From contig NZ_CP059556.1 of NCBI RefSeq assembly GCF_024734405.1, forward strand, positions 4,526,001 to 4,590,000: 64,000 bases of DNA, given 5' to 3'. Shown here piece by piece: positions 1 through 64,000 of the stretch. This stretch comes from Saccharopolyspora gregorii. GTDB taxonomy: Bacteria; Actinomycetota; Actinomycetes; Mycobacteriales; Pseudonocardiaceae. A program made the position numbers and the translations under genes. A model generated the notes under the pieces. It saw nothing but the letters and a program-made list of their open reading frames with translations. It was not told where the DNA came from and did not search any database. Each line of letters begins with the position of its first letter. The stretch's first letter is position 1.

Positions 1-333
1 TGCCGCGCCCTCGTGTCGCGGCCCGAGCTGCTGCTGATGGACGAACCGTTCGGCGCGCTCGACGCCATGACCCGGGACTCGATGAACTTCGAGATCCAGC
101 GGATCTGGCGCAACACCGGGTGCAGCGTCCTGTTCGTCACGCACAGCATCCCGGAAGCGGTGTGGCTGGCCGATCGCGTCGTCGTGGTCGGCGGCAAACC
201 GGGCCGCATCGTCGCCGACGTCGGCGTCGACCTGCCGCGGCCGCGCGGCAAGGAGCACCGCTTCTCCCCCGACTTCTCCGAGTACGCGACCGAGATCGAG
301 TCGCACATCGGCGTCACCACCGGCATCAGCTGA
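1..333 (+). CDS. ABC transporter ATP-binding protein, nitrate/sulfonate/taurine type (5' end outside window)
   Basis: This is the C-terminal part of an ATPase that energises import of a small organic or inorganic anion at the membrane. The reading frame runs open to the left edge, so the start lies outside. Visible are the Walker B and D-loop (LLLMDEPFGALDAMTR) and the H-loop region (LFVTHSIPEAVWLADRV), the pattern of SsuB/TauB/NrtD ATPases. About 110 residues are present; the family is usually about 260 long, so the Walker A and signature motifs are missing only because of the window edge. The stop is 20 bases before the next gene, so an operon is likely. The substrate cannot be read from this fragment. 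Confidence 0.9.
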   Translation, partial: CRALVSRPELLLMDEPFGALDAMTRDSMNFEIQRIWRNTGCSVLFVTHSIPEAVWLADRVVVVGGKPGRIVADVGVDLPRPRGKEHRFSPDFSEYATEIESHIGVTTGIS

Positions 334-353
334 TCACCACCCAGGAGGAACAC

Positions 354-2009
354 ATGTTGCACCTCACCGCGGACGAGGCACTGGTCGAGCAGCACTACGG
401 GCTCGACGCCCGGCGCAGCCTGCTGTTCTCCGCGATCCGCCTGGACTCGCACCCGCTGGTGAGCCCGCTGATCGCCGAGCGCGACGGCGAGCGCCACCTG
501 CTGGTGCGCCAGCAGGAACAGGGCAACGCGCTGTCGGCGGGCGTGCCCGCGGAGCAGATCCGCTTCTACGCCCCGTGGGTGACGATCGATCCGCGGGTCG
601 TCGAAGGCACCCGGGTGGCGGGTTCGCTGCCGGAGCTCGTCGCCGAGCTCGCCGGGGACGGGCGGGTGCACCTGGCCGCGGACGTCGTGCTGGCCCACCA
701 CCGGGCGTTCACCGCCACCGGCGCGCTGGAGGTCACCGCGGACGCCACCACGCCGCGACCGGTGGTCGCCCACGAGGTGGACACCGCATCCGTGCTGGGC
801 CGGTTCGCCGAATGGCGGTCCGAGGGCGCGCGGGTCGCGGAGAAGCTCATCGACGGGGTCGAGCACCTCGACGGGCTCGCCGCGGAGATCCCCGACGGCA
901 CGGACACCCGGTACGCGGCGCTGACCGAACTGGCCACCGAGCGCGCGCTGGACGCGGTGCTGCTGGCCGCCACCCCCAACCACACCGAGGTAACCGGGCA
1001 CGAGCAGCCGGCCGGCGCGGTCGCCGTGTGGCTGCCCGCCGCCGGGCGCCTCCTCGTGCTCGCCCCGGAAGGCACCTCCGGGCTGCCCGGCACGCCCGTC
1101 GGCCGGTACGACTCGTTCGGGGCCGCGGTCGCCGAGCTGAGCCCCGGCTCGCGCGTCGGCGTCGAGGAGGAGTTCGTCGGCATCGGCTTCGCCCAGGAGC
1201 TGGAGCGGGCGGGCAGCGAGCTCGTCGGCGTCTCCGCGGCGCTCGGGCACTGGCGCGACGTCCGGGACCACGAGGACCTCGCGTTCCAGATCATCGCCGC
1301 GCGGACCAGCGTGTTCGCCATCGAAGCCGCGCTGGCCTGGGCGGAGCGGGGCATCGAGGAGGGCCGCGAGTTCACCGAGCTCGACATCTACGCCGTCTAC
1401 CTCGACAAGATCGTCGAGTTCCGCACCGAGCGCGACATCCCGTTCGGCATCGAGCCGTACTTCACCAACCTGCACTCGTCGAACCGGATGCTGTTCCCGG
1501 GACCGCCGGTGGACTTCCCGATCAACCGGGACACCACCTGCATCCAGCTCGACGCGGGCGTGCGGATCGTGGCGGGCGGCGTCACCGTCGCCACCTCCGA
1601 CATGGCCCGTTCGCTGCCGCGCACCGCGGGCGCGAAGGAGGCGTACGCGTTCTTCTTCGACGTGGTGCGCGAGGGCATCATCGGGCAGCTGCGCCCCGGC
1701 GTGGTGTGCCAGGACGTGCACGAGGGCACGTTGGAGTACTTGGCGCCGCACCTGGACCGGATGCGCGAGATCGGCGTGCTCGGCACCGAGGTCGACTTCA
1801 ACACCGAGTACCGCAAGCGCAACGTCGGGCACCTGATGGGCAAGCAGGAATCGTTCGCCAACGAGCTGCGGCCCGGCTACGAGCACGTGCTGCGGGTCGG
1901 TTCGTTCGGCGCCGCCGAGATCCCGTGGCGGTACGACGACGTGGCCATCGGCACCGAAGACCTCTGGTACATCGGCGCGGACCGGACCTACGTGGTGAGC
2001 AAGTGGTGA
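354..2009 (+). CDS. M24 (creatinase/Xaa-Pro peptidase-like) family protein, atypical
   Basis: A 551-residue protein whose C-terminal part (about residues 290-551) resembles the pita-bread fold of M24 metallopeptidases, preceded by two creatinase-N-like stretches, so the layout recalls three-domain aminopeptidase P. Start is the ATG just after AGGAGG. Candidate metal ligands are D400 (LDAGV), D416 (TSDMARS) and H493 (NVGHLMGK), then E522 (GAAEIPW) and the RYDDVAIGTED segment. The two Asp are 16 apart instead of the usual 11, and the final ligand motif reads YDD rather than an IED-type signature. Catalysis or metal binding may therefore be altered. It lies between an importer ATPase and RidA, suggesting breakdown of an imported N-containing compound (inference). 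Confidence 0.75.
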   Translation: MLHLTADEALVEQHYGLDARRSLLFSAIRLDSHPLVSPLIAERDGERHLLVRQQEQGNALSAGVPAEQIRFYAPWVTIDPRVVEGTRVAGSLPELVAELAGDGRVHLAADVVLAHHRAFTATGALEVTADATTPRPVVAHEVDTASVLGRFAEWRSEGARVAEKLIDGVEHLDGLAAEIPDGTDTRYAALTELATERALDAVLLAATPNHTEVTGHEQPAGAVAVWLPAAGRLLVLAPEGTSGLPGTPVGRYDSFGAAVAELSPGSRVGVEEEFVGIGFAQELERAGSELVGVSAALGHWRDVRDHEDLAFQIIAARTSVFAIEAALAWAERGIEEGREFTELDIYAVYLDKIVEFRTERDIPFGIEPYFTNLHSSNRMLFPGPPVDFPINRDTTCIQLDAGVRIVAGGVTVATSDMARSLPRTAGAKEAYAFFFDVVREGIIGQLRPGVVCQDVHEGTLEYLAPHLDRMREIGVLGTEVDFNTEYRKRNVGHLMGKQESFANELRPGYEHVLRVGSFGAAEIPWRYDDVAIGTEDLWYIGADRTYVVSKW

Positions 2010-2467
2010 GCGCCGTCCGCAGCAGGCTCGCCGAGCTGTCCCTGGAACTGCCGGTGCTCGGCCCGCCGAAGTACGCCTACGAACCGGCGGTGCTGTCCGG
2101 GGAACTGCTGCACGTGTCCGGGCAGATCTCCCGCACCGCCGCCGGCGAGGTCCTCGGCGGGCGGCTCGGCGCGGACGCCGACGTGGCAGCCGGGGTCGCC
2201 GCCGCGCGGGTCAGCGCGCTGAACCTGCTGGCCCGGGTCGACGACGCGGTCGGGCTGGAGAACGTGGTGCGGGTGCTCAAGCTGAACGCGTGGGTGAACA
2301 GCACCCCGGACGCGATCCAGCAGCCCGAGGTGGTCGACGGCGCCTCCCGGCTGCTGATCGACGTGCTCGGCGACGCGGGCAGGCACGCCCGCACCGCCCT
2401 GCCCGCACCGACCCTCCCGCAAGGAGCCCTGGTCGAGCTGGACGCGACCATCACCGTCCGCCCCTGA
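2006..2467 (+). CDS. RidA (YjgF/YER057c/UK114) family protein
   Basis: A 153-residue member of the RidA superfamily, small trimeric proteins that deaminate reactive enamine/imine intermediates; some paralogues act in dedicated catabolic routes. The GTG start overlaps the stop of the M24-like gene (GTGA), showing translational coupling. The C-terminal ARTALPAPTLPQGALVELDA carries the conserved Arg and the VE(L/I) element of the family, and HVSGQISR matches the early strand. The coupling suggests it clears a reactive product of the upstream enzyme (inference). Confidence 0.88.
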   Translation: MSAVRSRLAELSLELPVLGPPKYAYEPAVLSGELLHVSGQISRTAAGEVLGGRLGADADVAAGVAAARVSALNLLARVDDAVGLENVVRVLKLNAWVNSTPDAIQQPEVVDGASRLLIDVLGDAGRHARTALPAPTLPQGALVELDATITVRP

Positions 2468-2482
2468 TCGCCCGATCCACAC

Positions 2483-2532
2483 CCGAGGTCCGGTTCGGGA
2501 GGCGGAACCCCGCCCCCTGGGCCGGGCCTCGG
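2483..2532. terminator. Imperfect hairpin between convergent genes, likely bidirectional terminator
   Basis: Arms CCGAGG-t-CCGG (2483-2493) and CCGG-g-CCTCGG (2522-2532) pair across an inner GGTTC/GAACC hairpin. It lies between the convergent RidA and DMT transporter stops. There is no T-tract, which is common in high-GC actinomycetes. Confidence 0.4.
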
Positions 2533-2580
2533 CACGTCCGTCCACGATGGACACCCGGTCCGCCGGACGCGGGTCCGCGT

Positions 2581-3543
2581 TCAGTCCTCCGCTGCCGGGG
2601 ACGGTGCCGGGTGCGCCGCCCGGCGTCGCCCGGTGACGAGCCGCGGGCGGGTTCCGGGCGTCGGGGCGGTGAGCACGACGAGGCAGCCGAGGACGAGGGC
2701 GATGCCGCCCCAGCCCGCGGCGGGCAGCCGTTCCCCGACGACGAGCACGGCGAGCACCGCGGCGACCGCCGGTTCCAGCAGCGACAGCGTGGTCGCGGTG
2801 CTCGCGGCGACGTGCCCGAGCCCCCAGCCGAACAGCAGGTAACCCAGGAACATCGGCACCAGCGCCAGGTACGCGCCGACCGCCGCGTTCGCCGCCGACG
2901 CGAGCAACGGCGCCCCGGTCGCCACCAGCACCGGCAGCAGCAGCACTCCGCCGAGCCCGAAGATGCCGCCCATCGCCACCGCGGACGAGACACCGCCGCT
3001 GATCAGCCGGTGCGCGGCCCACGAGTACGTCGCGTAGGTGCCCCCGGCCACCAGGCCGAGGACCACGCCCAGCGCGCTCCCCCACCCGGGCGCGACCGCG
3101 GCCGCGCCGCCTTCGGCGGCGCACAGCAGCACCGTCCCGGACAACCCGAGCCCCGCGCCGAGCAGCCAGCGGCGGCTCAGCCGCCGCCCGTCGACCACGC
3201 GCTCGACCAGCGCGGACGCCAGCGGCGCCGACCCGATCGACACCACGGTGCCCGCGGCGACCCCGGCCAGGTGCATCGAGCTGTAGAACGCCAGCGGGTA
3301 GACGGCGACCGCCACCGCGCCCAGCAGCACCGGTCCCGGCCGGGCGCGCAGCAGCCGCGCCCCGCGCACCAAGCGCGGGCCGGCGACCAGTGCTTGCAGC
3401 AGGCCGCCGGTGCCCATCGCGACGGCCCCGATCGCCAGCGGCCCCACGTCGGGCGCGAAGCTCGCCGCGGTCCCGGTCGTCGCCCACAGCACCGAGGCGA
3501 GCAGCACGGCCACCACTCCGAGCGAGCTGCCGTTGCGGCTCAC
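2581..3543 (-). CDS. EamA/DMT superfamily transporter
   Basis: A 320-residue integral membrane protein with about ten hydrophobic helices in two EamA repeats (first repeat near VLLASVLWATTGTAASF, second near LGVVLGLVAGGTYATYSW). DMT proteins of this class export metabolites or amino acids. The GTG start overlaps the TetR stop, so regulator and transporter are translated as a coupled pair. The short tail after the last helix is Arg/Pro-rich. The substrate is not evident. Confidence 0.88.
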   Translation of the reverse strand: MSRNGSSLGVVAVLLASVLWATTGTAASFAPDVGPLAIGAVAMGTGGLLQALVAGPRLVRGARLLRARPGPVLLGAVAVAVYPLAFYSSMHLAGVAAGTVVSIGSAPLASALVERVVDGRRLSRRWLLGAGLGLSGTVLLCAAEGGAAAVAPGWGSALGVVLGLVAGGTYATYSWAAHRLISGGVSSAVAMGGIFGLGGVLLLPVLVATGAPLLASAANAAVGAYLALVPMFLGYLLFGWGLGHVAASTATTLSLLEPAVAAVLAVLVVGERLPAAGWGGIALVLGCLVVLTAPTPGTRPRLVTGRRRAAHPAPSPAAED

Positions 3544-4124
3544 AGCCGGTCCACCAGGTCCGCCGCCATCGTCCGCGCGTGCCGCAGCCGTTCCCCGTCG
3601 CCTTCGAGCCCGGCGCGGGCCATCGCGCCTTCGAGCAGGAACGCCAGGTGTTCGGCGGCGGCGCGCGCGTCCTCGGGCCGGTCGGGCAGCTGCTCGCCGA
3701 GGGCGTCGGCGAGCAGCGACTCGACCTCTTCCTTGTGCCTGCGCACCACCGCCCGGCCGTCGTGCCCGGCGGGCAGCTCGGCGGCCGCGTTGAGCAGCCC
3801 GCAGCCGCGGAACCCGTGCTCGTGGGCGAGTTCCGCGTGGTCCGCGTACGCGTCGAAGACGGCGAGCACCCGGCCGCGCGCGTCCGCGGCCCGCGCCAGC
3901 CGCCGCCGGTGCAGCTCCCGCCACTCGTCGTGCCGCGCTTCGAGGTAGGCGCGCACCAGGTCCGCCTTGGAGGAGAAGTTGTTGTAGAGGCTCATCTTCG
4001 CGACACCGGCTTCGGTGGTGATCGCGTCGATCCCCGTCGCGGACACCCCGTCCCGGTAGAAGCGGCGCGCCGCCGCCGCGAGCAACCGCTCGCGCGCGCT
4101 GTGCCGAGCACCCGCACCGACCAC
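3540..4124 (-). CDS. TetR family transcriptional regulator
   Basis: A 194-residue regulator. The N-terminal helix-turn-helix is clear (ARERLLAAAARRFYRDG, then GIDAITTEAGVAKMSLYNNF), followed by an all-helical ligand and dimer domain with a HGFRGCGLLNAAAEL segment. The GTG start follows GAGGAGG. It is the first gene of a two-gene operon with the DMT exporter and has a 22-bp palindrome just upstream, so it probably represses itself and the exporter until the export substrate, or a similar molecule, binds. Confidence 0.93.
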   Translation of the reverse strand: MVGAGARHSARERLLAAAARRFYRDGVSATGIDAITTEAGVAKMSLYNNFSSKADLVRAYLEARHDEWRELHRRRLARAADARGRVLAVFDAYADHAELAHEHGFRGCGLLNAAAELPAGHDGRAVVRRHKEEVESLLADALGEQLPDRPEDARAAAEHLAFLLEGAMARAGLEGDGERLRHARTMAADLVDRL

Positions 4125-4146
4125 CGCGACCTCCTCGCCACCGCGA

Positions 4147-4168
4147 CTGGGTAGACCAGTCTACCCAG
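4147..4168. promoter_or_regulatory. 22-bp palindromic operator of the TetR gene
   Basis: CTGGGTAGAC and GTCTACCCAG are perfect 10-bp inverted arms around a central CA, 23 bases upstream of the TetR start. The size and the TAGAC/GTCTA core are typical of TetR-family sites. It would overlap the promoter core of the regulator-exporter operon. Confidence 0.8.
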
Positions 4169-4247
4169 CCAGTTGCCGAGGACCAGCTCGCCCCGGACGG
4201 CCGAGCACTCGACCGGACGACCTCGCGACGACCCGGACGATCGGCGA

Positions 4248-4976
4248 TCAGCACAGGTCGTAGCGGGGGATGGTGCCGAGCAGGTGGGTCAGGTCGGTGC
4301 CGGGCGCGAGGTCCCGCGCCGGGGCGCGGCGGGTGAACAGCCGGGCCGCGTCGGCGCCGCCCAGCTCGGCGCGGCGACCGCGGACCCGCAGCCAGGCTCC
4401 TTCCCGCAGGGCGAGCACCGGGACGTCGTTGTGCTCCAGGAACTCGGCGATGCGCTCGTCGCGGGTCTCGCCGCGGTGCGTGCTCGCCGGGTCCGGCGGC
4501 AGGTAGTGCGGGTTGATCTGGAACGGCACCAGGCCGAGCGCGGCGAACGAGGCCGGTTGCACGATCGGCATGTCGTTGCTGGTGCGCAGGCTCGGGCAGG
4601 CCAGGTTGGTGCCCGCGCTGGAACCCAGGTACGGCACACCCGCCAGCACGGCGCGGCGCAGCGCGCGGACCAGGCCCTGCCGCTGCAAGGTCGCGAGCAG
4701 CCGGAACGTGTTGCCCCCACCCAGGAACACGGCTTCCGCCGACGCGATGGCGCGCACCGGATCGGTGGCGCGGTGCAGGCCGTCGACCTTGATCCCGGCG
4801 GAGCTGAGCACCGAGTGCGCGATGCGCGCGTAGTCGTCGAAGTCGCGGCGGGCGTAGGGGATGAACAGCATCCGCTCCCGGCCGGCCATCAGCTCCGCGA
4901 TCGCGGGCAATGCGTGCCCGAGGAAGCCCGGCGACCCGTGCACCCGTGAGCTCGACAGCAGGAGCAGCTGCACCAC
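4248..4976 (-). CDS. pepE: Peptidase E (alpha-aspartyl dipeptidase, family S51)
   Basis: A 242-residue cytoplasmic serine peptidase that cleaves dipeptides with N-terminal aspartate. The match to E. coli PepE is extensive: GGGNTFRLL, the nucleophile elbow GSSAG, TSNDMPIVQP and FQINPHYLP. With the start chosen, the Ser-Asp-His triad falls at about S120, D135 and H157, the E. coli numbering. A GTG six bases after GGAGGG is preferred over an upstream GTG (4994), which would add six residues not seen in the family; a second GTG directly after is also possible. Confidence 0.92.
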   Translation of the reverse strand: MVQLLLLSSSRVHGSPGFLGHALPAIAELMAGRERMLFIPYARRDFDDYARIAHSVLSSAGIKVDGLHRATDPVRAIASAEAVFLGGGNTFRLLATLQRQGLVRALRRAVLAGVPYLGSSAGTNLACPSLRTSNDMPIVQPASFAALGLVPFQINPHYLPPDPASTHRGETRDERIAEFLEHNDVPVLALREGAWLRVRGRRAELGGADAARLFTRRAPARDLAPGTDLTHLLGTIPRYDLC

Positions 4977-5062
4977 GGCATTCCCTCCCCGCACCCGTGA
5001 ACCGGAGCGAACCCTACCGCCGCCGCTGGAACCGGTGGGGCGGGACGGGCAGGATGACCGGC

Positions 5063-6265
5063 ATGGCCGGAGACGAGGACGTGACGATCATCGGCGGCGG
5101 CATCGTGGGCCTGGCCACGGCGCGGGCGCTGGTCCGCGGGGGCGCGGCCGGGCGGATCGTGGTGCTGGAGAAGGAGCCGGCCGTGGGCGCGCACCAGAGC
5201 GGCCACAACTCCGGTGTGCTCCACAGTGGACTGTACTACCCGCCGGGCAGCGCGAAGGCGCGGTTCGCCCGCACTGGAGCGGAAGCGATGCACCGGTTCT
5301 GCGCCGAGCACGGGGTTCCGGTGCGGCGCACCGGCAAGCTCGTCGTGGCCACCCGGCCGGAGCAGCTGCCGCGGCTGGCCGAGCTCGCCCGCCGCGGCAC
5401 CGCCAACGGCGTTCGCCTGTCCGAAGTGGACGGTTCGGCGATCGCCGAGCGGGAACCGCAGGTGCGCGGGCTGCGCGCGCTGCTGGTGCCGGACGCGGGG
5501 ATCACCGACTTCGGCGCCGTCTGCGCTGCGCTGGCCGCGGAGCTCGCCGCCGACGGCGTCGAGGTCCGGGCCGGCTGCGAGCTGCGCTCGGTGCGCCGCG
5601 ACGGCGACCGGCTCGTGCTGGGCACCACGACCGGCGAGGTGCGCACCCGGTTCGCGGTGAACTGCGCCGGGCTGCACAGCGACACCGTGGCGGAGCTCGC
5701 GGGCACCCGGCCGGCCGCGCGGATCCTGCCGTTCCGCGGCGAGTACTACGAGGCCGCGCCGGGGCGCCGCGACCTGGTGCGCGCGCTGGTCTACCCGGTG
5801 CCGGACCCGGCGTTCCCGTTCCTCGGCGTGCACTTCACGCGGATGGCCGACGGCGGGCTGCACGTGGGACCGAACGCGGTTCCGGCGCTGGCCCGCGAGG
5901 GCTACGACTGGCGGACCTGGTCGGCACCGCACCTGCGGCGGCTGCTGCGCGACCCGGCGTTGCGGGCGCTGGCGAAGCGCTACTGGCGGACCGGTGCGGC
6001 GGAGATCGCGCGCTCGGCGGTGAAACCGCTGTTCGTGCGGGCCGCGCGGGAGCTGCTGCCGGGGTTGCGCGGGACGGACCTGGTGCCCGCGCCCGCGGGG
6101 GTGCGGGCGCAGGCGGTGCGCCCGGACGGCACCCTCGTCGACGACTTCCTGGTGCACGAGGACGACCGCTGGGTGCACGTGCTCAACGCGCCCTCCCCGG
6201 CGGCGACCGCGTCGCTGCGCATCGGCGAGGACATCGCGGACCGGGTCGGCGCCAAGCTCGCCTAG
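5063..6265 (+). CDS. lhgO: L-2-hydroxyglutarate oxidase/dehydrogenase
   Basis: A 400-residue FAD-dependent oxidoreductase of the DAO fold that oxidises L-2-hydroxyglutarate to 2-oxoglutarate. The N-terminal dinucleotide site is VTIIGGGIVGLATARAL, followed by HQSGHNSGVLHSGLYYPPGS, which is characteristic of LhgO, and a C-terminal FAD-contacting segment (NAPSPAATASLRIGEDI). Two in-frame ATGs are nine bases apart; the second is chosen because CAGGA lies eight bases before it. It is divergent from pepE. It may link to the glutarate module about 30 kb away, since L-2-hydroxyglutarate arises in glutarate metabolism in some bacteria (inference). Confidence 0.9.
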   Translation: MAGDEDVTIIGGGIVGLATARALVRGGAAGRIVVLEKEPAVGAHQSGHNSGVLHSGLYYPPGSAKARFARTGAEAMHRFCAEHGVPVRRTGKLVVATRPEQLPRLAELARRGTANGVRLSEVDGSAIAEREPQVRGLRALLVPDAGITDFGAVCAALAAELAADGVEVRAGCELRSVRRDGDRLVLGTTTGEVRTRFAVNCAGLHSDTVAELAGTRPAARILPFRGEYYEAAPGRRDLVRALVYPVPDPAFPFLGVHFTRMADGGLHVGPNAVPALAREGYDWRTWSAPHLRRLLRDPALRALAKRYWRTGAAEIARSAVKPLFVRAARELLPGLRGTDLVPAPAGVRAQAVRPDGTLVDDFLVHEDDRWVHVLNAPSPAATASLRIGEDIADRVGAKLA

Positions 6266-6290
6266 GCCCGGCCCGCCGGACGCGTGCGGA

Positions 6291-6737
6291 TCAGTAGTAG
6301 CCGCGATCCCGGTAGTCGCGGTACTCGCGGTACTCGCGCTCCCGGTTCTCCGCGGCGTTGATGCTGATCCGGCGCACCACGCCGTGCAGCACGCTGCTGA
6401 CGATCGTCACGACCAGCGCGCCCCAGAACGCGGCCCAGAACCCGTCCACGTGGAACGGCATGTTCAGCTCGCCCGCCACGTACCCGGCGAGCCAGAACAG
6501 CAGCGCGTTCACCACCAGCCCGAACAGCCCGAGCGTGACCAGGTACAGCAGGCAGCCGAACGTCTTCGCGATCGGCTTCAGCACCGCGTTGATCACGCCG
6601 ACCACGACCGCGACCACCAGCAGGGTGACGATCTTCGTTCCGGCGTCCGTGCTCGCGTCGCCGAGCTCGATGCCGGGCAGCGCGGTCGTCGCCCACACGG
6701 CGACCGCGGTGATCAGGATGTGTAGCAGGACCGTCAC
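6291..6737 (-). CDS. Phage-holin-family (PF04020-like) 4-TM membrane protein
   Basis: A 148-residue protein with four hydrophobic helices (near residues 2-20, 35-55, 62-85 and 98-120) and the AVLKPIAKTFG loop seen in the 4-TM holin-like family widespread in actinomycete chromosomes, where its role is unknown. The GTG start follows GGGAGGC at a good distance; an upstream in-frame GTG would add 30 non-hydrophobic residues. The tail ends in a run of Tyr/Arg/Asp/Glu (EYREYRDYRDRGYY) encoded by near-repeats of GGTACTCGC and GGTAGTCGC. No phage genes are nearby. Confidence 0.8.
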   Translation of the reverse strand: MTVLLHILITAVAVWATTALPGIELGDASTDAGTKIVTLLVVAVVVGVINAVLKPIAKTFGCLLYLVTLGLFGLVVNALLFWLAGYVAGELNMPFHVDGFWAAFWGALVVTIVSSVLHGVVRRISINAAENREREYREYRDYRDRGYY

Positions 6738-6831
6738 GAAGTGGCCTCCCGAGTTCGCCGTGGAGCCTTGCACGCTACCGTTCCGGCCCCGCCCGGGAAC
6801 CGCCCACCGCGAGACGCGGGGATGCACCTGT

Positions 6832-7812
6832 TCAGGCGAACATCTCGTCGGTCAACCGGCGGATCGCCTCGGCGCGGGTGCACTGCCCGGCCCGCTCGTA
6901 GGCCTCGACGAAGCGGAAGACGAGCCCTTCGCGCAGCCCCCACGGGCACAGGTCGATCTCGTCGACGCCGAGGGCGCGCAGCAGCGAATCGGCGGTGATC
7001 GCGCCGGCGAGGATGCGCCGCGCCCTGCTGCGGGAGACGCCGGGGAGCTTGGCGCGCTCGGCCTGGCCGAGTTCGGCGAGCTGCGGGATCCACCGGGTCA
7101 GGTTCGTGCGCGCCAGGGTGTCCGGGTGCCGCACCAGCCGCTTCGACGAGCTCGCGGCGAGCACCGCCAGCTGCCGCAGCACCTTCGACTGGCCGACGGG
7201 CTGGCCGAGCCTGCGCCCGCGGAACGGGGCCAGCTCGACCGGGGCGACCGCTTCGACGGCCGCGTACAGGGCGGCGACCTGCTCCGGCGGCGGCGGGTCG
7301 GCGGGCAGGTGTTCGCGGGTGAGCCGGGCGGCGCCCAGCGGCATCGACACCACTTCGTCCGGGTAGGGACCGGATCCGGTGGCGACCTCGGCGGTGCCGC
7401 CACCGATGTCGATGGTGGTCAGCGGGGTGTCCTCGCGGCCGTGCCAGCGACGGGCCGCGTGGTAGCAGAGCGCGGCTTCGGCGTGCGGGGTCATCGAGCC
7501 GATGCGGGTGCCCGCGGCGTCGGCGAGGCGGGCGCGCAGCTCGGTGCCGTTGGTGGCGTCGCGCACCGCGGCGGTGCCGAACGCGACGAGCGGTCCGCGC
7601 AGGTCGGTGCCGACGGCGCGCACGCAGCACGCGACGGCGCGAGCGGCCTGCTCGATGCCCTCCTCGGTCACCGAGCCGTCGGCGAGGGTGTTCTCGCCGA
7701 GGCGGGTGCGCTCCTTGTGGCTCCAGGAGGCGCGGGGCAGCCTGCCGCGGTCGAGGTCGACCAGTTCCAGCCGCGCCGCGGTGGAACCGATGTCGAGGAG
7801 TCCGAGCTTCAT
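6832..7812 (-). CDS. Ppx/GppA-family phosphatase (exopolyphosphatase-like)
   Basis: A 326-residue protein of the actin-like ATPase fold. Phosphate-1 motif LLDIGSTAARLELVD, the AFGTAAVRDATNG strand, and phosphate-2 motif TIDIGGGTAEVATG are all present. Members hydrolyse polyphosphate or (p)ppGpp. It is the short, two-domain form usual in actinobacteria, which often have two copies. The ATG start is close to a divergent intergenic region shared with an F420-type oxidoreductase. Which substrate it prefers cannot be read from sequence. Confidence 0.9.
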   Translation of the reverse strand: MKLGLLDIGSTAARLELVDLDRGRLPRASWSHKERTRLGENTLADGSVTEEGIEQAARAVACCVRAVGTDLRGPLVAFGTAAVRDATNGTELRARLADAAGTRIGSMTPHAEAALCYHAARRWHGREDTPLTTIDIGGGTAEVATGSGPYPDEVVSMPLGAARLTREHLPADPPPPEQVAALYAAVEAVAPVELAPFRGRRLGQPVGQSKVLRQLAVLAASSSKRLVRHPDTLARTNLTRWIPQLAELGQAERAKLPGVSRSRARRILAGAITADSLLRALGVDEIDLCPWGLREGLVFRFVEAYERAGQCTRAEAIRRLTDEMFA

Positions 7813-7985
7813 ACCACCCTCACGTGTAGTCCGGACGGGCCTTCGAGGCGTAGGACGTTCCTCCAGGAGCAGCAGCGCAGAACCATCGGCATGGCCGAAT
7901 CATGCCGTATGCACAGGTTTTGTTCATCGCCCGTTCGGACTTTCTTGATCCGTAATTGATGTCACTGGTACATGAGCACTTCCGA

Positions 7986-8007
7986 TGTCACACCAGGTGG
8001 TGTTACA
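7986..8007. promoter_or_regulatory. 22-bp inverted repeat, candidate operator
   Basis: ACACCA-GG-TGGTGT (7990-8003) is a perfect inverted repeat, extended outward by TGT/ACA with one mismatch. It lies about 110 bases upstream of the F420-type oxidoreductase. No regulator gene is adjacent, so the binding protein is unknown. Confidence 0.45.
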
Positions 8008-8022
8008 AAGGAGTCACCCCTG

Positions 8023-8038
8023 ACCGCTACCAAGCGGT
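8023..8038. promoter_or_regulatory. Short inverted repeat ACCGCT/AGCGGT
   Basis: Perfect 6-bp arms separated by four bases, 20 bp downstream of the larger palindrome. It could be a second operator or a small leader hairpin. Confidence 0.3.
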
Positions 8039-8115
8039 AACCTCGGGGCGACCAGGTGCTGCGGCTGGAACGCGAGGTGCGCCCACCCGCAACGTCAGCG
8101 ACGGAGAGGACCACC

Positions 8116-9162
8116 ATGCGCATCGGGATGCCGCTGAACTACAGCGGAGGCTTCAAGGAGACCGTCGACGAACTGGCCACCTACGAGAAGGCCGGACTCG
8201 ACATCGTCTACGTAGCCGAAGCCTACTCGTTCGACGCGGTCAGCCAGATGGGCTTCATCGCCGCCCGCACCGAACGGCTCCAGATCGCCTCCGGGATCCT
8301 GCAGATCTACACCCGCACGCCCACCCTCACCGCGATGACCGCGGCCGGGCTGGACTTCGTCTCGGACGGCCGGTTCACCCTGGGCATCGGCGCCTCCGGG
8401 CCGCAGGTCATCGAAGGCTTCCACGGCGTGCCCTACGACGCGCCGCTGGGCCGCACCCGCGAACTGGTCGACATCTGCCGCCAGGTGTGGCGCCGCGAAC
8501 GCGTGCAGCACGACGGCAAGCACTACCAGATCCCGCTGCCCGAAGGCCAGGGCACCGGGCTGGGCAAGCCGCTGAAGCTCATCAACCACCCGGTGCGCCC
8601 GAACATCCCGATCATGGTCGCGGCGATCGGCCCGAAGAACGTCGCGATGGTCGCCGAGATCGCCGAGGCGTGGGAACCGATCTTCTACGTCCCCGAGAAG
8701 GCCCACGAGGTCTGGGGCGAATCGCTGGCCGCCGGCAAGGCCAAGCGCGACCCCGAGCTCGGCGAGCTCGACGTCGTCGGTCAGGCCCCGCTGGCCATCG
8801 GCGACGACGTGGAGGCGCTCGTCGACTCGATGCGCCCGATGCTCGCCCTCTACATCGGCGGCATGGGTGCCAAGGGCAAGAACTTCTACAACGACCTCGC
8901 CCGCCGCTACGGCTACGAGGCCGAGGCCGAGGAGATCCAGGACCTCTACCTGGACGGCAAGAAGGACGAGGCCGCGGCGAAGGTGCCGGACGAGCTGGTC
9001 GCCGCCAGCACCCTCATCGGCTCCGAGGGCCACGTGCGGGAACGCCTCGCCGCGTTCAAGGAGTCGGGCGTGACCACGATGAACGTGACGCCGCTCGCCG
9101 GGTCCTTCGAGGAGCGCACCGAGCTGATCGAGAAGATCCGCGGCATCGCCGACGACCTCTGA
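8116..9162 (+). CDS. LLM-class F420-dependent oxidoreductase
   Basis: A 348-residue luciferase-like TIM-barrel oxidoreductase. The start MRIGMPLNYSGGF, the loop ASGILQIYTRTP, GRFTLGIGASGPQVIEGFHG and VAAIGPKNVAMVAEIAEAW are typical of the F420-dependent branch (F420 use is from the family; the sequence alone does not prove the cofactor). Such enzymes reduce or oxidise diverse small substrates. The ATG follows GGAGAGGA. It is monocistronic, ending at a strong hairpin. Confidence 0.9.
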   Translation: MRIGMPLNYSGGFKETVDELATYEKAGLDIVYVAEAYSFDAVSQMGFIAARTERLQIASGILQIYTRTPTLTAMTAAGLDFVSDGRFTLGIGASGPQVIEGFHGVPYDAPLGRTRELVDICRQVWRRERVQHDGKHYQIPLPEGQGTGLGKPLKLINHPVRPNIPIMVAAIGPKNVAMVAEIAEAWEPIFYVPEKAHEVWGESLAAGKAKRDPELGELDVVGQAPLAIGDDVEALVDSMRPMLALYIGGMGAKGKNFYNDLARRYGYEAEAEEIQDLYLDGKKDEAAAKVPDELVAASTLIGSEGHVRERLAAFKESGVTTMNVTPLAGSFEERTELIEKIRGIADDL

Positions 9163-9168
9163 TCCGCC

Positions 9169-9198
9169 CCGCGGCCGGGCGCACCCGCCCGGCCGCGG
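9169..9198. terminator. Strong hairpin terminator between convergent genes
   Basis: Perfect 13-bp arms CCGCGGCCGGGCG and CGCCCGGCCGCGG with a 4-base loop, placed between the oxidoreductase stop and the convergent dehydrogenase stop. It can serve both strands. Confidence 0.8.
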
Positions 9199-9203
9199 CC
9201 CGG

Positions 9204-10166
9204 TCAGCCGTTGAGCACCCGCACCGGCGCCCCGTCCAGGAAGGCGCGCACGTCGGCCACCGTCTCGGCGTAGAACGTCCGGTAGGTGCCCTCGGTCACG
9301 TAGCCGACGTGCGGGGTGAGCACGGTGCGCGGCGTGGTCCGCCACGGGTCGCCTGCGGGCAGCGGCTCGGTCCCGTACACGTCGAGGCCCGCCCCGGCGA
9401 GCCGTCCCGCGTGCAGCGCCTCGCGCAGCGCCGCCTCGTCCACGATCGGCCCGCGCGAGGTGTTCACCAGGTACGCGGTGGGCCGCATCAGCGCCAGCTC
9501 CGCCGCGCCGACCAGTCCGCGGGTGCGCTCGCTGAGCACCGTGTGCACGGTGAGCACGTCGGAGCCGCGGAACAGCTCCTCCTTCTCCACCCGGCGCGCC
9601 CCGGCCTCCGCGGCGGCCTCCGCGGTGAGGTTCCGGCTCCACGCGATGACGTCCATGCCGAACGCGGCGCCGACCTTCGCGACCTGGCTGCCGAGCCTGC
9701 CCAGCCCGAGCACGCCCAGCGTGCGCCCGGCCAGCTCGAACCCGACGCCGCGCTGCCAGCCGCCGTCCCGGATCGCGCGGTCCTGCTCCGGGATCTGCCG
9801 GGTGACCGCGATGATCAGGCCCCAGGTGAGCTCCGCCGTCGGTCCCCACGCCCGGTCCGGTGCGGCGCCGCTGCCCGTCCCGCACACGGTGATGCCGAGC
9901 TCGGCAGCCGCGTCCAAGTCGATCGACGCGTTCCGCATGCCGGTGGTGACCAGCAGCTTCAGCTGCGGCAGCGCGGCCAGCACCTCCCGCGGGAACGGGG
10001 TCCGCTCCCGCATCGCGGCGATCACGTCGAACGGGGCGAGCCGCCGCACCAGCTCCGCGCGATCAGCGGGGGTGTCGTGGAAGAACTCGACCTGCGCGGG
10101 CAGCGAGTCCCAGTCCGCGTAGTCCCGCGCGACCTCCTGGTAGTCATCGAGCACCGCGATGCGCAT
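9204..10166 (-). CDS. D-2-hydroxyacid dehydrogenase family protein
   Basis: A 320-residue NAD(P)-dependent dehydrogenase. The Rossmann motif is TLGVLGLGRLGSQVAKVG; the family helix VNTSRGPIVDEAAL, the Asp/Glu region GLDVYGTEPLPAGDP, and the catalytic His in VLTPHVGYVTEGTY are in order. The N-terminal DDYQEVARDYADW marks the subgroup often annotated as phosphoglycerate-dehydrogenase-like. The ATG follows AAGGAGGAG. The true substrate is not evident; no serine genes are nearby. Confidence 0.9.
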   Translation of the reverse strand: MRIAVLDDYQEVARDYADWDSLPAQVEFFHDTPADRAELVRRLAPFDVIAAMRERTPFPREVLAALPQLKLLVTTGMRNASIDLDAAAELGITVCGTGSGAAPDRAWGPTAELTWGLIIAVTRQIPEQDRAIRDGGWQRGVGFELAGRTLGVLGLGRLGSQVAKVGAAFGMDVIAWSRNLTAEAAAEAGARRVEKEELFRGSDVLTVHTVLSERTRGLVGAAELALMRPTAYLVNTSRGPIVDEAALREALHAGRLAGAGLDVYGTEPLPAGDPWRTTPRTVLTPHVGYVTEGTYRTFYAETVADVRAFLDGAPVRVLNG

Positions 10167-10249
10167 GCACTCCTCCTTCGACGGCGTCCGGCGCGATCGT
10201 AGTGCGGCCGCCCGGCGGGGTGATCGACCCGCGGGGCGGGGCGCGCGAC

Positions 10250-10279
10250 CTGACAACGCGCGGTGCGGACAGGCAGACT
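10250..10279 (+). promoter_or_regulatory. Candidate promoter for a leaderless DUF952-cupin transcript
   Basis: CTGACA (10250-10255), an 18-base spacer and CAGACT (10274-10279) sit so that transcription would start about at the GTG six bases further on. No ribosome binding site precedes that GTG, which fits a leaderless message, common in actinomycetes. Confidence 0.4.
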
Positions 10280-10285
10280 GCCGAC

Positions 10286-11068
10286 GTGACTCGATCCAGA
10301 CTGCTGCACCTGCTGCCGTTGAGCGCGTTCCACGCGGCCGCGGACCACATCGGCTCCCCCTCGCTGGAGACCGACGGGTTCGTGCACTGCTCGCCGGACA
10401 TGGCCACGGCGCTGGCGGTCGCCAACGCGCTGTACGCGGACGCGGACGAGCAGCTGGTGGCGCTGGAACTCGATCCGCGGCGGCTGTCCGCTCCGGTGCG
10501 CTGGGAGGCGGCGGCACCGCACCCGCCGGCCGGGGTCGCCGCCGACGTGCTGTTCCCGCACGTCTACGGCTCGCTGGAGCGCTCGGCGGTGATCGGCCTG
10601 CACTACGCGCGGCGCGACGTGCGCGGCCGGTTCGCGGCGCTGGAGACGCGCAGCCGCACCGCGGAGGAGCTGAACCTGCTGCCGCACCCGGAGGGCGGCT
10701 GGTTCCGGCGGACCTGGACCAGCGACGTCGAGGTGACGCCCGACGAGCGGGGCACCCGGCCGACCGCGACGGCGATCTACTACCTGCTCTCCGCCGGGCA
10801 CACCTCGGAGTGGCACCGGATCGGTTCGGCCGAGCTGTGGCTGTGGCACCGGGGCGGCCCGCTGACGCTGGTGCTGGGCGGGGACGGCGACGCGCCCGCC
10901 GAGCAGCCGCGCAACCACGTGCTGGGCGCGGGCGCCGGGCAGGACCCTCAGGTCCTGGTGCCCGCCGGGACGTGGCAGCGGGCGGTGGCCTCGGCGACGG
11001 TGGAGTCGCTGGCGACCTGCGTCGTCTCGCCCGGGTTCGACTTCGCGGACTTCAGCACGCCCGGCTGA
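10286..11068 (+). CDS. DUF952 - cupin_5 (DUF985) fusion protein
   Basis: A 260-residue protein with two domains. Residues about 1-110 match DUF952 (LLHLLPLSAF, ETDGFVHCSPDMATALAVAN, then VLFPHVYGSL); residues about 128-255 match the cupin_5 family (LNLLPHPEGGWFRRTW, ATAIYYLLSAGHTSEWHRI, LVPAGTWQRAV). Both families are of unknown function; cupin_5 is a small beta-barrel that may bind sugars. They are usually separate proteins, so the fusion suggests a shared substrate. The GTG start has no visible Shine-Dalgarno. The gene end overlaps a convergent small membrane ORF. Confidence 0.82.
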   Translation: MTRSRLLHLLPLSAFHAAADHIGSPSLETDGFVHCSPDMATALAVANALYADADEQLVALELDPRRLSAPVRWEAAAPHPPAGVAADVLFPHVYGSLERSAVIGLHYARRDVRGRFAALETRSRTAEELNLLPHPEGGWFRRTWTSDVEVTPDERGTRPTATAIYYLLSAGHTSEWHRIGSAELWLWHRGGPLTLVLGGDGDAPAEQPRNHVLGAGAGQDPQVLVPAGTWQRAVASATVESLATCVVSPGFDFADFSTPG

Positions 11069-11334
11069 GGCTCGGCGGCGGCCTGCGCGGGCACCCGCTG
11101 CTCCGGTTCGGGCCGCAGCACGGCGACCCGTTCGGGCGTGGTCTCGGCGGGCTCCGGTTCGACGCCGAGCCGGCGGTCGGGCACCGGACGCGGTCGTCCC
11201 CCGAGCAGGTGTTCCTCGAACCAGCACAGGGCGATCAGCGATCCGATGATCGTTCCGATGGCCACCGAAGCCACCAGCGCGAAGACCGCCAACGTGTTCA
11301 GCACCGACCTCACCCCCGAGAGAAACGCGTGCAC
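10948..11334 (-). CDS. Hypothetical single-helix membrane protein
   Basis: A possible 128-residue protein. Residues about 10-42 form one long hydrophobic helix (VFALVASVAIGTIIGSLIAL), followed by an Arg/Pro/Glu-rich tail. The last 121 bases lie antisense to the end of the DUF952-cupin gene, so the tail may be a by-product of that gene's coding strand; a shorter real protein or no gene at all is possible. No clear ribosome binding site precedes the GTG. Function unknown. Confidence 0.4.
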   Translation of the reverse strand: MHAFLSGVRSVLNTLAVFALVASVAIGTIIGSLIALCWFEEHLLGGRPRPVPDRRLGVEPEPAETTPERVAVLRPEPEQRVPAQAAAEPQPGVLKSAKSNPGETTQVASDSTVAEATARCHVPAGTRT

Positions 11335-11708
11335 GGCACCGGGTTCTCGTCCGGCGCGCGCCGGCGACGAGGACCTCGCCGGAATTCACCGTAGGGCGGG
11401 GCCCCGAACGGTGCCGGACGCCGGACCGGGTGCCCTCCGATCGAGGGAATTAAGTGCCGGGGAGGTGTCGGGTGCGCCCCTCTCCCGAGCGATCAGACGA
11501 ACGTGGCGAACGCCCTTGATCAGGCAATTCGACCATAGGCGGCGCTACTATCGGGTGAAGGTGCGCGCCTTGCGGTGCCGCGGCGACCCGTAGTCACCGC
11601 TTCCACCCGAAGTCGTGATCGTTGCGCGGTTCGGGACAACGGGAACCGGGTGGCGCGCGTGCGCACAGTGGTCGCCACGATCGGACAGCAACGCGTCGGG
11701 AGGTAGCG
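11335..11708. other. Intergenic region of about 370 bases with palindromes, no gene seen
   Basis: It holds a perfect 14-bp palindrome CCGGCGCGCGCCGG (11351-11364) abutting the stem CCGGCGA/TCGCCGG (11361-11382). A TACTAT hexamer at 11546-11551 could be a -10 element for the small membrane protein downstream, but no -35 at the right distance is convincing. Confidence 0.5.
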
Positions 11709-11996
11709 GTGAAGGGCTACGCGGTGCACCTGCTCTTCCACGCGCTCGCCGTGCTCTGCGGCGCGGCGCTGGGGATCGCCGGCACGTTGTGGTGGGTCGG
11801 CGGCGCCCCGCCGGTGCTGTGGGCGGCGCTGGCCGCGCTGGTGCTCGGCGTCGTGGTGCTGGTGGTGCAGGGCCGCCAGCTCGCCGCCGAGCCCCGTCCG
11901 GCCCGCCCGGCGGCGGAACCCCGGCCGCGGCAGGGCACCCGGCCGGAGCTGGCGGCGACGGCCGTTCGCGACCCCGACGACCGCTGGCGCGGCTGA
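11709..11996 (+). CDS. Small two-helix membrane protein, hypothetical
   Basis: A 95-residue protein with two hydrophobic segments (about residues 7-30 and 36-55, the second VLWAALAALVLGVVVLVVQG) and an Arg/Pro/Glu-rich cytoplasmic tail. The GTG start follows GGGAGG at six bases. Proteins of this shape are common and unassigned in actinomycetes. Confidence 0.6.
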   Translation: MKGYAVHLLFHALAVLCGAALGIAGTLWWVGGAPPVLWAALAALVLGVVVLVVQGRQLAAEPRPARPAAEPRPRQGTRPELAATAVRDPDDRWRG

Positions 11997-12069
11997 CCCG
12001 GCACCGTTCCGCACGAGGTGCCGGCCCGACCGACCGCGGGGCCGGCGGGCCGCCCACCCGCGCGGTGGA

Positions 12070-13002
12070 TCAGCGCAGCGGGGCGTGGGCCCAGCCGACG
12101 GCGGTCTTCACCCCGTCCACGTTCTCCACCCAGACCTCGCTCTCCAGGTGCCGCTGCCCCTCGTGCTCGATGGCGCCCAGCACCGCGCCGCGGGCGGTGA
12201 CCTCCTCGTCCACGTAGAACGGGTGCACGAACTTCACCGCCAGGTGCCCGCCGTCGATCCACGCGCCGCCGTGGAACGCGGTGAGCATCTCGGAGAGGTA
12301 GCCGACCTGCTGCATCGCCTGGGCGACGGTGCGGTCCATCCCGGAGCGCCGCGCGCCCGCCGCATCGGTGTGGATGTTGGAGAACCCGCGGCCGCCCCAG
12401 GAGAAGACGTACATCTGCTCCTGCGAGATCTTCTTGCGCACCGGCCGGATCGGGGTCCGCTCGTCGAGGTCCCCGCTCGCCGCGGCGGCCGGGGCGACGT
12501 CGAGGAGCTCACCGGTGACCAGCCGGGACGGGGCCGGCGCGGTGCTGCCGCCCACGACGTCGGCGGCGTGCACCCGCATGATCTCGGTGCCGCGGTGGCG
12601 CAGCAGCAGCCTGCCGTCGGCACCGCGCGCTTCGGCCTCCATCACGACGTAGCCGTTGCCGCGCCGCACCTCGGTGTGCACGTACCGGCCGCTGAGGGTG
12701 ACGGTCTCGCCGATCACGACCGGCGAGTGCAGCGAGAGCTCCTCGTGGGTGTGCAGCCCGCGCGCCGTGTTGCCGTCGTAGGCGGCGTAGAACAGGAACA
12801 GCAGCTCGTTGGACAGCACCGCGGGACTGGCCGCCGGTCGCCCGTCCGCGTCGGTGAGCCGCCCGGCTCCGTCGTCGTCCTGGGCGAAGGCGTAGTTGCG
12901 CACCATCCGCTCGTCGACGACCACGTCGAACGGGCCGAACACCTCCGGGACCTCGATGTTCTCGAAGATCGCTTCCTTGGTTCCGGTCCACCACCGGTTC
13001 AT
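12070..13002 (-). CDS. MaoC-like double-hotdog acyl dehydratase/hydratase (paralogue A)
   Basis: A 310-residue protein with two hotdog domains, a FAS1-like dehydratase N-domain (FENIEVPEVFGPFDVVVDE onward) and a MaoC-type C-domain (about residues 190-305). The C-domain hydratase segment reads FSNIHTDAAGARRSG, keeping the N-x-H-x-D pattern. Such proteins hydrate or dehydrate enoyl-CoA-type thioesters, as in mesaconyl- or itaconyl-CoA hydratases. It shares layout and many motifs with the other dehydratase of this locus (MVRNYAFAQDD versus IKRYAFTQDD), so the two are paralogues. Last gene of the minus-strand operon; the start follows GAGGAGC. Confidence 0.85.
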   Translation of the reverse strand: MNRWWTGTKEAIFENIEVPEVFGPFDVVVDERMVRNYAFAQDDDGAGRLTDADGRPAASPAVLSNELLFLFYAAYDGNTARGLHTHEELSLHSPVVIGETVTLSGRYVHTEVRRGNGYVVMEAEARGADGRLLLRHRGTEIMRVHAADVVGGSTAPAPSRLVTGELLDVAPAAAASGDLDERTPIRPVRKKISQEQMYVFSWGGRGFSNIHTDAAGARRSGMDRTVAQAMQQVGYLSEMLTAFHGGAWIDGGHLAVKFVHPFYVDEEVTARGAVLGAIEHEGQRHLESEVWVENVDGVKTAVGWAHAPLR

Positions 13003-13086
13003 GGCCAGCTCCTCTGGGCGTGGGGCATCGCCGTCCCGCGGCGGGCGGGACGTGGCGACGGGGTGCGCGGCTCGTGCCGCGAAGGG

Positions 13087-13791
13087 TCAGGTGTCGAGCC
13101 GGACGACGAACGGGAATTCCGGCCGGGTCCAGCTCCGGGCGTGCTCGACGGCGCGCCCGGTGTCGTCGTGCGTGGTCCGGTGCGCCTCCACCAGCGGGGC
13201 GCGCACGGCCACCTCCAGCAGGCCGGCGAGCTCCTTCGTCGCGGCGCAGGCGGTGATCTCCTGCTCGGCCCAGCTGACCGCGATGCCGCAGCGCTCGGCG
13301 AGGGTGCGGTACAGCGAGCCCGCGACCAGCTCGGCGCGGGCGAGCCCGGGAGCGGCGGCGACCGGCACCCAGGACTCCTGCACGGCCGCGGGCGTTCCGT
13401 CGACGGTGCGGAGCCGGAGGAGCCGGACCGCTTCCGCCGCATCGTCGAGGTCGAGGACCTCGGCGATCTCGCGCGGCGGGACGAGCACGGCGCGGCGGAT
13501 CTCGGTGGTGACCACGTCCTCGGTGACCTCGTCACCGAAGGGCACCAGCCGGTTCAACCGCCGGGACCGGGCGCGCCGCGGGGCCACGAAGCTGCCCGCG
13601 CCGCGCCTGCGCACCACCAGCCGTTCCCGCACCAGCGCGTCGAAGGCCTGCCGGACCGTCATGCGGCTGACGCCGTAGCGCTCGGCGAGTTCCTTCTCGC
13701 TCGGCAGCCGGCTCTCGGGGGCGAGCGCGCCGGTGTTGATCCGGTCGAGCAGGTCGTCTCGGATGACCTCGTACATCGGGCGCGTGGCCAC
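13087..13791 (-). CDS. GntR family regulator, HutC (UTRA) type
   Basis: A 234-residue regulator with an N-terminal winged helix (RLPSEKELAERYGVSRMTVR then GAGSFV) and a C-terminal UTRA effector domain (about residues 95-230) ending PEFPFVVRLDT. HutC-type regulators bind small metabolites and repress catabolic operons. It sits inside the minus-strand operon between the two dehydratase genes and probably controls the whole divergent locus; a candidate site lies in the divergent region at about 17617. Confidence 0.92.
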   Translation of the reverse strand: MATRPMYEVIRDDLLDRINTGALAPESRLPSEKELAERYGVSRMTVRQAFDALVRERLVVRRRGAGSFVAPRRARSRRLNRLVPFGDEVTEDVVTTEIRRAVLVPPREIAEVLDLDDAAEAVRLLRLRTVDGTPAAVQESWVPVAAAPGLARAELVAGSLYRTLAERCGIAVSWAEQEITACAATKELAGLLEVAVRAPLVEAHRTTHDDTGRAVEHARSWTRPEFPFVVRLDT

Positions 13792-13851
13792 GGCGGGGAA
13801 CTCCTCGGGGTGGTGTGATCGGCTCTCAGGGTATCCGCCCGGTGCGGACGC

Positions 13852-14862
13852 TCAGGTCCGCCGCGGGGCGGTTGCGGGTGCTTCGGCGCGCGCCCAGCCG
13901 ACGGTGCTGAGCTTGCCGTCGGCGCGGCGCACCCACACCTCGACGTCGATCGCGAGGCGCCCGGGGCCCGCTTCCCGCACGGCCGTGACGGCACCGCCCA
14001 CCTCCAGGGGTTCGAAGACCTCGACGGGATTGATGAACTTGACCCGCAGCCATCCACCGGTGAACAGGTCGGCGCCGAAGAAGCGGGTGAGCATCCCGGT
14101 GATCAGCCCGCACTGCTGCTGGCCCTGCACGATGGGGATGCGCAGCCCTGCCTCCCTGGCCACGGCCAGGTCGCTGTGGGTGTTGCGGACGTACTCGCCG
14201 CAGCGGGAGAACACCGACGCCTGCTCCTGCGTGATCGTGACGTGCAGCGGCGGCAGCGGCGCCCCGGGCCGCACGGTCGGCGTTCCGGCGACCGCGGTGG
14301 GGGCGTCCGGGTCGAAGGTGCCGTCGACGGTCCCGGCCGTGCCGCCGCCACCGGTCCGGTTGCGGCCTGCGACGTCGCCGGGCCGGGTGCGCAGGATCTC
14401 GACGCCGCGGTGCCGCAGGATGCCGCGTCCGTCGGCGGCGGTGGCGCTCGCCTCCATCACCACGTAGTCCTGGCCGCGCCGGGTGTAGGAGTCCACGTAG
14501 GACCCGGCCAGCACCACCTCCTCGTCGAGGTGCGCGGGCCCGTCGAACCACAGCTGCTCCTCGGTGTGCAGCCCGACGGTGCGGCTCGCCCGGTAGGCGG
14601 TGGTGAACAGCTGCACGAGGTCGTTGGACAGCAGCCCCGCGTGCGCGATGCGGCCGCCGAACGGGCTCGGGCCGAAGTGCCACGGGTGGTGGTCGTCCTG
14701 GGTGAACGCGTACCGCTTGATCTTGTGGTCGTCGACGAGGACGGTGACGGGCCCGAAGTGCTCCGGGATGCTCAGGTTCTCGAAGACCGGTTCCTTGAGC
14801 CCGGCCTCGTGGTCCACGCCGTGGGCGACCGCGCGCGGATCGGTCAGATCTCGCCAGGTCAT
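13852..14862 (-). CDS. MaoC-like double-hotdog acyl dehydratase/hydratase (paralogue B)
   Basis: A 336-residue protein of the same two-hotdog layout as paralogue A: FENLSIPEHFGPVTVLVDD in the N-domain, then HAGLLSNDLVQLFTTAYRAS, and a C-domain hydratase segment YVRNTHSDLAVAREAGL with the R-N-x-H-x-D pattern. A Gly-rich linker (RTGGGGTAG, around residue 172) joins the domains. Having two paralogues in one operon suggests two successive hydrations, two substrates, or a heteromer. It lies 24 bases downstream of the CoA-transferase gene. Confidence 0.87.
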   Translation of the reverse strand: MTWRDLTDPRAVAHGVDHEAGLKEPVFENLSIPEHFGPVTVLVDDHKIKRYAFTQDDHHPWHFGPSPFGGRIAHAGLLSNDLVQLFTTAYRASRTVGLHTEEQLWFDGPAHLDEEVVLAGSYVDSYTRRGQDYVVMEASATAADGRGILRHRGVEILRTRPGDVAGRNRTGGGGTAGTVDGTFDPDAPTAVAGTPTVRPGAPLPPLHVTITQEQASVFSRCGEYVRNTHSDLAVAREAGLRIPIVQGQQQCGLITGMLTRFFGADLFTGGWLRVKFINPVEVFEPLEVGGAVTAVREAGPGRLAIDVEVWVRRADGKLSTVGWARAEAPATAPRRT

Positions 14863-14886
14863 GCGGTTCTCGCTTCCTGTCGGGGG

Positions 14887-16074
14887 TCAGATCACGCCGT
14901 CGGCGCGCAGCGCGGCGAGCTCGTCGGCGTCCAGGCCCAGCAGTCGGGAGTAGACCTCGGCGTTGTCCTCGCCGGGCAGCGGCGGTGCTTTGCGGACCGA
15001 GCCGGGCGTGCCGCCGAGCTTGAGGGCGAGCCCGGGCAGCACGAGGGTGCCGAGCTCGGGGTGCTCCACCTCGATCATCATGTCCCTGGCCCGCACCTGC
15101 GCCGAGTCGGTCGCCTCGGCGACGCTGTTGACCGGGGAGTACGGCACGCCCGCCGCGGCGAGCAGCGCCCCGATCCGCTCCGAGGTGTGCCGCCGGGTGA
15201 AGCCGCGCACCACGTCGTCCAGCGCTTCGACGTGCACCAACCGGGCTTCCTGGTCGGCGAACCGCGGGTCGCCGGTCAGCTCGGGCATCCCCATCGCGGC
15301 GGCGAGCCGCGGGAACAGCGCGTCGGTGCCCGCGTGCAGGTACAGGTACCCGTCGGCGGTGGGATAGGCGTTGGCGGGCACCGTGATGTGGTCCCGGTTG
15401 CCGGTGCGCCCGACCTCCTCGCCGAGCATCCGCCAAGCCGCGGGCAGCGTGCCCATGCAGGAGAACAGCGCGTCCAGGCAGGAGATGTCGACGTGCTGCC
15501 CGTCGCCGGTGCGGGCGCGGGCGGCGAGCGCCATCATCGCGCCCATCACGCCGTGGAAGGCGGCGATGTGGTCGGCGACGAACGCCCCGGCCATCGTGGG
15601 CGGGCCGTCGGGGGTGCCGGTCATGCTCATCAGCCCGGAGGCGGCCTGCGCGATCGCGTCGAACAGGGCGCGCTCCCGGTTGGGGCCGGTCTGGCCGAAC
15701 CCGGAGATCGACACGAGGACGGCGCGCGGGTTGAGCTCGTGGATCCGCTCCCAGCCGAGTCCCATCTTCGCGAGCGTTCCGGGCCGGAAGTTCTCCACCA
15801 CGACGTCGCTGCCGCGCACGAGTTCGTCCAGCACTCCCAGCGCTTTCGGGTGCCGGGTGTCGAGGGTGACGCCGTGCTTGCTGCGGTTGTAGTTGAGCGT
15901 GTAGAGGCTGTGCCCGCGGTGGTGCGGCACGTTGCGCCGCGAGTCCTCGCCGCCGGGCCGCTCGACCTTGACGACCTCCGCCCCCATGTCGCCGAGGATC
16001 TGGCAGCACAGCGGTCCGGCAATGAACCGGGACAGGTCGAGCACGCGCAGCCCGTCCAGCGGTGGCGCGGTCAT
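14887..16074 (-). CDS. CaiB/BaiF (class III) CoA-transferase, copy 1
   Basis: A 395-residue class III CoA-transferase, which moves CoA between carboxylic acids. Start PLDGLRVLDLSRFIAGPLC and VVVENFRPGTLAKMG are typical. The catalytic Asp should be D168 (MAGAFVADHIAAFHG), by comparison with Asp169 of formyl-CoA transferase. The ATG overlaps the stop of the MFS transporter (ATGA). Very close in sequence to the CoA-transferase on the other arm of the locus (for example GLMSMTG/GLMSITG, ALFDAI shared). It probably activates the acid imported by the transporter; the acid is unknown. Confidence 0.92.
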   Translation of the reverse strand: MTAPPLDGLRVLDLSRFIAGPLCCQILGDMGAEVVKVERPGGEDSRRNVPHHRGHSLYTLNYNRSKHGVTLDTRHPKALGVLDELVRGSDVVVENFRPGTLAKMGLGWERIHELNPRAVLVSISGFGQTGPNRERALFDAIAQAASGLMSMTGTPDGPPTMAGAFVADHIAAFHGVMGAMMALAARARTGDGQHVDISCLDALFSCMGTLPAAWRMLGEEVGRTGNRDHITVPANAYPTADGYLYLHAGTDALFPRLAAAMGMPELTGDPRFADQEARLVHVEALDDVVRGFTRRHTSERIGALLAAAGVPYSPVNSVAEATDSAQVRARDMMIEVEHPELGTLVLPGLALKLGGTPGSVRKAPPLPGEDNAEVYSRLLGLDADELAALRADGVI

Positions 16075-17462
16075 CGCACTCCTCCCCCGTAGACGGCGGG
16101 AGCGGCGGCGGGTGCGTCGGTGCCGCCGGTGCCGTCGATGTCGAGCCTGCTGGTCTCCGGCGCCAGCCACGCGCACACCAGTCCGATGAGGACGAAGCCG
16201 CCGGTGATCGCGGCGACCGGCCACGGGTCACCACCGGTGGCCAGCAGCAGCGCGGTGGAGGCGGCGGGCCACAGCCCGATCAGGATGCCGGGCAGCTGCG
16301 CGGCCAGCGAGATGCCGGTGTAGCGGACCTTGGTGCCGAACAGCTCCGCGAAGAACGCCGGTTCCACCCCGTACATCGGTCCGACGGAGAGCACGTAGAA
16401 GCCCACGTAGACCACGAACATCAGCGCGACCGACCCGGTGTCGAGCGCCCAGAAGAACGGGAACACCAGCACCAGCCCGGCGACGGCGCCGAACGCGAAC
16501 ACGGCGCGCCTGCCCCAGCGGTCGGAGGCGAGGCCGGAGGCGCCGTAGCCGAACAGCGCGAGCACCGCGGCGACCGTCCCGGCCAGCAGCACGTCGGTCT
16601 CGGGCAGGTCGGTGTAGCTCTTGGCGTAGGCCAGCCCGATGGTGAGGATGAGGTACCCGGCGAAGACCTCGCCGAGCCGCATCCCCATCGCCAGCAGCAG
16701 CGGCCGCCGGAAGTGCCGCAGCACCTGGCCGAGCGGCGGCTTCTCCGCCGCGTCGGCGTCGGCGTCGAGGCTGCGCTGCGCGGCCTGGAAGGCGGGCGTC
16801 TCGGTGAGCTTGAGCCGGATGACCATGCCCAGCGCGATCAGCACCCCGCTGAGCAGGAACGGCACCCGCCAGCCCCAGGACAGCAGCTGCGGTTCGGGCA
16901 GCGTGGACACCCAGGCGAAGACGCCGGTGCTCAGCACGAGTCCGACGGCGTTGCCGATCTGCGGGAAGGTGCCGTAGAGGCCGCGCTTGCCCGGGGGCGC
17001 GAACTCGACGGCGACCAGCGAGGCCCCACCCCACTCGCCGCCGACGCCGAGCCCCTGCACCAGGCGGCACAGCACCAGCAGCACCGGTGCCCAGATCCCG
17101 ATGACCGCGGCGGTGGGCAGCAGCCCGATGAGGAACGTCGCCGTCCCCATCATCAGCAGCGTGGTGACCAGTGCGGCCTTCCGGCCGATCTTGTCGCCGA
17201 GATGCCCGAACACGATGCCGCCGACGGGGCGGGCGAAGAAGCCGACGCCGAACACCGCGAACGCGGACAGGGTGCCGACGACCGGGTCGTCGCCGGGGAA
17301 GAACAGCGTGCCGAACACCAGCGCGGAGGCGGTGCCGAAGATGAAGTAGTCGTACCACTCCACGGCGGTCCCGACGAGGCTGGCGAACGCCGCGCGCCGC
17401 GCCAGCCGCCGCCGGTCGGGGGCGTGCTCCGGTGGGGAGGTGGGTGGTGGGCCACTGACCAT
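16071..17462 (-). CDS. MFS transporter, metabolite:H+ symporter (MHS) type
   Basis: A 463-residue, 12-helix proton symporter. The MHS subfamily marks are VEWYDYFIFGTASALVFG, GHLGDKIGRKAAL and GLGVGGEWGGASLVAVEFAP. Known members import mono-, di- and tricarboxylates, betaine or aromatic acids. First gene of the minus-strand operon and coupled by ATGA overlap to the CoA-transferase, so an organic acid substrate is likely. Confidence 0.92.
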   Translation of the reverse strand: MVSGPPPTSPPEHAPDRRRLARRAAFASLVGTAVEWYDYFIFGTASALVFGTLFFPGDDPVVGTLSAFAVFGVGFFARPVGGIVFGHLGDKIGRKAALVTTLLMMGTATFLIGLLPTAAVIGIWAPVLLVLCRLVQGLGVGGEWGGASLVAVEFAPPGKRGLYGTFPQIGNAVGLVLSTGVFAWVSTLPEPQLLSWGWRVPFLLSGVLIALGMVIRLKLTETPAFQAAQRSLDADADAAEKPPLGQVLRHFRRPLLLAMGMRLGEVFAGYLILTIGLAYAKSYTDLPETDVLLAGTVAAVLALFGYGASGLASDRWGRRAVFAFGAVAGLVLVFPFFWALDTGSVALMFVVYVGFYVLSVGPMYGVEPAFFAELFGTKVRYTGISLAAQLPGILIGLWPAASTALLLATGGDPWPVAAITGGFVLIGLVCAWLAPETSRLDIDGTGGTDAPAAAPAVYGGGVR

Positions 17463-17816
17463 GTGCTGACTCCGTTGTCGCTGTGGTTCAGGTGTCGTCG
17501 GCCGGTCCGGTCGCGGCAGGCGCGCGCGTCCGGTGCCTGCGCCGCGGAGCGCGCCGGGATCTCCGCTGGTCGTGCGCGGGGTGCTCGACGATGCCCGGTC
17601 ATCGCACCGAACAAAAGACTAGACAACTAGCCGTTTCGAGCTACAGTAAAGCCCGGCGCACCGCCCCGGTCAAGAGGCGACCCGCCCGGCGCGAGCCGGC
17701 CGAGGAGGAACCCCGCGCACCCCCTGGAGATCCGGACACCGGCCGGGGCGGAGCCGGGACGCGAACCCGCCGCGCGCCACCGGCGGACCTGCCCAACGCG
17801 AAGTGAGGATGCACGG
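17463..17816. promoter_or_regulatory. Divergent control region with a candidate promoter and GntR half-site
   Basis: A 354-base region between the two arms of the acyl-CoA locus. On the plus strand TAGACA (17620-17625), a 16-base spacer and TACAGT (17642-17647) look like a promoter for the ThDP enzyme, leaving a leader of about 160 bases. GACTAGAC (17617-17624) overlaps the -35; it differs by one base from the GTCTAGAC palindrome core expected for HutC-type GntR sites. No ORF seen. Confidence 0.45.
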
Positions 17817-19514
17817 ATGTCGGACAAGCCCACCGGCGGTCAGCTCGTCGTGACGATGCTCGAATCGCTCGGGATCACCCACGTCTTCGGCGTGGTCGGC
17901 GGCCAGACCCTCGCGATCACCGACGCGCTCATCGACACCCCGTCGATCGAGTTCGTGCACACCCGGCACGAAGGCGCCGCCGCGGTCATGGCCGACGCGC
18001 ACGGCCGCCGCACCGGGCGGCCCGCGGTCGCCATCGCCACCACCGGCCCGGGTGCCACGAACCTGCTCACCGGGGTCGGCGGGGCGTTCCGCGACTCCAG
18101 CCCGGCGATCATCATCACCTGCAACAACAACGGCGAGAACATCCACAAGGACGACGCGCAGAACGCCGACCACGTGCAGATCTTCGCGCCGTTCACCAAG
18201 TTCTCCCGGCTCGTCGCGCACGGCTCCTCGATCAAGCAGGCGATGGAGGAGGCCTACGTCAACGCCATGACCGGCAATCCCGGGCCGGTGCACCTCGACT
18301 TCGCCCGGGACACCATCGAGCAGGTGCTCGCCGACGCGCCCGAGGTGCCCGCGGTGCACCCGGCGCGTTCCTGGGTCGAGGACCGGCCGGTCGTCTCCCC
18401 CGCCCGCATCGCCGAGATCGCCGAACGGGTGCTCGCCGCGGAACGCCCGGTGATCTGGCTCGGCAACGGCGGCAACCGGTCCCGCGGGGGAGCCGAGGTG
18501 CTGGCGCTGGCCGAGGCGCTCGGCATCCCCGTCGTCACCACCTTCAACGGGATCGGCGCGGTGCCCACCACGCACCCGCTGGTGTTCGGCGCGCTGTCCC
18601 GGATGGGCACCAACCTCAGTTCGCGGGTCGTCGCCGAGTCGGATCTGGTGCTGGCGCTGGGCAACAGCCTCAACGCGGTGTCCACCGGGCGCTGGCGGCT
18701 GCGGCTGCCGCAGGTCGTCCAGGTGGACGTGGACCCGGCGATGATCGGGCGCTACTACGCGGAGAGCACCACCGGCGTCGTCGGCGACCTCGCCGCGTTC
18801 AGCCGCGACCTGCGCACCGCCACCGCCGACCGCGCCGAGCAGGCGCGCGCCGGCCGCGCCGGCTGGCTCGACGAGCTGCAGGGCGCCGAGCGCGAGTGGT
18901 GGGCGCGCTCGGAATCCCGCGCACCGGTCACCGCGGGCACCATCGCGCCCGCCGCCGCGGTCCGCGCGCTGCGCGAGGTCGCGCCCGCCGAAACGGTGCT
19001 GATCCCGGACGCGGGCAACCCCGGCGTGTGGTCGTTCCTGTGGGAGATGGACCTGCCGCACCGCTACCTCAAGCCCGTCGGCTTCGGGAACATGGGCTTC
19101 GCGCTGCCCGCGGCCATCGCCTGCGCCGCCGCCGACCCGGAATCCCCGGTGCTGGCGCTGATCGGCGACGGTTCGCTGGGCATGAGCCTCGGCGAGCTGG
19201 AGACGCTGGCCCGCACCGGCGGCCCGGTCGTGCTGGTCGTCCTCAACGACTCCAGCTACGGCAACATCCGCCAGGAGCAGGAGCTGCACTTCGACGGGCG
19301 CACCACCGGCGTCGACTTCGGCGACGTGGACTTCGCCCGGGTCGCGGCCGGGATGGGCGTCGCCGCCGCGCGCGTCACCGAGGTCGACGAGCTCCTGACC
19401 ACCGCGAAGGACGCGTTCGCCGCGGGCCGCCCGTTCCTGATCGACGTGGTGCTGGACCGGGCCGCCAACGCCTGGACCTACCCCGCGTTCACCCCGCACC
19501 GATCGCAGAGCTGA
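17817..19514 (+). CDS. Thiamine-diphosphate-dependent enzyme, acetolactate synthase/oxalyl-CoA decarboxylase superfamily
   Basis: A 565-residue ThDP enzyme with the usual three domains. The Glu that activates ThDP is E52 (FVHTRHEGAAAVMADAH); the cofactor and metal motif runs from IGDGSLGMSLGELE to VVLNDSSYGNI. Members include acetolactate synthase, sulfoacetaldehyde acetyltransferase, oxalyl-CoA decarboxylase and 2-hydroxyacyl-CoA lyase. Neighbouring CoA-transferases and hydratases favour a CoA-linked role, such as oxalyl-CoA decarboxylase or 2-hydroxyacyl-CoA lyase, over branched-chain amino acid synthesis (inference); no small regulatory subunit gene is adjacent. Confidence 0.85.
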   Translation: MSDKPTGGQLVVTMLESLGITHVFGVVGGQTLAITDALIDTPSIEFVHTRHEGAAAVMADAHGRRTGRPAVAIATTGPGATNLLTGVGGAFRDSSPAIIITCNNNGENIHKDDAQNADHVQIFAPFTKFSRLVAHGSSIKQAMEEAYVNAMTGNPGPVHLDFARDTIEQVLADAPEVPAVHPARSWVEDRPVVSPARIAEIAERVLAAERPVIWLGNGGNRSRGGAEVLALAEALGIPVVTTFNGIGAVPTTHPLVFGALSRMGTNLSSRVVAESDLVLALGNSLNAVSTGRWRLRLPQVVQVDVDPAMIGRYYAESTTGVVGDLAAFSRDLRTATADRAEQARAGRAGWLDELQGAEREWWARSESRAPVTAGTIAPAAAVRALREVAPAETVLIPDAGNPGVWSFLWEMDLPHRYLKPVGFGNMGFALPAAIACAAADPESPVLALIGDGSLGMSLGELETLARTGGPVVLVVLNDSSYGNIRQEQELHFDGRTTGVDFGDVDFARVAAGMGVAAARVTEVDELLTTAKDAFAAGRPFLIDVVLDRAANAWTYPAFTPHRSQS

Positions 19515-19570
19515 GCCGACCGGACCGCGCGCTCGCTCCGGCGGAACCGCCGCGCGGAGGGCGGCGCACC

Positions 19571-19606
19571 ATGGGAACGCCGGGCGATGCGGCCCGGCGG
19601 CACTGA
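19571..19606 (+). CDS. Possible 11-residue upstream ORF (leader peptide)
   Basis: ATG with GGAGGG nine bases before it encodes MGTPGDAARRH and stops just before the AGGAGG-type site of the CoA-transferase. An 8-bp hairpin, CGCCGGGC/GCCCGGCG with loop GATGCG (19578-19599), lies inside it. Translation of this ORF would melt the hairpin and could couple or tune expression of the next gene. It may also be chance. Confidence 0.3.
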   Translation: MGTPGDAARRH

Positions 19607-19620
19607 GGAGGAGGGCGACG

Positions 19621-20817
19621 ATGCCATCCGGATCACCCGGCCCGCTCGACGGGCTGAAGGTCCTGGACCTGTCCAGGTTCATCGCGGGACCGATCTGCGC
19701 GCAGATCCTGGCGGACTTCGGCGCGGAGGTCGTCAAGGTCGAACGGCCCGGCGGCGAGGACGCGCGCCACCACGAGCCCTACTACGAGGGCGAGAGCGTC
19801 TACACGATGCTCTACAACCGCAACAAGCACGGCGCCACCCTCGACACCCGCCACCCCGAGGCGCTCGCCGTGCTCGAAGACCTGGTGCGGTGGGCCGACG
19901 TGGTGGTGGAGAACTACCGGCCCGGCACGGTCGAGCGGATGGGCCTGAGCTACGAGCGGATGGTGGAGCTCAAACCGGACGTGATCCTGGTGTCGATCTC
20001 CGGCTACGGCCAGACCGGTCCGATGTCGCAGCGGGCGCTGTTCGACGCGATCTCGCAGGCCTCCTCCGGACTGATGTCCATCACCGGGGAGGCCGACGGG
20101 AAACCGACGCTGACCGGCACCTACATCGCCGACTACGTCACCGGTTACCAGGCGGCGATCGGCGCGTTCGCCGCGATCGCGCACCGCAAGGCCACCGGGG
20201 AGGGCCAGCGGGTCGACGTGGCCTCGCTGGACTCGATGTTCGCGACGCTGGGCACCCGGTTGATCGCGCACCTGATGCTGGACCTGGACATGCCGCGCAG
20301 CGGATCGCGGGACCTGCTCACCGCACCGGTCAACGTGTACCCGGCGCTCGACGGCGACATGTACGTGCAGGCCGGCACCAACGGCCTGTTCCCGAAGCTG
20401 TGCCGCGCCATCGGCCGGGAGGACCTGCTGGAGGTGCCCGAGTACCGCACCGTCGCGGGCCGGATGGCCGATCAGGAACCGCTGGAGCGGGCCGTCGCCG
20501 AGTGGGCGGAGCACCGCAGCTGCGCCGAGATCGGTGCGGTGCTCGGCGACGCGGGCATCCCCTGCGCCAAGGTGGCGACCGTCCCCGAGGTCGCCGCCTC
20601 CCCGCAGATCGCCGCCCGCGACATGGTCGTGGACGTCGAACACCCGGAGCTGGGAAGGCTCCGGCTGCCGGGCAACCCGGTGAAGATGGACAAGAGCCCG
20701 CCCACCACTCGCAAGGCACCGCCGACGGTCGGCGAGGACAACGACTACGTCTACCGGGAACTGCTCGGCCGCAGCGCCGAGGAGCTGGCGCGGCTGCGGG
20801 ACGGCGGTGCGGTGTGA
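19621..20817 (+). CDS. CaiB/BaiF (class III) CoA-transferase, copy 2
   Basis: A 398-residue class III CoA-transferase. PLDGLKVLDLSRFIAGPIC, VVVENYRPGTVERMG and the catalytic Asp D171 (LTGTYIADYVTGYQ) are clear. Start follows GAGGAGGG. It is a close paralogue of copy 1 on the divergent arm, so one may load CoA and the other recycle it, or they form a heteromer as known for some family members. It lies downstream of the ThDP enzyme, and the kinase gene follows within ten bases. Confidence 0.92.
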   Translation: MPSGSPGPLDGLKVLDLSRFIAGPICAQILADFGAEVVKVERPGGEDARHHEPYYEGESVYTMLYNRNKHGATLDTRHPEALAVLEDLVRWADVVVENYRPGTVERMGLSYERMVELKPDVILVSISGYGQTGPMSQRALFDAISQASSGLMSITGEADGKPTLTGTYIADYVTGYQAAIGAFAAIAHRKATGEGQRVDVASLDSMFATLGTRLIAHLMLDLDMPRSGSRDLLTAPVNVYPALDGDMYVQAGTNGLFPKLCRAIGREDLLEVPEYRTVAGRMADQEPLERAVAEWAEHRSCAEIGAVLGDAGIPCAKVATVPEVAASPQIAARDMVVDVEHPELGRLRLPGNPVKMDKSPPTTRKAPPTVGEDNDYVYRELLGRSAEELARLRDGGAV

Positions 20818-20827
20818 GCGAGCGCCG

Positions 20828-22249
20828 ATGAACCGGGGTGCGCGCTGCATCGTCGCCGTCGACGTGGGCACCTCCGCGATCCGCGCGGCCGCGGTCGGCG
20901 AGGACGGCGCGATCCGCGGCCGCGCTCGGGTGGAGCGGCCGGCGGGGAGCGGGGAGCGGTTCGACGCGGAGCGCTTGTGCGCCGACGTGGCCTCGGCGCT
21001 CGCCGCCCTCCCCCGCTCGCCGGTCTCGGCGCTGGTGGTCTCCGCCCACCTGGGCGTGGTCGCCGTGGACGAGCGGCTGCGGCCGGTGGACGAAGCGGGC
21101 GGCTGGTCGGATCCGCGCGGACTCGACGAGCTGCGCGCGGTCGACCCGGAGCTGCGGGACGCGCTGCTGCGGGCGGCGCGGCGCCCGGCGCTCACCGGTG
21201 GCGCACTGGCCCGCGCGCTCGCGCTGCGCCGCGATCCGGCGGTGGCCTCCCGGGTGCGCCACCTGCTGAGCCCGAAGGACTTCCTGGTGGCGCGGTTGAC
21301 CGGCCGGGTCGGCACGGACCCGGTGCACGCCGCGTACACGCTGCTCGCCGACGTGCCGGGCCGGACGTGGAACCTGCCCACGGTGGAGGCGCTGGGCATC
21401 GACCCGCGCTGGCTGCCGGAGCAGGTCCGGGCGACCGACGTCCTCGGCGAGGTGCACCGGGAAGCCGCAGAGCGCTGCGCGCTGCCCGCGGGGACCCCGG
21501 TGCTGGCAGGCGGGCCGGACGGGTCGATCGGCATCGGCTTGCTGCTCGGGTCGCACGTCGGGGGCATCGCCGACGTCGCGGGCACCACCGATGTCGTGGG
21601 GCGGCTGCTCGACGACACCGCGGCTCCGCCGTCGGCGCTGCTCAACCCGGCGCTGCTCGGGGATCGCTGGGTGGCCGGGGGCGCCACCGGCATGACGGGC
21701 GGTGCGGTCGCCGGGTGGCGCGAGCTGGTCGGGCCGGTGGCGGACGAGGACGTGGCCGCGGTGCCGCCCGGCGCCGACGGGCTGCGGGTGCTGCCCGCGA
21801 CCACCGGCAGCCGGTTCCCGCGCTGGCGGCCCGAGGATCGTGGCGCGCTGCTCGGTCAGGAACCGGCGCACTCGGCGGCGCACCTGGTGCGCGCGGCCCA
21901 GGAAGGCGCCGCGTTCGCGGTGCGCGAGGGCGTGGACCTGCTCGACCCGCCGGGGTCCGGGCGGCTGCCGGTGCTGCTGGCCGGTGGCCTCACCCGCTCA
22001 CCGGTGGCGACGCGGCTGCGCGCGGACGTGCTGGGGCGGCCGGTGCTGGTGTGCGCCGAACCGGACGTGACGCTGCTCGGGGCCGCGGCGGTGGGCCTGG
22101 TCGGCACGGGCGCGACCGCGAACCTGGACGAAGCGCGGTCGCTGCTGGGCTGCGAGCTGCGGCGGGTCGAGCCCGATCCGGTGCGGGCGCGCCGGTACGA
22201 GGAGCTGTTCGCCGGGTGGCTCGCCGACCGGGAGGGCACGCCGAGCTAG
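20828..22249 (+). CDS. FGGY-family carbohydrate kinase
   Basis: A 473-residue sugar kinase of the actin-like fold (glycerol, xylulose, ribulose or gluconate kinases). N-terminal phosphate motif CIVAVDVGTSAIRAAAVG, a likely catalytic Asp in AGGPDGSIGIGLL, and the C-terminal adenosine motif LLAGGLTRSPVATRLRADVL. A GTG at 20807 overlapping the upstream stop is an alternative start. It ends 14 bases from convergent acetate kinase and phosphoketolase genes; a xylulokinase role would feed the phosphoketolase (inference). Confidence 0.85.
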   Translation: MNRGARCIVAVDVGTSAIRAAAVGEDGAIRGRARVERPAGSGERFDAERLCADVASALAALPRSPVSALVVSAHLGVVAVDERLRPVDEAGGWSDPRGLDELRAVDPELRDALLRAARRPALTGGALARALALRRDPAVASRVRHLLSPKDFLVARLTGRVGTDPVHAAYTLLADVPGRTWNLPTVEALGIDPRWLPEQVRATDVLGEVHREAAERCALPAGTPVLAGGPDGSIGIGLLLGSHVGGIADVAGTTDVVGRLLDDTAAPPSALLNPALLGDRWVAGGATGMTGGAVAGWRELVGPVADEDVAAVPPGADGLRVLPATTGSRFPRWRPEDRGALLGQEPAHSAAHLVRAAQEGAAFAVREGVDLLDPPGSGRLPVLLAGGLTRSPVATRLRADVLGRPVLVCAEPDVTLLGAAAVGLVGTGATANLDEARSLLGCELRRVEPDPVRARRYEELFAGWLADREGTPS

Positions 22250-22263
22250 CCGGCGCGGCCCGC

Positions 22264-23361
22264 TCACCCGGTCGGCACCGGCTCGGCGGTGAGGGCCCGC
22301 GCGGTCTGCCGGGCGATCTCCAGGTCCTCGCGGGATTCGACGACGACGCTGCGCACCCGGGCACCCGCCTCGCCGATGTCGGCGTCCGCGTCGGCCGCCG
22401 CGTTGCGCTCCGGGTCCACCGCCACCCCGAGGAAACCGAGCCGGTCCGCGACCTCGGCGCGCAGCCGCGGCTGGTGCTCCCCCACGCCGCCGGTGAACAC
22501 CAGCAGGTCCAGCCCGCCCATCGCCGCGACCATGGCGCCCGCGTGCCGCACCAGCGAGTGCACGTACACGTCGTAGGCGAGTTCGGCGTCCTGGTCGCAG
22601 TCGGCGCTCGCGGTCAGCACGTCCCGCAGGTCGCCGGACCCTCCGGCGAGCCCGGCCAGCCCGGACCGCTTCCGCAGCGCGTCGCACAGCTCGTCCACGC
22701 CGACCTTCCCGCTGGTCAGCAGCCACTCCAGCAGTCCCGGATCGACCGAGCCGCTGCGGGTCGCCATCACCAGCCCCTCGTCCGGGGTGAAGCCCATGGT
22801 GGTGTCGACGCAGCGCCCGTCGCGCACCGCCGCCAGCGACGCGCCCGCGCCGAGGTGGCAGCTGAGCACCCGCCCGCCGGTGAGCCCGGCCAGTTCGGCG
22901 CCGCGCCGGGACGCGTAGCCGTGGGAGAGGCCGTGGAAGCCGTACCGGCGCAGCCCCCACCGCTCGTTCCACTCCTTCGGCAGCGCGTAGGTGCGGGCCG
23001 CCTCCGGCAGCGTGGTGTGGAACGCGGTGTCCACGCACGCCACCGCCGGGGTGCCGGGCGCGCACTCGGCGGCGGCGCGCATCGCGTCGAGGGCGCGCGC
23101 CTGGTGCAGCGGCGCGAGCTCGGTGAGCTCGGACAGGTAGCGCAGCAGCGCGTCGTCGAGCACCGCGGGCCCCTGCAGCTTCGGGCCGCCGTGCACCACG
23201 CGGTGCCCGATGGCCTGCGCGCCGTGCTCGTGGAAGAAGTCCCGGACCGGGTCCGGCTCGCCCCGCCAGTGCTGCACGTCGTGCCCGGCGACCTGTTCGT
23301 CGTCGTGCAGCAGGCGCAGCTTGAGGCTGCTGGATCCGGCGTTGACCGTCAGCACCCGCAT
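22264..23361 (-). CDS. ackA: Acetate kinase
   Basis: A 365-residue ASKHA-fold kinase making acetate and ATP from acetyl phosphate and ADP. MRVLTVNAGSSSLKLRL, HRVVHGG, ACVDTAFHTTLPEAA, YGFHGLSHGY, LSCHLGAGASLAA and FTGGVGEHQPRLR are all diagnostic. It is slightly shorter than the 400 residues of E. coli AckA. It starts two bases after the phosphoketolase stop, so both products of the shunt are made together. The open frame continues upstream through the phosphoketolase gene, but the ATG chosen matches the family N-terminus exactly. Confidence 0.96.
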   Translation of the reverse strand: MRVLTVNAGSSSLKLRLLHDDEQVAGHDVQHWRGEPDPVRDFFHEHGAQAIGHRVVHGGPKLQGPAVLDDALLRYLSELTELAPLHQARALDAMRAAAECAPGTPAVACVDTAFHTTLPEAARTYALPKEWNERWGLRRYGFHGLSHGYASRRGAELAGLTGGRVLSCHLGAGASLAAVRDGRCVDTTMGFTPDEGLVMATRSGSVDPGLLEWLLTSGKVGVDELCDALRKRSGLAGLAGGSGDLRDVLTASADCDQDAELAYDVYVHSLVRHAGAMVAAMGGLDLLVFTGGVGEHQPRLRAEVADRLGFLGVAVDPERNAAADADADIGEAGARVRSVVVESREDLEIARQTARALTAEPVPTG

Positions 23362-23363
23362 GA

Positions 23364-25742
23364 TCAGCTCCACTTCCAGTCGCGGACTTCCGGCAGGTCC
23401 TCGCCGTGCGTGGTGACGTACCGCCGGTGTTCGACGAGCTTGCCGAGCAGTTCCTCCCGCGCGTGCGCCGCCCGGTACCCGAGTCCGGGGACGCGGTCGA
23501 TGACCTCGATGGCGAGGTGGAACCGGTCGATCTCGTTGAGCACGCACATGTCGAACGGGGTCGTGGTGGTGCCCTCCTCCTGGTAGCCGCGCACGTGCAG
23601 GTTCGCGTGGTTGTGCCGCCGGTAGGTCAACCGGTGGATCAGCCACGGGTAGCCGTGGTAGTCGAAGATCACCGGCTTGTCGGTGGTGAACAGCGCGTCG
23701 AACTCCACATCGGACAGTCCGTGCGGGTGTTCCCGCGCGTCCTGCAACCGCATCAGGTCCACCACGTTGACCACCCGCATCCGCAGCTCGGGGAACCGGC
23801 GGCGCAGCAGGTCCACCGCGGCGAGGGTCTCCATCGTCGGCACGTCCCCGGCGCAGGCCAGCACCACGTCCGGTTCGCCGTCGCGGTCGGTGCTCGCCCA
23901 CTCCCAGATGCCGATCCCCTTGGTGCAGTGCACTTCCGCGTCGTCCACGCCGAGGTACTGCGGGGCGGGTTGCTTGCCGGCGACGACGACGTTGATGTAG
24001 TCCCGGCTGCGCAGGCAGTGGTCGGCGACCGACAGCAGCGTGTTGGTGTCCGGGGGCAGGTAGACCCGCACGATCTCGGCCTTCTTGTTCACCACGTGGT
24101 CGATGAACCCGGGGTCCTGGTGCGAGAAGCCGTTGTGGTCCTGGCGCCACACGTGCGAGGTGAGCAGGTAGTTCAGCGAGGCGATCGGCTGCCGCCACGC
24201 CAGCCCGGTGCTCACCTTCAGCCACTTCGCGTGCTGGTTGAGCATCGAGTCCACCAGGTGCGCGAACGCCTCGTAGGAGGAGAACAGCCCGTGCCTGCCG
24301 GTGAGCAGGTAGCCCTCCAGCCAGCCCTGGCAGGTGTGCTCGGACAGCACCTCCATCACCCGCCCGTCCGGGGCGAGCGAGTCGTCGCCCGGGTCGGGCT
24401 CCCCCATCCACGCGCGGGAGGTCGCCGCCAGCACGGCGCCGAGCCGGTTCGAGTTGTTCTCGTCCGGGGAGAACAGCCGGAAGTTCGCGGCGAGCCGGTT
24501 GCGGGTCAGCACGTCCCGCAGGAACCCGCCGAGCACCTGGGTGGCCTGCCCGCTGGTGGCGCCCGGTTCGGGCACCGGCACGCCGTGCTCGCGGAAGTCC
24601 GGCAGCCGCAGCCCGCGCAGCAGCAGCCCGCCGTTGGCGTGCGGGTTGGCGCTCATCCGCCGCGTGCCGCTCGGGTTGAGCCGCCGGATCTCCTCGACCG
24701 GCGCGCCGTCGGCGGTGAACAGCTCCTCCGGCCGGTAGCTGCGCAACCAGTCCTCCAGCTGCCGCAGGTGGTCCGGGTCGCCGCGCGGGTCGGAGAGCGG
24801 GATCTGGTGCGCCCGCCAGGTGCCTTCGACCTGCTGCCCGTCCACCACGTCGGGCCCGGTCCAGCCCTTCGGGGTGCGCAGCACGATCATCGGCCAGCGC
24901 GGGCGCTCCACCACGCCCTCGTGCCGGGCGCGGTAGCGGATGCGGTCGATCTCGTCGAGGCAGCCGTCGAGGGCCGCGGCGAAGGACCGGTGCATCACCG
25001 CCGGGTCGGACCCGGACACCACGCGCGGTTCGTAGCCGTAGCCGCGCAGCAGCTCCAGCAGCTCGTGCTCGGGGATGCGGGCCAGCACCGCCGGGTTCGC
25101 GATCTTGTAGCCGTTGAGGTGCAGCAGCGGCAGCACCGCGCCGTCCTGCGCCGGGTCGAGGAACTTGTTGGAGTGCCAACCGGCCGCGAGCGGCCCCGTC
25201 TCCGCCTCCCCGTCGCCGACCACGCAGGCCACCGTCAGGTCCGGGTTGTCGAAGGCGGCGCCGTAGGCGTGCGCCAGCGAGTAGCCGAGCTCGCCGCCCT
25301 CGTTGATCGACCCGGGCGTCTCCGGTGCGGCGTGGCTGGGAATGCCGCCGGGGAAGGAGAACTGGGTGACCAGCCGCTGCAACCCCGGCACGTCCTGCGC
25401 GACGTCCGGGTAGATCTCGCCGTAGGTGCCTTCCAGCCAGGTCGCGGCGACCACGCCCGGCCCGCCGTGCCCCGGACCCGTCACGTAGATCATGTCCAGG
25501 TCGCGGCGGCGGATGGCGCGGTTGAGGTGCGCGTACAGGAAGGTCAGTCCGGGCGTGGTGCCCCAGTGGCCGAGCAGTCGCGGCTTGACGTGCTCGGGTC
25601 GCAGCGGTTCCCGCAGCAGCGGGTTGCCCATCAGGTAGATCTGCGCCGCGGACAGGTAGTTCGCGGCCCGCCACCACTGGTCGACGCGCTGCAGTTCGCG
25701 CGCGTCGAGATCGGCGGGTGCGTCGGCGGTGCGGGTGGCCAT
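23364..25742 (-). CDS. xfp: Phosphoketolase (xylulose-5-P/fructose-6-P)
   Basis: A 792-residue ThDP enzyme, full length for the family, that splits xylulose-5-phosphate (and often fructose-6-phosphate) with phosphate to acetyl phosphate plus glyceraldehyde-3-phosphate (or erythrose-4-phosphate). [20 protein letters not shown], the ThDP motif [20 protein letters not shown] and the C-terminal [17 protein letters not shown] are clear. With acetate kinase directly downstream this gives one extra ATP per acetyl phosphate, the bifid shunt, which also occurs in some aerobic actinomycetes. Confidence 0.97.
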
Positions 25743-25860
25743 CCGGAACCTCCGGGGAACGCCGTGCGGGATCGCTTCACCCCGCAGCGTTCCCAGCCCG
25801 CCGCCACCGCAATCCCCGCTCCCGCCGGAGATCGATCAGGACGGTCGGGCCGCGGCCCGG

Positions 25861-26907
25861 TCAGAGGTGCACGACTCGGCCTTCGGCGGCGGAGCGGCGG
25901 GCCGCTTCGATGATCTCCAGCCCGGTGATGGCGTCGGCCGGGTCCACCGGCGGTGCCGAACCGTCGCGCAGCGCGGTGCCCAGCAGGTCGTAGAACTCCG
26001 GGTAGGCGCCGGGCGCGGTCGGCACCCGCCGCGACTCCTCGACGGTGCCGAGCTCGCCCCACAGCGACTCGGCTTCCACGCCCCAGTCCGCGCCGGGCAG
26101 CGCCCCGGCCTTCAGCGCCGCCTCCTGCGGGTCGAGCCCGTACTTCGTGTAGCCGGCGCGGTCACCGAGCACCCGCAGCCGCGGGCCGTGCTGGGCGCTG
26201 AACTTGCCGACCCACAGGTGCGAGCGGACGCCGCCGGTGTGGGTCAGCGCGAGGAAGGTGTCGTCGTCCACCGCGCTGCCGGGGCGGCGCGCGTCCACTT
26301 CGGCGTAGACGCTCGCGACCGGGCCGAACAGGGCGAGCGCCTGGTCGATGAGGTGGCTGCCCAGGTCGTAGAGCACGCCGCCCGCCTCCTCGGGCCCGCC
26401 GGATTCGCGCCAGCCGGTCTTCGGCGTCGGCACCCAGCGTTCGAACCGGGACTCGAAGCGGTGCACCGCGCCGAGTTCCCCGGCGTCGATCAGCCCGGCG
26501 AGGGTGCGGAAGTCGTTGTCCCACCGGCGGTTCTGGAACACGGTCAGCAGCAGGTCGCGGCGCCGGGCCTCGGCCACGAGCTCCCGCGCCGCCGCCGCGG
26601 TGGGTGCGAACGGCTTGTCCACCACCACGGGCAGCCCGGCGCGCAGCACCTCGGTGGTGTGCTCGACGTGCAGCCGGTTCGGGCTGGCCACCACCACGAG
26701 GTCGAGCCCACCGCGGTCGAGCAGCGCGGGCACGTCGTCGACGACGGCGGTGCCGGGGTGCGCGGCGTCGAGCGCGGCGCGCCGCTGCGGGTTCCGGGTG
26801 ACCACAGCGGACAGTTCGAGCCCCGGGTTCGCCGCGATCAGCGGTGCGTGGAACACCGCCCCGGCGATGCCGTACCCGACCAACCCCACCCGCAGCGCAG
26901 CACTCAT
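25861..26907 (-). CDS. Gfo/Idh/MocA family oxidoreductase
   Basis: A 348-residue NAD(P)-dependent sugar or inositol dehydrogenase type protein. Rossmann motif RVGLVGYGIAGAVFHAPLI, then VVVASPNRLHVEHT and the catalytic Lys motif VVDKPFAPTAAAA (Lys in place of the usual EKP context). The C-terminal part is the family alpha/beta domain. Substrate unknown. It is preceded upstream by repeat element copy A and is likely transcribed alone. Confidence 0.92.
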   Translation of the reverse strand: MSAALRVGLVGYGIAGAVFHAPLIAANPGLELSAVVTRNPQRRAALDAAHPGTAVVDDVPALLDRGGLDLVVVASPNRLHVEHTTEVLRAGLPVVVDKPFAPTAAAARELVAEARRRDLLLTVFQNRRWDNDFRTLAGLIDAGELGAVHRFESRFERWVPTPKTGWRESGGPEEAGGVLYDLGSHLIDQALALFGPVASVYAEVDARRPGSAVDDDTFLALTHTGGVRSHLWVGKFSAQHGPRLRVLGDRAGYTKYGLDPQEAALKAGALPGADWGVEAESLWGELGTVEESRRVPTAPGAYPEFYDLLGTALRDGSAPPVDPADAITGLEIIEAARRSAAEGRVVHL

Positions 26908-26991
26908 CCCCCCATTACACCGCGCGCCAGCGGTGACGCGGCGCCCGGCCTCACCCCACCAGCGAACCGCCCGGCAAGTCCTACCGCCTTC

Positions 26992-27148
26992 CTGTCAGCG
27001 GCGAAGCCGATGAGCTGACGACCACGCACGCAACGGGACCACCCGCGGGTTCTCAGCTGTTCCCTCGCGAGGACAGCTTTTTCGTATGTGGCGGAGCCAC
27101 ATGCGAAAAAGATCCCGCAGCGAGGGAACAGCTGAGGTTCCGCCACCC
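26992..27148. repeat. Structured intergenic element, copy A
   Basis: First of three related elements. Order: hairpin 1 (TCAGCGGC-GAA-GCCGATGA, 26995-27013, one mismatch); a conserved GACCACCCGCGGGTTC; left main arm 27053-27068; inner stem 27077-27092 with 27096-27111 around loop GGA; right main arm 27120-27135; then GGTTCCGCCACCC. The main stem is 16 perfect bp; its variable part is TGTTCCCT paired with AGGGAACA. The inner stem is 16 bp with one G-U. It lies downstream of the response regulator stop and upstream of the Gfo/Idh start. Confidence 0.9.
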
Positions 27149-27180
27149 GCCCCACAACGCAGCAGAAGAGCCGAAAAGTC

Positions 27181-27873
27181 CTAAACCGAGGCCTCGGGAC
27201 CGTTCACCTGGCCCGGCGAGACGAGCCCCGTCTCGTAGGCGGTGATCACCAGCTGGGTCCGCGAGCTCAGGTGCAGCTTCTGCATCACGTGGTACAGGTG
27301 CGATTTCACCGTCAGCTCGGCCAGCCCGAGGTTCCGCGCGATGTCGGCGTTCGAGCCGCCGCGCGCCACCTCCAGCAGCACGTCCAGCTCGCGGTTGGTG
27401 AGCCCGCTGAGCTCGGTGGAGGCGTCCCGGACGCCGAGCGAGGCGAACCTGGTCAGCAGCCGCCGCGTCACGCGCGGCGCCAGCAGCGCCTCCCCGGCGG
27501 CGACGGTGTGCACCGCGCGCACCAGCTCCTCCGGCGGGGCGTCCTTGAGCAGGAACCCGCTGGCCCCGGCGCGCAGCGCCGCGTACACGTACTCGTCGAG
27601 GTCGTGCACGGTGAGCATGATGACCGAGGTCCCGCCCTCGGTGGCGGTCATGATCTCGCGGGCCGCGCTGATGCCGTCCATCCCGGGCATCCGCACGTCC
27701 ATCAGCACCACGTCGGGGCGCCGCCTGCGCACGGAGGCCACCGCGGCGGCACCGTCCTCGGCTTCGGCGAGAACTCGCAGGTCGGGCTCGGCGGACAGCA
27801 GCGCCACCAGTCCCGCGCGGATCATCGCCTGGTCGTCGGCGACGAGCACCGTCGTCTCCGCGGGGTGCTCCAC
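27181..27873 (-). CDS. NarL/LuxR-type response regulator
   Basis: A 230-residue response regulator. Receiver domain with acidic pair D13-D14, phospho-acceptor D59 (VVLMDVRMPGMDGI) and Lys in FLLKDAPPEE; C-terminal LuxR-type HTH (LTNRELDVLLEVARG, then NADIARNLGLAELTVKSHLY). Of two adjacent GTG codons the second sits six bases from AGGAGG and is chosen. It pairs with the histidine kinase just upstream, so phosphorylation by that kinase is expected. Its targets are not evident. Confidence 0.94.
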   Translation of the reverse strand: MEHPAETTVLVADDQAMIRAGLVALLSAEPDLRVLAEAEDGAAAVASVRRRRPDVVLMDVRMPGMDGISAAREIMTATEGGTSVIMLTVHDLDEYVYAALRAGASGFLLKDAPPEELVRAVHTVAAGEALLAPRVTRRLLTRFASLGVRDASTELSGLTNRELDVLLEVARGGSNADIARNLGLAELTVKSHLYHVMQKLHLSSRTQLVITAYETGLVSPGQVNGPEASV

Positions 27874-27931
27874 CACGGACCTCCTCGGTTCGGGCCGCCG
27901 CGCACCGGCCGGAACCGGCTTCAAATACGGG

Positions 27932-29176
27932 TCAGGCAAGGTCCGAATTTTCCGGGCACGGTAGCACGGCCGCCAAGTGGAACCCGTTCGAAACCGGGTG
28001 CGCGGTGAACGTCCCGCCCAGCAGCGCGACGCGTTCCCGCAGGCCGATGAGCCCGCGGCCCGATCCACCGCCGCGCACCGGGGACAGTCCGGGCACCTTC
28101 TCGGCGAGTCCGCGCGCGAAGCTGTCCGGCCCGGTGGCGTGGTTGGTGACCTCCAGGCGCAGCGCGCCGCTGCCGTAGTCCAGCAGGACCCGGGCGTAGC
28201 CGCTGCCCGCGTGCTTGAGCACGTTCGTCACGGCTTCCTGCACGATGCGGTAGGCCGCCATCTCCACGCCGGGCCCGAGTTCGCGCACCTCGCCGCGGCG
28301 GTCCAGCCGCCACACGACACCGGTGCCGCGCACCGATTCCACCAGGTGGTCCACCCGGTGCAGGCCGGGTGCGGGATGCCGACCGGGATCGTCGCCGGAA
28401 GCGGCGCCCTGCTCCGCGGGTTCTTCGCGCAACCTGCCGAGCAGGCCGCGGAGTTCGCCGAGCGCGGCCCGCGAGGTGTGCTCCAGTTCGCGCAGCGTCT
28501 GCTCCGCGTGCCCCGGGTCCCGGTCCACGAGCGCCCGGGCGACGCCGGCGCGCAGCGCCACCACGGACAGGTTGTGCGAGACGATGTCGTGGAACTCGCG
28601 GGCGATGCGGGCCCGCTCCCCCGCGACCGCCTCGGCCGCGAGCTGGTCCCGAGCCTGGTCGAGCAGTTCCACGGTGTGCTCCAGCTGGGCGGCCCGCTGC
28701 CTGCCGAAGCGGACGGCGTAGGCGAGCCCGACGACCATGAACAGGTCGATGGACGCCATCACGGTGCTCACGAACGCGGACAACGGCGGGTCGTACCACG
28801 AGTACAGCACCGGCCAGAGCATCGCGAGCACGGTGGCCGTCACGGCCCCCACGGTCCCACTCCGCTGGCAGACCGAGTACACGCCCACCAGGATCGTGAA
28901 GTTCAGCGGGTTCTCCGGCACTCCCACCAGGGTCAACGTGGTCGCCGCGGCCAAGCCCGCCAGCAGCGACACCCACGGCCACCTGCGCCGCACCAGCAGC
29001 AGCGCGAAGGCGGGCACGGTGACCAGCATCATCGACCACCAGGGCCGCCCGGGCGGCCCTGGTGATTCGAGATGCAGGATCAGGGCGTGCATGACGGTGA
29101 ACAGCACGACCATGGCGAGGTCGAGCAGGAACGCTCGTTTCACCAACGCATTCGGCACGCCCCGCAGTATGCGCAC
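27932..29176 (-). CDS. Sensor histidine kinase (NarL-partner, HisKA_3 type)
   Basis: A 414-residue kinase. About five or six membrane helices fill residues 12-158 with almost no extracellular loop, the form thought to sense membrane or intracellular signals. HisKA_3 phospho-His is H196 (ARIAREFHDIVSHNLSVV); the ATPase domain carries RIVQEAVTNVLKHAG and GRGLIGLRERVALLGG. It is 58 bases upstream of its response regulator. A disordered Glu/Gly/Asp stretch (around residues 250-265) separates dimer and ATPase domains. Confidence 0.94.
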   Translation of the reverse strand: MRILRGVPNALVKRAFLLDLAMVVLFTVMHALILHLESPGPPGRPWWSMMLVTVPAFALLLVRRRWPWVSLLAGLAAATTLTLVGVPENPLNFTILVGVYSVCQRSGTVGAVTATVLAMLWPVLYSWYDPPLSAFVSTVMASIDLFMVVGLAYAVRFGRQRAAQLEHTVELLDQARDQLAAEAVAGERARIAREFHDIVSHNLSVVALRAGVARALVDRDPGHAEQTLRELEHTSRAALGELRGLLGRLREEPAEQGAASGDDPGRHPAPGLHRVDHLVESVRGTGVVWRLDRRGEVRELGPGVEMAAYRIVQEAVTNVLKHAGSGYARVLLDYGSGALRLEVTNHATGPDSFARGLAEKVPGLSPVRGGGSGRGLIGLRERVALLGGTFTAHPVSNGFHLAAVLPCPENSDLA

Positions 29177-29191
29177 ACCGAGTGCCCGAAA

Positions 29192-29821
29192 TCAGTAGCC
29201 GCGGGCGACCCATTCATCGAACTGGGGCAAAACCTCGGCAATCGTCGTGCTCTCTCCGTGACCGGGGTGCACGGTGGTCACCTCGGGCAGCGTGAGCAAC
29301 CGGTCCCGGATGGACTCGACGAGCACGCCGAAGTCCGAGTAGGACCGTCCGGTGGCGCCGGGTCCGCCCGCGAACAGGGTGTCGCCGGTGAACACGGTGC
29401 CCAGGTCCGCCGAGTACAGGCACACCGAGCCAGGCGCGTGCCCCGGGGTGTGCAGCACCTGCAGCCCGGTGCCCGCGACGCCGATGACCTGCCGGTCGGC
29501 GAGGGTGCGCTCGGGTTCCCGGTCCGGGTGGGTGAGCTGCCACAGCACCTGGTCGTCGGGGTGCAGGAAGATCGGGGCGCCGACCTCCGCCGCGAGCTCG
29601 GGTGCCTTGCGCACGTGGTCGTCGTGGGCGTGGGTGGCGAGGATCGCCAGCACGGTGCGCCCGTCGATCAGCTTCTTGATCGCGTCGACGTCGTGCGGGA
29701 CGTCGATGACGACGCACTCCTGGTCGTCGCCGACGACCCACGCGTTGTTGTCCACCTGGTGGGTCTCGCCGTCGAGCGAGAAGGTGCCCGACGTCGTGGT
29801 GTGGTCGATGCGGGCGCTCAT
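29192..29821 (-). CDS. MBL-fold metallo-hydrolase (glyoxalase II-like, mycothiol-linked)
   Basis: A 209-residue metallo-beta-lactamase fold hydrolase. The zinc motif is THAHDDH (ILATHAHDDHVRKAPELA), with TPGHAPGSVCLY, FTGDTLFAGG and VHPGHGESTT supplying the other ligands. The ATG overlaps the stop of the mycothiol-dependent dehydrogenase (ATGA). Actinomycetes often pair these two genes, and the hydrolase is the likely S-formylmycothiol hydrolase or a related thioesterase (inference from context). Confidence 0.9.
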   Translation of the reverse strand: MSARIDHTTTSGTFSLDGETHQVDNNAWVVGDDQECVVIDVPHDVDAIKKLIDGRTVLAILATHAHDDHVRKAPELAAEVGAPIFLHPDDQVLWQLTHPDREPERTLADRQVIGVAGTGLQVLHTPGHAPGSVCLYSADLGTVFTGDTLFAGGPGATGRSYSDFGVLVESIRDRLLTLPEVTTVHPGHGESTTIAEVLPQFDEWVARGY

Positions 29822-30903
29822 CAGAACACCACCACCGAACGGAGGACCTCTCCGTCGTGCATCTTGGTGAAGGCGGACTCGACCTGGTCCAACGAGATCT
29901 CCTCGGTCACGAACTTCTCCAACGGCAACCTGCCCTGCAAATACATCTCCACCAGCATGGGGAAATCCCGGCTCGGCAAGCAATCCCCGTACCAGGACGA
30001 CTTCAACGCACCACCCCGCCCGAACACCTCCAGCAACGGCAACTCCAGCTTCATCTCCGGAGTCGGCACCCCCACCAGCACCACCGTCCCGGCCAGATCC
30101 CGCGCGTAGAACGCCTGCTCATACGTCGCGGGCACCCCCACCGCGTCGATCACCAGATCCGCCCCGAACCCATCGGTGAGCTCCCGGACCGCCGCCACCG
30201 TGTCCACCTCGGCCGCGTTCACCGTGTGCGTGGCACCGAACTCCTCCGCCCACGCCAACTTCGCCGGATCCTTGTCCACCGCGATGATCCGCCGCGCACC
30301 CGCGAAACTCGCCCCCGCGATCGCACCATCACCCACACCGCCGCAGCCGATCACCGCGACCGAATCACCCGGACCCGCACCACCGGTGTTCACCGCCGCA
30401 CCGATCCCCGCCATCACACCGCACCCCAGCAACCCCGCCACCGCAGGCCGCGCCGCCGGATCCACCTTCGTGCACTGACCCGCATGCACCAACGTCTTCT
30501 CCGCGAACGCACCGATCCCCAACGCCGGCGACAACGCAGTCCCATCCAGCAACGTCATCGGCTGCGCCGCGTTGTGCGTGTCGAAGCAGTACTGCGGACG
30601 ACCCCGCCTACACGCCCGACACACCCCGCACACCGCACGCCAGTTCAACACCACGAAATCACCGGGTTCGAGATCCACCACCCCGGCCCCCACCGACTCC
30701 ACCACACCGGCCGCCTCGTGCCCCAGCAAGAACGGGAACTCGTCATTGATCCCGCCCTCCCGATAATGCAGATCCGTGTGGCACACCCCGCACGCCTGCA
30801 CCCGCACCACCGCCTCACCCGGACCGGGGTCGGGGACGATGATGTCGACGACCTCGACCGGTGCTCCCTTGCCGGTCGCCACGACGGCGCGAACCTCGGA
30901 CAC
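29821..30903 (-). CDS. mscR: S-(hydroxymethyl)mycothiol dehydrogenase (formaldehyde/S-nitrosomycothiol)
   Basis: A 360-residue zinc alcohol dehydrogenase. Catalytic zinc region [15 protein letters not shown] and GHEAAGVVE, structural zinc cysteines [20 protein letters not shown], and cofactor site [17 protein letters not shown] match MscR. It oxidises the adduct of formaldehyde with mycothiol. A GTG five bases after GGAGG is chosen; one two codons earlier touches the Shine-Dalgarno. Codon use differs from neighbours, with frequent Gly GGT/GGG, Leu TTG, Asp GAT and His CAT, hinting at transfer or a different expression class. Confidence 0.93.
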
Positions 30904-31162
30904 GTACACCTCCAGGAGTGGGTTTCCGCCGCCCGAACAGCCGCAGTCGCGCGGCCGCGGGCGCTCTTAAGAACAGGGCCGGACATGCGCATACCGGCAT
31001 CTCCGGACGATCACGACCATACCCCCCGATCGGCCGTAGCCACCGGGTGCTCGACTGCGGTTCCGTCTGTGAGGGCCCCGCTCGGACCCGCCCCGCTTCG
31101 ACACGGTGTGTGAACCAACGACTACTGTAAGGTGTCGCCGACGGAGGAACGAGGAGCACATC

Positions 31163-31972
31163 ATGGTCGACGCGCAACGCCTGTTGTCCAGGGAGATGGA
31201 CATCGACCGGCCTTGCGCGGCGAGGATCTACGACGCGTTCCTCGGCGGTGGCCACAACTTCGGCGTGGAACGCGAATTCGCCGAGCGGCTGCAGAGCGCG
31301 ATGCCCGGCGTCGCCGGGGTGTTCCGGGACAACCGGGCGTTCCTGCGGCGCACCGTGGAGCACCTGCTGGCGCGCGGCGTGCGGCAGTTCCTGGAGCTCG
31401 GCTCCGGGATACCGACCATCGGGCACGTGCACGAGGTCGCCGCCCGCCGCACCCGCCGGTTCAGCGTGCTGTACGTGGACAACGAGCCGCTCACCGTCGC
31501 GCACAGCAGGCCGCTGCTCGACGCCGAACCGCGCGCCGCGATCATCCACGCCGACATCCGCGAACCCGACGCGGTCCTCGGCTCCCGCGACGTCGCGAAC
31601 CTCATCGACTTCTCCGAGCCGGTCGCGCTGGTGATGTCGGCGGTGCTGCACTTCGTGCCGGACGACGACGATCCGATGCGGCTGGTGCGCGCCTACCAGG
31701 ACGCGGTGGTGCCCGGCAGCGCGCTCGTGCTCTCCCACCTGTGCGCCAGCGAGGAGCCGGAGCCGATGAACCTGCTGGCGGCGTTCTACGAGGAGACCGC
31801 GGACCCGGTGGTGGCGCGCCCCGCCGAGTGGATCACCGAGTGCTTCGGCGCGTTCGCACGGCAGCCGCCCGGCACCTGCTACATCGGCGACTGGCGGCCG
31901 GAACCGGACCAGCCGCCGCACCGCCACCCCCGCTACCGCATCCTCCACGGCGGCCTCGCCCGCAAACCCTGA
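31163..31972 (+). CDS. SAM-dependent methyltransferase, DUF574 (PF04672) family
   Basis: A 269-residue class I methyltransferase of the family abundant in actinomycetes. The N-terminal RIYDAFLGGGHNFGVERE is the family hallmark, followed by SAM motif I QFLELGSGIPTIGHVHE and acidic residue LYVDNEPLTVAHS. The ATG follows GAGGAG. A TACTGT hexamer at 31123-31128 may be the -10. Substrates of this family are mostly unknown. Confidence 0.93.
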   Translation: MVDAQRLLSREMDIDRPCAARIYDAFLGGGHNFGVEREFAERLQSAMPGVAGVFRDNRAFLRRTVEHLLARGVRQFLELGSGIPTIGHVHEVAARRTRRFSVLYVDNEPLTVAHSRPLLDAEPRAAIIHADIREPDAVLGSRDVANLIDFSEPVALVMSAVLHFVPDDDDPMRLVRAYQDAVVPGSALVLSHLCASEEPEPMNLLAAFYEETADPVVARPAEWITECFGAFARQPPGTCYIGDWRPEPDQPPHRHPRYRILHGGLARKP

Positions 31973-32023
31973 TCGAACAAGCACCCCCGGCCCCAAGGCG
32001 ACGCCTCCGGGCGAGTGGGGCCT

Positions 32024-32052
32024 CGGCCCACGTCCGTCGGGCGGGTGGGCCG
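32024..32052. terminator. Hairpin terminator between convergent genes
   Basis: CGGCCCAC and GTGGGCCG form a perfect 8-bp stem with a 13-base loop between the methyltransferase and MFS stops. An overlapping alternative stem, GTGGGGCC with GGCCCAC, ends at 32031. Confidence 0.5.
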
Positions 32053-32053
32053 T

Positions 32054-33238
32054 TCACCTGGATGCGGGGCGGACGAAGAGGAGCAGGATTCCGGCGATGA
32101 TCGCGGCCGCCCCCGCGGCGAGCCACGCCGCGGCGAGACCGGCGTGTTCGCCGAGGAACCCGAACAGCAGCGGTCCCGCGCTGCCGCCGAAGTAGATGCC
32201 GGTCTGGGTGAACGAAGTCGCGCTCGCCACCCGATCCGGAGCGATCTTGGCGACGGAGAAGTTCAGCAGCCCCGGCCACGCCCAGCCCGCGCCGAACCCG
32301 ATGGACACGCCGATCAGGAACAACGTCGTCGACCCCGCCGCCATCAGCGCGTACCCGAGCGAGCCGACGACCAGCATGATCGTGATCACCCGCAGCAGGT
32401 TCACCTCCCAGCGGTCGGCGACCACCCCGGCCAGCAGCCGGATCGTCAGCCCGGCCGCCGACGCCAGCGACAGCACCAGTCCCGCGGCCGACGGGCTGAA
32501 CCCGACGTCCACGGCGGTGGTGGTCACGAACGCGCCCTGCGCGTTGGCGGCGGCCGAACCGAGCCCTCCGGCGATGGCGATCAGCAGCAGCGCCACGAAC
32601 CGGGATTCCCCGCCCGATCCGGCCGCCGCGGGACGGGTGGAGCGCTCCGCCTGCGGCAGCGAGGGCACGAACGCCGCGGCCAGCAGCCCGGCGATCCCGG
32701 CGAACACGAACACCCAGCGCCAGCCGATGGTCAGCGCGATCGCGGGCACCGCCGCCCCGGCGAGCAGCGTGGCGAGCGGGATCGAGGACTGCTTCACGCC
32801 GAACCCCGTGCCGCGCCGGTGCGCGGGCACGCCCTGGGTGATCAGCAGGTTCGCCGCGGGCTGCGCCAGCGAGTTCGGCAGCCCGGACAGGCACAGCAGC
32901 ACCAGGAGCCAGCCCGCGTCGCGCACCGTGGCGATGCCCAGCAGGCACACCGCACTGCCCGCGGCGCCCAGGCGCATGCCCAGCCGGGAGCCGATGCGCT
33001 CCACCACCCAGCCCATGAAGCGGGAGGCGAGGGCCGCGACGGCGAAGAACGCGGCGGCCGAACCGCCCAGCAGCGCGGCGCCGAATCCGAGTTCCCGCTG
33101 CAGCTGGACGCCGAGCCCGCCGACGAGGAACACCGGGAACACGCCGACGGTGACGACCGCCGCGACCGAGCTGAGCACCCGGACGGGCCCGACCTGGCGT
33201 ACCTGCGGGGGACCGCCACCGACCACCGCTGCCGCCAT
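32054..33238 (-). CDS. MFS transporter
   Basis: A 394-residue, 12-helix major facilitator protein starting after GGAGGA. It has the A-like motif FMGWVVERIGSRLGMRLGA between helices 2 and 3 and ADRWEVNLLRV in the second half. The overall pattern is that of the CynX/NimT or oxalate/formate-like group; the direction of transport and the substrate are not evident. It is divergent from an amidase, which might handle the transported compound. Confidence 0.88.
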   Translation of the reverse strand: MAAAVVGGGPPQVRQVGPVRVLSSVAAVVTVGVFPVFLVGGLGVQLQRELGFGAALLGGSAAAFFAVAALASRFMGWVVERIGSRLGMRLGAAGSAVCLLGIATVRDAGWLLVLLCLSGLPNSLAQPAANLLITQGVPAHRRGTGFGVKQSSIPLATLLAGAAVPAIALTIGWRWVFVFAGIAGLLAAAFVPSLPQAERSTRPAAAGSGGESRFVALLLIAIAGGLGSAAANAQGAFVTTTAVDVGFSPSAAGLVLSLASAAGLTIRLLAGVVADRWEVNLLRVITIMLVVGSLGYALMAAGSTTLFLIGVSIGFGAGWAWPGLLNFSVAKIAPDRVASATSFTQTGIYFGGSAGPLLFGFLGEHAGLAAAWLAAGAAAIIAGILLLFVRPASR

Positions 33239-33308
33239 CGGTCCTCCTCCGTTCGTCGGCCGCCACCGGCGGGCAAGCCCGCCACCAGCGTGTGAACCGC
33301 GGAACCGT

Positions 33309-33321
33309 TTAGCAACGCTAA
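33309..33321. promoter_or_regulatory. Small inverted repeat TTAGC-AAC-GCTAA in a divergent region
   Basis: AT-rich for this genome and central between the divergent MFS and amidase genes. The size suits a half of a dimeric regulator site or an operator; no regulator gene is adjacent. Confidence 0.3.
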
Positions 33322-33451
33322 CGTGACGCATCCCTCCGGAGCGCCACGCGAATGCGCTCGTCCGCCGTCTTGACGTCGCGCCCGCCACCCGCCACGGTCG
33401 ATCAGGTGGCCATCGACGGCCACGTGTGGACGCGGACTGGAGGCGGGCCGG

Positions 33452-34903
33452 GTGGGCGCCGAGTTGAGCGGGATCCCGTCGGCGAACGTGCCCGAGCCCG
33501 TGCGGCTCGACGCGGTCGAGCTGTCCTGGTCGATCCGGCAGCGCGAGCTGAGCTGCGTGCAGGTCGCCGAAGCGTTCCTCACCCAGATCGACCGGTTCAA
33601 CCCGCTGGTCAACGCCATCGTCTCCCGCGCCGACGAGGAGGACGTGCTCGCGCAGGCCCGCGCCCGGGACGCCGAGCTGGACCGCGGCGAGTGCGCCGGG
33701 TGGATGCACGGGTTCCCGATCGCGGTGAAGGACCTCAGCGACGCGGCCGGTTTCCCCACCACGCAGGGCTTCCAGCGGCAGGAACCCGCCACGGCGGACG
33801 CGCTGTTCGTGCGCCGGATGAAGGAGGCCGGCGCGATCGTCGTGGGCAAGACGAACGTCCCCGAGTTCGGGCTCGGCTCGCACACCTTCAACTCGCTGTT
33901 CGGCACCACCACCAACCCGTACGACCTGTCCCGCACCGCCGGGGGCAGCAGCGGCGGCGCCGCGGCGGCGCTGGCGATGCGGATGCTGCCGGTCGCCGAC
34001 GGCAGCGACTTCATGGGTTCGCTGCGGACGCCCGCCGCGTTCTGCAACGTGCTGTCGCTGCGGCCCGGGTTCGGCCGGGTGCCCACGCCCGGGTTCCTCG
34101 GCGAACCGTCCGTGGTGGGGCCGATGGCGCGCACCATCCGGGACCTGGCGATGCTGCTGTCCACGATGGCCGGTCCGGACGAGCGGGCGCCGTTGAGCCT
34201 GCCGCAGGACCCGGCGCTGTTCACCGGATCGCCGCGCCGCGACGTCGCGGGCCTGCGCATCGGCTGGATGGGCGACTTCGACGGCTACCTGCCGACGGAG
34301 CCGGGCGTGCTGGAGCTGTGCGCGGACGCGGCACGGCTGTTCGAGCGGCTGGGCTGCGTGGTGGAACCGGCGCCGCGGCTGCCCGTCGAGCAGGCGTGGG
34401 AGACGTTCCTGCTGTGGCGGCGGTGGATGCTCGGCGAGTCGCTGCACGAGGTGCACCGCTCCCCCACCGCCCGCGCCCGGATGAAACCCGAGGCGCAGTA
34501 CGAGGTGGACGGCTACCTGGAGCTGGGGGTGCGCGACATCGCGGCGGCGCGCGCCGGCCGGGACGCGTGGCGCGAGTCCGTGTCGGACCTGTTCGACCGC
34601 TTCGACTTCCTGCTCGCGCCCAGCACCCAGGTGTTCCCGTTCGACGCGGACCTGCGCTGGCCCGCGGAGATCGACGGCACCGCGATGGACACCTACCACC
34701 GGTGGATGGAGGTGTCGGCGCCGTGGACCTTGTCCGGGCATCCGGTGCTGAACCTGCCCGCCGGGTTCAACGACGCGGGACTGCCGACCGGGGTGCAGCT
34801 GATCGGTCCCGGGCACGGCGAGTGGCCGCTGCTGCAGCTCGGTCACGCCTACGAGCAGGCGAGCGACTGGACGCACACCGTGCTCCCGCCGCCGTTGACC
34901 TGA
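33452..34903 (+). CDS. Amidase signature family protein
   Basis: A 483-residue serine hydrolase with the Ser-cisSer-Lys triad. The Lys is in GFPIAVKDLSDAAGFPTT, the Gly/Ser-rich signature is TAGGSSGGAAAALAMRMLPV, and the second Ser region is DGSDFMGSLRTPAAFCN, a variant of the usual DGGGSIR form shared with amidases that act on urethanes or small amides. It contains an ending typical of the family (GLPTGVQLIGPGHGEW). The GTG start is eight bases after GGAGG. Substrate unknown. Confidence 0.92.
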   Translation: MGAELSGIPSANVPEPVRLDAVELSWSIRQRELSCVQVAEAFLTQIDRFNPLVNAIVSRADEEDVLAQARARDAELDRGECAGWMHGFPIAVKDLSDAAGFPTTQGFQRQEPATADALFVRRMKEAGAIVVGKTNVPEFGLGSHTFNSLFGTTTNPYDLSRTAGGSSGGAAAALAMRMLPVADGSDFMGSLRTPAAFCNVLSLRPGFGRVPTPGFLGEPSVVGPMARTIRDLAMLLSTMAGPDERAPLSLPQDPALFTGSPRRDVAGLRIGWMGDFDGYLPTEPGVLELCADAARLFERLGCVVEPAPRLPVEQAWETFLLWRRWMLGESLHEVHRSPTARARMKPEAQYEVDGYLELGVRDIAAARAGRDAWRESVSDLFDRFDFLLAPSTQVFPFDADLRWPAEIDGTAMDTYHRWMEVSAPWTLSGHPVLNLPAGFNDAGLPTGVQLIGPGHGEWPLLQLGHAYEQASDWTHTVLPPPLT

Positions 34904-35191
34904 CGGGCTGCCCCCTCCACTGCTGCCGCGCGGCACCGCTGCTCCGGTGTTCCGCTCGCATTGCTCCGATCTTCCGCGATTTCCGGGTGGTGCGGGGGAA
35001 TTCTCGGGTCCGGGATGGCGCCGGGCCGATGATCAGTGCGAACGTCCGTTCCGCGGTCCTCCCGGCGGCGCGCACGTCGCAATTTCTCACGAACTCGGCC
35101 CTTGTTTGATATCTGCGGCGGGGTTCGCCGACCGGGCGCGAACGTGTGCAAGGCTGCACCCGTCAGGTCGGTTTTTCGGGAAGGTGACAAG

Positions 35192-35950
35192 TTGGGTACC
35201 GAGGTTTTCTCCCTCCAGGACAAAGTGGCGCTGGTGACCGGTGCCGGGCAGGGAATCGGTCTGGAGATCGCGAAGGCGCTGCGGTCGGCGGGAGCCCACG
35301 TGGTGATCGGCGAGATCAACCCGGAGACCGGCAAGGCGGCCGCCGAGCAGGTCGAGGGCGATTTCCTCCCGCTCGACGTGACGGACTCGGCCGCGGTGGC
35401 CGACGGGGTGGCCCGGATCGTGGCCGACCACGGTCGCATCGACGTGTCCGTGCACAACGCGGGCATGGTGCGCAACGAGCCCGCCGAGGAGATGAGCGAC
35501 GAGTCCTGGCGTCGCGTCGTCGGGTTGAACCTGGACGGGGTGTTCTACTGCTCCCGCGAGGTCGGCAAGCAGATGCTCGCCCAGGGGGCCGGCTCGATCA
35601 TCAACATCGCCTCGATGTCGGGCATGATCTCGAACCACCCGCAGCCGCAGGTCTCGTACAACGCGTCCAAGGCCGGCGTCATCATGCTGACCAAGTCGCT
35701 CGCCGGTGAATGGGCTCGCCGCGGCGTCCGGGTCAACTCGATCTCGCCGGGCTACACCGGGACCGATCTGCTGCTGGGCGTGCAGAACACCCAGCCGGAG
35801 TGGTTCAACGGCTGGATGGAGCAGACCCCGATGGGCCGCGCCGGTCGTCCGGAGGAGCTGGGCCCGGTCGCGGTGTTCCTCGCGTCCGAGGCCAGCAGCT
35901 TCGTCACCGGCAGCAACGTCGTCGCCGACGGCGGCTTCACCATCTGGTGA
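35192..35950 (+). CDS. Short-chain dehydrogenase/reductase (SDR)
   Basis: A 252-residue classical SDR. Cofactor motif ALVTGAGQGIGLEIAKAL, DVSVHNAGM (variant of NNAG), catalytic Ser in NIASMSGM, and SYNASKAG as YxxxK. A TTG start is used, supported by AAGGTGA five bases upstream; no ATG or GTG in frame fits the family N-terminus. A leader hairpin GTGCA-AGGC-TGCAC (35146-35159) lies before it. It is convergent with the glutaryl-CoA dehydrogenase, so co-function is uncertain. Confidence 0.9.
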   Translation: MGTEVFSLQDKVALVTGAGQGIGLEIAKALRSAGAHVVIGEINPETGKAAAEQVEGDFLPLDVTDSAAVADGVARIVADHGRIDVSVHNAGMVRNEPAEEMSDESWRRVVGLNLDGVFYCSREVGKQMLAQGAGSIINIASMSGMISNHPQPQVSYNASKAGVIMLTKSLAGEWARRGVRVNSISPGYTGTDLLLGVQNTQPEWFNGWMEQTPMGRAGRPEELGPVAVFLASEASSFVTGSNVVADGGFTIW

Positions 35951-35966
35951 GCCGGCCTGGCTGAGC

Positions 35967-36003
35967 CCCGGCCGGTCCTGATCACCCGTCACGACCGGCC
36001 GGG
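35967..36003. terminator. Hairpin terminator between convergent genes
   Basis: CCCGGCCGGTC and GACCGGCCGGG form a perfect 11-bp stem with a 15-base loop between the SDR and glutaryl-CoA dehydrogenase stops. Confidence 0.6.
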
Positions 36004-36009
36004 ACGGCA

Positions 36010-37191
36010 CTACCGGAACGCGTTGCTCCCGGTGAGGGCTTGGCCGATGGTCAGGGCGTGCATCTCGCCGGTTCCCTCGTAGGTGAGCACCGATTCCAGG
36101 TTCGTCATGTGCCGGATCACCGGGTACTCCAGGGAGATCCCGTTGGCACCGAGCACGGTGCGCGCGGAACGGGCGACCTCCAGCGCGCCGCGCACGTTGT
36201 CGAGCTTGCCGAAGCTGACCTGCTGCGGCAGCAGGGTTCCGGCGTCCTTGCGCTTGCCGAGGTGCAGCGCGAGCAGCCGCGCGTTCTGCACCCGCACCGC
36301 CATGTCGGCGAGCTTCTGCTGGGTGAGCTGGAACCCGGCGATGGGCTTGCCGAACTGCTCCCGGCCGCGCGCGTAGTCCAGCGCGGTCTCCAGGCAGTCG
36401 CGAGCCGCGCCGGTGGCGCCCCAGACGATGCCGTAGCGGGCTTCGTTCAGGCAGCTCAACGGCCCGCGCAGGCCCACGGCCCCGGGCAGTGCCGCGGAAT
36501 CCGGCAGGCGCACCTCGTCGAGCACCAGCTCGCTGGTCACCGAGGCGCGCAGCGACAGCTTCTTCTTCAGCTCCGGTGCGGCGAATCCCGGGGTATCGGT
36601 GGGGACGACGAAGCCGCGCACGCCCTCCTCGGTCTGCGCCCACACCACGGCGACGTCGGCGATGCTGCCGTTGGTGATCCACATCTTGCGGCCGTCGAGG
36701 ACCCAGTCCGAACCGTCCCGCCGGGCTCGGGTGGTCATCGACGCCGGGTCCGAACCGTGGTCGGGTTCGGTGAGCCCGAAGCAGCCGATGGCCTCGCCCG
36801 CGGCCATCTTCGGCAGCCACTGCTGCTTGTGCTCCTCGGAGCCCCAGCGCCAGACGCCGTACATCGCGAGCGAGCCCTGCACCGACACCAGCGAGCGCAG
36901 CCCGGAGTCCGCGGCCTCCAGCTCCTCGCACGCCACGCCGTAGTCGACGGCGGAGGCACCCGCGCACCCGTAGCCCTCCAGGTGCATGCCGAGCACGCCG
37001 AGCTTGCCCAGCTCGCGGGCGAGTTCGCGCGCCTGCGGGAACTCGCCGCGTTCGAACCAGTCCGCGACGTGCGGCCGCACCAGGTCCCGGCACAGGGCTC
37101 GCACGCTGTCGCGCAGCGCGAGCTGCTCGGTGGTCAGCTCGGCGTCGATGCCCAGCGGATCGCGGGGATCGAAGTCGGGTTTGGCGCTCAT
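36010..37191 (-). CDS. gcdH: Glutaryl-CoA dehydrogenase
   Basis: A 393-residue FAD acyl-CoA dehydrogenase that oxidises and decarboxylates glutaryl-CoA to crotonyl-CoA in lysine, tryptophan and glutarate breakdown. The subfamily signature is strong: CFGLTEPDHGSDPASM, CLNEARYGIVWGATGAA, VLGANGISLEYPVIRHMTNL and the catalytic Glu in VLTYEGTGEMHAL. The ATG overlaps the CoA-transferase stop (ATGA), so activation and oxidation are made together. The frame is open far upstream inside the transferase, but the ATG matches the family start. Confidence 0.94.
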   Translation of the reverse strand: MSAKPDFDPRDPLGIDAELTTEQLALRDSVRALCRDLVRPHVADWFERGEFPQARELARELGKLGVLGMHLEGYGCAGASAVDYGVACEELEAADSGLRSLVSVQGSLAMYGVWRWGSEEHKQQWLPKMAAGEAIGCFGLTEPDHGSDPASMTTRARRDGSDWVLDGRKMWITNGSIADVAVVWAQTEEGVRGFVVPTDTPGFAAPELKKKLSLRASVTSELVLDEVRLPDSAALPGAVGLRGPLSCLNEARYGIVWGATGAARDCLETALDYARGREQFGKPIAGFQLTQQKLADMAVRVQNARLLALHLGKRKDAGTLLPQQVSFGKLDNVRGALEVARSARTVLGANGISLEYPVIRHMTNLESVLTYEGTGEMHALTIGQALTGSNAFR

Positions 37192-38381
37192 CGGTGGCCT
37201 CCTCGGGCTGGGTCGTCGGACAGCGGTGGCAGCGGGCTCGGGTCCGCGGCGAGCCAACCGCGCACCTCGTCGGTGTGCTCGCCGAGCTGCGGCGGGGCGA
37301 GCGGGTCGGCGACGTCGAGGTCGGAGAACTCGATCGGCATCCGGGCCTGGGCCACGCCCCCGTCGCCGGGGTCGACCACCGGCCGCAGGCCGAGCGATTC
37401 GGCGTAGTGCACCGCGTGCGAGAGGTCGTTGACCTGGCCGCAGGCGATGCCGGCCCGGTGCAGCCGGTCCTGCCAGTCGCCGGCCCGCCGGGCGCCGAGC
37501 ACGTTCTCCAGGCGCCGCACCAGTTCCGCCCGGTTCGCGACGCGTTCGGCGTTCGCGGCGAACCTCGGGTCGTCGGCCATCCCGATCAGGCCGAGCGCCT
37601 CGGTGAACCGGCGGAACTGCGCGTCGTTGCCGACGGCCACGGCGAGCAGCCCGTCCTCGCAGCGCAGCGTCTCGTAGGGGGCGATGCTGGGGTGCCGGTT
37701 GCCCATCCGCTCGGGCGCGATGCCGGTGGTGAGCAGGCCGCTCATCTGGTTGACCAGGGCGGCGAGCAGGCTGGAGAGCAGGTTGACCTCGACGTGCTGC
37801 CCCAGCCCGGTGGCGTCCCGCTGCCGCAGCGCGGCGAGGATGCCGAGCGCGAGGTCCTTGCCGGTGAGCACGTCGACGACGGCGACCCCGACCTTGGTCG
37901 GCGGCCCGTCCGGTGCGCCGGTGATGCTCATCAGCCCGCCGACGGCCTGCACCACGAAGTCGTAGCCGGGCAGGTCGGCGCCGGGCCCGCTGCCGAAGCC
38001 GGAGACGGAGGCGTAGATCAGCGCGGGGTTGAGCTCGCGCGCGCCGTCGGGGTCGAGCCCGCAGCGCGCCAGCACGCCGGGCCGGAAGTTCTCCACCAGC
38101 ACGTCGGCGCGCCGCACGAGCTCCCGGGCCGCGTCCCGGTCCTGCTCGTCGTCGAAGTCGAGCACCACGCTGCGCTTGCTGCGGTTGACCGATTCGAAGT
38201 AGGCGGAGCCGCGGTCTGTCCACGGTGGACCCCAGCCGCGGGTGTCGTCGCCGGTGCCGGGCCGTTCCACCTTGATCACGGTGGCGCCGAGGTCGGCCAG
38301 CGACATCGTCGCGTACGGACCGGCCAGCACCCGGCTGAAGTCCGCCACCACGATGCCGTCCAGCGGCAGTGCCCGCCCCAT
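37188..38381 (-). CDS. CaiB/BaiF CoA-transferase, glutarate (SUGCT-like)
   Basis: A 397-residue class III CoA-transferase. Catalytic Asp D170 lies in KVGVAVVDVLTGKDLALG. The segment GNRHPSIAPYETLRCEDG followed by VAVGNDAQFRRFTEALG resembles mammalian succinyl-CoA:glutarate CoA-transferase, and coupling to GcdH supports formation of glutaryl-CoA as its role. It is clearly diverged from the two copies in the 14-21 kb locus. It is the first gene after a divergent promoter shared with the FCD regulator. Confidence 0.9.
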   Translation of the reverse strand: MGRALPLDGIVVADFSRVLAGPYATMSLADLGATVIKVERPGTGDDTRGWGPPWTDRGSAYFESVNRSKRSVVLDFDDEQDRDAARELVRRADVLVENFRPGVLARCGLDPDGARELNPALIYASVSGFGSGPGADLPGYDFVVQAVGGLMSITGAPDGPPTKVGVAVVDVLTGKDLALGILAALRQRDATGLGQHVEVNLLSSLLAALVNQMSGLLTTGIAPERMGNRHPSIAPYETLRCEDGLLAVAVGNDAQFRRFTEALGLIGMADDPRFAANAERVANRAELVRRLENVLGARRAGDWQDRLHRAGIACGQVNDLSHAVHYAESLGLRPVVDPGDGGVAQARMPIEFSDLDVADPLAPPQLGEHTDEVRGWLAADPSPLPPLSDDPARGGHR

Positions 38382-38547
38382 CACCGACCCACCCTTCCGG
38401 TTCCAGGCCCGTTCGGACCGGGGAAATCCGCGCAGCGATCCGGAAATCTCCGCACGACGGCCCCGGCCGGGCCCGTCCCGCGGTCCGCGCGGAACACCGG
38501 AGTCCGGCACCTGGGACGCGCGGCGAGCCGCCTTGCGCTCTTCCCGG

Positions 38548-38559
38548 ATTGGATCCAAT
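38548..38559. promoter_or_regulatory. Palindromic operator ATTGGATCCAAT for the FCD regulator
   Basis: A perfect 12-bp palindrome in the divergent region between the glutarate operon and the GntR/FCD gene, overlapping a TATACAGT -10-like stretch (38559-38566). FCD-type GntR proteins commonly bind short TTGGATCCAA-like sites, so this is the likely control site for both directions. Confidence 0.7.
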
Positions 38560-38664
38560 ATACAGTGATCGGATGCCGGGTCAACACGGTTCGCGCCTCT
38601 CGAACGAGTGATCGCGTGCCCGGCGCCAGGGGACCATCCGCGCACGAGCGACCGGCGGGAGCCG

Positions 38665-39372
38665 ATGCCAGCAGACCCGAACCCGCGACCGCCGACGCCG
38701 CCCGACCTGCGCTGGCACGACCTGGGCGGGAACGACCGGCCACCGACCACGCAGGCGTTCGTGCTGGACGCGCTGCGCCGGGCCATCACCACCGGCTCGC
38801 TGGCCCCGGGCAGACCGATCCGGCAGGACTCGATCGCCCACGAGCTGGGCGTCAGCCGCGTCCCGCTGCGGGAGGCGTTGAAGACGTTGGAGGCGGAAGG
38901 CCAGGTGGTCTACCGGCCGCACCGGGGCTACGCGGTCGCCGAGCTGTCGCTGGACGACCTGCTGGAGGTGTACCGGCTGCGCGCGCTGCTGGAATCGGAG
39001 GCCGCGGGGGTCGCGGCCGGCCGCTTCGCGGAGGCGGACCTGCAGCGGATCGAGGAGGCGGCGCGGGACGTGGAACGCGCGGCCGAGGCGGGCGACCTGG
39101 TCGGCATGATCACGGCGAACCGGCGGTTCCACTTCGCGCTGCTGGAACCGTGCGGGCTGCCGCGGCTGCTGCGGATCGTGCGCACGCTGTGGGACGCGAC
39201 GGACGCCTACCGGGCGGTCTACTACAACGAAGGCGCGAACCGGGAGCGGGTCCGCGCCGAGCACGAAGCGATCGTGCGCGCGGCCACCGCGGGCGACGCC
39301 GAACGCCTGGTGGCCCTGCTCGACGCCCACCGCGACCACGCCGTCGCAGCACTCCGCAACACCATCGACTGA
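38665..39372 (+). CDS. GntR family regulator, FadR/FCD type
   Basis: A 235-residue regulator with an N-terminal winged helix (QAFVLDALRRAITTGSL, RQDSIAHELGVSRVPLREAL) and a helical FCD effector domain (LEVYRLRALLESEAAG through EHEAIVRAATAGDAERLVAL, with metal-binding His/Asp positions such as HFALLE). FCD domains bind carboxylic acids, often with a metal. It is divergent from the glutarate operon and most likely represses it until glutarate or a related acid appears. Start ATG follows a GCGGGAG stretch. Confidence 0.92.
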   Translation: MPADPNPRPPTPPDLRWHDLGGNDRPPTTQAFVLDALRRAITTGSLAPGRPIRQDSIAHELGVSRVPLREALKTLEAEGQVVYRPHRGYAVAELSLDDLLEVYRLRALLESEAAGVAAGRFAEADLQRIEEAARDVERAAEAGDLVGMITANRRFHFALLEPCGLPRLLRIVRTLWDATDAYRAVYYNEGANRERVRAEHEAIVRAATAGDAERLVALLDAHRDHAVAALRNTID

Positions 39373-39400
39373 CCGGCGAGAGCCCGAAACCCGGCTCTGC

Positions 39401-39555
39401 CTTGTCAGCGCGAAGCGCTGAGCAGCGACCACGCACGCAACGGCACCACCCGCGGGTTCTCAGCGGGATTCTCGCGAGGACGGCTTTTCCTCCTGTGGCG
39501 GAGCCACCGGTGAAAAAGATCCCGCAGTGAGAATCCCGCTGAGGTTCCGCCACCC
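39401..39555. repeat. Structured intergenic element, copy B
   Basis: Second copy. Hairpin 1 is TCAGCGC-GAA-GCGCTGA (39405-39421), a perfect 7-bp stem. Main arms are 39460-39475 and 39527-39542; the variable part is GGGATTCT paired with AGAATCCC, with a single G-U pair elsewhere. The inner stem (39484-39499 with 39503-39518) has the same GGA loop. Flanks CCACCCGCGGGTTCTCAGC and GCTGAGGTTCCGCCACCC match the other copies. It sits between convergent genes, after the FCD regulator. Confidence 0.9.
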
Positions 39556-39579
39556 CACCCCCTGGGCAGCGGCGACCGC

Positions 39580-40446
39580 TCAGGACGAGTACTCGTAAAA
39601 CCCGCGGCCGGACTTCTTGCCGTAGTGGCCCGCGTCCACCATCCGCTGCAGCAGCGGCGGCGCGGCGTACAGCTGCTCCTTGTACTCGCCGTACATCGAG
39701 TCGGCGATCGCCTTGAGCGTGTCGAGGCCGACCAGGTCGGCCAGCGCCAGCGGCCCCATCGGGTGGGCGCAGCCCAGCACCATGCCGTTGTCGATGTCCT
39801 CGGCCGCGGCCACGCCGCTCTCGAACATCCGGACCGCGGAGAGCAGGTAGGGCACCAGCAGCGCGTTCACCACGAACCCGGAGCGGTCCTGGGCGCGGAT
39901 GGTCTGCTTGCCGAGCCCGTCGGTGGCGAACTCGGCGGCGCGGCGCACGGTCTCCTCGGAGGTCACCAGGGAGGGCACCAGCTCGACGAGCTTGAGCACC
40001 GGCACCGGGTTGAAGAAGTGCACCCCGATGACCTGCGCGGGCCGCGAGGTGGCGGCGGCGAGCTTGGCGATCGGGATGGAGGAGGTGTTGGAGGCGAGGA
40101 TCGCGTCCGGGTCGGTGAGCACCCGGTCGAGTTCGGCGAACACCCCGGTCTTGAGCTGCTCGTTCTCCGCGATGGCCTCGATGACCAGCTGGCGGTCGGC
40201 GAGCTCGGCGAGCTCGGTGGTGAACCGGAGGCGCCCGAGTGCGGCGTCCCGGTCGGCTTCGGCGAGCTTGCCGCGGCCGACGGCGCGGTCCAGGGACTTG
40301 GTGATGCGGGCCCGGCCCGCTTCGGCGGCCTGCTCGCTGACCTCCGAGACGACGACGTCCAGCCCGCTGCGGGCGCTGACCTCGGCGATGCCCGCCCCCA
40401 TGAGCCCGGAGCCCACCACGCCTACGCGTTCGATTCCCGTCACCAC
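39580..40446 (-). CDS. 3-hydroxybutyryl-CoA dehydrogenase (FadB2/PaaH type)
   Basis: A 288-residue NAD-dependent 3-hydroxyacyl-CoA dehydrogenase. Rossmann motif RVGVVGSGLMGAGIAEVSA, the substrate motif GVHFFNPVPVLKLVELVPS with catalytic His, and GCAHPMGPLALADLVGLD. It turns 3-hydroxybutyryl-CoA into acetoacetyl-CoA, two steps after GcdH; the intervening enoyl-CoA hydratase is not in this window. Two GTG codons in tandem begin the gene. Confidence 0.94.
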   Translation of the reverse strand: MVTGIERVGVVGSGLMGAGIAEVSARSGLDVVVSEVSEQAAEAGRARITKSLDRAVGRGKLAEADRDAALGRLRFTTELAELADRQLVIEAIAENEQLKTGVFAELDRVLTDPDAILASNTSSIPIAKLAAATSRPAQVIGVHFFNPVPVLKLVELVPSLVTSEETVRRAAEFATDGLGKQTIRAQDRSGFVVNALLVPYLLSAVRMFESGVAAAEDIDNGMVLGCAHPMGPLALADLVGLDTLKAIADSMYGEYKEQLYAAPPLLQRMVDAGHYGKKSGRGFYEYSS

Positions 40447-40664
40447 ACCGATCCTTCCGTCCGACTTCGTCGTCGGGTCGCGCTCGACCGACGCGGCGAT
40501 GATGCCAAAGCGGGCGGTTACCTACGGGTACAAGGTGCTGTAGGACACGGCGGGAGCGATCGGCGGACCGGTCGTGCTCGACGCGGGTCCCGCCGGGAGG
40601 CGCGTGGCTCGCCGACGCGGGACCGGCTCGAAGAAGTCGGGCCGCAGTTCCCGGCCCGACTCCT

Positions 40665-40720
40665 CCACTCCCCGAAGCCCCCCACTCCCCGAAAGCCCCC
40701 CGACTCGCACCCCGACCCCC
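40665..40720 (-). repeat. C-rich tandem repeat, predicted G-quadruplex on the minus strand
   Basis: CCACTCCCCGAAGCCCC (40665-40681) is followed directly by CCACTCCCCGAAAGCCCC (40682-40699), then CCCC and CCCCC runs. The minus strand thus has six runs of four or more G with loops of 2-8 bases, the classic quadruplex pattern, about 120-180 bases upstream of the HTH gene. Confidence 0.6.
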
Positions 40721-40829
40721 AGGGTTCCGTCATCGTATATCAACAGCGGTGGACAGATCCACTCCCATCGACCACCGGTGTGGACGAGATCGTCATGACA
40801 TCGGCGGTGTCGCGGAGATCGCGACCCCT

Positions 40830-40841
40830 TACAGTCGAGAC
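40830..40841 (+). promoter_or_regulatory. -10 element for a leaderless HTH regulator transcript
   Basis: TACAGT (40830-40835) lies six bases before the GTG start, with no Shine-Dalgarno. This spacing is typical of leaderless actinomycete promoters. No good -35 is visible, so an activator may be needed. Confidence 0.5.
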
Positions 40842-41345
40842 GTGCCCCACCCATCCGACTCCGCCGGCACCGGCGCCACCGACCTCCCCGAGGACCAGGT
40901 CTCGGGGAGCTCCATCAGCGTGCACGTGTTCGCCGAGCGGCTGACCGAACTGCTGGCGGCGCAGCCCGACCCGGAGACCGGGAAGCCCTACGGCAGCGAG
41001 CGGATGGCGGGGTTGCTGACCGCGCGCGGCGTGCGGATGTCCGGCACGCACATGTGGCACCTGCGCACCGGCCGCGCGGTCCCGCGGCTCACCGAGGTGG
41101 TCGCGTTCGCCGAGTTCTTCGGCGTGGGCCTGGACTTCTTCGACCCGGCGATCGCACCGGAGCTGCTGGCGCAGTGGCGGCTGGCCGGGCAGCTGCGCAG
41201 CCACGGCGTCGAGGAGGTCGCGCTGCGCCAGCTCACCGACCAGTTCCCGGAGCAGGACCGGCAGCACGTGGCGGACGCGATCCTCGGGGTGCTGCACGGT
41301 TTCAAGGCGCTGCGCGCCGCGGACCAGCAGCCGGAGCAGCGGTGA
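40842..41345 (+). CDS. HTH (XRE-like) regulator of an ImmA-type system
   Basis: A 167-residue protein. After a disordered Ser/Asp-rich start, residues about 30-85 form an HTH domain (ERMAGLLTARGVRMSGTHMW then HLRTGRAVPRLTEV) of the kind found beside ImmA/IrrE peptidases in actinomycetes; the rest is helical (ALRQLTDQFPEQDRQHVADA). In ImmR/ImmA pairs the peptidase cleaves or relieves the repressor, so it is probably the target of the next gene's product. The GTGA overlap with that gene shows coupling. Confidence 0.85.
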   Translation: MPHPSDSAGTGATDLPEDQVSGSSISVHVFAERLTELLAAQPDPETGKPYGSERMAGLLTARGVRMSGTHMWHLRTGRAVPRLTEVVAFAEFFGVGLDFFDPAIAPELLAQWRLAGQLRSHGVEEVALRQLTDQFPEQDRQHVADAILGVLHGFKALRAADQQPEQR

Positions 41346-41890
41346 GGCTGCTGGTGTGGGACGGGGGCCCGGACCGGAGTTCGCGCTGGTTGCTGCGGCG
41401 GCGCAGCGGGAAGCGGCTGGACGCGCTCGGCCTGCCGCGCCGGTTCACCGCCCAGCAGCTGCTGGAACGGGCGCGGGAGCACCTGGGCCGGGACATCTAC
41501 TTCGCGGCCGTGGAGCTGCCACCGCGCGCACCGAGCGGGCTGGCACTGCTGCCGGAGGGCTGCGTGATCATCATCGCGGACGCGCGCACCACCCGCTGGC
41601 ACCGCTGGCACATTTGGTTGCATGAGCTGATGCACCTGCTGTGGGGCCACGTGGGCCGCCCGCTGTCGGATCCGGCGCCGGCGCTGCGCTCCCTGTTCGG
41701 CGAGCTGCCGCCGGAGGTGCTGGACCGGGTGCTGACCCGCACCGGCTGCTCGGCGCAGGAGGAGGCCGCGGCGGAGATGATGGCGTCGGTGGCGATGCGC
41801 CGGATCAGCTCGTGGGAATCGCCGCAGGCGCAGCAGGTTCCCGACGAGGCGCGGGAGATCCTGCGCCGCTTCCAGTCGACCCTCGGGTGA
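41342..41890 (+). CDS. ImmA/IrrE family zinc metallopeptidase
   Basis: A 182-residue peptidase. The gluzincin motif is HIWLHELMHLLWGH with H94, E95 and H98; the third ligand is in SAQEEAAAEMMAS (E140/E141). Homologues such as ImmA and IrrE cleave a partner HTH repressor in response to a signal, which here would be the product of the overlapping upstream gene. Basic N-terminus (SSRWLLRRRSGKR) could contact DNA or the partner. The next gene starts four bases after its stop. Confidence 0.88.
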   Translation: MRLLVWDGGPDRSSRWLLRRRSGKRLDALGLPRRFTAQQLLERAREHLGRDIYFAAVELPPRAPSGLALLPEGCVIIIADARTTRWHRWHIWLHELMHLLWGHVGRPLSDPAPALRSLFGELPPEVLDRVLTRTGCSAQEEAAAEMMASVAMRRISSWESPQAQQVPDEAREILRRFQSTLG

Positions 41891-41894
41891 TCGG

Positions 41895-43115
41895 GTGTTC
41901 GCCGTCCTCTACCCGCTGGCGCTGCTGCTGCAGTTGAGCGCGTTCGCGTGGAAGCTGCGCGATTTCCTGCGCGATCCGCGGGATCCGCGGCTGGGTGCGA
42001 TCACGCTGGCGCTGCTGTTCGTGGCGTGCGGGTTCAACTTCGCGATCCCCGGGGTGTACCTGGCGGTCGGCGCGGCGTCGGGGGTGCCGAACCTGTCGAC
42101 GCTGGCGGTGTACTCCTCGATCGTGCTATGCACCGCCTCGTTGCAGGTGTGCTCGGTGAACCTGGCGCGGCCGCGGGAGGAGGCGCAGCCCGCGGGCCGG
42201 GTGCTGGTGCTCGGCACGGCGGCGGCGCTGCTGGTGATGGCGGGGGCGTTCGCGCTGGCGCCGGTGCACGACGAGCCGCACGTGCTGGACTTCGACGCGC
42301 ACTACTCGGGCGTGCCCGCCGTGGTGCTGTTCCTGGCGGTGTACCTGGGCGCGTACTCGCTGGGGCTGGTGCGCAGCGCGCTGATCTGCCTGCGGATCCG
42401 GCCGCACGCGCGGGAGCGGTGGCTGCGGTGGGGCGTGTCGCTGGTGCCGGTGGGCGTGGTGTTCGGCCTGGGCTACTCGGTGCTGAAGGTGGTCGCGGTG
42501 GCGGCGACCTGGCTCGGCGCGGACCTGGACGTGGTGAGCACGGTGGTGGCGCCGTTGAGCGCGACGGCCGGGGCGAGCGTGATGGCGGTGGGGTACGTGC
42601 TGCCGTCGGTGCCGCGGCTGCTGCGGCGGTGGCGGGCGCGCCGCTACCTGCGTCCGCTGCTGAAGGCGCTGCGGCCGCTGGATCCGGAGCTGGTGCGCAA
42701 CACGCGGCTGGAGTCGGCGGAGTACCGCTGGCTGATCGCCACCGACGACCTGCTGCGCGAGCTGCGGCCCTACCTGGACCCGGCGGTGGTGCCGGTGGCC
42801 GAGCGGCACGCGGACCGCGCGGACCTCACCGGGGAGCAGCGGGCGGCGACGGTCGAGGCGGCCCGGATCGCGGCCGGGTTGCGCGCGCACGCGGCCGGGC
42901 GGCGCCCCGGGTCGGGCAGCGACATGATCCGCGAGGAGTCCGGGATGGACGGTTCGGCGGCGGCGGTGTGGCGGTTCCCGGAGCAGGACCCGCACCGCGA
43001 CTTGGCGGAGGAGTTGCACTGGTCGTGCCTGATCGGCAAGGCGTTCCAGGAACCGCACCCGGTGGTGCGGGAGGTGCTGGCGGAGCTGGACGAGGACCGG
43101 AGCCCGGCGCCGTGA
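41895..43115 (+). CDS. Seven-helix membrane protein, MAB_1171c-type
   Basis: A 406-residue protein with seven clear membrane helices in residues about 1-245 (first FAVLYPLALLLQLSAFAW, sixth VPVGVVFGLGYSVLKVVAV, seventh SATAGASVMAVGYVLPSV) and a soluble tail of about 160 residues. Such proteins accompany XRE/ImmA pairs in actinomycetes and are labelled putative transporters; the function is not established. The layout, 7 TM plus cytoplasmic tail next to an HTH-protease pair, would also suit a sensor. GTGA overlap with the P450 gene. Confidence 0.82.
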   Translation: MFAVLYPLALLLQLSAFAWKLRDFLRDPRDPRLGAITLALLFVACGFNFAIPGVYLAVGAASGVPNLSTLAVYSSIVLCTASLQVCSVNLARPREEAQPAGRVLVLGTAAALLVMAGAFALAPVHDEPHVLDFDAHYSGVPAVVLFLAVYLGAYSLGLVRSALICLRIRPHARERWLRWGVSLVPVGVVFGLGYSVLKVVAVAATWLGADLDVVSTVVAPLSATAGASVMAVGYVLPSVPRLLRRWRARRYLRPLLKALRPLDPELVRNTRLESAEYRWLIATDDLLRELRPYLDPAVVPVAERHADRADLTGEQRAATVEAARIAAGLRAHAAGRRPGSGSDMIREESGMDGSAAAVWRFPEQDPHRDLAEELHWSCLIGKAFQEPHPVVREVLAELDEDRSPAP

Positions 43116-44245
43116 CCGATCCGTTCACCGCGCCCGATCCGTTCGCGGCGCTGGCGGAGCTGCGCGCGGCGGGCCCGGTGCACCGGGTGTCCACTCCGGA
43201 CGGCCCGGGCGCGTGGCTGGTGACCCGGTACGCGGAGGTGCGGGCGGCGCTGGGCGATCAGCGGCTGGCGCTGGACCGGTCGCGCTCGCACGGCGGGGAC
43301 TACGCGGGGTTCGACCTGCCGCCGCAGCTGGACGCGCACCTGCTCAACAGCGATCCACCCCGGCACACCCGGTTGCGGCGGCAGATCGCGCCGAGCTTCA
43401 CCGCGCAGCGGGTGCGGGAGCTGGCGCCGCAGGTGCGGGAGGTCGCCGAGCGGCTGGCGGCGGCGCTGCCGGACGAGGTGGACCTGGTCGCGGAGTACGC
43501 GGTCCCGCTGCCGGTGCGGGTGATCGCGGAGCTGCTGCCGCTGCCGGAGCAGGCGCGCGCGGAGTTCACCGGCTGGGCGGATTCGCTGCTGCGCCACTCC
43601 CCCGGCGCGGAGCCGCGGGCGCGGGACACGATGCGGGACATGCGCCGGATCATCGGCGGCGCGCTGGGGTCGACGCCCCCGGCGGAGTCGCTGCTGGCGG
43701 GGCTGCTGGCGGCCCGCGCCGGTGGCCGCCTGGACGACGACGAGCTGACCAGCATGGTGTTCTACCTGCTGTTCGTCTGGTACGAGATCATGGTGCACGC
43801 GGTGTCCTCGGCGGTGCTGCGGCTGCTGGGCGCGGAACCCGCGCTGCTCGATCCCGGCGTGGAGGAGGTGCTGCGGTTCCACCCGCCGCAGCTGCTGGCG
43901 GCACCGCGCTACCCGCTGTCGGACCTGGAGATCGGCGGGGTGCCGGTGCGCGCCGGGGACACGCTGCTGCTGTCGCTGGCCTCGGCGAACCGGGACGAGC
44001 GGGTGTTCGCGGACGCGGCGGTGTTCCGCCCGGAACGCTCGCCGAACCCGCACCTGAGCCTGGGCCACGGCATCCACTCGTGCCCGGCGTCGGCGTTGAC
44101 GAGGGTGATCGCGGCGAGCGCGGTGCGAGCGCTGCGGGCGCGGCGGCCGGAGTTGTCGCCGGCGGCTCCCGCGGATTCCGCGGCGTGGCGCGGGAACTTC
44201 CGGCACCGGGGCCCGGCGGAACTGGTGGCGCGAGTGCGCCGCTGA
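43112..44245 (+). CDS. Cytochrome P450, divergent
   Basis: A 377-residue P450. Heme ligand C324 lies in LSLGHGIHSCPASALTR, where the usual Phe of FGxGxHxCxG is Leu and the Gly after Cys is Ala. K-helix EVLR (E252-R255) and the HLLNSDPPRHTRLRRQ contact are normal. The I-helix is unusual: the AGxET(T) motif reads VWYEIMVH (W223-Y224-E225-I226-M227), so the conserved Thr for oxygen activation is missing. Canonical monooxygenation is doubtful; a peroxygenase or non-oxidative role is possible. Coupled by overlap to the membrane protein gene. Confidence 0.88.
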   Translation: MTDPFTAPDPFAALAELRAAGPVHRVSTPDGPGAWLVTRYAEVRAALGDQRLALDRSRSHGGDYAGFDLPPQLDAHLLNSDPPRHTRLRRQIAPSFTAQRVRELAPQVREVAERLAAALPDEVDLVAEYAVPLPVRVIAELLPLPEQARAEFTGWADSLLRHSPGAEPRARDTMRDMRRIIGGALGSTPPAESLLAGLLAARAGGRLDDDELTSMVFYLLFVWYEIMVHAVSSAVLRLLGAEPALLDPGVEEVLRFHPPQLLAAPRYPLSDLEIGGVPVRAGDTLLLSLASANRDERVFADAAVFRPERSPNPHLSLGHGIHSCPASALTRVIAASAVRALRARRPELSPAAPADSAAWRGNFRHRGPAELVARVRR

Positions 44246-44280
44246 CGCGGGTCGTCCTCCCCGCCTGCTTCAACGTATAG

Positions 44281-45816
<1,536 letters not shown>

Positions 45817-45869
45817 CGGGGTTCGGGGGCCGGCGCGGTGCTCCGGTCCGAGGGGGCGCCCCGGTGCGT

Positions 45870-46655
45870 TCACCCTCGGGGCTGGCAGTGCGGGCAGTGG
45901 TAGGTGGTCCGCCCGGCGGTGGTGGTGCGGGCGAGCCCGGTGCCGCAGCGCGGGCAGTGCGGGTCGGGTTCGTCGCGGTGCCCGGTGAGCCAGCTGGGGC
46001 GGTCCGGCACGTGCCCGACCTTCGCGGACCCGCGCAGCACCGCGTGCGCGCGGCGGCTGAGCCGGTCCAGTTCGCCCCGGTCGAGGTCGCCGGTGCCGCG
46101 GGCGGGGTGCAGCCGCGCCTGCCACAGCGCCTCGTCGACGGTGAGATTTCCCAGCCCGCACAGCACTTTCTGGTCCATCAGCGCGGATTTGAGCCCGCGC
46201 CGGCGCCGGGTGAGCTGCCGCCGGTAGTCGGCGGCGGTGGCGGCGAGCGCATCGGGGCCGAGGTCGCCGAGCAGCGCGTCGAGGTCCTCTCGGTCGCGGG
46301 CGAGGTGCAGCCCGGTGAGCTTGCGCATGTCCCGGTACCGCAGCTGCCCGTCGTCGAGGTCCAGCAGCACGCGGTCGTGCCGGTGCACCTCGTCCCCGGG
46401 TTCGCACCGCAGCAGTCGCCCGGTCATGCCGAAGTGCAGCAGCACCTGCGGGAACTCGTCCCCCAGCGGGAGCGCGAGCCACTTGCCGAGCCGCCACGGC
46501 GTGCCGAGCCGCTGCCCGCGCAGCGCGTCCCGGAACTCGCCGGTCCGCACCCCGCGCAGCACCTGCGCGTCGCGCACCTCGACGTCCCGCACGACCAGCC
46601 CCGCCGCCCGCTCCGCGACCCGGCGGAACCCCTCCACATCAGGCAGTTCCGGCAC
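45870..46655 (-). CDS. Fpg/Nei family DNA glycosylase
   Basis: A bifunctional base-excision repair glycosylase/lyase of about 261 residues. The second of two tandem GTG codons is chosen because it places the catalytic Pro directly after Met (PELPDVEGF). Lys in RLGKWLALPL and the zinc finger CPRCGTGLARTTTAGRTTYH...CPHC (C-x2-C-x16-C-x2-C) are intact. Which oxidised bases it prefers (8-oxoguanine or pyrimidines) is not determined here. Confidence 0.92.
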   Translation of the reverse strand: MPELPDVEGFRRVAERAAGLVVRDVEVRDAQVLRGVRTGEFRDALRGQRLGTPWRLGKWLALPLGDEFPQVLLHFGMTGRLLRCEPGDEVHRHDRVLLDLDDGQLRYRDMRKLTGLHLARDREDLDALLGDLGPDALAATAADYRRQLTRRRRGLKSALMDQKVLCGLGNLTVDEALWQARLHPARGTGDLDRGELDRLSRRAHAVLRGSAKVGHVPDRPSWLTGHRDEPDPHCPRCGTGLARTTTAGRTTYHCPHCQPRG

Positions 46656-46695
46656 CACCCCGGACTACCCCCCACCACCCGCCGCACACCTCGGG

Positions 46696-47322
46696 TCAGG
46701 GGTGGGTGGTGAACCAGGTGGTGGTGGCTCGGGCCACTTCGGCGAGGGCGCCGGGTTCTTCGAAGAGGTGGGTCGCGCCGGGGACGACCTGGAGTTCGTG
46801 CTCGGCGGTGAGGTGGCCTGCGGTGCGCCGGTTGAGTTCGAGGACTTCCGGGTCGCTGCCGCCGACCAGCAGCAGGGTGGGGGCGCGCACCTGGTCGAGC
46901 GGTTCGGTGGTGAGGTCGGGCCGCCCGCCGCGGGACACCACGGCGCGCACCGAGTCCGGCCGGCGCGCGGCGGCTCCGAGGGCGGCGGCGGCACCGGTGC
47001 TGGCGCCGAACAGGCTCAGCGGGCCGCGCCACCAGTCGAGCACGCCGAGGACGCGCACGGTGAGCAGCGGGATGTTGAACCGCTGCTCACCGTGCGCGTC
47101 GCGTTCGCACTCGTCGTCGGTGAGCAGGTCCAGCAGCAGGGTGCCGAGCCCGGCCTCCTGCAACCGGGCCGCCACCCACCGGTTGCGCTCGCTGTGCCGC
47201 GAGGAGCCGCTGCCGTGCGCGAACACCACCAGCGGCGAATCCGGTTGCGGCAGCACCAGGTCCGCGGCGAGCGCACCGCTGCCGTGCGCGGCCGGGACGG
47301 CGACCTGCTCAGGCTCGGCCAT
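46696..47322 (-). CDS. Alpha/beta hydrolase (dienelactone hydrolase-like)
   Basis: A 208-residue hydrolase. Oxyanion-side loop VFAHGSGSSRHSERNR, nucleophile elbow FGASTGAAAALGAA, catalytic Asp region LLLVGGSDPEVLELN and His in VPGATHLFEEPGAL. The gene resembles those for actinomycete phosphoribosyltransferase-linked hydrolases, but no such partner is here. It overlaps the upstream DUF5709 gene by 14 bases. Confidence 0.88.
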   Translation of the reverse strand: MAEPEQVAVPAAHGSGALAADLVLPQPDSPLVVFAHGSGSSRHSERNRWVAARLQEAGLGTLLLDLLTDDECERDAHGEQRFNIPLLTVRVLGVLDWWRGPLSLFGASTGAAAALGAAARRPDSVRAVVSRGGRPDLTTEPLDQVRAPTLLLVGGSDPEVLELNRRTAGHLTAEHELQVVPGATHLFEEPGALAEVARATTTWFTTHP

Positions 47323-47833
47323 CCTGCACCCGTTCGGCGTTCTCCTCCGGGGAGGCGTTGCGGGCGGGGGCCGCGGAACCTTCGTTGGTCACCGCGGACA
47401 GGCCGGTGTCCTCGACCTCCTCGCCTTCGACGACGGTGCCGGTGCCGGTGGACCGCTCGGCCTGCTCGGCGACCTGCTCGCCGCTGACCCCGTCGGCGAC
47501 CTCCTCCGCGGCCTGCTCGTCGACGGTGTCGTCGAGCTCGTGCAGGCGGGTCTCGGCGAGCGGTTTGCCCACCTCGTCGTCCGGGTCGGGGCGTTCCTCG
47601 GCGAGCCGTTCGTCGATGGTCTCGCCTTCCCGCTGCTCGCGGGGCGTGGGCCGGTCCACGACGTCCCGAGACCAGTGCTCGGGCGGTTCGACACCCTCTT
47701 CCAAGGGGTCCACGCCCAGTTCGTCCTCGTCGAGATCGCCCGCGGATTGCAGCTCGGCCGGGTCCTGCGGGTCTGCGGGATCGGGGCCGACCTCGTCAGC
47801 CGAGGGCGTCTCGGCGTCCAGCGGGTCCGACAT
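47309..47833 (-). CDS. DUF5709-like acidic protein
   Basis: A 174-residue, highly acidic, probably disordered protein with the DLDEDELGVDPLEEGVEPPE segment that marks the actinobacterial DUF5709 family; unknown function. The ATG (MSDPLDAE) is chosen over a GTG ten codons upstream. It overlaps the hydrolase gene, so the two are likely co-expressed. Confidence 0.78.
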   Translation of the reverse strand: MSDPLDAETPSADEVGPDPADPQDPAELQSAGDLDEDELGVDPLEEGVEPPEHWSRDVVDRPTPREQREGETIDERLAEERPDPDDEVGKPLAETRLHELDDTVDEQAAEEVADGVSGEQVAEQAERSTGTGTVVEGEEVEDTGLSAVTNEGSAAPARNASPEENAERVQDGRA

Positions 47834-47917
47834 CGTGCGCGTCTCCGTTCCTCGTGCGGACAAAGCACTTCCGCACCACGGCTACCCGCACGCGCGCCGC
47901 TCAATCCCCCGATGGGG

Positions 47918-48115
47918 TCACGGGGAGGTGGTGATGCTCCGCAGGAACGCGCGCCAGTGCTCGTGGGGCACGACGAGGGTGCCGCCGGCGCGGTCCTTGG
48001 TGTCCCGCACGCCGACCACCGAGGCCGTCATCGCCACCTCGACGCAGCCTTGGGAACTCGTCGAATAGCTCGCCTTGCGCCAAGAGGATTCCGCGAACCG
48101 CTGCATGATCCTCAT
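47918..48115 (-). CDS. DUF397 protein, partner of the upstream XRE regulator
   Basis: A 65-residue DUF397 protein: SSWRKASYSTSSQGCVEVAM then VGVRDTKDRAGGTLVVPHEH. The ATG overlaps the regulator stop (ATGA), the standard arrangement of XRE-DUF5753/DUF397 pairs in actinomycetes, in which the DUF397 protein is thought to modulate the regulator (as in the Streptomyces Scr-type and BldB-related systems). An internal ATG three codons later is an alternative start. Confidence 0.9.
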   Translation of the reverse strand: MRIMQRFAESSWRKASYSTSSQGCVEVAMTASVVGVRDTKDRAGGTLVVPHEHWRAFLRSITTSP

Positions 48116-48975
48116 CGTAGCGACTGGAGCACCGTCCTGATCAGCGCTTCGGATTCGGTCCGATCCACGGATCGTTCCAGTGCTTCGGCGAACGAGAGGC
48201 AGTACTGGTGCACCCGGACCTCGGTGTCGATCAAGCCGAGCGAGGTCACCGTCTCCTGCCACGCCAGTCGGCCGAGCCTCGCGCTGGGGAAGGTGAGCAG
48301 GTGGAACGTGGATCCGCCCATCGCTCCGTAGCTACCGGCGGTGAACGGGATGATCCGGACTTCCAAGGTGTCCGCGAACCGATCGATCAGATCGAGCAGA
48401 TGTTCCAGCTGCTCCGCGAGGACGTCCGCTCCACCCACCTGCTGCCGCAACGAGCCTTCGGTCATGACCACCGTGGCCCGCAGCGGATCCGCTCCGCTCA
48501 TCCGCCGTTGACGACGCAGCCGGGCTTCGACCCGTCGCTCGATCTCCGAGCCGCGCAGGTTGGCGCGGTCACCGGCGTGGATCGCTCGGGCGTAGTCCTC
48601 GGTCTGCAACAGCCCGGAGATCGCACCGCTCTCGTAGCTGCGCACTTCCTCCGCCCCGTGCTCGAACCCGAAATAGCGGAGGAGTTCCGGGGCGAACAGC
48701 CCGCTGTAGCGGGCCCACCAGCCGCGACCGTCCGAAGCCTTGCGCAGTTCCACCAGTTCACCGGCTTCGTCGGCGTCGAGCAGGTAGGTCCCGATGAGGG
48801 TCGTCAGCTTCTCCTCGGCGATCTTGCGGCGCCCGTGCTCGATGTTGCTCAAGTAGTTCTGCGTGACGCCGATCGACTCCGCGGCCTCGGTGCCGGTGAG
48901 GTCCACCTGTTCGCGGGCTTCCTTGAGTCGCACGCCCAGTTCCCAGGCTGCGACCAGTGGTGATGCGGGCGCCAT
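48112..48975 (-). CDS. XRE family regulator with DUF5753 domain
   Basis: A 287-residue regulator. HTH in residues about 15-70 (LGVRLKEAREQVDLTGTEAA, GVTQNYLSNIEHGRRKIAEE), and a C-terminal DUF5753 domain (ESGAISGLLQTEDYARAI through FHLLTFPSARLGRLAW). Such regulators control development and antibiotic production in streptomycetes. The ATG follows GCGGAGGAACG. Two AT-rich palindromes upstream are probable operator sites. Confidence 0.93.
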   Translation of the reverse strand: MAPASPLVAAWELGVRLKEAREQVDLTGTEAAESIGVTQNYLSNIEHGRRKIAEEKLTTLIGTYLLDADEAGELVELRKASDGRGWWARYSGLFAPELLRYFGFEHGAEEVRSYESGAISGLLQTEDYARAIHAGDRANLRGSEIERRVEARLRRQRRMSGADPLRATVVMTEGSLRQQVGGADVLAEQLEHLLDLIDRFADTLEVRIIPFTAGSYGAMGGSTFHLLTFPSARLGRLAWQETVTSLGLIDTEVRVHQYCLSFAEALERSVDRTESEALIRTVLQSLR

Positions 48976-49051
48976 CTCGTTCCTCCGCTGACTCCGGCTG
49001 CGTGGCCCCAGGTCTACCAGATCGATCAGAACCCGTTCGAGTGATGCCGTC

Positions 49052-49071
49052 AGAAATATTTCTAGTCTAGA
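49052..49071. promoter_or_regulatory. Overlapping palindromes upstream of the XRE regulator
   Basis: AGAAATATTTCT (49052-49063) is a perfect 12-bp palindrome; TCTAG-T-CTAGA (49061-49071) overlaps it. They form the most AT-rich stretch of this region, between the divergent XRE gene and the zinc-finger gene, and probably contain both promoter and operator. Confidence 0.6.
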
Positions 49072-49151
49072 TTCTGGATCAGCGGCGGCCCCGCGCCTCC
49101 CCGACCCCCGGCGGGGCCGCCGCACCCCCGAGGACGACGAAGGAGGACGAC

Positions 49152-49409
49152 GTGGGATCGCAAGTGGTGTTCGGTTCCCGCTGGCCCGTCGCGTACTGGC
49201 GGCCCGTCGAGGGCGTGCGGCACGCGGTGGACTCCGCGGAACGCCCGCACCCGGGGCAGCGGCGGACCGCGCTGTGCGGCGTCGCGCTCACCATCGCGAA
49301 GGCGAGCGACGAGCAGTGGCTCGCGCCCACCTGCGCGGCCTGCTGGGACGTGGCCCGCGCGCTGCGGGACGCCGCGCAGCGCGGGATCAGCGCACCGCAC
49401 CCGCCGTGA
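49152..49409 (+). CDS. Small zinc-finger-like protein
   Basis: An 85-residue protein with likely zinc ligands H24, C42, C61 and C64 (GVRHAVD, TALCGVAL, PTCAACWDVA). Proteins of this shape occur beside XRE/DUF397 loci in Pseudonocardiaceae, function unknown. The GTG follows GAAGGAGGA. Its 3' end overlaps the remnant permease on the other strand by 23 bases. Confidence 0.75.
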   Translation: MGSQVVFGSRWPVAYWRPVEGVRHAVDSAERPHPGQRRTALCGVALTIAKASDEQWLAPTCAACWDVARALRDAAQRGISAPHPP

Positions 49410-50282
49410 CGCCGCGGACCAGGTGGCGTTGCAGCAGCAGGAACCCGGCCGCGACCGGCAGGCTCACCACCAGCGACGCGGCCATCACCTCGTTCCAGTG
49501 CACCGACGACTCCGCGGCGTACTCCCGCAGCCCGACCGCCAGCGTCCGCGAGCCCGAGCTCGTCAGGATCGACGCGAACAACGCTTCCCCCCCACGCCGT
49601 CATGAACGCGTACATCGCCACCGCCGCGATCCCCGGCCGCGCCGCGGGCAGCACCACCCGCAGCAGCGCCCCCAGCGGTCCGGTGCCGTCGAGCAGCGCC
49701 GCCTCGTCGAGCTCCACCGGCACCGCGTCGAAGCACCCCACCAGCAGCAAGATCGAGAACGGCAGCGAGAACGTCAAGCAGGTGACGACCAAGCCGAACA
49801 GGTTGCCCTGCAACAGGATTCCGGTGACCCGCCCGATCGACGCGTAGAGCAGAGCGGCACCGACGCCGGCGGCCGGCCCGGCAGTCCCGTCGAGCGCATG
49901 CTGCCGTCCAGGAACCGCTCCCGGCCGCCCAGCCGGTCCAGCAGCTCCGCGTCGAACTCCACAAACGCGCCCGTCGCCTGCAACGACGCCGACCAGGTGT
50001 TGCCCACTCCACCACGTCCGGGCCGGTGCCGGAGATCGCCGCGCCCAGGACGCGGTCGAGCAGATCGCTCCACGGGACCACCTCCACCTCGACCGGAACA
50101 CCGGTCTCGCGGGTGAACGCGGCCAGCCGGGTGCGCAGCAGCTCGCGATCCCGCGCGGTGCTCGCGCCCTGGTTCGCCGCCCAGTACACGAGCCGCCGCG
50201 GCGGCGGCCCGCACCCGGCGAGCACGCCCAGCATCACCAGCAGCACCAGGCCCAGCACCGGGCCGCGCGGACGTGGGGGCAC
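49387..50282 (-). pseudogene. Decayed sugar ABC operon: substrate-binding protein fused by deletion to a permease remnant
   Basis: Reads first as a lipoprotein start (GLVLLVMLGVLAGCG, lipobox LAGC) of a solute-binding protein, through ISGTGPDVVE. A one-base deletion near 50010 then shifts frame to GNTWSASLQATGAFVEFDAE. Around 49840-49900 the text jumps to a MalG-type permease (TFSLPFSILLLVG, with the EAA loop ELDEAALLDGTG), so the rest of the binding protein, the first permease and half of the second are deleted. A run of seven C at about 49587 (six expected) shifts frame again before FASILTSSGSRTLAVGLREY. No functional product is likely. Confidence 0.85.
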
Positions 50283-50318
50283 CGTCGTCTCCTCGTCGCG
50301 AGAGGTCGCGGAGCGCGC

Positions 50319-51332
50319 TCAGCCCGCCCCGCCCGTGCTCGCCCGCGGCATCAGCACGCGCGGCGGCACGTCCAGGTCGTCGGCGGCCCCCGTCTCGATC
50401 AGCTCCAGCAGCAGGTGCACCGCCGCGGCGGCGTCGTCCTCGACGTCCCGGGACAGCGCCGTCACCGGCGGGGTCACCACCCGACACAGCATCGAGTCCT
50501 GCCAGGACAGCACCGCCAGGTCGGCGGGTACCCGGACGTCGAGCTCGGCGGCGCGCGCGACCGAGGCCACCGCCGTCACGTCATCGTCGTAGACGATCGC
50601 CGTCGGCGGCGGGTCCGCGGCGAGAAGTCGCCAGGTCGCCCGCACCCCGCCGTCCTCGGTGACCGCCGCCTCCGCCTTCACCAGGTCGGTGCCGAGCCGC
50701 TCCCGCACCTCGGCGCGCAGCAGGGCGCTGCGGCGCTCGGTGTGCTCCAGGTCGACACCGCCCTGCACGTGACCGATCCGCCGGTGACCGAGCTCGGCCA
50801 GGTGCGCCACCACGGCGCGGACCTCCTCGGCGACGGCGAAGCGCAGCACCGCCACGTTCGCGACCCGCTCGTGCTCGCCGATCACGACCGCGGGCAGCTT
50901 CAGCTCCCGCAGCAGCGGTACGCGCGGGTCCTCGGTGCGCAGGTCGGTGACGATCACGCCGTCCACCCGGCGCTCGGCGGCCCAGGACCGGTAGGTGCCG
51001 AGCTCGGCCTCCTCGTCCGGCGGCAGCGCCAGGTGCAGGCTCAGCCCGTACTCGGCCAGCGCCGCCTCCAGCCCGGCCATCCAGTGCACCACCGACGGCT
51101 CGGCGCGGATCTGCTGCGGCGGCCGGGCCAGCACCAGGCCGATCGTGCCGGTGCGGTCGGCGGCGGGCGTCCGCGCCGGCCCCGCCGCGTCCCAGCCGAG
51201 CTGCGCGGCGACGTCGAGGATGCGTTCCCGGGTGGCCGCCGAAACCCCGGCGCGGCCGTTGAGGGCGTAGGACACCGCCGCCTTCGACACGCCGACCCGG
51301 CGCGCGATGTCGATGATCGTGGGCCGTTTCAA
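50319..51332 (-). CDS. LacI family transcriptional regulator
   Basis: A 337-residue regulator. N-terminal HTH PTIIDIARRVGVSKAAVSYA with hinge ATRERILDVAAQLGW, and a periplasmic-binding-protein-like effector domain (GTIGLVLARPPQQI, RIGHVQGGVDLEHTERR). It precedes the decayed sugar ABC genes and once controlled them; it appears intact, so it may control other sugar genes or be on its way to loss. Confidence 0.93.
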   Translation of the reverse strand: MKRPTIIDIARRVGVSKAAVSYALNGRAGVSAATRERILDVAAQLGWDAAGPARTPAADRTGTIGLVLARPPQQIRAEPSVVHWMAGLEAALAEYGLSLHLALPPDEEAELGTYRSWAAERRVDGVIVTDLRTEDPRVPLLRELKLPAVVIGEHERVANVAVLRFAVAEEVRAVVAHLAELGHRRIGHVQGGVDLEHTERRSALLRAEVRERLGTDLVKAEAAVTEDGGVRATWRLLAADPPPTAIVYDDDVTAVASVARAAELDVRVPADLAVLSWQDSMLCRVVTPPVTALSRDVEDDAAAAVHLLLELIETGAADDLDVPPRVLMPRASTGGAG

Positions 51333-51423
51333 CCGCGGGTCCCCTCGTAGCCGTCCAGCGAGACGCCAGCGTAGCGAAACCCGCCGCCGAGTCCCACGAG
51401 GCGAACGACCCGGTCGGGCGGGC

Positions 51424-52329
51424 TCAGCCGAGGTGCCGGAGCAGCGGCGCCGCGGCCTCGGTGACCACCTCCGACGCCTGCGAGTAGCTCTTCGACGACG
51501 GCTGGGTGGACAGCACCGCCACCGCGTAGCGCCGGTCCGGCCCGATCAGCCCCGCGCTGTGCACCGAGCGGCGGCCGTCCGCGCAGCACATCCAGCCCGC
51601 CTTCACCGCCGCCCGCCGCGCCCCGGCCTTCAACCCGTACTGCTGGTCGAAGCCCTCGGCGGCGGTCCGCGGCGCCTCGTCCAGCGGGCCGAGCACCAGC
51701 GCCCGCTCCGCGGCGGGCAGCGCCGGGACCCGCGCCAGCACCGCCGCCACGTCCCGCGCCGACGTCCGGGTGTCGCCCCACCGCCCCGGCACCTCCGGCG
51801 GCAGTGTGCGGGTGAGCCCGTAGCGCACCGCCACCCGCGAGATGGCGCCCGCGCCGTCGAACCGGTCCCAGAGCTCGTTCATCGCCCCGTCGTCGCTGAG
51901 CGCCAGCGCCCGGCGGATCAGCTCCACGTCCGAGGACGACACCGGCAGCCCCTCGCGGCGGCGCTCCACCACGTCCAGCGCCACGAACAGCTTCGACACC
52001 GAGGCGGTGGTGAACTCGTCGTCCGCGTGCTCCCCGCCGACGACCGCGCCGGACCCGCGGTCCAGCACCGCCACCGCCACCGTGCTGCCGGAGAGCCGGT
52101 CCGCGTAGTCGTCGGCCTGCCGCACCGCGGTCCGCAGCGCCGGGTTCGGGGCCTGCCGGGCACGCGCCGGTGAATCCGGGTAACCGGAGCGCGACACCCA
52201 CCACTGGCCGGACTCCTCGTGCGCGGTGCGACCGCCCGGCTCCCCGCACCCCGAGGTGGGCACCGCCAGCAGCAGCGAACAACCGAGCAGCGCGAGCGCG
52301 CGCCGGAACCGACGATCGGAACGATCCAT
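51424..52329 (-). CDS. Serine hydrolase, class A beta-lactamase-like lipoprotein
   Basis: A 301-residue protein with a lipoprotein-type signal (ALLGCSLLLAVPTSGC, Cys about 28). Active-site motifs of the penicillin-recognising fold: SxxK as SVSK in FTTASVSKLFVAL, SDN-like SDD in LALSDDGAMNEL, and KTG-like KAG in AAVKAGWMCC. The Glu166 loop of true beta-lactamases is not evident, so a peptidoglycan or esterase role is as likely as resistance. The second ATG is used; one four codons upstream is too close to its GGAG. Confidence 0.85.
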   Translation of the reverse strand: MDRSDRRFRRALALLGCSLLLAVPTSGCGEPGGRTAHEESGQWWVSRSGYPDSPARARQAPNPALRTAVRQADDYADRLSGSTVAVAVLDRGSGAVVGGEHADDEFTTASVSKLFVALDVVERRREGLPVSSSDVELIRRALALSDDGAMNELWDRFDGAGAISRVAVRYGLTRTLPPEVPGRWGDTRTSARDVAAVLARVPALPAAERALVLGPLDEAPRTAAEGFDQQYGLKAGARRAAVKAGWMCCADGRRSVHSAGLIGPDRRYAVAVLSTQPSSKSYSQASEVVTEAAAPLLRHLG

Positions 52330-52438
52330 GCGGGACCCCATGACTCCGAGGCCCGGCGGGAAGGCCGGGCCGTCGGACGTGCCCCCAGCACGCTAACGCC
52401 GTCCCGAGCTCGATCGCAGAACTCGGCCCGGCGCGCGC

Positions 52439-52467
52439 GAACGCCCCCGCTGCGGGCGGGGGCGTTC
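52439..52467. terminator. Strong hairpin terminator downstream of the DUF2795 gene
   Basis: GAACGCCCCCGC and GCGGGGGCGTTC form a perfect 12-bp stem with a 5-base loop, just beyond the DUF2795 stop on the minus strand. Confidence 0.75.
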
Positions 52468-52490
52468 GGCGATCGTCGTGGTTGTCGGGT

Positions 52491-52820
52491 TCAGCCGCCC
52501 TTGCGGTTCTCGCCGAGCTCCTCCGCGATCGGGTTGGCCGGGGTCTCGCGCTGGTGCTCGGCCAGGCCGGGCCGGACGTGCTGCCGGTCCTCCGCCGCCT
52601 TGTCCGCGGCGGACTGGCCCTCCTCGTCGGCCTTGTCCAGCGGCACCGAGCGCAGCACCTCGCCGACGTTGTCGTAGTCGGCCAGCGGCAGCGCCCGCAG
52701 CGCGTCCACCGTGTCCTGGTCCACGCCGTTGTTCCGGGCGAAGTCGACCAGGTCCTCCTTGCTCGCGGGGAAGTCGATCGTGGACAGCGAGTTCTTCACC
52801 GTTTCCCGCGTCGTCGTCAT
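52491..52820 (-). CDS. DUF2795 domain protein
   Basis: A 109-residue protein. The N-terminal 65 residues match DUF2795 (LSTIDFPASKEDLVDFARNN, TVDALRALPLADYDNVGEVL), a small helical domain common in actinobacteria; the tail is charged and probably disordered. It lies 10 bases after the Rv2629-like gene, so both are likely co-transcribed and ended by the hairpin downstream. Confidence 0.85.
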   Translation of the reverse strand: MTTTRETVKNSLSTIDFPASKEDLVDFARNNGVDQDTVDALRALPLADYDNVGEVLRSVPLDKADEEGQSAADKAAEDRQHVRPGLAEHQRETPANPIAEELGENRKGG

Positions 52821-52830
52821 GCTCCTCCTC

Positions 52831-53952
52831 TCACGCGTCGGTGTAGCGCAGCACCGCGCCGATGCCGTCGGTCAGCTTCACCTCGTCCGGATCGACCAGC
52901 ACCAGGTCCGCATCGGTGCCCGCCGCCGACCACACGACCGCCGCGCTGGCGGGCGCACTGCCCGGGCTGGACACGCCCATGTCGGTGAGTTCCCGCGCGT
53001 CCAGCGCCACCTGGTTCGGCACCGGGCCGACGTGCAGCCAGGACGGCGACTCCGGGGAACCCCACAGCACCGTGCGCACCTGGCCGCGTTGCAGGGCGGC
53101 GAGCACCGCGCTCCACCCCTCCGCGGCGCGCTCGTCGCGGCCGCGCTGCTGCTCGAATTCGCGGACCGCCTCGTCCACGTGCGCCGACACGGCGGCCGCC
53201 ACCGTGTCCTCGACCTCGTCGCGGAGCCCTTCCGCGGAGGCGCCCCGGTCCAGGTGGCCCGCGTCGGTCTGCACGGTGCGCTCCCGGACGCCGCCGGGCA
53301 GGTTCTGGTGCACCAGCGTCCGCTGCTGCGGATCACCGGCGAGCACGACCAGTTCGGCGCCGATCCGCATGGCCTGCTTGCCGATCTCCTCGGCCGCCTC
53401 CTTGGCGTTGCGCAGCCACTGCTCCTCGACCCGGTTCTGGAAGCGCTGCTCGTTGAGCTCGTCGGCGCCGGGCGGGGACTTGTGCACCGGGTGGTCGCCG
53501 CCCTGCACCCGCCGGGTGCGCGGTTCGGCACCGGCCGCGACCACGGTCAGCTCCGCGTCGACGTGGTCGACCAGCGCCACCACGTGCGGGATCCGCGACG
53601 CCCGCAACCGCAGGTACGGCAGCAGGTGCGGCAACGTCCCGAAGTGCACCTTCTCGTCGTCGGAGGCGTCCTCCGGCGGCGTCGGCAGCTCCTCGCCGAA
53701 CACCACCTCGCCCGCGGTCGCCACCAGCACCTGGCCGCGGCGGCCGATCCGGTACTCGTGCCGGTCCACGGTCTCGTCCAAGGCGCGCAACGTCGCCTCG
53801 TCCGCCCCCGCGTCCGCCAGCTGCTCCCGGGCCGAACGCCACCGCAGCTGCACCGCCTTCGCGGCGTCCTCGGCGTCCGCCGAGGTGTCCAGGTACACCG
53901 TCGCGAACGGGCCCTGGTACCCGTAGACGTCTTGCAGGAACGCGAGTTTCAT
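52831..53952 (-). CDS. Rv2629-like protein (Vms1/eRF1-type domain, ribosome-hibernation family)
   Basis: A 373-residue protein of the baeRF/Vms1-like family that includes mycobacterial Rv2629, associated with stress and stalled or hibernating ribosomes. Start MKLAFLQDVYGYQGPFATVY and the central GAELVVLAGDPQQRTLVHQN are family-like. Preceded by a DJ-1-type gene on the same strand and followed by DUF2795, it forms a probable stress operon. Biochemical function is not proven. Confidence 0.82.
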   Translation of the reverse strand: MKLAFLQDVYGYQGPFATVYLDTSADAEDAAKAVQLRWRSAREQLADAGADEATLRALDETVDRHEYRIGRRGQVLVATAGEVVFGEELPTPPEDASDDEKVHFGTLPHLLPYLRLRASRIPHVVALVDHVDAELTVVAAGAEPRTRRVQGGDHPVHKSPPGADELNEQRFQNRVEEQWLRNAKEAAEEIGKQAMRIGAELVVLAGDPQQRTLVHQNLPGGVRERTVQTDAGHLDRGASAEGLRDEVEDTVAAAVSAHVDEAVREFEQQRGRDERAAEGWSAVLAALQRGQVRTVLWGSPESPSWLHVGPVPNQVALDARELTDMGVSSPGSAPASAAVVWSAAGTDADLVLVDPDEVKLTDGIGAVLRYTDA

Positions 53953-53977
53953 CGACTCCTCCGCTCTGCCACCCCGA

Positions 53978-54550
53978 TCACGCGCTGCGCGCCTGGGCGC
54001 GGTGCTTCCCCTCGGCGACCTCTTCGACGACCTTCGCGCAGAACGCGGGGAGGTCGTTCGGGTTCCGGCTCGTCACCAGCCCCGAGTCCACGACGACTTC
54101 CTCGTCCACCCACTCGGCGCCCGCGTTGCGCAGGTCCGTGCGCAGGCTCGGGTAGGACGTGAGCCTGCGGCCGCGCACCACGTCCGCCTCGGCCAGCAGC
54201 CACGGGGCGTGGCAGATCGCGGCGACCGGCTTCTGCCTCGCGAAGAACTCGCCGGCGAAGCGCACCGCGTTCGGCACCTGCCGCAGCGCGTCCGGGTTCG
54301 CCACGCCACCCGGCAGCACCAGGCCGTCGTAGTCGTCCGGCGACACCTCCGTGACGACCTTGTCCACGGTGAACGTGTCGGCCTTCTCCAGGTGGTCGCG
54401 CCCCTGCACCGAACCGGGCTGGATGGACACCAGCTCCGGCCGGCCGCCCGCCTGCTCGACGGCCTTCCACGGTTCGGTCAGCTCCACCTGCTCGATGCCG
54501 TCCGGGGCCACCAGGAAGGCGACCTTGGCACCGTTCAGTTTCGCGGTCAT
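53978..54550 (-). CDS. DJ-1/PfpI family protein
   Basis: A 190-residue class I glutamine amidotransferase-like protein. The nucleophile elbow is AAICHAPWLLA (C113, H114) with the acidic partner in VAPDGIEQVEL. Members are general stress proteins or glyoxalase III-type deglycases; the precise activity is uncertain. The ATG (MTAKLNG) is preferred over one three codons upstream. Confidence 0.9.
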   Translation of the reverse strand: MTAKLNGAKVAFLVAPDGIEQVELTEPWKAVEQAGGRPELVSIQPGSVQGRDHLEKADTFTVDKVVTEVSPDDYDGLVLPGGVANPDALRQVPNAVRFAGEFFARQKPVAAICHAPWLLAEADVVRGRRLTSYPSLRTDLRNAGAEWVDEEVVVDSGLVTSRNPNDLPAFCAKVVEEVAEGKHRAQARSA

Positions 54551-54707
54551 CGTGCACACCTCCTGCAGATCGTCGCGGCGGGCCGGTTCGCGCCTCGCCG
54601 CTCAGCCGTGCCGTACCCGGCGCGCGGAGGCGGCAAACGGACAGGTCTGCCGCGGCGGCGTGCCGGGGCTTAAGGTGATTTCGCCGGCCACGATCAAGGA
54701 GCCCCCG

Positions 54708-55166
54708 ATGCGTCCAGGCGACACCGTCGACGACTTCGCACTGCCCGACCAGCACGGCACCGAGCGCAAGCTCTCGGAACTCCTCGACGGCGGGACCGTG
54801 GTCCTGTTCTTCTACCCGGCGGCGATGACCTCCGGGTGCACGGCGGAGAGCTGCCACTTCCGCGACCTGTCCGCGGAGTTCGCCGAACTCGGCGCGCACC
54901 CCGTCGGCATCAGCACCGACCCGGTCGCCAAGCAGGCCACCTTCGCGCGGACGAACTCCTTCGAGTACCCGCTGCTGTCCGACCGGGAAGGCGTCGTGGC
55001 GCGGCAGTTCGGGGTGAAGCGCCGGTTCGGTCCGCTGCCGGTGAAGCGGCACACCTTCGTGATCGGGCCGGACCGCACCGTGCTGGAGGTGGTGCGCAGC
55101 GAGTTCAACATGGCCTCGCACGCCGACACCGCGCTCGCCTTCCTCCGCGAGCACCGCAGCGCCTGA
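54708..55166 (+). CDS. bcp: Thioredoxin-dependent peroxiredoxin (BCP/PrxQ type)
   Basis: A 152-residue peroxiredoxin that reduces hydroperoxides. The active-site helix is PAAMTSGCTAESCHF, with peroxidatic C44 and resolving C49 five residues later, the atypical 2-Cys arrangement of E. coli BCP. Start ATG follows AAGGAG. It is divergent from the DJ-1/Rv2629/DUF2795 operon, which fits oxidative-stress use of the region. Confidence 0.93.
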   Translation: MRPGDTVDDFALPDQHGTERKLSELLDGGTVVLFFYPAAMTSGCTAESCHFRDLSAEFAELGAHPVGISTDPVAKQATFARTNSFEYPLLSDREGVVARQFGVKRRFGPLPVKRHTFVIGPDRTVLEVVRSEFNMASHADTALAFLREHRSA

Positions 55167-55208
55167 CCCGAGCGGACAGCACCCGCCCCACGCGAGTCCC
55201 GTCCCCTC

Positions 55209-55364
55209 CTGTCAGCGGCGAAGCCGATGAGCGGCGACCCAGCACGCAGCTCGACCACCCGCGGGTTCTCAGCGTTCTCCTCGCGAGGACAGCGTTTTCT
55301 CCTGTGGCGGAGCCACCGGTGAAAACGATCCCGCAGCGAGGAGAACGCTGAGGTTCCGCCACCC
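55209..55364. repeat. Structured intergenic element, copy C
   Basis: Third copy. Hairpin 1 (55212-55230) is identical to copy A. Main arms are 55269-55284 and 55336-55351, 16 perfect bp with variable part GTTCTCCT paired with AGGAGAAC. Inner stem 55293-55308 with 55312-55327; its base CGTTTT/AAAACG replaces the CTTTTT/AAAAAG of copy A, again compensated. It lies between convergent peroxiredoxin and sugar-binding protein genes. Confidence 0.9.
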
Positions 55365-55392
55365 GAGCCCCGAGCAACGGGTGGGGGATTCC

Positions 55393-56394
55393 TCAGCGAG
55401 GCGGGTCTGCGCAGGACGGGTTGAGGAGCTTCTGGATCTCCGGGGTGCCCAGGTTCTCCTTCGTCACCACCGACGAGCCGGTGTTCGTCTCCGGCGCGCC
55501 GCGCTGCTCGCCGCGGATCTGCTCGATCGCCGAGTTCACCGACGCGAAGCCCATCTTGAACGGGTTCTGCGCGATCAGGCCGGTGATCACGCCGTCGCGC
55601 AGCGACTCGATCTGCCCCTCCGAGGTGTCCCACCCGATGATCTTGATCTGACCCTGCTTGCCCGCCTGCCGCACCGCCTCCGCGGCGCCCAGCACGCTCG
55701 GCTCGTTGCCCGCGTAGATCCCGTTCAGGCCCGGGTTCGCCGTCAGGATGTCCTGGGTGACCTGCAACGCCGTGTTGTAGTCGCTGTTCGAGGACTGCCG
55801 CGCCACCAGCCGCAGCCCCGGGTTCTTCGCCAGCCCGCGCTCGAAGCCCTCCGCGCGCGTCTCGTTCGTGCTGGTGCCGGGCAGGAACTCGATGAACGCC
55901 ACCTCGCCGCGGCCGCCCAGCTGGTCCGCCAGCAGCTGGGTGCCCTCCTCGGCGGCCGCCACGTTGTCGGTGGCGAACACCGGCACCTCCGGCGGCTGCG
56001 GGCTGGTGCCCGAGTCCATGTTCACCACCGTGGTGCCCTGCTCCCGCGCGGACTTCGTGACCTCCGCCAGCGCCTTCGCGTCGGTCGCCGCGAACACCAG
56101 GCCCTGCACGCCCTGCGCCAGCGAGTCCTGCAGCAGGCTCTGCTGCCCGCTCACGTCGTCCTCCGAGGTGACGCCGTCCCAGTGCACGTTGACGTTCGGG
56201 TGCTTGGTGGCCGCGCACTCGGCGCCGACCCGCACCTGCTCCCAGAAGTCGAAGCCGATCGCCTTCGGGATCACCGCCAACCGGATCGTGCCGCCCTGCT
56301 GCGCGTTCGTCCCCGTGGGCCTGCGGATCTCCAGGCCGCACGCCGAGGACAGCAGCAGCACCGCCAGGCACACCAGCGGAAGGACCTTCTTCAT
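55393..56394 (-). CDS. Sugar ABC transporter substrate-binding lipoprotein (ribose type)
   Basis: A 333-residue periplasmic-binding-protein type 1 lipoprotein with signal LPLVCLAVLLLSSACG (lipid-anchored C19). The hinge and ligand regions follow ribose/xylose-type binding proteins: IPKAIGFDFWEQVRVG, LVFAATDAKALAEV, AFIEFLPGTSTNETR, KIIGWDTSEGQ. Last gene of an ATPase-permease-SBP operon that imports a pentose, hexose or polyol. Confidence 0.93.
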   Translation of the reverse strand: MKKVLPLVCLAVLLLSSACGLEIRRPTGTNAQQGGTIRLAVIPKAIGFDFWEQVRVGAECAATKHPNVNVHWDGVTSEDDVSGQQSLLQDSLAQGVQGLVFAATDAKALAEVTKSAREQGTTVVNMDSGTSPQPPEVPVFATDNVAAAEEGTQLLADQLGGRGEVAFIEFLPGTSTNETRAEGFERGLAKNPGLRLVARQSSNSDYNTALQVTQDILTANPGLNGIYAGNEPSVLGAAEAVRQAGKQGQIKIIGWDTSEGQIESLRDGVITGLIAQNPFKMGFASVNSAIEQIRGEQRGAPETNTGSSVVTKENLGTPEIQKLLNPSCADPPR

Positions 56395-56419
56395 CGCAGC
56401 GAACTCCCTCGTCCCCGGA

Positions 56420-57469
56420 TCACGCGTCGCCGGCGAGCTTGCGGCGCTGGTAGAAGTCCCACCACACCGCCAGCCAGATGATCACGCCGATGAGCACGTT
56501 CTGGTAGAAGGTGCCGATGTTGAGCTGCACCGCCCCGTTGCGGATCACCGCCACCAGGAACGCGCCGATCAGCGACCCGAGCACCGTGCCGCGCCCGCCG
56601 AACAGGCTCGCCCCGCCGATCACCACCGCCGCGATCACGTCCAGCTCCAGGCCCTCGCCGAAGTTCGGCTGCCCCGAGTTGATCCGCGAGGCCGCGATCA
56701 TGCCGCCCAGCCCGGCCAGGCTGCCCGCCACCACGTACACCCACGTGGTGTGCTTGCGCACCGGCACGCCCGACAGCCGCGCGGCCTCCATGTTCGAGCC
56801 CATCACGTACGCGTAGCGGCCCAGGCGCGTCCGCGTCAGCACCAGGTGCCCGGCCACCGCGACCAGCACGATCAGCAGCACCGGCACCGGGATCGGCCCC
56901 AGCACCCCCTGCCCGAGCAGCCGGAACGACTCCGGCGCGCCGAACACGGCCACCGCGCCCGTCGCGATCAGCACCAGTCCGCGCGCCACGCTCAGCATCC
57001 CCAGCGTCGCGATGAACGGCGGCAGCCCCACCGTCGACACCAGCAGCCCGTTGACCAGGCCCGCCGCCGCGCCCACCAGGATGCCGCCGAGGATGCCCAG
57101 CAGCGGGTGGAACCCGAAGTCCGCCATCAGCATCACGCCCAGCACCCCGGACAACGCCGCCACCGAGCCGACCGACAGGTCGATGCCGCCCGTGATGATC
57201 ACCAGCGTGACGCCGACCGCCATCACCGCGTTCACCGAGGTCTGCGAGCCCAGGTTGAACAGGTTGTCCGCGGTCAGGAACGACGGTGCCACGATCGACA
57301 GCGCCACGAACACCACGATCAGCGCGCCGGCGGCCGCGACCTGCGACACCGCGCCCTGCATCCGGTCGGTCAGCCCGCCCAGCAGCCCGGGCCGGCCCGC
57401 GGCGGCCTCCACCGCGGTCGCGCCGCCGTCCTGCGGGGCCCCTTCGTCCTTGCCCGGCTGCTCGCTCAC
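56420..57469 (-). CDS. Sugar ABC transporter permease (RbsC type)
   Basis: A 349-residue permease of the branched-chain/ribose family with about eight to ten helices. GGIDLSVGSVAALSGVLG and GASLFGGRGTVLGSLIGAFL are hallmark segments. ATG overlaps the ATPase stop (ATGA). The N-terminal 30 residues are hydrophilic and Ala/Gly/Asp-rich. Confidence 0.95.
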   Translation of the reverse strand: MSEQPGKDEGAPQDGGATAVEAAAGRPGLLGGLTDRMQGAVSQVAAAGALIVVFVALSIVAPSFLTADNLFNLGSQTSVNAVMAVGVTLVIITGGIDLSVGSVAALSGVLGVMLMADFGFHPLLGILGGILVGAAAGLVNGLLVSTVGLPPFIATLGMLSVARGLVLIATGAVAVFGAPESFRLLGQGVLGPIPVPVLLIVLVAVAGHLVLTRTRLGRYAYVMGSNMEAARLSGVPVRKHTTWVYVVAGSLAGLGGMIAASRINSGQPNFGEGLELDVIAAVVIGGASLFGGRGTVLGSLIGAFLVAVIRNGAVQLNIGTFYQNVLIGVIIWLAVWWDFYQRRKLAGDA

Positions 57470-59001
57470 TGGCCCTCCTTCGCTCCGGTCGCGAGCGCGA
57501 CGATCCGTTCCTCGGAGAAGTCCGCGCGCTCGACCTCACCCGTGATCCGGCCCTCGCGCAGCACGAGGATCCGATCGCACATGTTCAGCAGCTCCGGCAG
57601 GTAGCTGGAGATCAGCACGATCGCCTTGCCCTGCGCGGCCAGCGAATCCAGCTGGCTGAACATCTCCGACTTCGCGCCCACGTCCATGCCGCGGCCCGGC
57701 TCGTCGAAGAACAGCACCTCCGCTTCGGTCTGCAACCAGCGCGCCAGCACCACCTTCTGCTGGTTGCCGCCGGAGAGCGCCTGCACCGGCCTGCCGACCC
57801 ACGGCACCCGGATCCGCAGCCGGTCGCGCTCCCGCTCGGCGATGCGCCGCTCGGCGCCCAGGTCGATCAGGCCGGAGGCCATCGGCAGCTTCGCCAGCGT
57901 GATGTTCTTGTCCACGCCCAGCTGCAGCGCCAGCCCGTCGGCCTTGCGGCTCTCGGTGAGGTAGCCGATGCCCGCGGCGATCGCGTCCGCCGGGCCGCGG
58001 ATCTTCAGCTTCGCCCCGTCCAGCGACACCTCGCCCGCGTCGGGCGGTTCGGCGCCGAACACCGAGCGGGCCAGTTCGGTGCGGCCCGCGCCGACCAGCC
58101 CGGCCATGCCGACGATCTCCCCGGCCCGCACCTCGAAGCTCGCGTCCCGCACCGCGTCGCCGCGGCTGAGCCCGCGCACCCGCAACCGCACGTCGCCGGG
58201 GGTGCTGTAGGTGCGCGGGTACAGGTTCTGCACGTCGCGGCCCACCATCAGCGTCACCAGCCGCGACTCGTCGAGCTCGGCGACCGGCCGGGTGGCGACG
58301 ACGGCGCCGTCGCGCAGCACCGTGACCCGGTCGCCGATCTCGAAGATCTCGTCCAGCCGGTGCGAGATGTAGAGCACGCCGATGCCCTGCGCGGTGAGCT
58401 CGCGGACGATGCCGAACAGCTCCGCGGTCTCCCGCTCGGTCAGGGTGGCGGTCGGCTCGTCGAGGATGAGCACCTTCGCGTCCACGGCGAGCGCCTTCGC
58501 CAGCTCCACCCGCTGCTGCTCGGCGGTGGACAGGCGGCCGACGCGGCGCCCCGGGTCGACGTCCAGGCCCACCCGGGCGAGCAGGTCGCGGGCCGCCCGG
58601 CGCTCCGCGGCGCGCGAGATGAGGCCGCCGCTGCCGGGTTCGTGCCCGATGAACAGGTTCTCCGCCACCGACAGGTCCGGGGCGAGGGCGAATTCCTGGT
58701 GCACCATCGAGATGCCCAGCCGCCGCGCCGACGCGGGCCCCTGGTAGCTCACCCGGCGGCCGTCGACCTCGATGCGGCCGGAGCTCGGCGGCTCCACCTG
58801 CGCGACGAGCTTCATCAACGTCGACTTGCCCGCGCCGTTCTCGCCGGCCAGCACGTGGACCTCACCGGCCAGCACTTCCAAGTCCACATCGGACACCGCG
58901 ACGACCCCGGGAAATCGTTTGCCCACCCCGGAAAGCCGGACCACCGCCGGTGCTTGCACCGATCCCGCATCATCCGAACCGGACTGCAAGGATTGCGACA
59001 C
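57466..59001 (-). CDS. Sugar ABC transporter ATP-binding protein (RbsA type, two-domain)
   Basis: A 511-residue fusion of two ATPase domains. Domain 1 has Walker A AGENGAGKST, signature LSTAEQQRVELAKAL and Walker B ILDEPTATL; domain 2 has MAGLVGAGRTELARSVF and LSGGNQQKVVLARWL with LFFDEPGRGMDVG, where the second Walker A is degenerate as usual for this family. First gene of the operon; divergent from the kinase gene. Confidence 0.95.
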   Translation of the reverse strand: MSQSLQSGSDDAGSVQAPAVVRLSGVGKRFPGVVAVSDVDLEVLAGEVHVLAGENGAGKSTLMKLVAQVEPPSSGRIEVDGRRVSYQGPASARRLGISMVHQEFALAPDLSVAENLFIGHEPGSGGLISRAAERRAARDLLARVGLDVDPGRRVGRLSTAEQQRVELAKALAVDAKVLILDEPTATLTERETAELFGIVRELTAQGIGVLYISHRLDEIFEIGDRVTVLRDGAVVATRPVAELDESRLVTLMVGRDVQNLYPRTYSTPGDVRLRVRGLSRGDAVRDASFEVRAGEIVGMAGLVGAGRTELARSVFGAEPPDAGEVSLDGAKLKIRGPADAIAAGIGYLTESRKADGLALQLGVDKNITLAKLPMASGLIDLGAERRIAERERDRLRIRVPWVGRPVQALSGGNQQKVVLARWLQTEAEVLFFDEPGRGMDVGAKSEMFSQLDSLAAQGKAIVLISSYLPELLNMCDRILVLREGRITGEVERADFSEERIVALATGAKEGQ

Positions 59002-59066
59002 GCCGCCTCCTCGATCACCATCGATCGCCCGCCGCAGCGGTGCGCCGGAGCATACTCACAACATCA

Positions 59067-59083
59067 CGAGCCCGAAAGGCTCG
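59067..59083. promoter_or_regulatory. Small hairpin CGAGCC-CGAAA-GGCTCG upstream of the sugar ABC operon
   Basis: Perfect 6-bp arms, 66 bases upstream of the ATPase start in the divergent region. It may be an operator or a leader hairpin. The stretch AACCGATTACCGATCG (59098-59113) nearby is AT-rich and may carry a promoter or regulator site. Confidence 0.3.
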
Positions 59084-59211
59084 CAGCGAAGCCGAGTAAC
59101 CGATTACCGATCGTTGCACGCGAACGGCCGCGGCGGCATCCGCGAACGACGCAACCACCACCTCCGTAAGCTCGGGGATGGCACCGCAGCAATCCAAGAG
59201 GGGGACGAGAC

Positions 59212-60819
59212 GTGCAGCCGCTGCTGGCCGGCGAACCGAACAGGGTCGGGGACTACCGGCTGCTCGCCAGGATCGGCGGCGGCGCGATGGGCGCCGTGTA
59301 CCTGGCCCGGTCCCGCGGCGGCCGCGGCGTCGCGATCAAGATCGTCCGCCCCGAACTCGCCGACGACGGCGAGTTCCGCGAGCGGTTCCGCCGCGAAGTC
59401 GAGATGGCCCGCTCCGTCGGCGGCTTCTGGACCGCCACCGTCATCGACGCCGACACCGAAGCCGACCAGCCGTGGCTGGCCACCGAGTACGTGCCCGGCC
59501 CCACCCTGCACCGGGCCGTCGCCGACCACGGACCGCTGCCCGAGCAGACCGTGCGCTCCCTCGCCGCCGGGCTCGCCGAAGCGCTCGGCGCCATCCACCG
59601 CGCCGGACTCGTGCACCGCGACCTCAAACCCGGCAACGTGCTGCTCGGTCCGGACGGCCCGCGGGTCATCGACTTCGGCATCTCCCGCGCCATGAGCAGC
59701 AGCGCGCTCACCGCCACCGGCATCTTCCTCGGCACCCCCGGCTTCTTCTCCCCCGAGCAGACCGTCGGCACCGACGTCGGACCGCCCAGCGACGTGTTCT
59801 CCCTCGGCGCGGTGCTCATGTTCGCCGCCACCGGCGCCGGACCGTTCGGCAACGAGAACACCGCCGCCATGCTGTACCGGGTCGTGCACAACGAACCGGA
59901 CCTCGACGCGCTGCCTCCCGGGCTGCGGCCGCTCATCGGCGGCTGCCTCGCCAAGGACCCCGCCGCGCGGCCCACCCCCGGGCAGCTGCTCGACCAGGTC
60001 GGCGAGGCCTCCCCGCAGAACGACAGCTGGCTGCCCGCCGAGATCACCGCCGTCATCACCGAGCACACCTCGCAGCTCAAGCAGGCCTCCGAAGCACCAT
60101 CGGCCCCGCCCGCCGCACCGCCCCGGCCCACCCGGCAGCGCGGTGGCGGCGACTGGTCCGCGGCCCCCGCCGCACCGGCGAAACCGATCATCCCGGCCCG
60201 GCCGAAGCCGACCGCGCAGCAGCCCGAAGCGGGCCGGGGCACCGCCGCCCCCGCGCGCATCGCGCCGTCCCGGCCCGCCGTGCCGGTCGACCGGGTGCGC
60301 GCCGACGGGCCGGGGCCGGTGTTCACCACCGGCGGGCGGCTCGGCGCGCTCGTCTCCGCCGCCCTCATGTTCGGGCTGATCCACCTGGTGCTGCGGATCG
60401 GCCCGACCGCGGACGACGAGCTGTGGGCGCTGACCAGCTTCGGCATGCTGCTGCTGACCATCAGCGGGGCGTTGTCCCTGGCCAAGGCGCTGCTGCCCGG
60501 ACTGCGGCTCAAGGTCAACGCCGAAGGGCTGCGGATCTCCCGCTCCCCGCTGCTGACCCGCGAGATCCCGTGGAGCCACGTCAGCCGCGTCGCCGTCGTC
60601 GGCACCGGCAAGGGCCAGTCGGTCACCGTGTGGACGCGCCCCGGCAGCCCCGCCCTCCGCTGGCGGATCTGGAACCCGACCCGGCCGTACCACGGCGGCG
60701 TGCGCGTGTACCCGGTCGGCTCCGCGGGCGGGCCCCTCACCCGCAGGCAGGAAGGCCGCCGGATCCGGCAAGCCCTCCAGCAGTACGCCCGCGGCACCTA
60801 CGACAACCGCATGGTCTGA
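59212..60819 (+). CDS. Membrane Ser/Thr protein kinase with C-terminal PH-like domain
   Basis: A 535-residue Hanks-type kinase. Gly loop IGGGAMGAVYLA, Lys K43, catalytic loop VHRDLKPGN (D137) and DFG (D154) are intact; the activation segment ends GTPGFFSPEQ. Residues about 290-385 are a Pro/Ala-rich linker, then two membrane helices (ALVSAALMFGLIHLVLRI; FGMLLLTISGALSLAKALL) and a small beta-rich segment (GLRISRSPLLTREIPWSHVS) that looks like a bacterial PH-like domain. Unlike mycobacterial PknB it lacks PASTA repeats, so its input is unclear. Confidence 0.9.
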   Translation: MQPLLAGEPNRVGDYRLLARIGGGAMGAVYLARSRGGRGVAIKIVRPELADDGEFRERFRREVEMARSVGGFWTATVIDADTEADQPWLATEYVPGPTLHRAVADHGPLPEQTVRSLAAGLAEALGAIHRAGLVHRDLKPGNVLLGPDGPRVIDFGISRAMSSSALTATGIFLGTPGFFSPEQTVGTDVGPPSDVFSLGAVLMFAATGAGPFGNENTAAMLYRVVHNEPDLDALPPGLRPLIGGCLAKDPAARPTPGQLLDQVGEASPQNDSWLPAEITAVITEHTSQLKQASEAPSAPPAAPPRPTRQRGGGDWSAAPAAPAKPIIPARPKPTAQQPEAGRGTAAPARIAPSRPAVPVDRVRADGPGPVFTTGGRLGALVSAALMFGLIHLVLRIGPTADDELWALTSFGMLLLTISGALSLAKALLPGLRLKVNAEGLRISRSPLLTREIPWSHVSRVAVVGTGKGQSVTVWTRPGSPALRWRIWNPTRPYHGGVRVYPVGSAGGPLTRRQEGRRIRQALQQYARGTYDNRMV

Positions 60820-60849
60820 CCCGAGCGACCGGCCCGGTCCCCCGGCGGC

Positions 60850-61890
60850 TCAGGCGGGCAGGAGGCACACCGGCGACGGGGACGGCACGGGATCGCCGAT
60901 CGGGGTGAGCGCGCCGTCCGCGGCGACCGCGAACGCCTGCACGGTGTCGCTGAGCTCCCCCGCCGCGTACAGCACGTCCCCGCGCGGGGACAGCGCGACG
61001 TGCCGCGGCCCGCGCACCCCCGCAGGCACCACGCCCAGCTGCGCGAACCCCTCGGCGGAGAACACCGCGATGCTGTCGTGCCCCCGGTTCGAGGCGAACA
61101 CGAACCGCCCGTCCGGCGACACCACCACCTCCGCGGCCAGGCTCCGCCCGGTGAAGTCCGCGGGCAGCAGCGGCAGCACGAGACCCGGCCGCACCTCACC
61201 GGTCTTCGCGTCGAAGGTGAACTCGGTGATCGTCGAGGTCAGCTCTCCCACCAGGTAGCCGCGCTCGCCGTCCGGGTGGAACGCCAGGTGCCGCGGACCC
61301 GTCCCCGGCTCCCAGCCGACCTCGTGCTTGAGCACCAGGTGCCCGGTGTCCCCGTCGAACGCGTACACGTAGACCGAGTCGGTGCCCAGGTCGGCGGCCA
61401 GCGCGAAGCGGCCGTCCGGGGACGGCACGATCTGGTGCGCGTGCGGCCCCTCCTGCCGGTCCTTGTCCGGGCCCTGGCCGGAGTGGTCCACCACGTGGCA
61501 CGCCTCCCGCAGCACCCCGCCCTCGCCGATCGGGTGCACGACGACGTTGCCGGACAGGTAGTTCGCCGTGAGCAGGAACCGTCCGCCGGGGTGCACGCTC
61601 AAGTGGCACGGCGCCGACCCGTGCGTGGGCTGCGAGTTGATCTCGGTGAGCCGGCCGTCCGGCCCCACCTGGAACGACACCACCCGGCCGCGCGCCACCT
61701 CGTTCACCGCGAACAACGTCCCGCCGTCCGGGGACAGCGCCAGGAACGACGGGTCGTAGGAGTCGGCGACGGTGTCGGTGCAGCGCAGCCGACCCGCGTC
61801 GTCGGCGAACGCGAGCCGGATCCCGTTCGCCGCCGACTCCGGGCCCGTGTAGGCCCCCAGGTACACCCGGTACTGCGCGTCCTCGGACAT
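60850..61890 (-). CDS. Lactonase family beta-propeller (6-phosphogluconolactonase-like)
   Basis: A 346-residue seven-bladed propeller of the YbhE/cytosolic lactonase type, with repeated LSPDGGTLFAVNE, VHPGGRFLLTANYLSGN and VSPDGRFVFASNRGHDS blades and PHAHQIVPSPDGRF. It may hydrolyse 6-phosphogluconolactone in the pentose phosphate pathway, or another lactone. ATG start at MSEDAQYRVYLG; an in-frame upstream stretch is Arg/Gly-rich and rejected. Confidence 0.9.
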   Translation of the reverse strand: MSEDAQYRVYLGAYTGPESAANGIRLAFADDAGRLRCTDTVADSYDPSFLALSPDGGTLFAVNEVARGRVVSFQVGPDGRLTEINSQPTHGSAPCHLSVHPGGRFLLTANYLSGNVVVHPIGEGGVLREACHVVDHSGQGPDKDRQEGPHAHQIVPSPDGRFALAADLGTDSVYVYAFDGDTGHLVLKHEVGWEPGTGPRHLAFHPDGERGYLVGELTSTITEFTFDAKTGEVRPGLVLPLLPADFTGRSLAAEVVVSPDGRFVFASNRGHDSIAVFSAEGFAQLGVVPAGVRGPRHVALSPRGDVLYAAGELSDTVQAFAVAADGALTPIGDPVPSPSPVCLLPA

Positions 61891-62072
61891 GAAGCGACCT
61901 CCACCCGACCTCGACCTGCACGGCGCGCGCCCGCCCGGCTCCGGGACCGACCTCCCGCCGGGCACGCCGAGTCACCGGTGGCGCACGCGCCGTTCATCCG
62001 AACCTCGCCGACGGTAGCGCGCGCGGCGGCCCGCGGACAGCCCCGGCCGTCCCGAGCCCGTGGAGGCGGAAT

Positions 62073-62100
62073 GTTGCGCTCGAAGATCGGATCGCGCAAC
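62073..62100. promoter_or_regulatory. Inverted repeat GTTGCGC-N14-GCGCAAC, candidate Lrp/AsnC-type operator
   Basis: Perfect 7-bp arms with centres 21 bp apart, two helical turns, the geometry of Lrp/AsnC-type sites. It lies 66-93 bases upstream of rocD, a gene often controlled by such regulators in actinomycetes; no AsnC gene is in the window. Confidence 0.5.
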
Positions 62101-62152
62101 GATCCGCCGAAAGAAGCAACAGCTCGCGGCTGAAACGAAGGCGCGGGCCGCT

Positions 62153-62158
62153 TAGCCT
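62153..62158 (+). promoter_or_regulatory. -10 element (TAGCCT) for a leaderless rocD transcript
   Basis: TAGCCT ends seven bases before the rocD ATG and no Shine-Dalgarno precedes the start, matching leaderless actinomycete promoters. Confidence 0.5.
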
Positions 62159-62165
62159 GAGCAGC

Positions 62166-63407
62166 ATGACCTCCGCTTCGACCGCGACGACGTGCCCGGC
62201 CGGGACCACCCGTTCCGCCGAATACCTGCGCCTGGACGAGACCTACAGCGCGCACAACTACCACCCGCTGCCGGTCGTGATCGCCGAAGCGGACGGGGCG
62301 TGGATGACCGATGTGGACGGTCGCCGCCACCTGGACTTCCTCGCCGGGTACTCGGCGCTGAACTTCGGGCACCGGCATCCGCGGCTGGTCGCCGCCGCCA
62401 CCGAGCAGCTGGGCCGCGTCACGCTGACCAGCCGGGCGTTCCACCACGACCGGTTCGGCCCGTTCTGCCGCGAGCTGGCCGAGCTCACCGGCACCGAGCA
62501 GGTGCTGCTGATGAACTCCGGCGCCGAAGCCGTCGAATCCGCCATCAAGCTCGCCCGGAAGTGGGCCTACCAGGTCAAGGGGGTGCCCGCGGACCGCGCG
62601 GAGATCGTCGTCGCCGGGTCCAACTTCCACGGCCGCACCACCACGATCGTGTCGTTCTCCACCGACGACACCGCGCGCGCCGGGTTCGGGCCGTTCACGC
62701 CCGGGTTCACCATCACCCCCTACGGCGACGCGGACGCGGTCGCGGCGGCGATCACCGAGCGCACCGCGGCGGTGCTCGTCGAACCGGTGCAGGGCGAGGC
62801 GGGCGTCGTGGTGCCGCCAGCCGGCTACCTGCGCAGGCTGCGGGAGCTGTGCGACGAGCACGGGGTGCTGCTCGTCGCCGACGAGATCCAGTCCGGCCTG
62901 GCCCGCACCGGCGAACTGCTGGCCTGCGACCACGACGGGGTGCGCGCCGACCTGTACGCGCTCGGCAAGGCGCTCGGCGGCGGCATCCTGCCGGTCTCCG
63001 CGGTCGTCGGCAGCCGCGAGGTGCTGGGCGTGCTGCGGCCCGGCGAGCACGGCTCCACGTTCGGCGGGAACCCGCTGGCCTGCGCCGTCGGGCTCGAAGT
63101 GGTGCGGATGCTGGCGACCGGCGAGTACCAGGCGCGGTCCCGGGAGCTCGGCGCGCACCTGCACGCGCGGCTCGGCGAGCTCGTCGGCCGCGGCGCCGCC
63201 GAGGTCCGCGGGCGCGGGCTGTGGGCCGGCGTGGAGCTCGCCCCCGGCGGGCCCACCGGCCGCCAGGTCAGCGAACGGCTCGCCGCGAACGGCGTGCTGT
63301 GCAAGGAGACCCAGGACACCACGCTGCGCGTCGCACCCCCGCTCACCATCACCCGCGAGGAGCTGGACCAGGGCATCGACGCCATCACCGACGTCCTCGC
63401 CCGCTGA
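62166..63407 (+). CDS. rocD: Ornithine aminotransferase
   Basis: A 413-residue fold type I PLP enzyme converting ornithine plus 2-oxoglutarate to glutamate semialdehyde plus glutamate. The RocD signature ETYSAHNYHPLPVVI is at residues 25-39, MNSGAEAVESAIKLARKW binds PLP, D239 is in LVADEIQSGLARTG and the Schiff-base Lys is K268 (LYALGKALGGGILPVSAV). The N-terminus carries about 15 extra Ser/Thr/Ala residues. Likely regulated from the inverted repeat upstream. Confidence 0.95.
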   Translation: MTSASTATTCPAGTTRSAEYLRLDETYSAHNYHPLPVVIAEADGAWMTDVDGRRHLDFLAGYSALNFGHRHPRLVAAATEQLGRVTLTSRAFHHDRFGPFCRELAELTGTEQVLLMNSGAEAVESAIKLARKWAYQVKGVPADRAEIVVAGSNFHGRTTTIVSFSTDDTARAGFGPFTPGFTITPYGDADAVAAAITERTAAVLVEPVQGEAGVVVPPAGYLRRLRELCDEHGVLLVADEIQSGLARTGELLACDHDGVRADLYALGKALGGGILPVSAVVGSREVLGVLRPGEHGSTFGGNPLACAVGLEVVRMLATGEYQARSRELGAHLHARLGELVGRGAAEVRGRGLWAGVELAPGGPTGRQVSERLAANGVLCKETQDTTLRVAPPLTITREELDQGIDAITDVLAR

Positions 63408-63411
63408 CCCG

Positions 63412-64000
63412 TCAGGACTTGACGGCGTCCCGGGACAGGGCGGTGAGGCGGGACAGGGCGCGGAGGTACTTCTTGCGGTAGCCGCCGCGGAGCATCTCCT
63501 CGGTGAACAGCTCCGAGAGCGGCGCCCCCGACACCCGCACCGGCACCGCCCGGTCGTAGAGCCGGTCGGCGAACGCCACCAGCCGCAGGCCCACGTTCTG
63601 GTTCGGCGCCGCGCGCAACCCGCGCAGGTGCACCGCGCTGACGTCCGCCACGAGCCGCCCGTACTTCGACGGGTGCACCGAGGCGAGGTGCTCGCACAGC
63701 GCGTCGAAGTCGTCGAGCGTGGCACCGGGCATCGACTCGGCCTCCGCGGTGAGCTCCGCGTCGTCCACCGGTTCCGGCGGGTCGGGCAGGCCGCGGTGCC
63801 GGTAGTCGGGGCCGTCCACCCGCAGCACCTCGAAGCGCTCCGACATCGCGTGGATCTCGCGCAGGAAGTCCACCGCGGCGAACCGGCCCTCGCCGAGCTT
63901 GCCGGGCAGCGTGTTCGACGTCGCCGCGATGTGCACGCCCGCGTCGGTGAGCTTCGCGATCAGCTGGGTGACCAGCATCGTGTCGCCCGGGTCGTCCAGC
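63412..64000 (-). CDS. zapE: ZapE/AFG1-family ATPase (5' end outside window)
   Basis: C-terminal part (about 196 residues, start beyond the right edge). LDDPGDTMLVTQLIAKLTDA and VHIAATSNTLPGKLGEGRF match the Sensor-1 region of ZapE/AFG1 AAA-like ATPases; the rest (VLRVDGPDYRHRGLPDPPE, RLVAFADRLYDRAVPVRVSG) is the family C-domain with the DYR element. ZapE is linked to cell division and respiratory homeostasis in other bacteria; the actinomycete role is unknown. The stop is four bases from the convergent rocD stop. Confidence 0.93.
   Translation of the reverse strand, partial: LDDPGDTMLVTQLIAKLTDAGVHIAATSNTLPGKLGEGRFAAVDFLREIHAMSERFEVLRVDGPDYRHRGLPDPPEPVDDAELTAEAESMPGATLDDFDALCEHLASVHPSKYGRLVADVSAVHLRGLRAAPNQNVGLRLVAFADRLYDRAVPVRVSGAPLSELFTEEMLRGGYRKKYLRALSRLTALSRDAVKS

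What the first reader, a model, noticed from the sequence alone, without database searches (positions are those of the whole stretch)
26992..27148. Three-copy structured element with a different self-complementary 8-bp block in each copy
Copies A (26992-27148), B (39401-39555) and C (55209-55364) share flanks, loops (GAA, GGA) and internal bulges GAGGAC(A/G)GC and GATCCCGCA nearly base for base. In the middle of the 16-bp main stem an 8-base block differs completely (TGTTCCCT, GGGATTCT, GTTCTCCT), and the far arm changes to its exact complement each time. Ordinary repeat decay does not do this; it implies selection for pairing, arm-to-arm copying (template switching), or variable blocks acting as addresses. 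It could be a structured RNA, a REP/MITE-like element, a specialised terminator, or the ncRNA of an unknown system.
Basis: seen in the sequence. Interest (0 to 1): 0.92.

Follow-up and report, generated by a model that had tools for sequence, protein, structure and literature searches.

The report
IS5-type MITE with covarying RNA-like hairpin
The three look-alike hairpins are copies of a short jumping DNA element found over a hundred times in this Saccharopolyspora genome, and its folded core keeps changing both arms of the stem in step even at a place where some species have a single detected copy, which suggests that the fold itself does something useful.

Summary
A, B and C belong to a dispersed family: 102 strict-pattern copies in this 6.34-Mb genome, 270 in a sister species. 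Stem arms covary; the nine highest of 12,561 column pairs are stem pairs. In S. rosea the element is an intact ~230-bp MITE: 18 of 27 copies with both TIRs have identical CTNAG duplications, and a 960-bp IS5-family IS shares its ends and target. At E<=1e-60 that transposase was not found in this genome or five congeners. Here the TIRs have decayed to near background while the core is kept. Best evidence for selection on the fold: a syntenic copy 3' of gatB in five species of another genus, the only model hit in three of them, with ten pairs changed on both sides. Most copies lie with the core's 3' end ~35 nt beyond the stop codon of an opposite-strand gene; intact S. rosea copies show no clear orientation bias, so I infer selective retention (small sample). 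Function is unproven; my guess is a 3'-end RNA element. The acting strand is unresolved: G-T excess in G000, none in two sister genomes. New variant of a known kind (MITE/REPIN).

The parts
26992..27148 (+). Copy A, conserved core (H1, linker, P2a/P2, internal loop, P3)
39402..39555 (+). Copy B, conserved core; also present at the same place in G001-G003 with different blocks
55209..55364 (+). Copy C, conserved core
26995..27013 (+). Copy A hairpin H1 (GAA loop)
27052..27068 (+). Copy A P2 5' arm; variable block 27058-27063
27120..27136 (+). Copy A P2 3' arm; complementary variable block 27125-27130
27069..27076 (+). Copy A internal loop, 5' side GAGGACAG
27112..27119 (+). Copy A internal loop, 3' side ATCCCGCA
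27077..27111 (+). Copy A distal hairpin P3 (second variable zone)
27149..27180 (+). Copy A 3' tail, region of the decayed right TIR, ending at the stop of the opposite-strand gene at 27181
39556..39579 (+). Copy B 3' tail up to the stop of the opposite-strand gene at 39580
55365..55392 (+). Copy C 3' tail up to the stop of the opposite-strand gene at 55393

Best explanation
The element is a ~230-bp non-autonomous DNA transposon (MITE) of an IS5-family insertion sequence. In its intact form, seen in S. rosea, it has 15-bp terminal inverted repeats and lies between 5-bp CTNAG duplications, which at some gene ends contain the TGA stop codon. A 960-bp IS with nearly the same ends and the same target is the likely mover in trans (inferred, not shown). 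Inside lies a structured core: hairpin H1, a linker and a long P2-P3 hairpin with conserved internal loops. In the window's genome no close transposase was found and the TIRs have decayed, yet the core is kept and its stem pairs go on changing on both sides. The most likely reason is selection on the fold at many individual sites, that is, exaptation of a transposon hairpin. It is shown most directly at the gatB locus of another genus, where three genomes have no second detected copy. In genomes rich in copies, exchange between copies probably also moves whole blocks and now and then leaves mismatched arms. My guess for the job is a 3'-end RNA element of the neighbouring gene: ending transcription, protecting the 3' end, or blocking convergent antisense reading. 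That last step is inference only (about 0.35); the MITE origin I hold at about 0.9 and selection on the fold at about 0.65.
For: Intact form with TIRs and identical CTNAG flanks in 18 of 27 S. rosea copies with both TIRs, of 52 core sites examined. IS with the same ends in S. rosea; IS5-family transposase by Pfam and NCBIfam. Of 20 related transposase loci examined, 14 had such ends and 12 of these identical CTNAG flanks, all in G017, G018 and G024. Decayed TIR regions (0.20 and 0.27 bits per column; outer flanks 0.12 and 0.18) beside a kept core (most conserved parts 1.78-1.96, linker 1.25, P3 1.50, variable P2 0.86). Covariation within the genome and across genera. In-place compensation at the gatB locus: ten pairs changed on both sides in five orthologues. 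Position and orientation next to stops in three genomes.
Against: No expression data. G-T over A-C excess in G000 (32:5) is absent in G001 (8:8) and G002 (14:12), so the acting strand and even single-strand selection are not settled. P2 columns at gatB differ more (0.12-0.41) than gatB third positions (0.16-0.19) in the four comparisons in register, which arm-to-arm templating might also give. In copy-rich genomes exchange between copies can keep the core alike. C-TGA-G is not enriched at adjacent stops (13 of 78 against 99 of 731), so target choice alone does not explain the stop spacing. The orientation contrast with S. rosea rests on 13 adjacency counts (p 0.037), is not significant for tandem pairs alone (p 0.12), and uses different rulers in the two genomes. 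No close transposase is in the own genome.
Confidence: 0.65

Rival explanations
1. Selfish MITE without host function: copies are alike because of past transposition and exchange between copies, which carries both arms of a block together; the fold matters at most for the element itself.
For: Blocks recur in many copies (53 distinct in 104 own copies, commonest nine times; 30 in 54 G001 copies). Orthologous B copies carry four different blocks, and the G002 copy has mismatched arms as partial exchange would leave. The 5' module is species-specific at shared loci.
Against: Ten pairs changed on both sides at the gatB locus in five orthologues, three of them in genomes with one model hit. TIRs decayed while the core stayed. 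No close transposase in G000-G005. Orientation and spacing next to stops.
Confidence: 0.22
2. Arm-to-arm copying: template switching during replication corrects one arm from the other, giving matched arms without selection.
For: P2 columns differ faster than gatB third positions in the four comparisons in register; no strand asymmetry in G001 and G002.
Against: Conserved internal loops and conserved P2 ends stay fixed while only the middle varies; G-T cells persist uncorrected (32 in G000; 6 at gatB); at gatB one pair is seen as C-G, U-G and U-A in different species, as a stepwise path would give.
Confidence: 0.15
3. The + strand is a free-standing structured RNA of an unknown system (for example an antisense or guide-like RNA running into the convergent gene), carried by the MITE.
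For: G-T over A-C on the + strand in G000 (32:5) and at gatB (6:0); internal loops conserved across genera; 3' end next to the 3' end of an opposite-strand gene.
Against: No strand bias in G001 and G002; no Rfam family at gathering score in the window and three weak hits at E<=5 over copy A, all far below gathering; no promoter or partner gene identified; TIRs and target duplications give an ordinary DNA route of spread.
Confidence: 0.12

Closest known systems
Bacterial MITEs of IS elements (review PMC10969869, passages seen)
   Same: Short, TIR-bounded, target duplication, mobilised in trans by a related IS, stable stem-loop transcripts; terminator roles proposed there.
   Different: Here the interior is a multi-part fold with conserved internal loops, covarying across genera and compensated in place after TIR decay.
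REPINs (PMC3116915, passages seen)
   Same: Hundreds of dispersed copies with conserved flanks and a variable hairpin spacer; [quoted passage not shown]
   Different: This element has TIRs with CTNAG duplication and an IS5-type mover, is asymmetric, about 230 bp, and has conserved internal loops; RAYT genes were not searched here.
BIMEs as terminators and exapted attenuators (PMC2965389, passages seen)
   Same: Repeated mobile palindromes reported there as bidirectional terminators and as exapted regulators.
   Different: Different sequence and mover (recalled for BIMEs); termination by this element is untested.
L17 downstream element (PMC2864571, passages seen)
   Same: Structured element in a possible 3' UTR that might be transcribed in the opposite direction; strand judged there by G-U pairs.
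   Different: Tied to one gene; this one is dispersed by a transposon to many genes.

Membership tests
MITE of an IS5-family IS | Terminal inverted repeats shared with an autonomous IS | tested here: met
   S. rosea: element TIR TGCCTGTCTTYGAAC, IS TIR TGCCTGTCTTTGATC; in the own genome the TIRs are decayed, 4 matches with up to 1 mismatch and 0.20-0.27 bits
MITE of an IS5-family IS | Target-site duplication | tested here: met
   Identical CTNAG in 18 of 27 S. rosea copies with both TIRs, of 52 core sites; in G000 only a relic: CTNAG 0.87 per position at +30..44 against 0.08 at +50..114
MITE of an IS5-family IS | Cognate transposase in the same genome | tested here: inconclusive
   Present in S. 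rosea, G017, G018; not found at E<=1e-60 in G000-G005 or in G010, G019, G031, G035, which also carry the element
MITE of an IS5-family IS | Transposase of IS5 type | tested here: met
   Pfam DUF4096 and DDE_Tnp_1; NCBIfam NF033580, E 6.9e-59
MITE of an IS5-family IS | Movement in trans by that transposase | not testable with these tools
   Needs an assay
REP/REPIN (RAYT-mobilised) | Associated RAYT (Y1) transposase | not tested
   No search for it was made
REP/REPIN (RAYT-mobilised) | Two inverted REPs forming one symmetric hairpin unit | tested here: not met
   Asymmetric: H1, linker, P2-P3
Intrinsic terminator | Hairpin followed directly by a T-run | tested here: not met
   Read from sequence on both strands; terminator scan not run
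Any Rfam family | Match at or above gathering score | tested here: not met
   0 in the window; weak hits only, E 0.048 to 0.43, far below gathering

The most novel reading that the evidence does not exclude
A structured RNA module spread across a bacterial family as the interior of an IS5-type MITE and was then kept, copy by copy, as a working 3'-end RNA element for a hundred or more genes per genome, gatB of one genus among them: a transposon-dispersed cis-acting RNA under selection at many sites at once.
Probability: 0.35. Interest if true: 0.82.

Novelty: new variant of a known kind. Interest (0 to 1): 0.62.

Why it matters
Compensated changes in repeats can come from mobility, from copy exchange or from selection on each copy. 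Here a clear mobile origin, the loss of mobility signals and in-place compensation in genomes with one detected copy can be told apart by locus and species. That makes the question 'when does a bacterial transposon hairpin become a working RNA element?' directly testable with strand-specific RNA-seq and stem-swap mutants in harmless soil actinomycetes.

Tried and rejected
Considered and dropped, on recalled features and not by dedicated searches: attC-like sites (the GTT/GTT flanks are not complementary), IS605/HEARO, IS110 bridge RNA, group II intron pieces, a SINE-like retroelement. Rfam gave nothing at gathering score. Plasmid and phage collections gave no match. Blocks as addresses: rejected, since the same blocks recur at unrelated loci.

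CTNAG preference as full explanation of the stop spacing: weakened (13 of 78 adjacent stops are C-TGA-G, against 99 of 731 of all genes). My early view that the + strand acts rested on G000 (32:5) and did not hold in G001 (8:8) or G002 (14:12). An early reading of a 40-bp TIR from five copies was given up: these look like head-to-head pairs with deletions. Six of the ten gatB third-position values printed are invalid (a one-codon offset between different C-termini) and are not used.

Dropped before counting: of 113 own-genome hits 9 partial ones under 60 bits were left out, and 2 of the remaining 104 lay at a locus edge. One search used 40 of the 104 copies. The gene-pair background comes from stretches chosen because they hold copies, so it includes the element's own gene pairs. 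The model searches used strict filters that lose weak matches; searches scored 150 first-look candidates per genome, of 3,617-7,227 and 4,180-4,798, so 'one copy' means one model hit. Genes were called by a home-made codon-usage finder. The structure counted was derived from that same alignment.

Full report
Observation. Copies A, B and C are at the stated places and share loops, bulges and flanks nearly base for base. The core is a hairpin H1, a linker, a 4-bp P2a, a 17-bp P2 whose six inner pairs vary, a conserved internal loop (GAGGACAG / ATCCCGCA) and P3 with a second variable zone.

Family. The window lies at 4,526,001-4,590,000 of a 6,344,421-base contig. A strict pattern finds 102 copies there (53 and 49 by strand; reversed control 0). 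A BLAST search scored 40 of 204 candidates. I analysed 104 of 113 hits. The sister genome G001 has 270 strict copies (control 0). Named genome contigs put the family in Saccharopolyspora (NFXS83, HNM0986, rosea, indica) and Labedaea; G002 is NFXS83 by shared contig coordinates and is in the window's genus. A covariance model finds the core in 40 of 150 genomes of the family (13 of 46 genera) and in 1 of 296 drawn from the class, the own genome.

Covariation. Among 12,561 column pairs of the 104 copies the top nine are all stem pairs. For 40 of these copies the covariation score is 0.173 (shuffles 0.059; best slid control 0.064), while the number of doubly changed pairs (11 against 9.6) and of pair types (30 against 28.3) does not stand out. 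For 26 copies across genera it is 0.390 (shuffles 0.104; best slid control 0.126), on a structure derived from the same alignment. There are 53 distinct blocks in 104 copies.

What it is. In S. rosea the motif TGCCTGTCTTYGAAC, with up to one mismatch, occurs 243 times (control 1) against 4 in the own genome. Inverted pairs bound 229-231-bp elements with the same core. Of 52 core sites examined, 27 had both TIRs and 18 of these identical CTNAG 5-mers on both sides. A 960-bp IS with TIR TGCCTGTCTTTGATC sits in a CTGAG of a core's own P2 in L087. Its 277-aa product is an IS5-family transposase (Pfam DUF4096 and DDE_Tnp_1; NCBIfam NF033580, E 6.9e-59). Of 20 related transposase loci fetched, 14 had such ends and 12 of them identical CTNAG flanks (G017, G018, G024). 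At E<=1e-60 the transposase is in 7 of 60 relatives, G017 and G018 among them, in none of G000-G005, and not in G010, G019, G031 or G035, which also carry the element. So the element is an IS5-type MITE, and the copies of this window are probably no longer mobile.

History. Five congeners share the gene order around the window. Copy B is present in G001-G003 at the same place; no hit was found at the sites of A and C in the relatives, nor anywhere in the 80 kb of G004 and G005; several sites filled in relatives lack the element in the window. At B four species carry four different blocks, and the G002 copy has arms that do not match, as partial exchange between copies would leave. In G001-G003 the 5' part is a different hairpin with an array of short hairpins.

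Constraint. In G000 the TIR regions carry 0.20 and 0.27 bits per column, near the outer flanks (0.12, 0.18); most conserved core parts carry 1.78-1.96, the linker 1.25, P3 1.50 and the variable P2 columns 0.86. The cleanest case is a genus of seven genomes, all with the core. A copy lies 3' of gatB at the same place in five species; in G097, G124 and G144 it is the only model hit, with 150 first-look candidates scored per genome. Between these orthologues ten pairs changed on both sides, eight of them in P2; of 160 cells 150 are Watson-Crick, 6 G-T, 0 A-C and 4 other, three of these four in G175. In the four comparisons whose reading frames are in register, unpaired columns differ by 0-0.08, P2 columns by 0.12-0.41 and gatB third positions by 0.16-0.19. 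A paralogue donor is excluded there as far as the model sees; arm-to-arm templating is not.

Placement. In G000, of 102 copies with neighbours on both sides, 61 lie between convergent genes (gene pairs in the fetched stretches: 140 of 717; p 3e-16), 27 and 11 between tandem genes of opposite and same sense and 3 between divergent ones. The gene beyond the core's 3' end is on the other strand in 88, with its stop 20-45 nt away in 78. G001 (22 convergent, 18 and 9 tandem, 4 divergent) and G002 (27, 21 and 10, 1) are alike. In S. rosea intact copies lie next to stops in both orientations, 6 against 7 by my reading, some with the TGA inside the duplication; G000 gives 78 against 22 with a different ruler (Fisher p 0.037). 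I read this as retention of one orientation. For tandem pairs alone the contrast (66:30 over three genomes against 3:5) is not significant (p 0.12). CTNAG is enriched where the right end should be (0.87 against 0.08 per position), but C-TGA-G is not enriched at adjacent stops (13 of 78 against 99 of 731).

Strand. G-T cells exceed A-C cells in G000 (32:5; 18:5 distinct origins, p 0.011) and at gatB (6:0), but not in G001 (8:8) or G002 (14:12). The acting strand is open.

Literature. Seen as passages: REPINs with compensatory spacer changes (PMC3116915); MITE review with proposed terminator roles (PMC10969869); BIME termination and exaptation (PMC2965389); the L17 element as a strand-by-G-U precedent (PMC2864571); a eukaryotic PHIS paper that could not decide between TNA and CTNAG duplications (PMC4482050). 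The listings, which show only the top of each ranking in an open-licence library, held no paper that I recognised as describing this family.

Verdict. Origin as an IS5-type MITE is well supported; selection on the fold is supported, best at gatB; the function is a guess.

Noticed in passing
G001, G002, G003 syntenic regions (L160-L171), sites matching window 25.8, 60.8 and 63.4 kb: 5' of the core these species carry a TATGTGCGAAGCACATA-type hairpin and an array of short hairpins with GTA, GAA or GGA loops in place of H1.
   Followed up: partly
L087 1702-3140 (S. rosea); also L226, L242: Nested insertions: copies of the element and of its IS sit in the CTCAG/CTGAG of other copies' P2.
   Followed up: partly
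G002 locus orthologous to window copy B (L161): A copy whose two P2 arms carry different block types, a likely exchange product.
   Followed up: partly
L203 2262-2603 (own genome 4180261-4180601): Two copies head to head; a few other copies look like such pairs with a deletion between them.
   Followed up: no
own copies L141, L144; A3 rows of other genera: Two P3 types coexist in one genome; the one with a GUGUA/UACAU apical stem is also found in other genera, and at the gatB locus G and A stand opposite each other in tandem.
   Followed up: no
genus of G124: second syntenic locus (L304, L315, L326) and third (L313, L319): Further low-copy loci of the core shared between species; in two of three copies of the second locus P3 has an insertion of about 50 nt while P2 still pairs.
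   Followed up: partly
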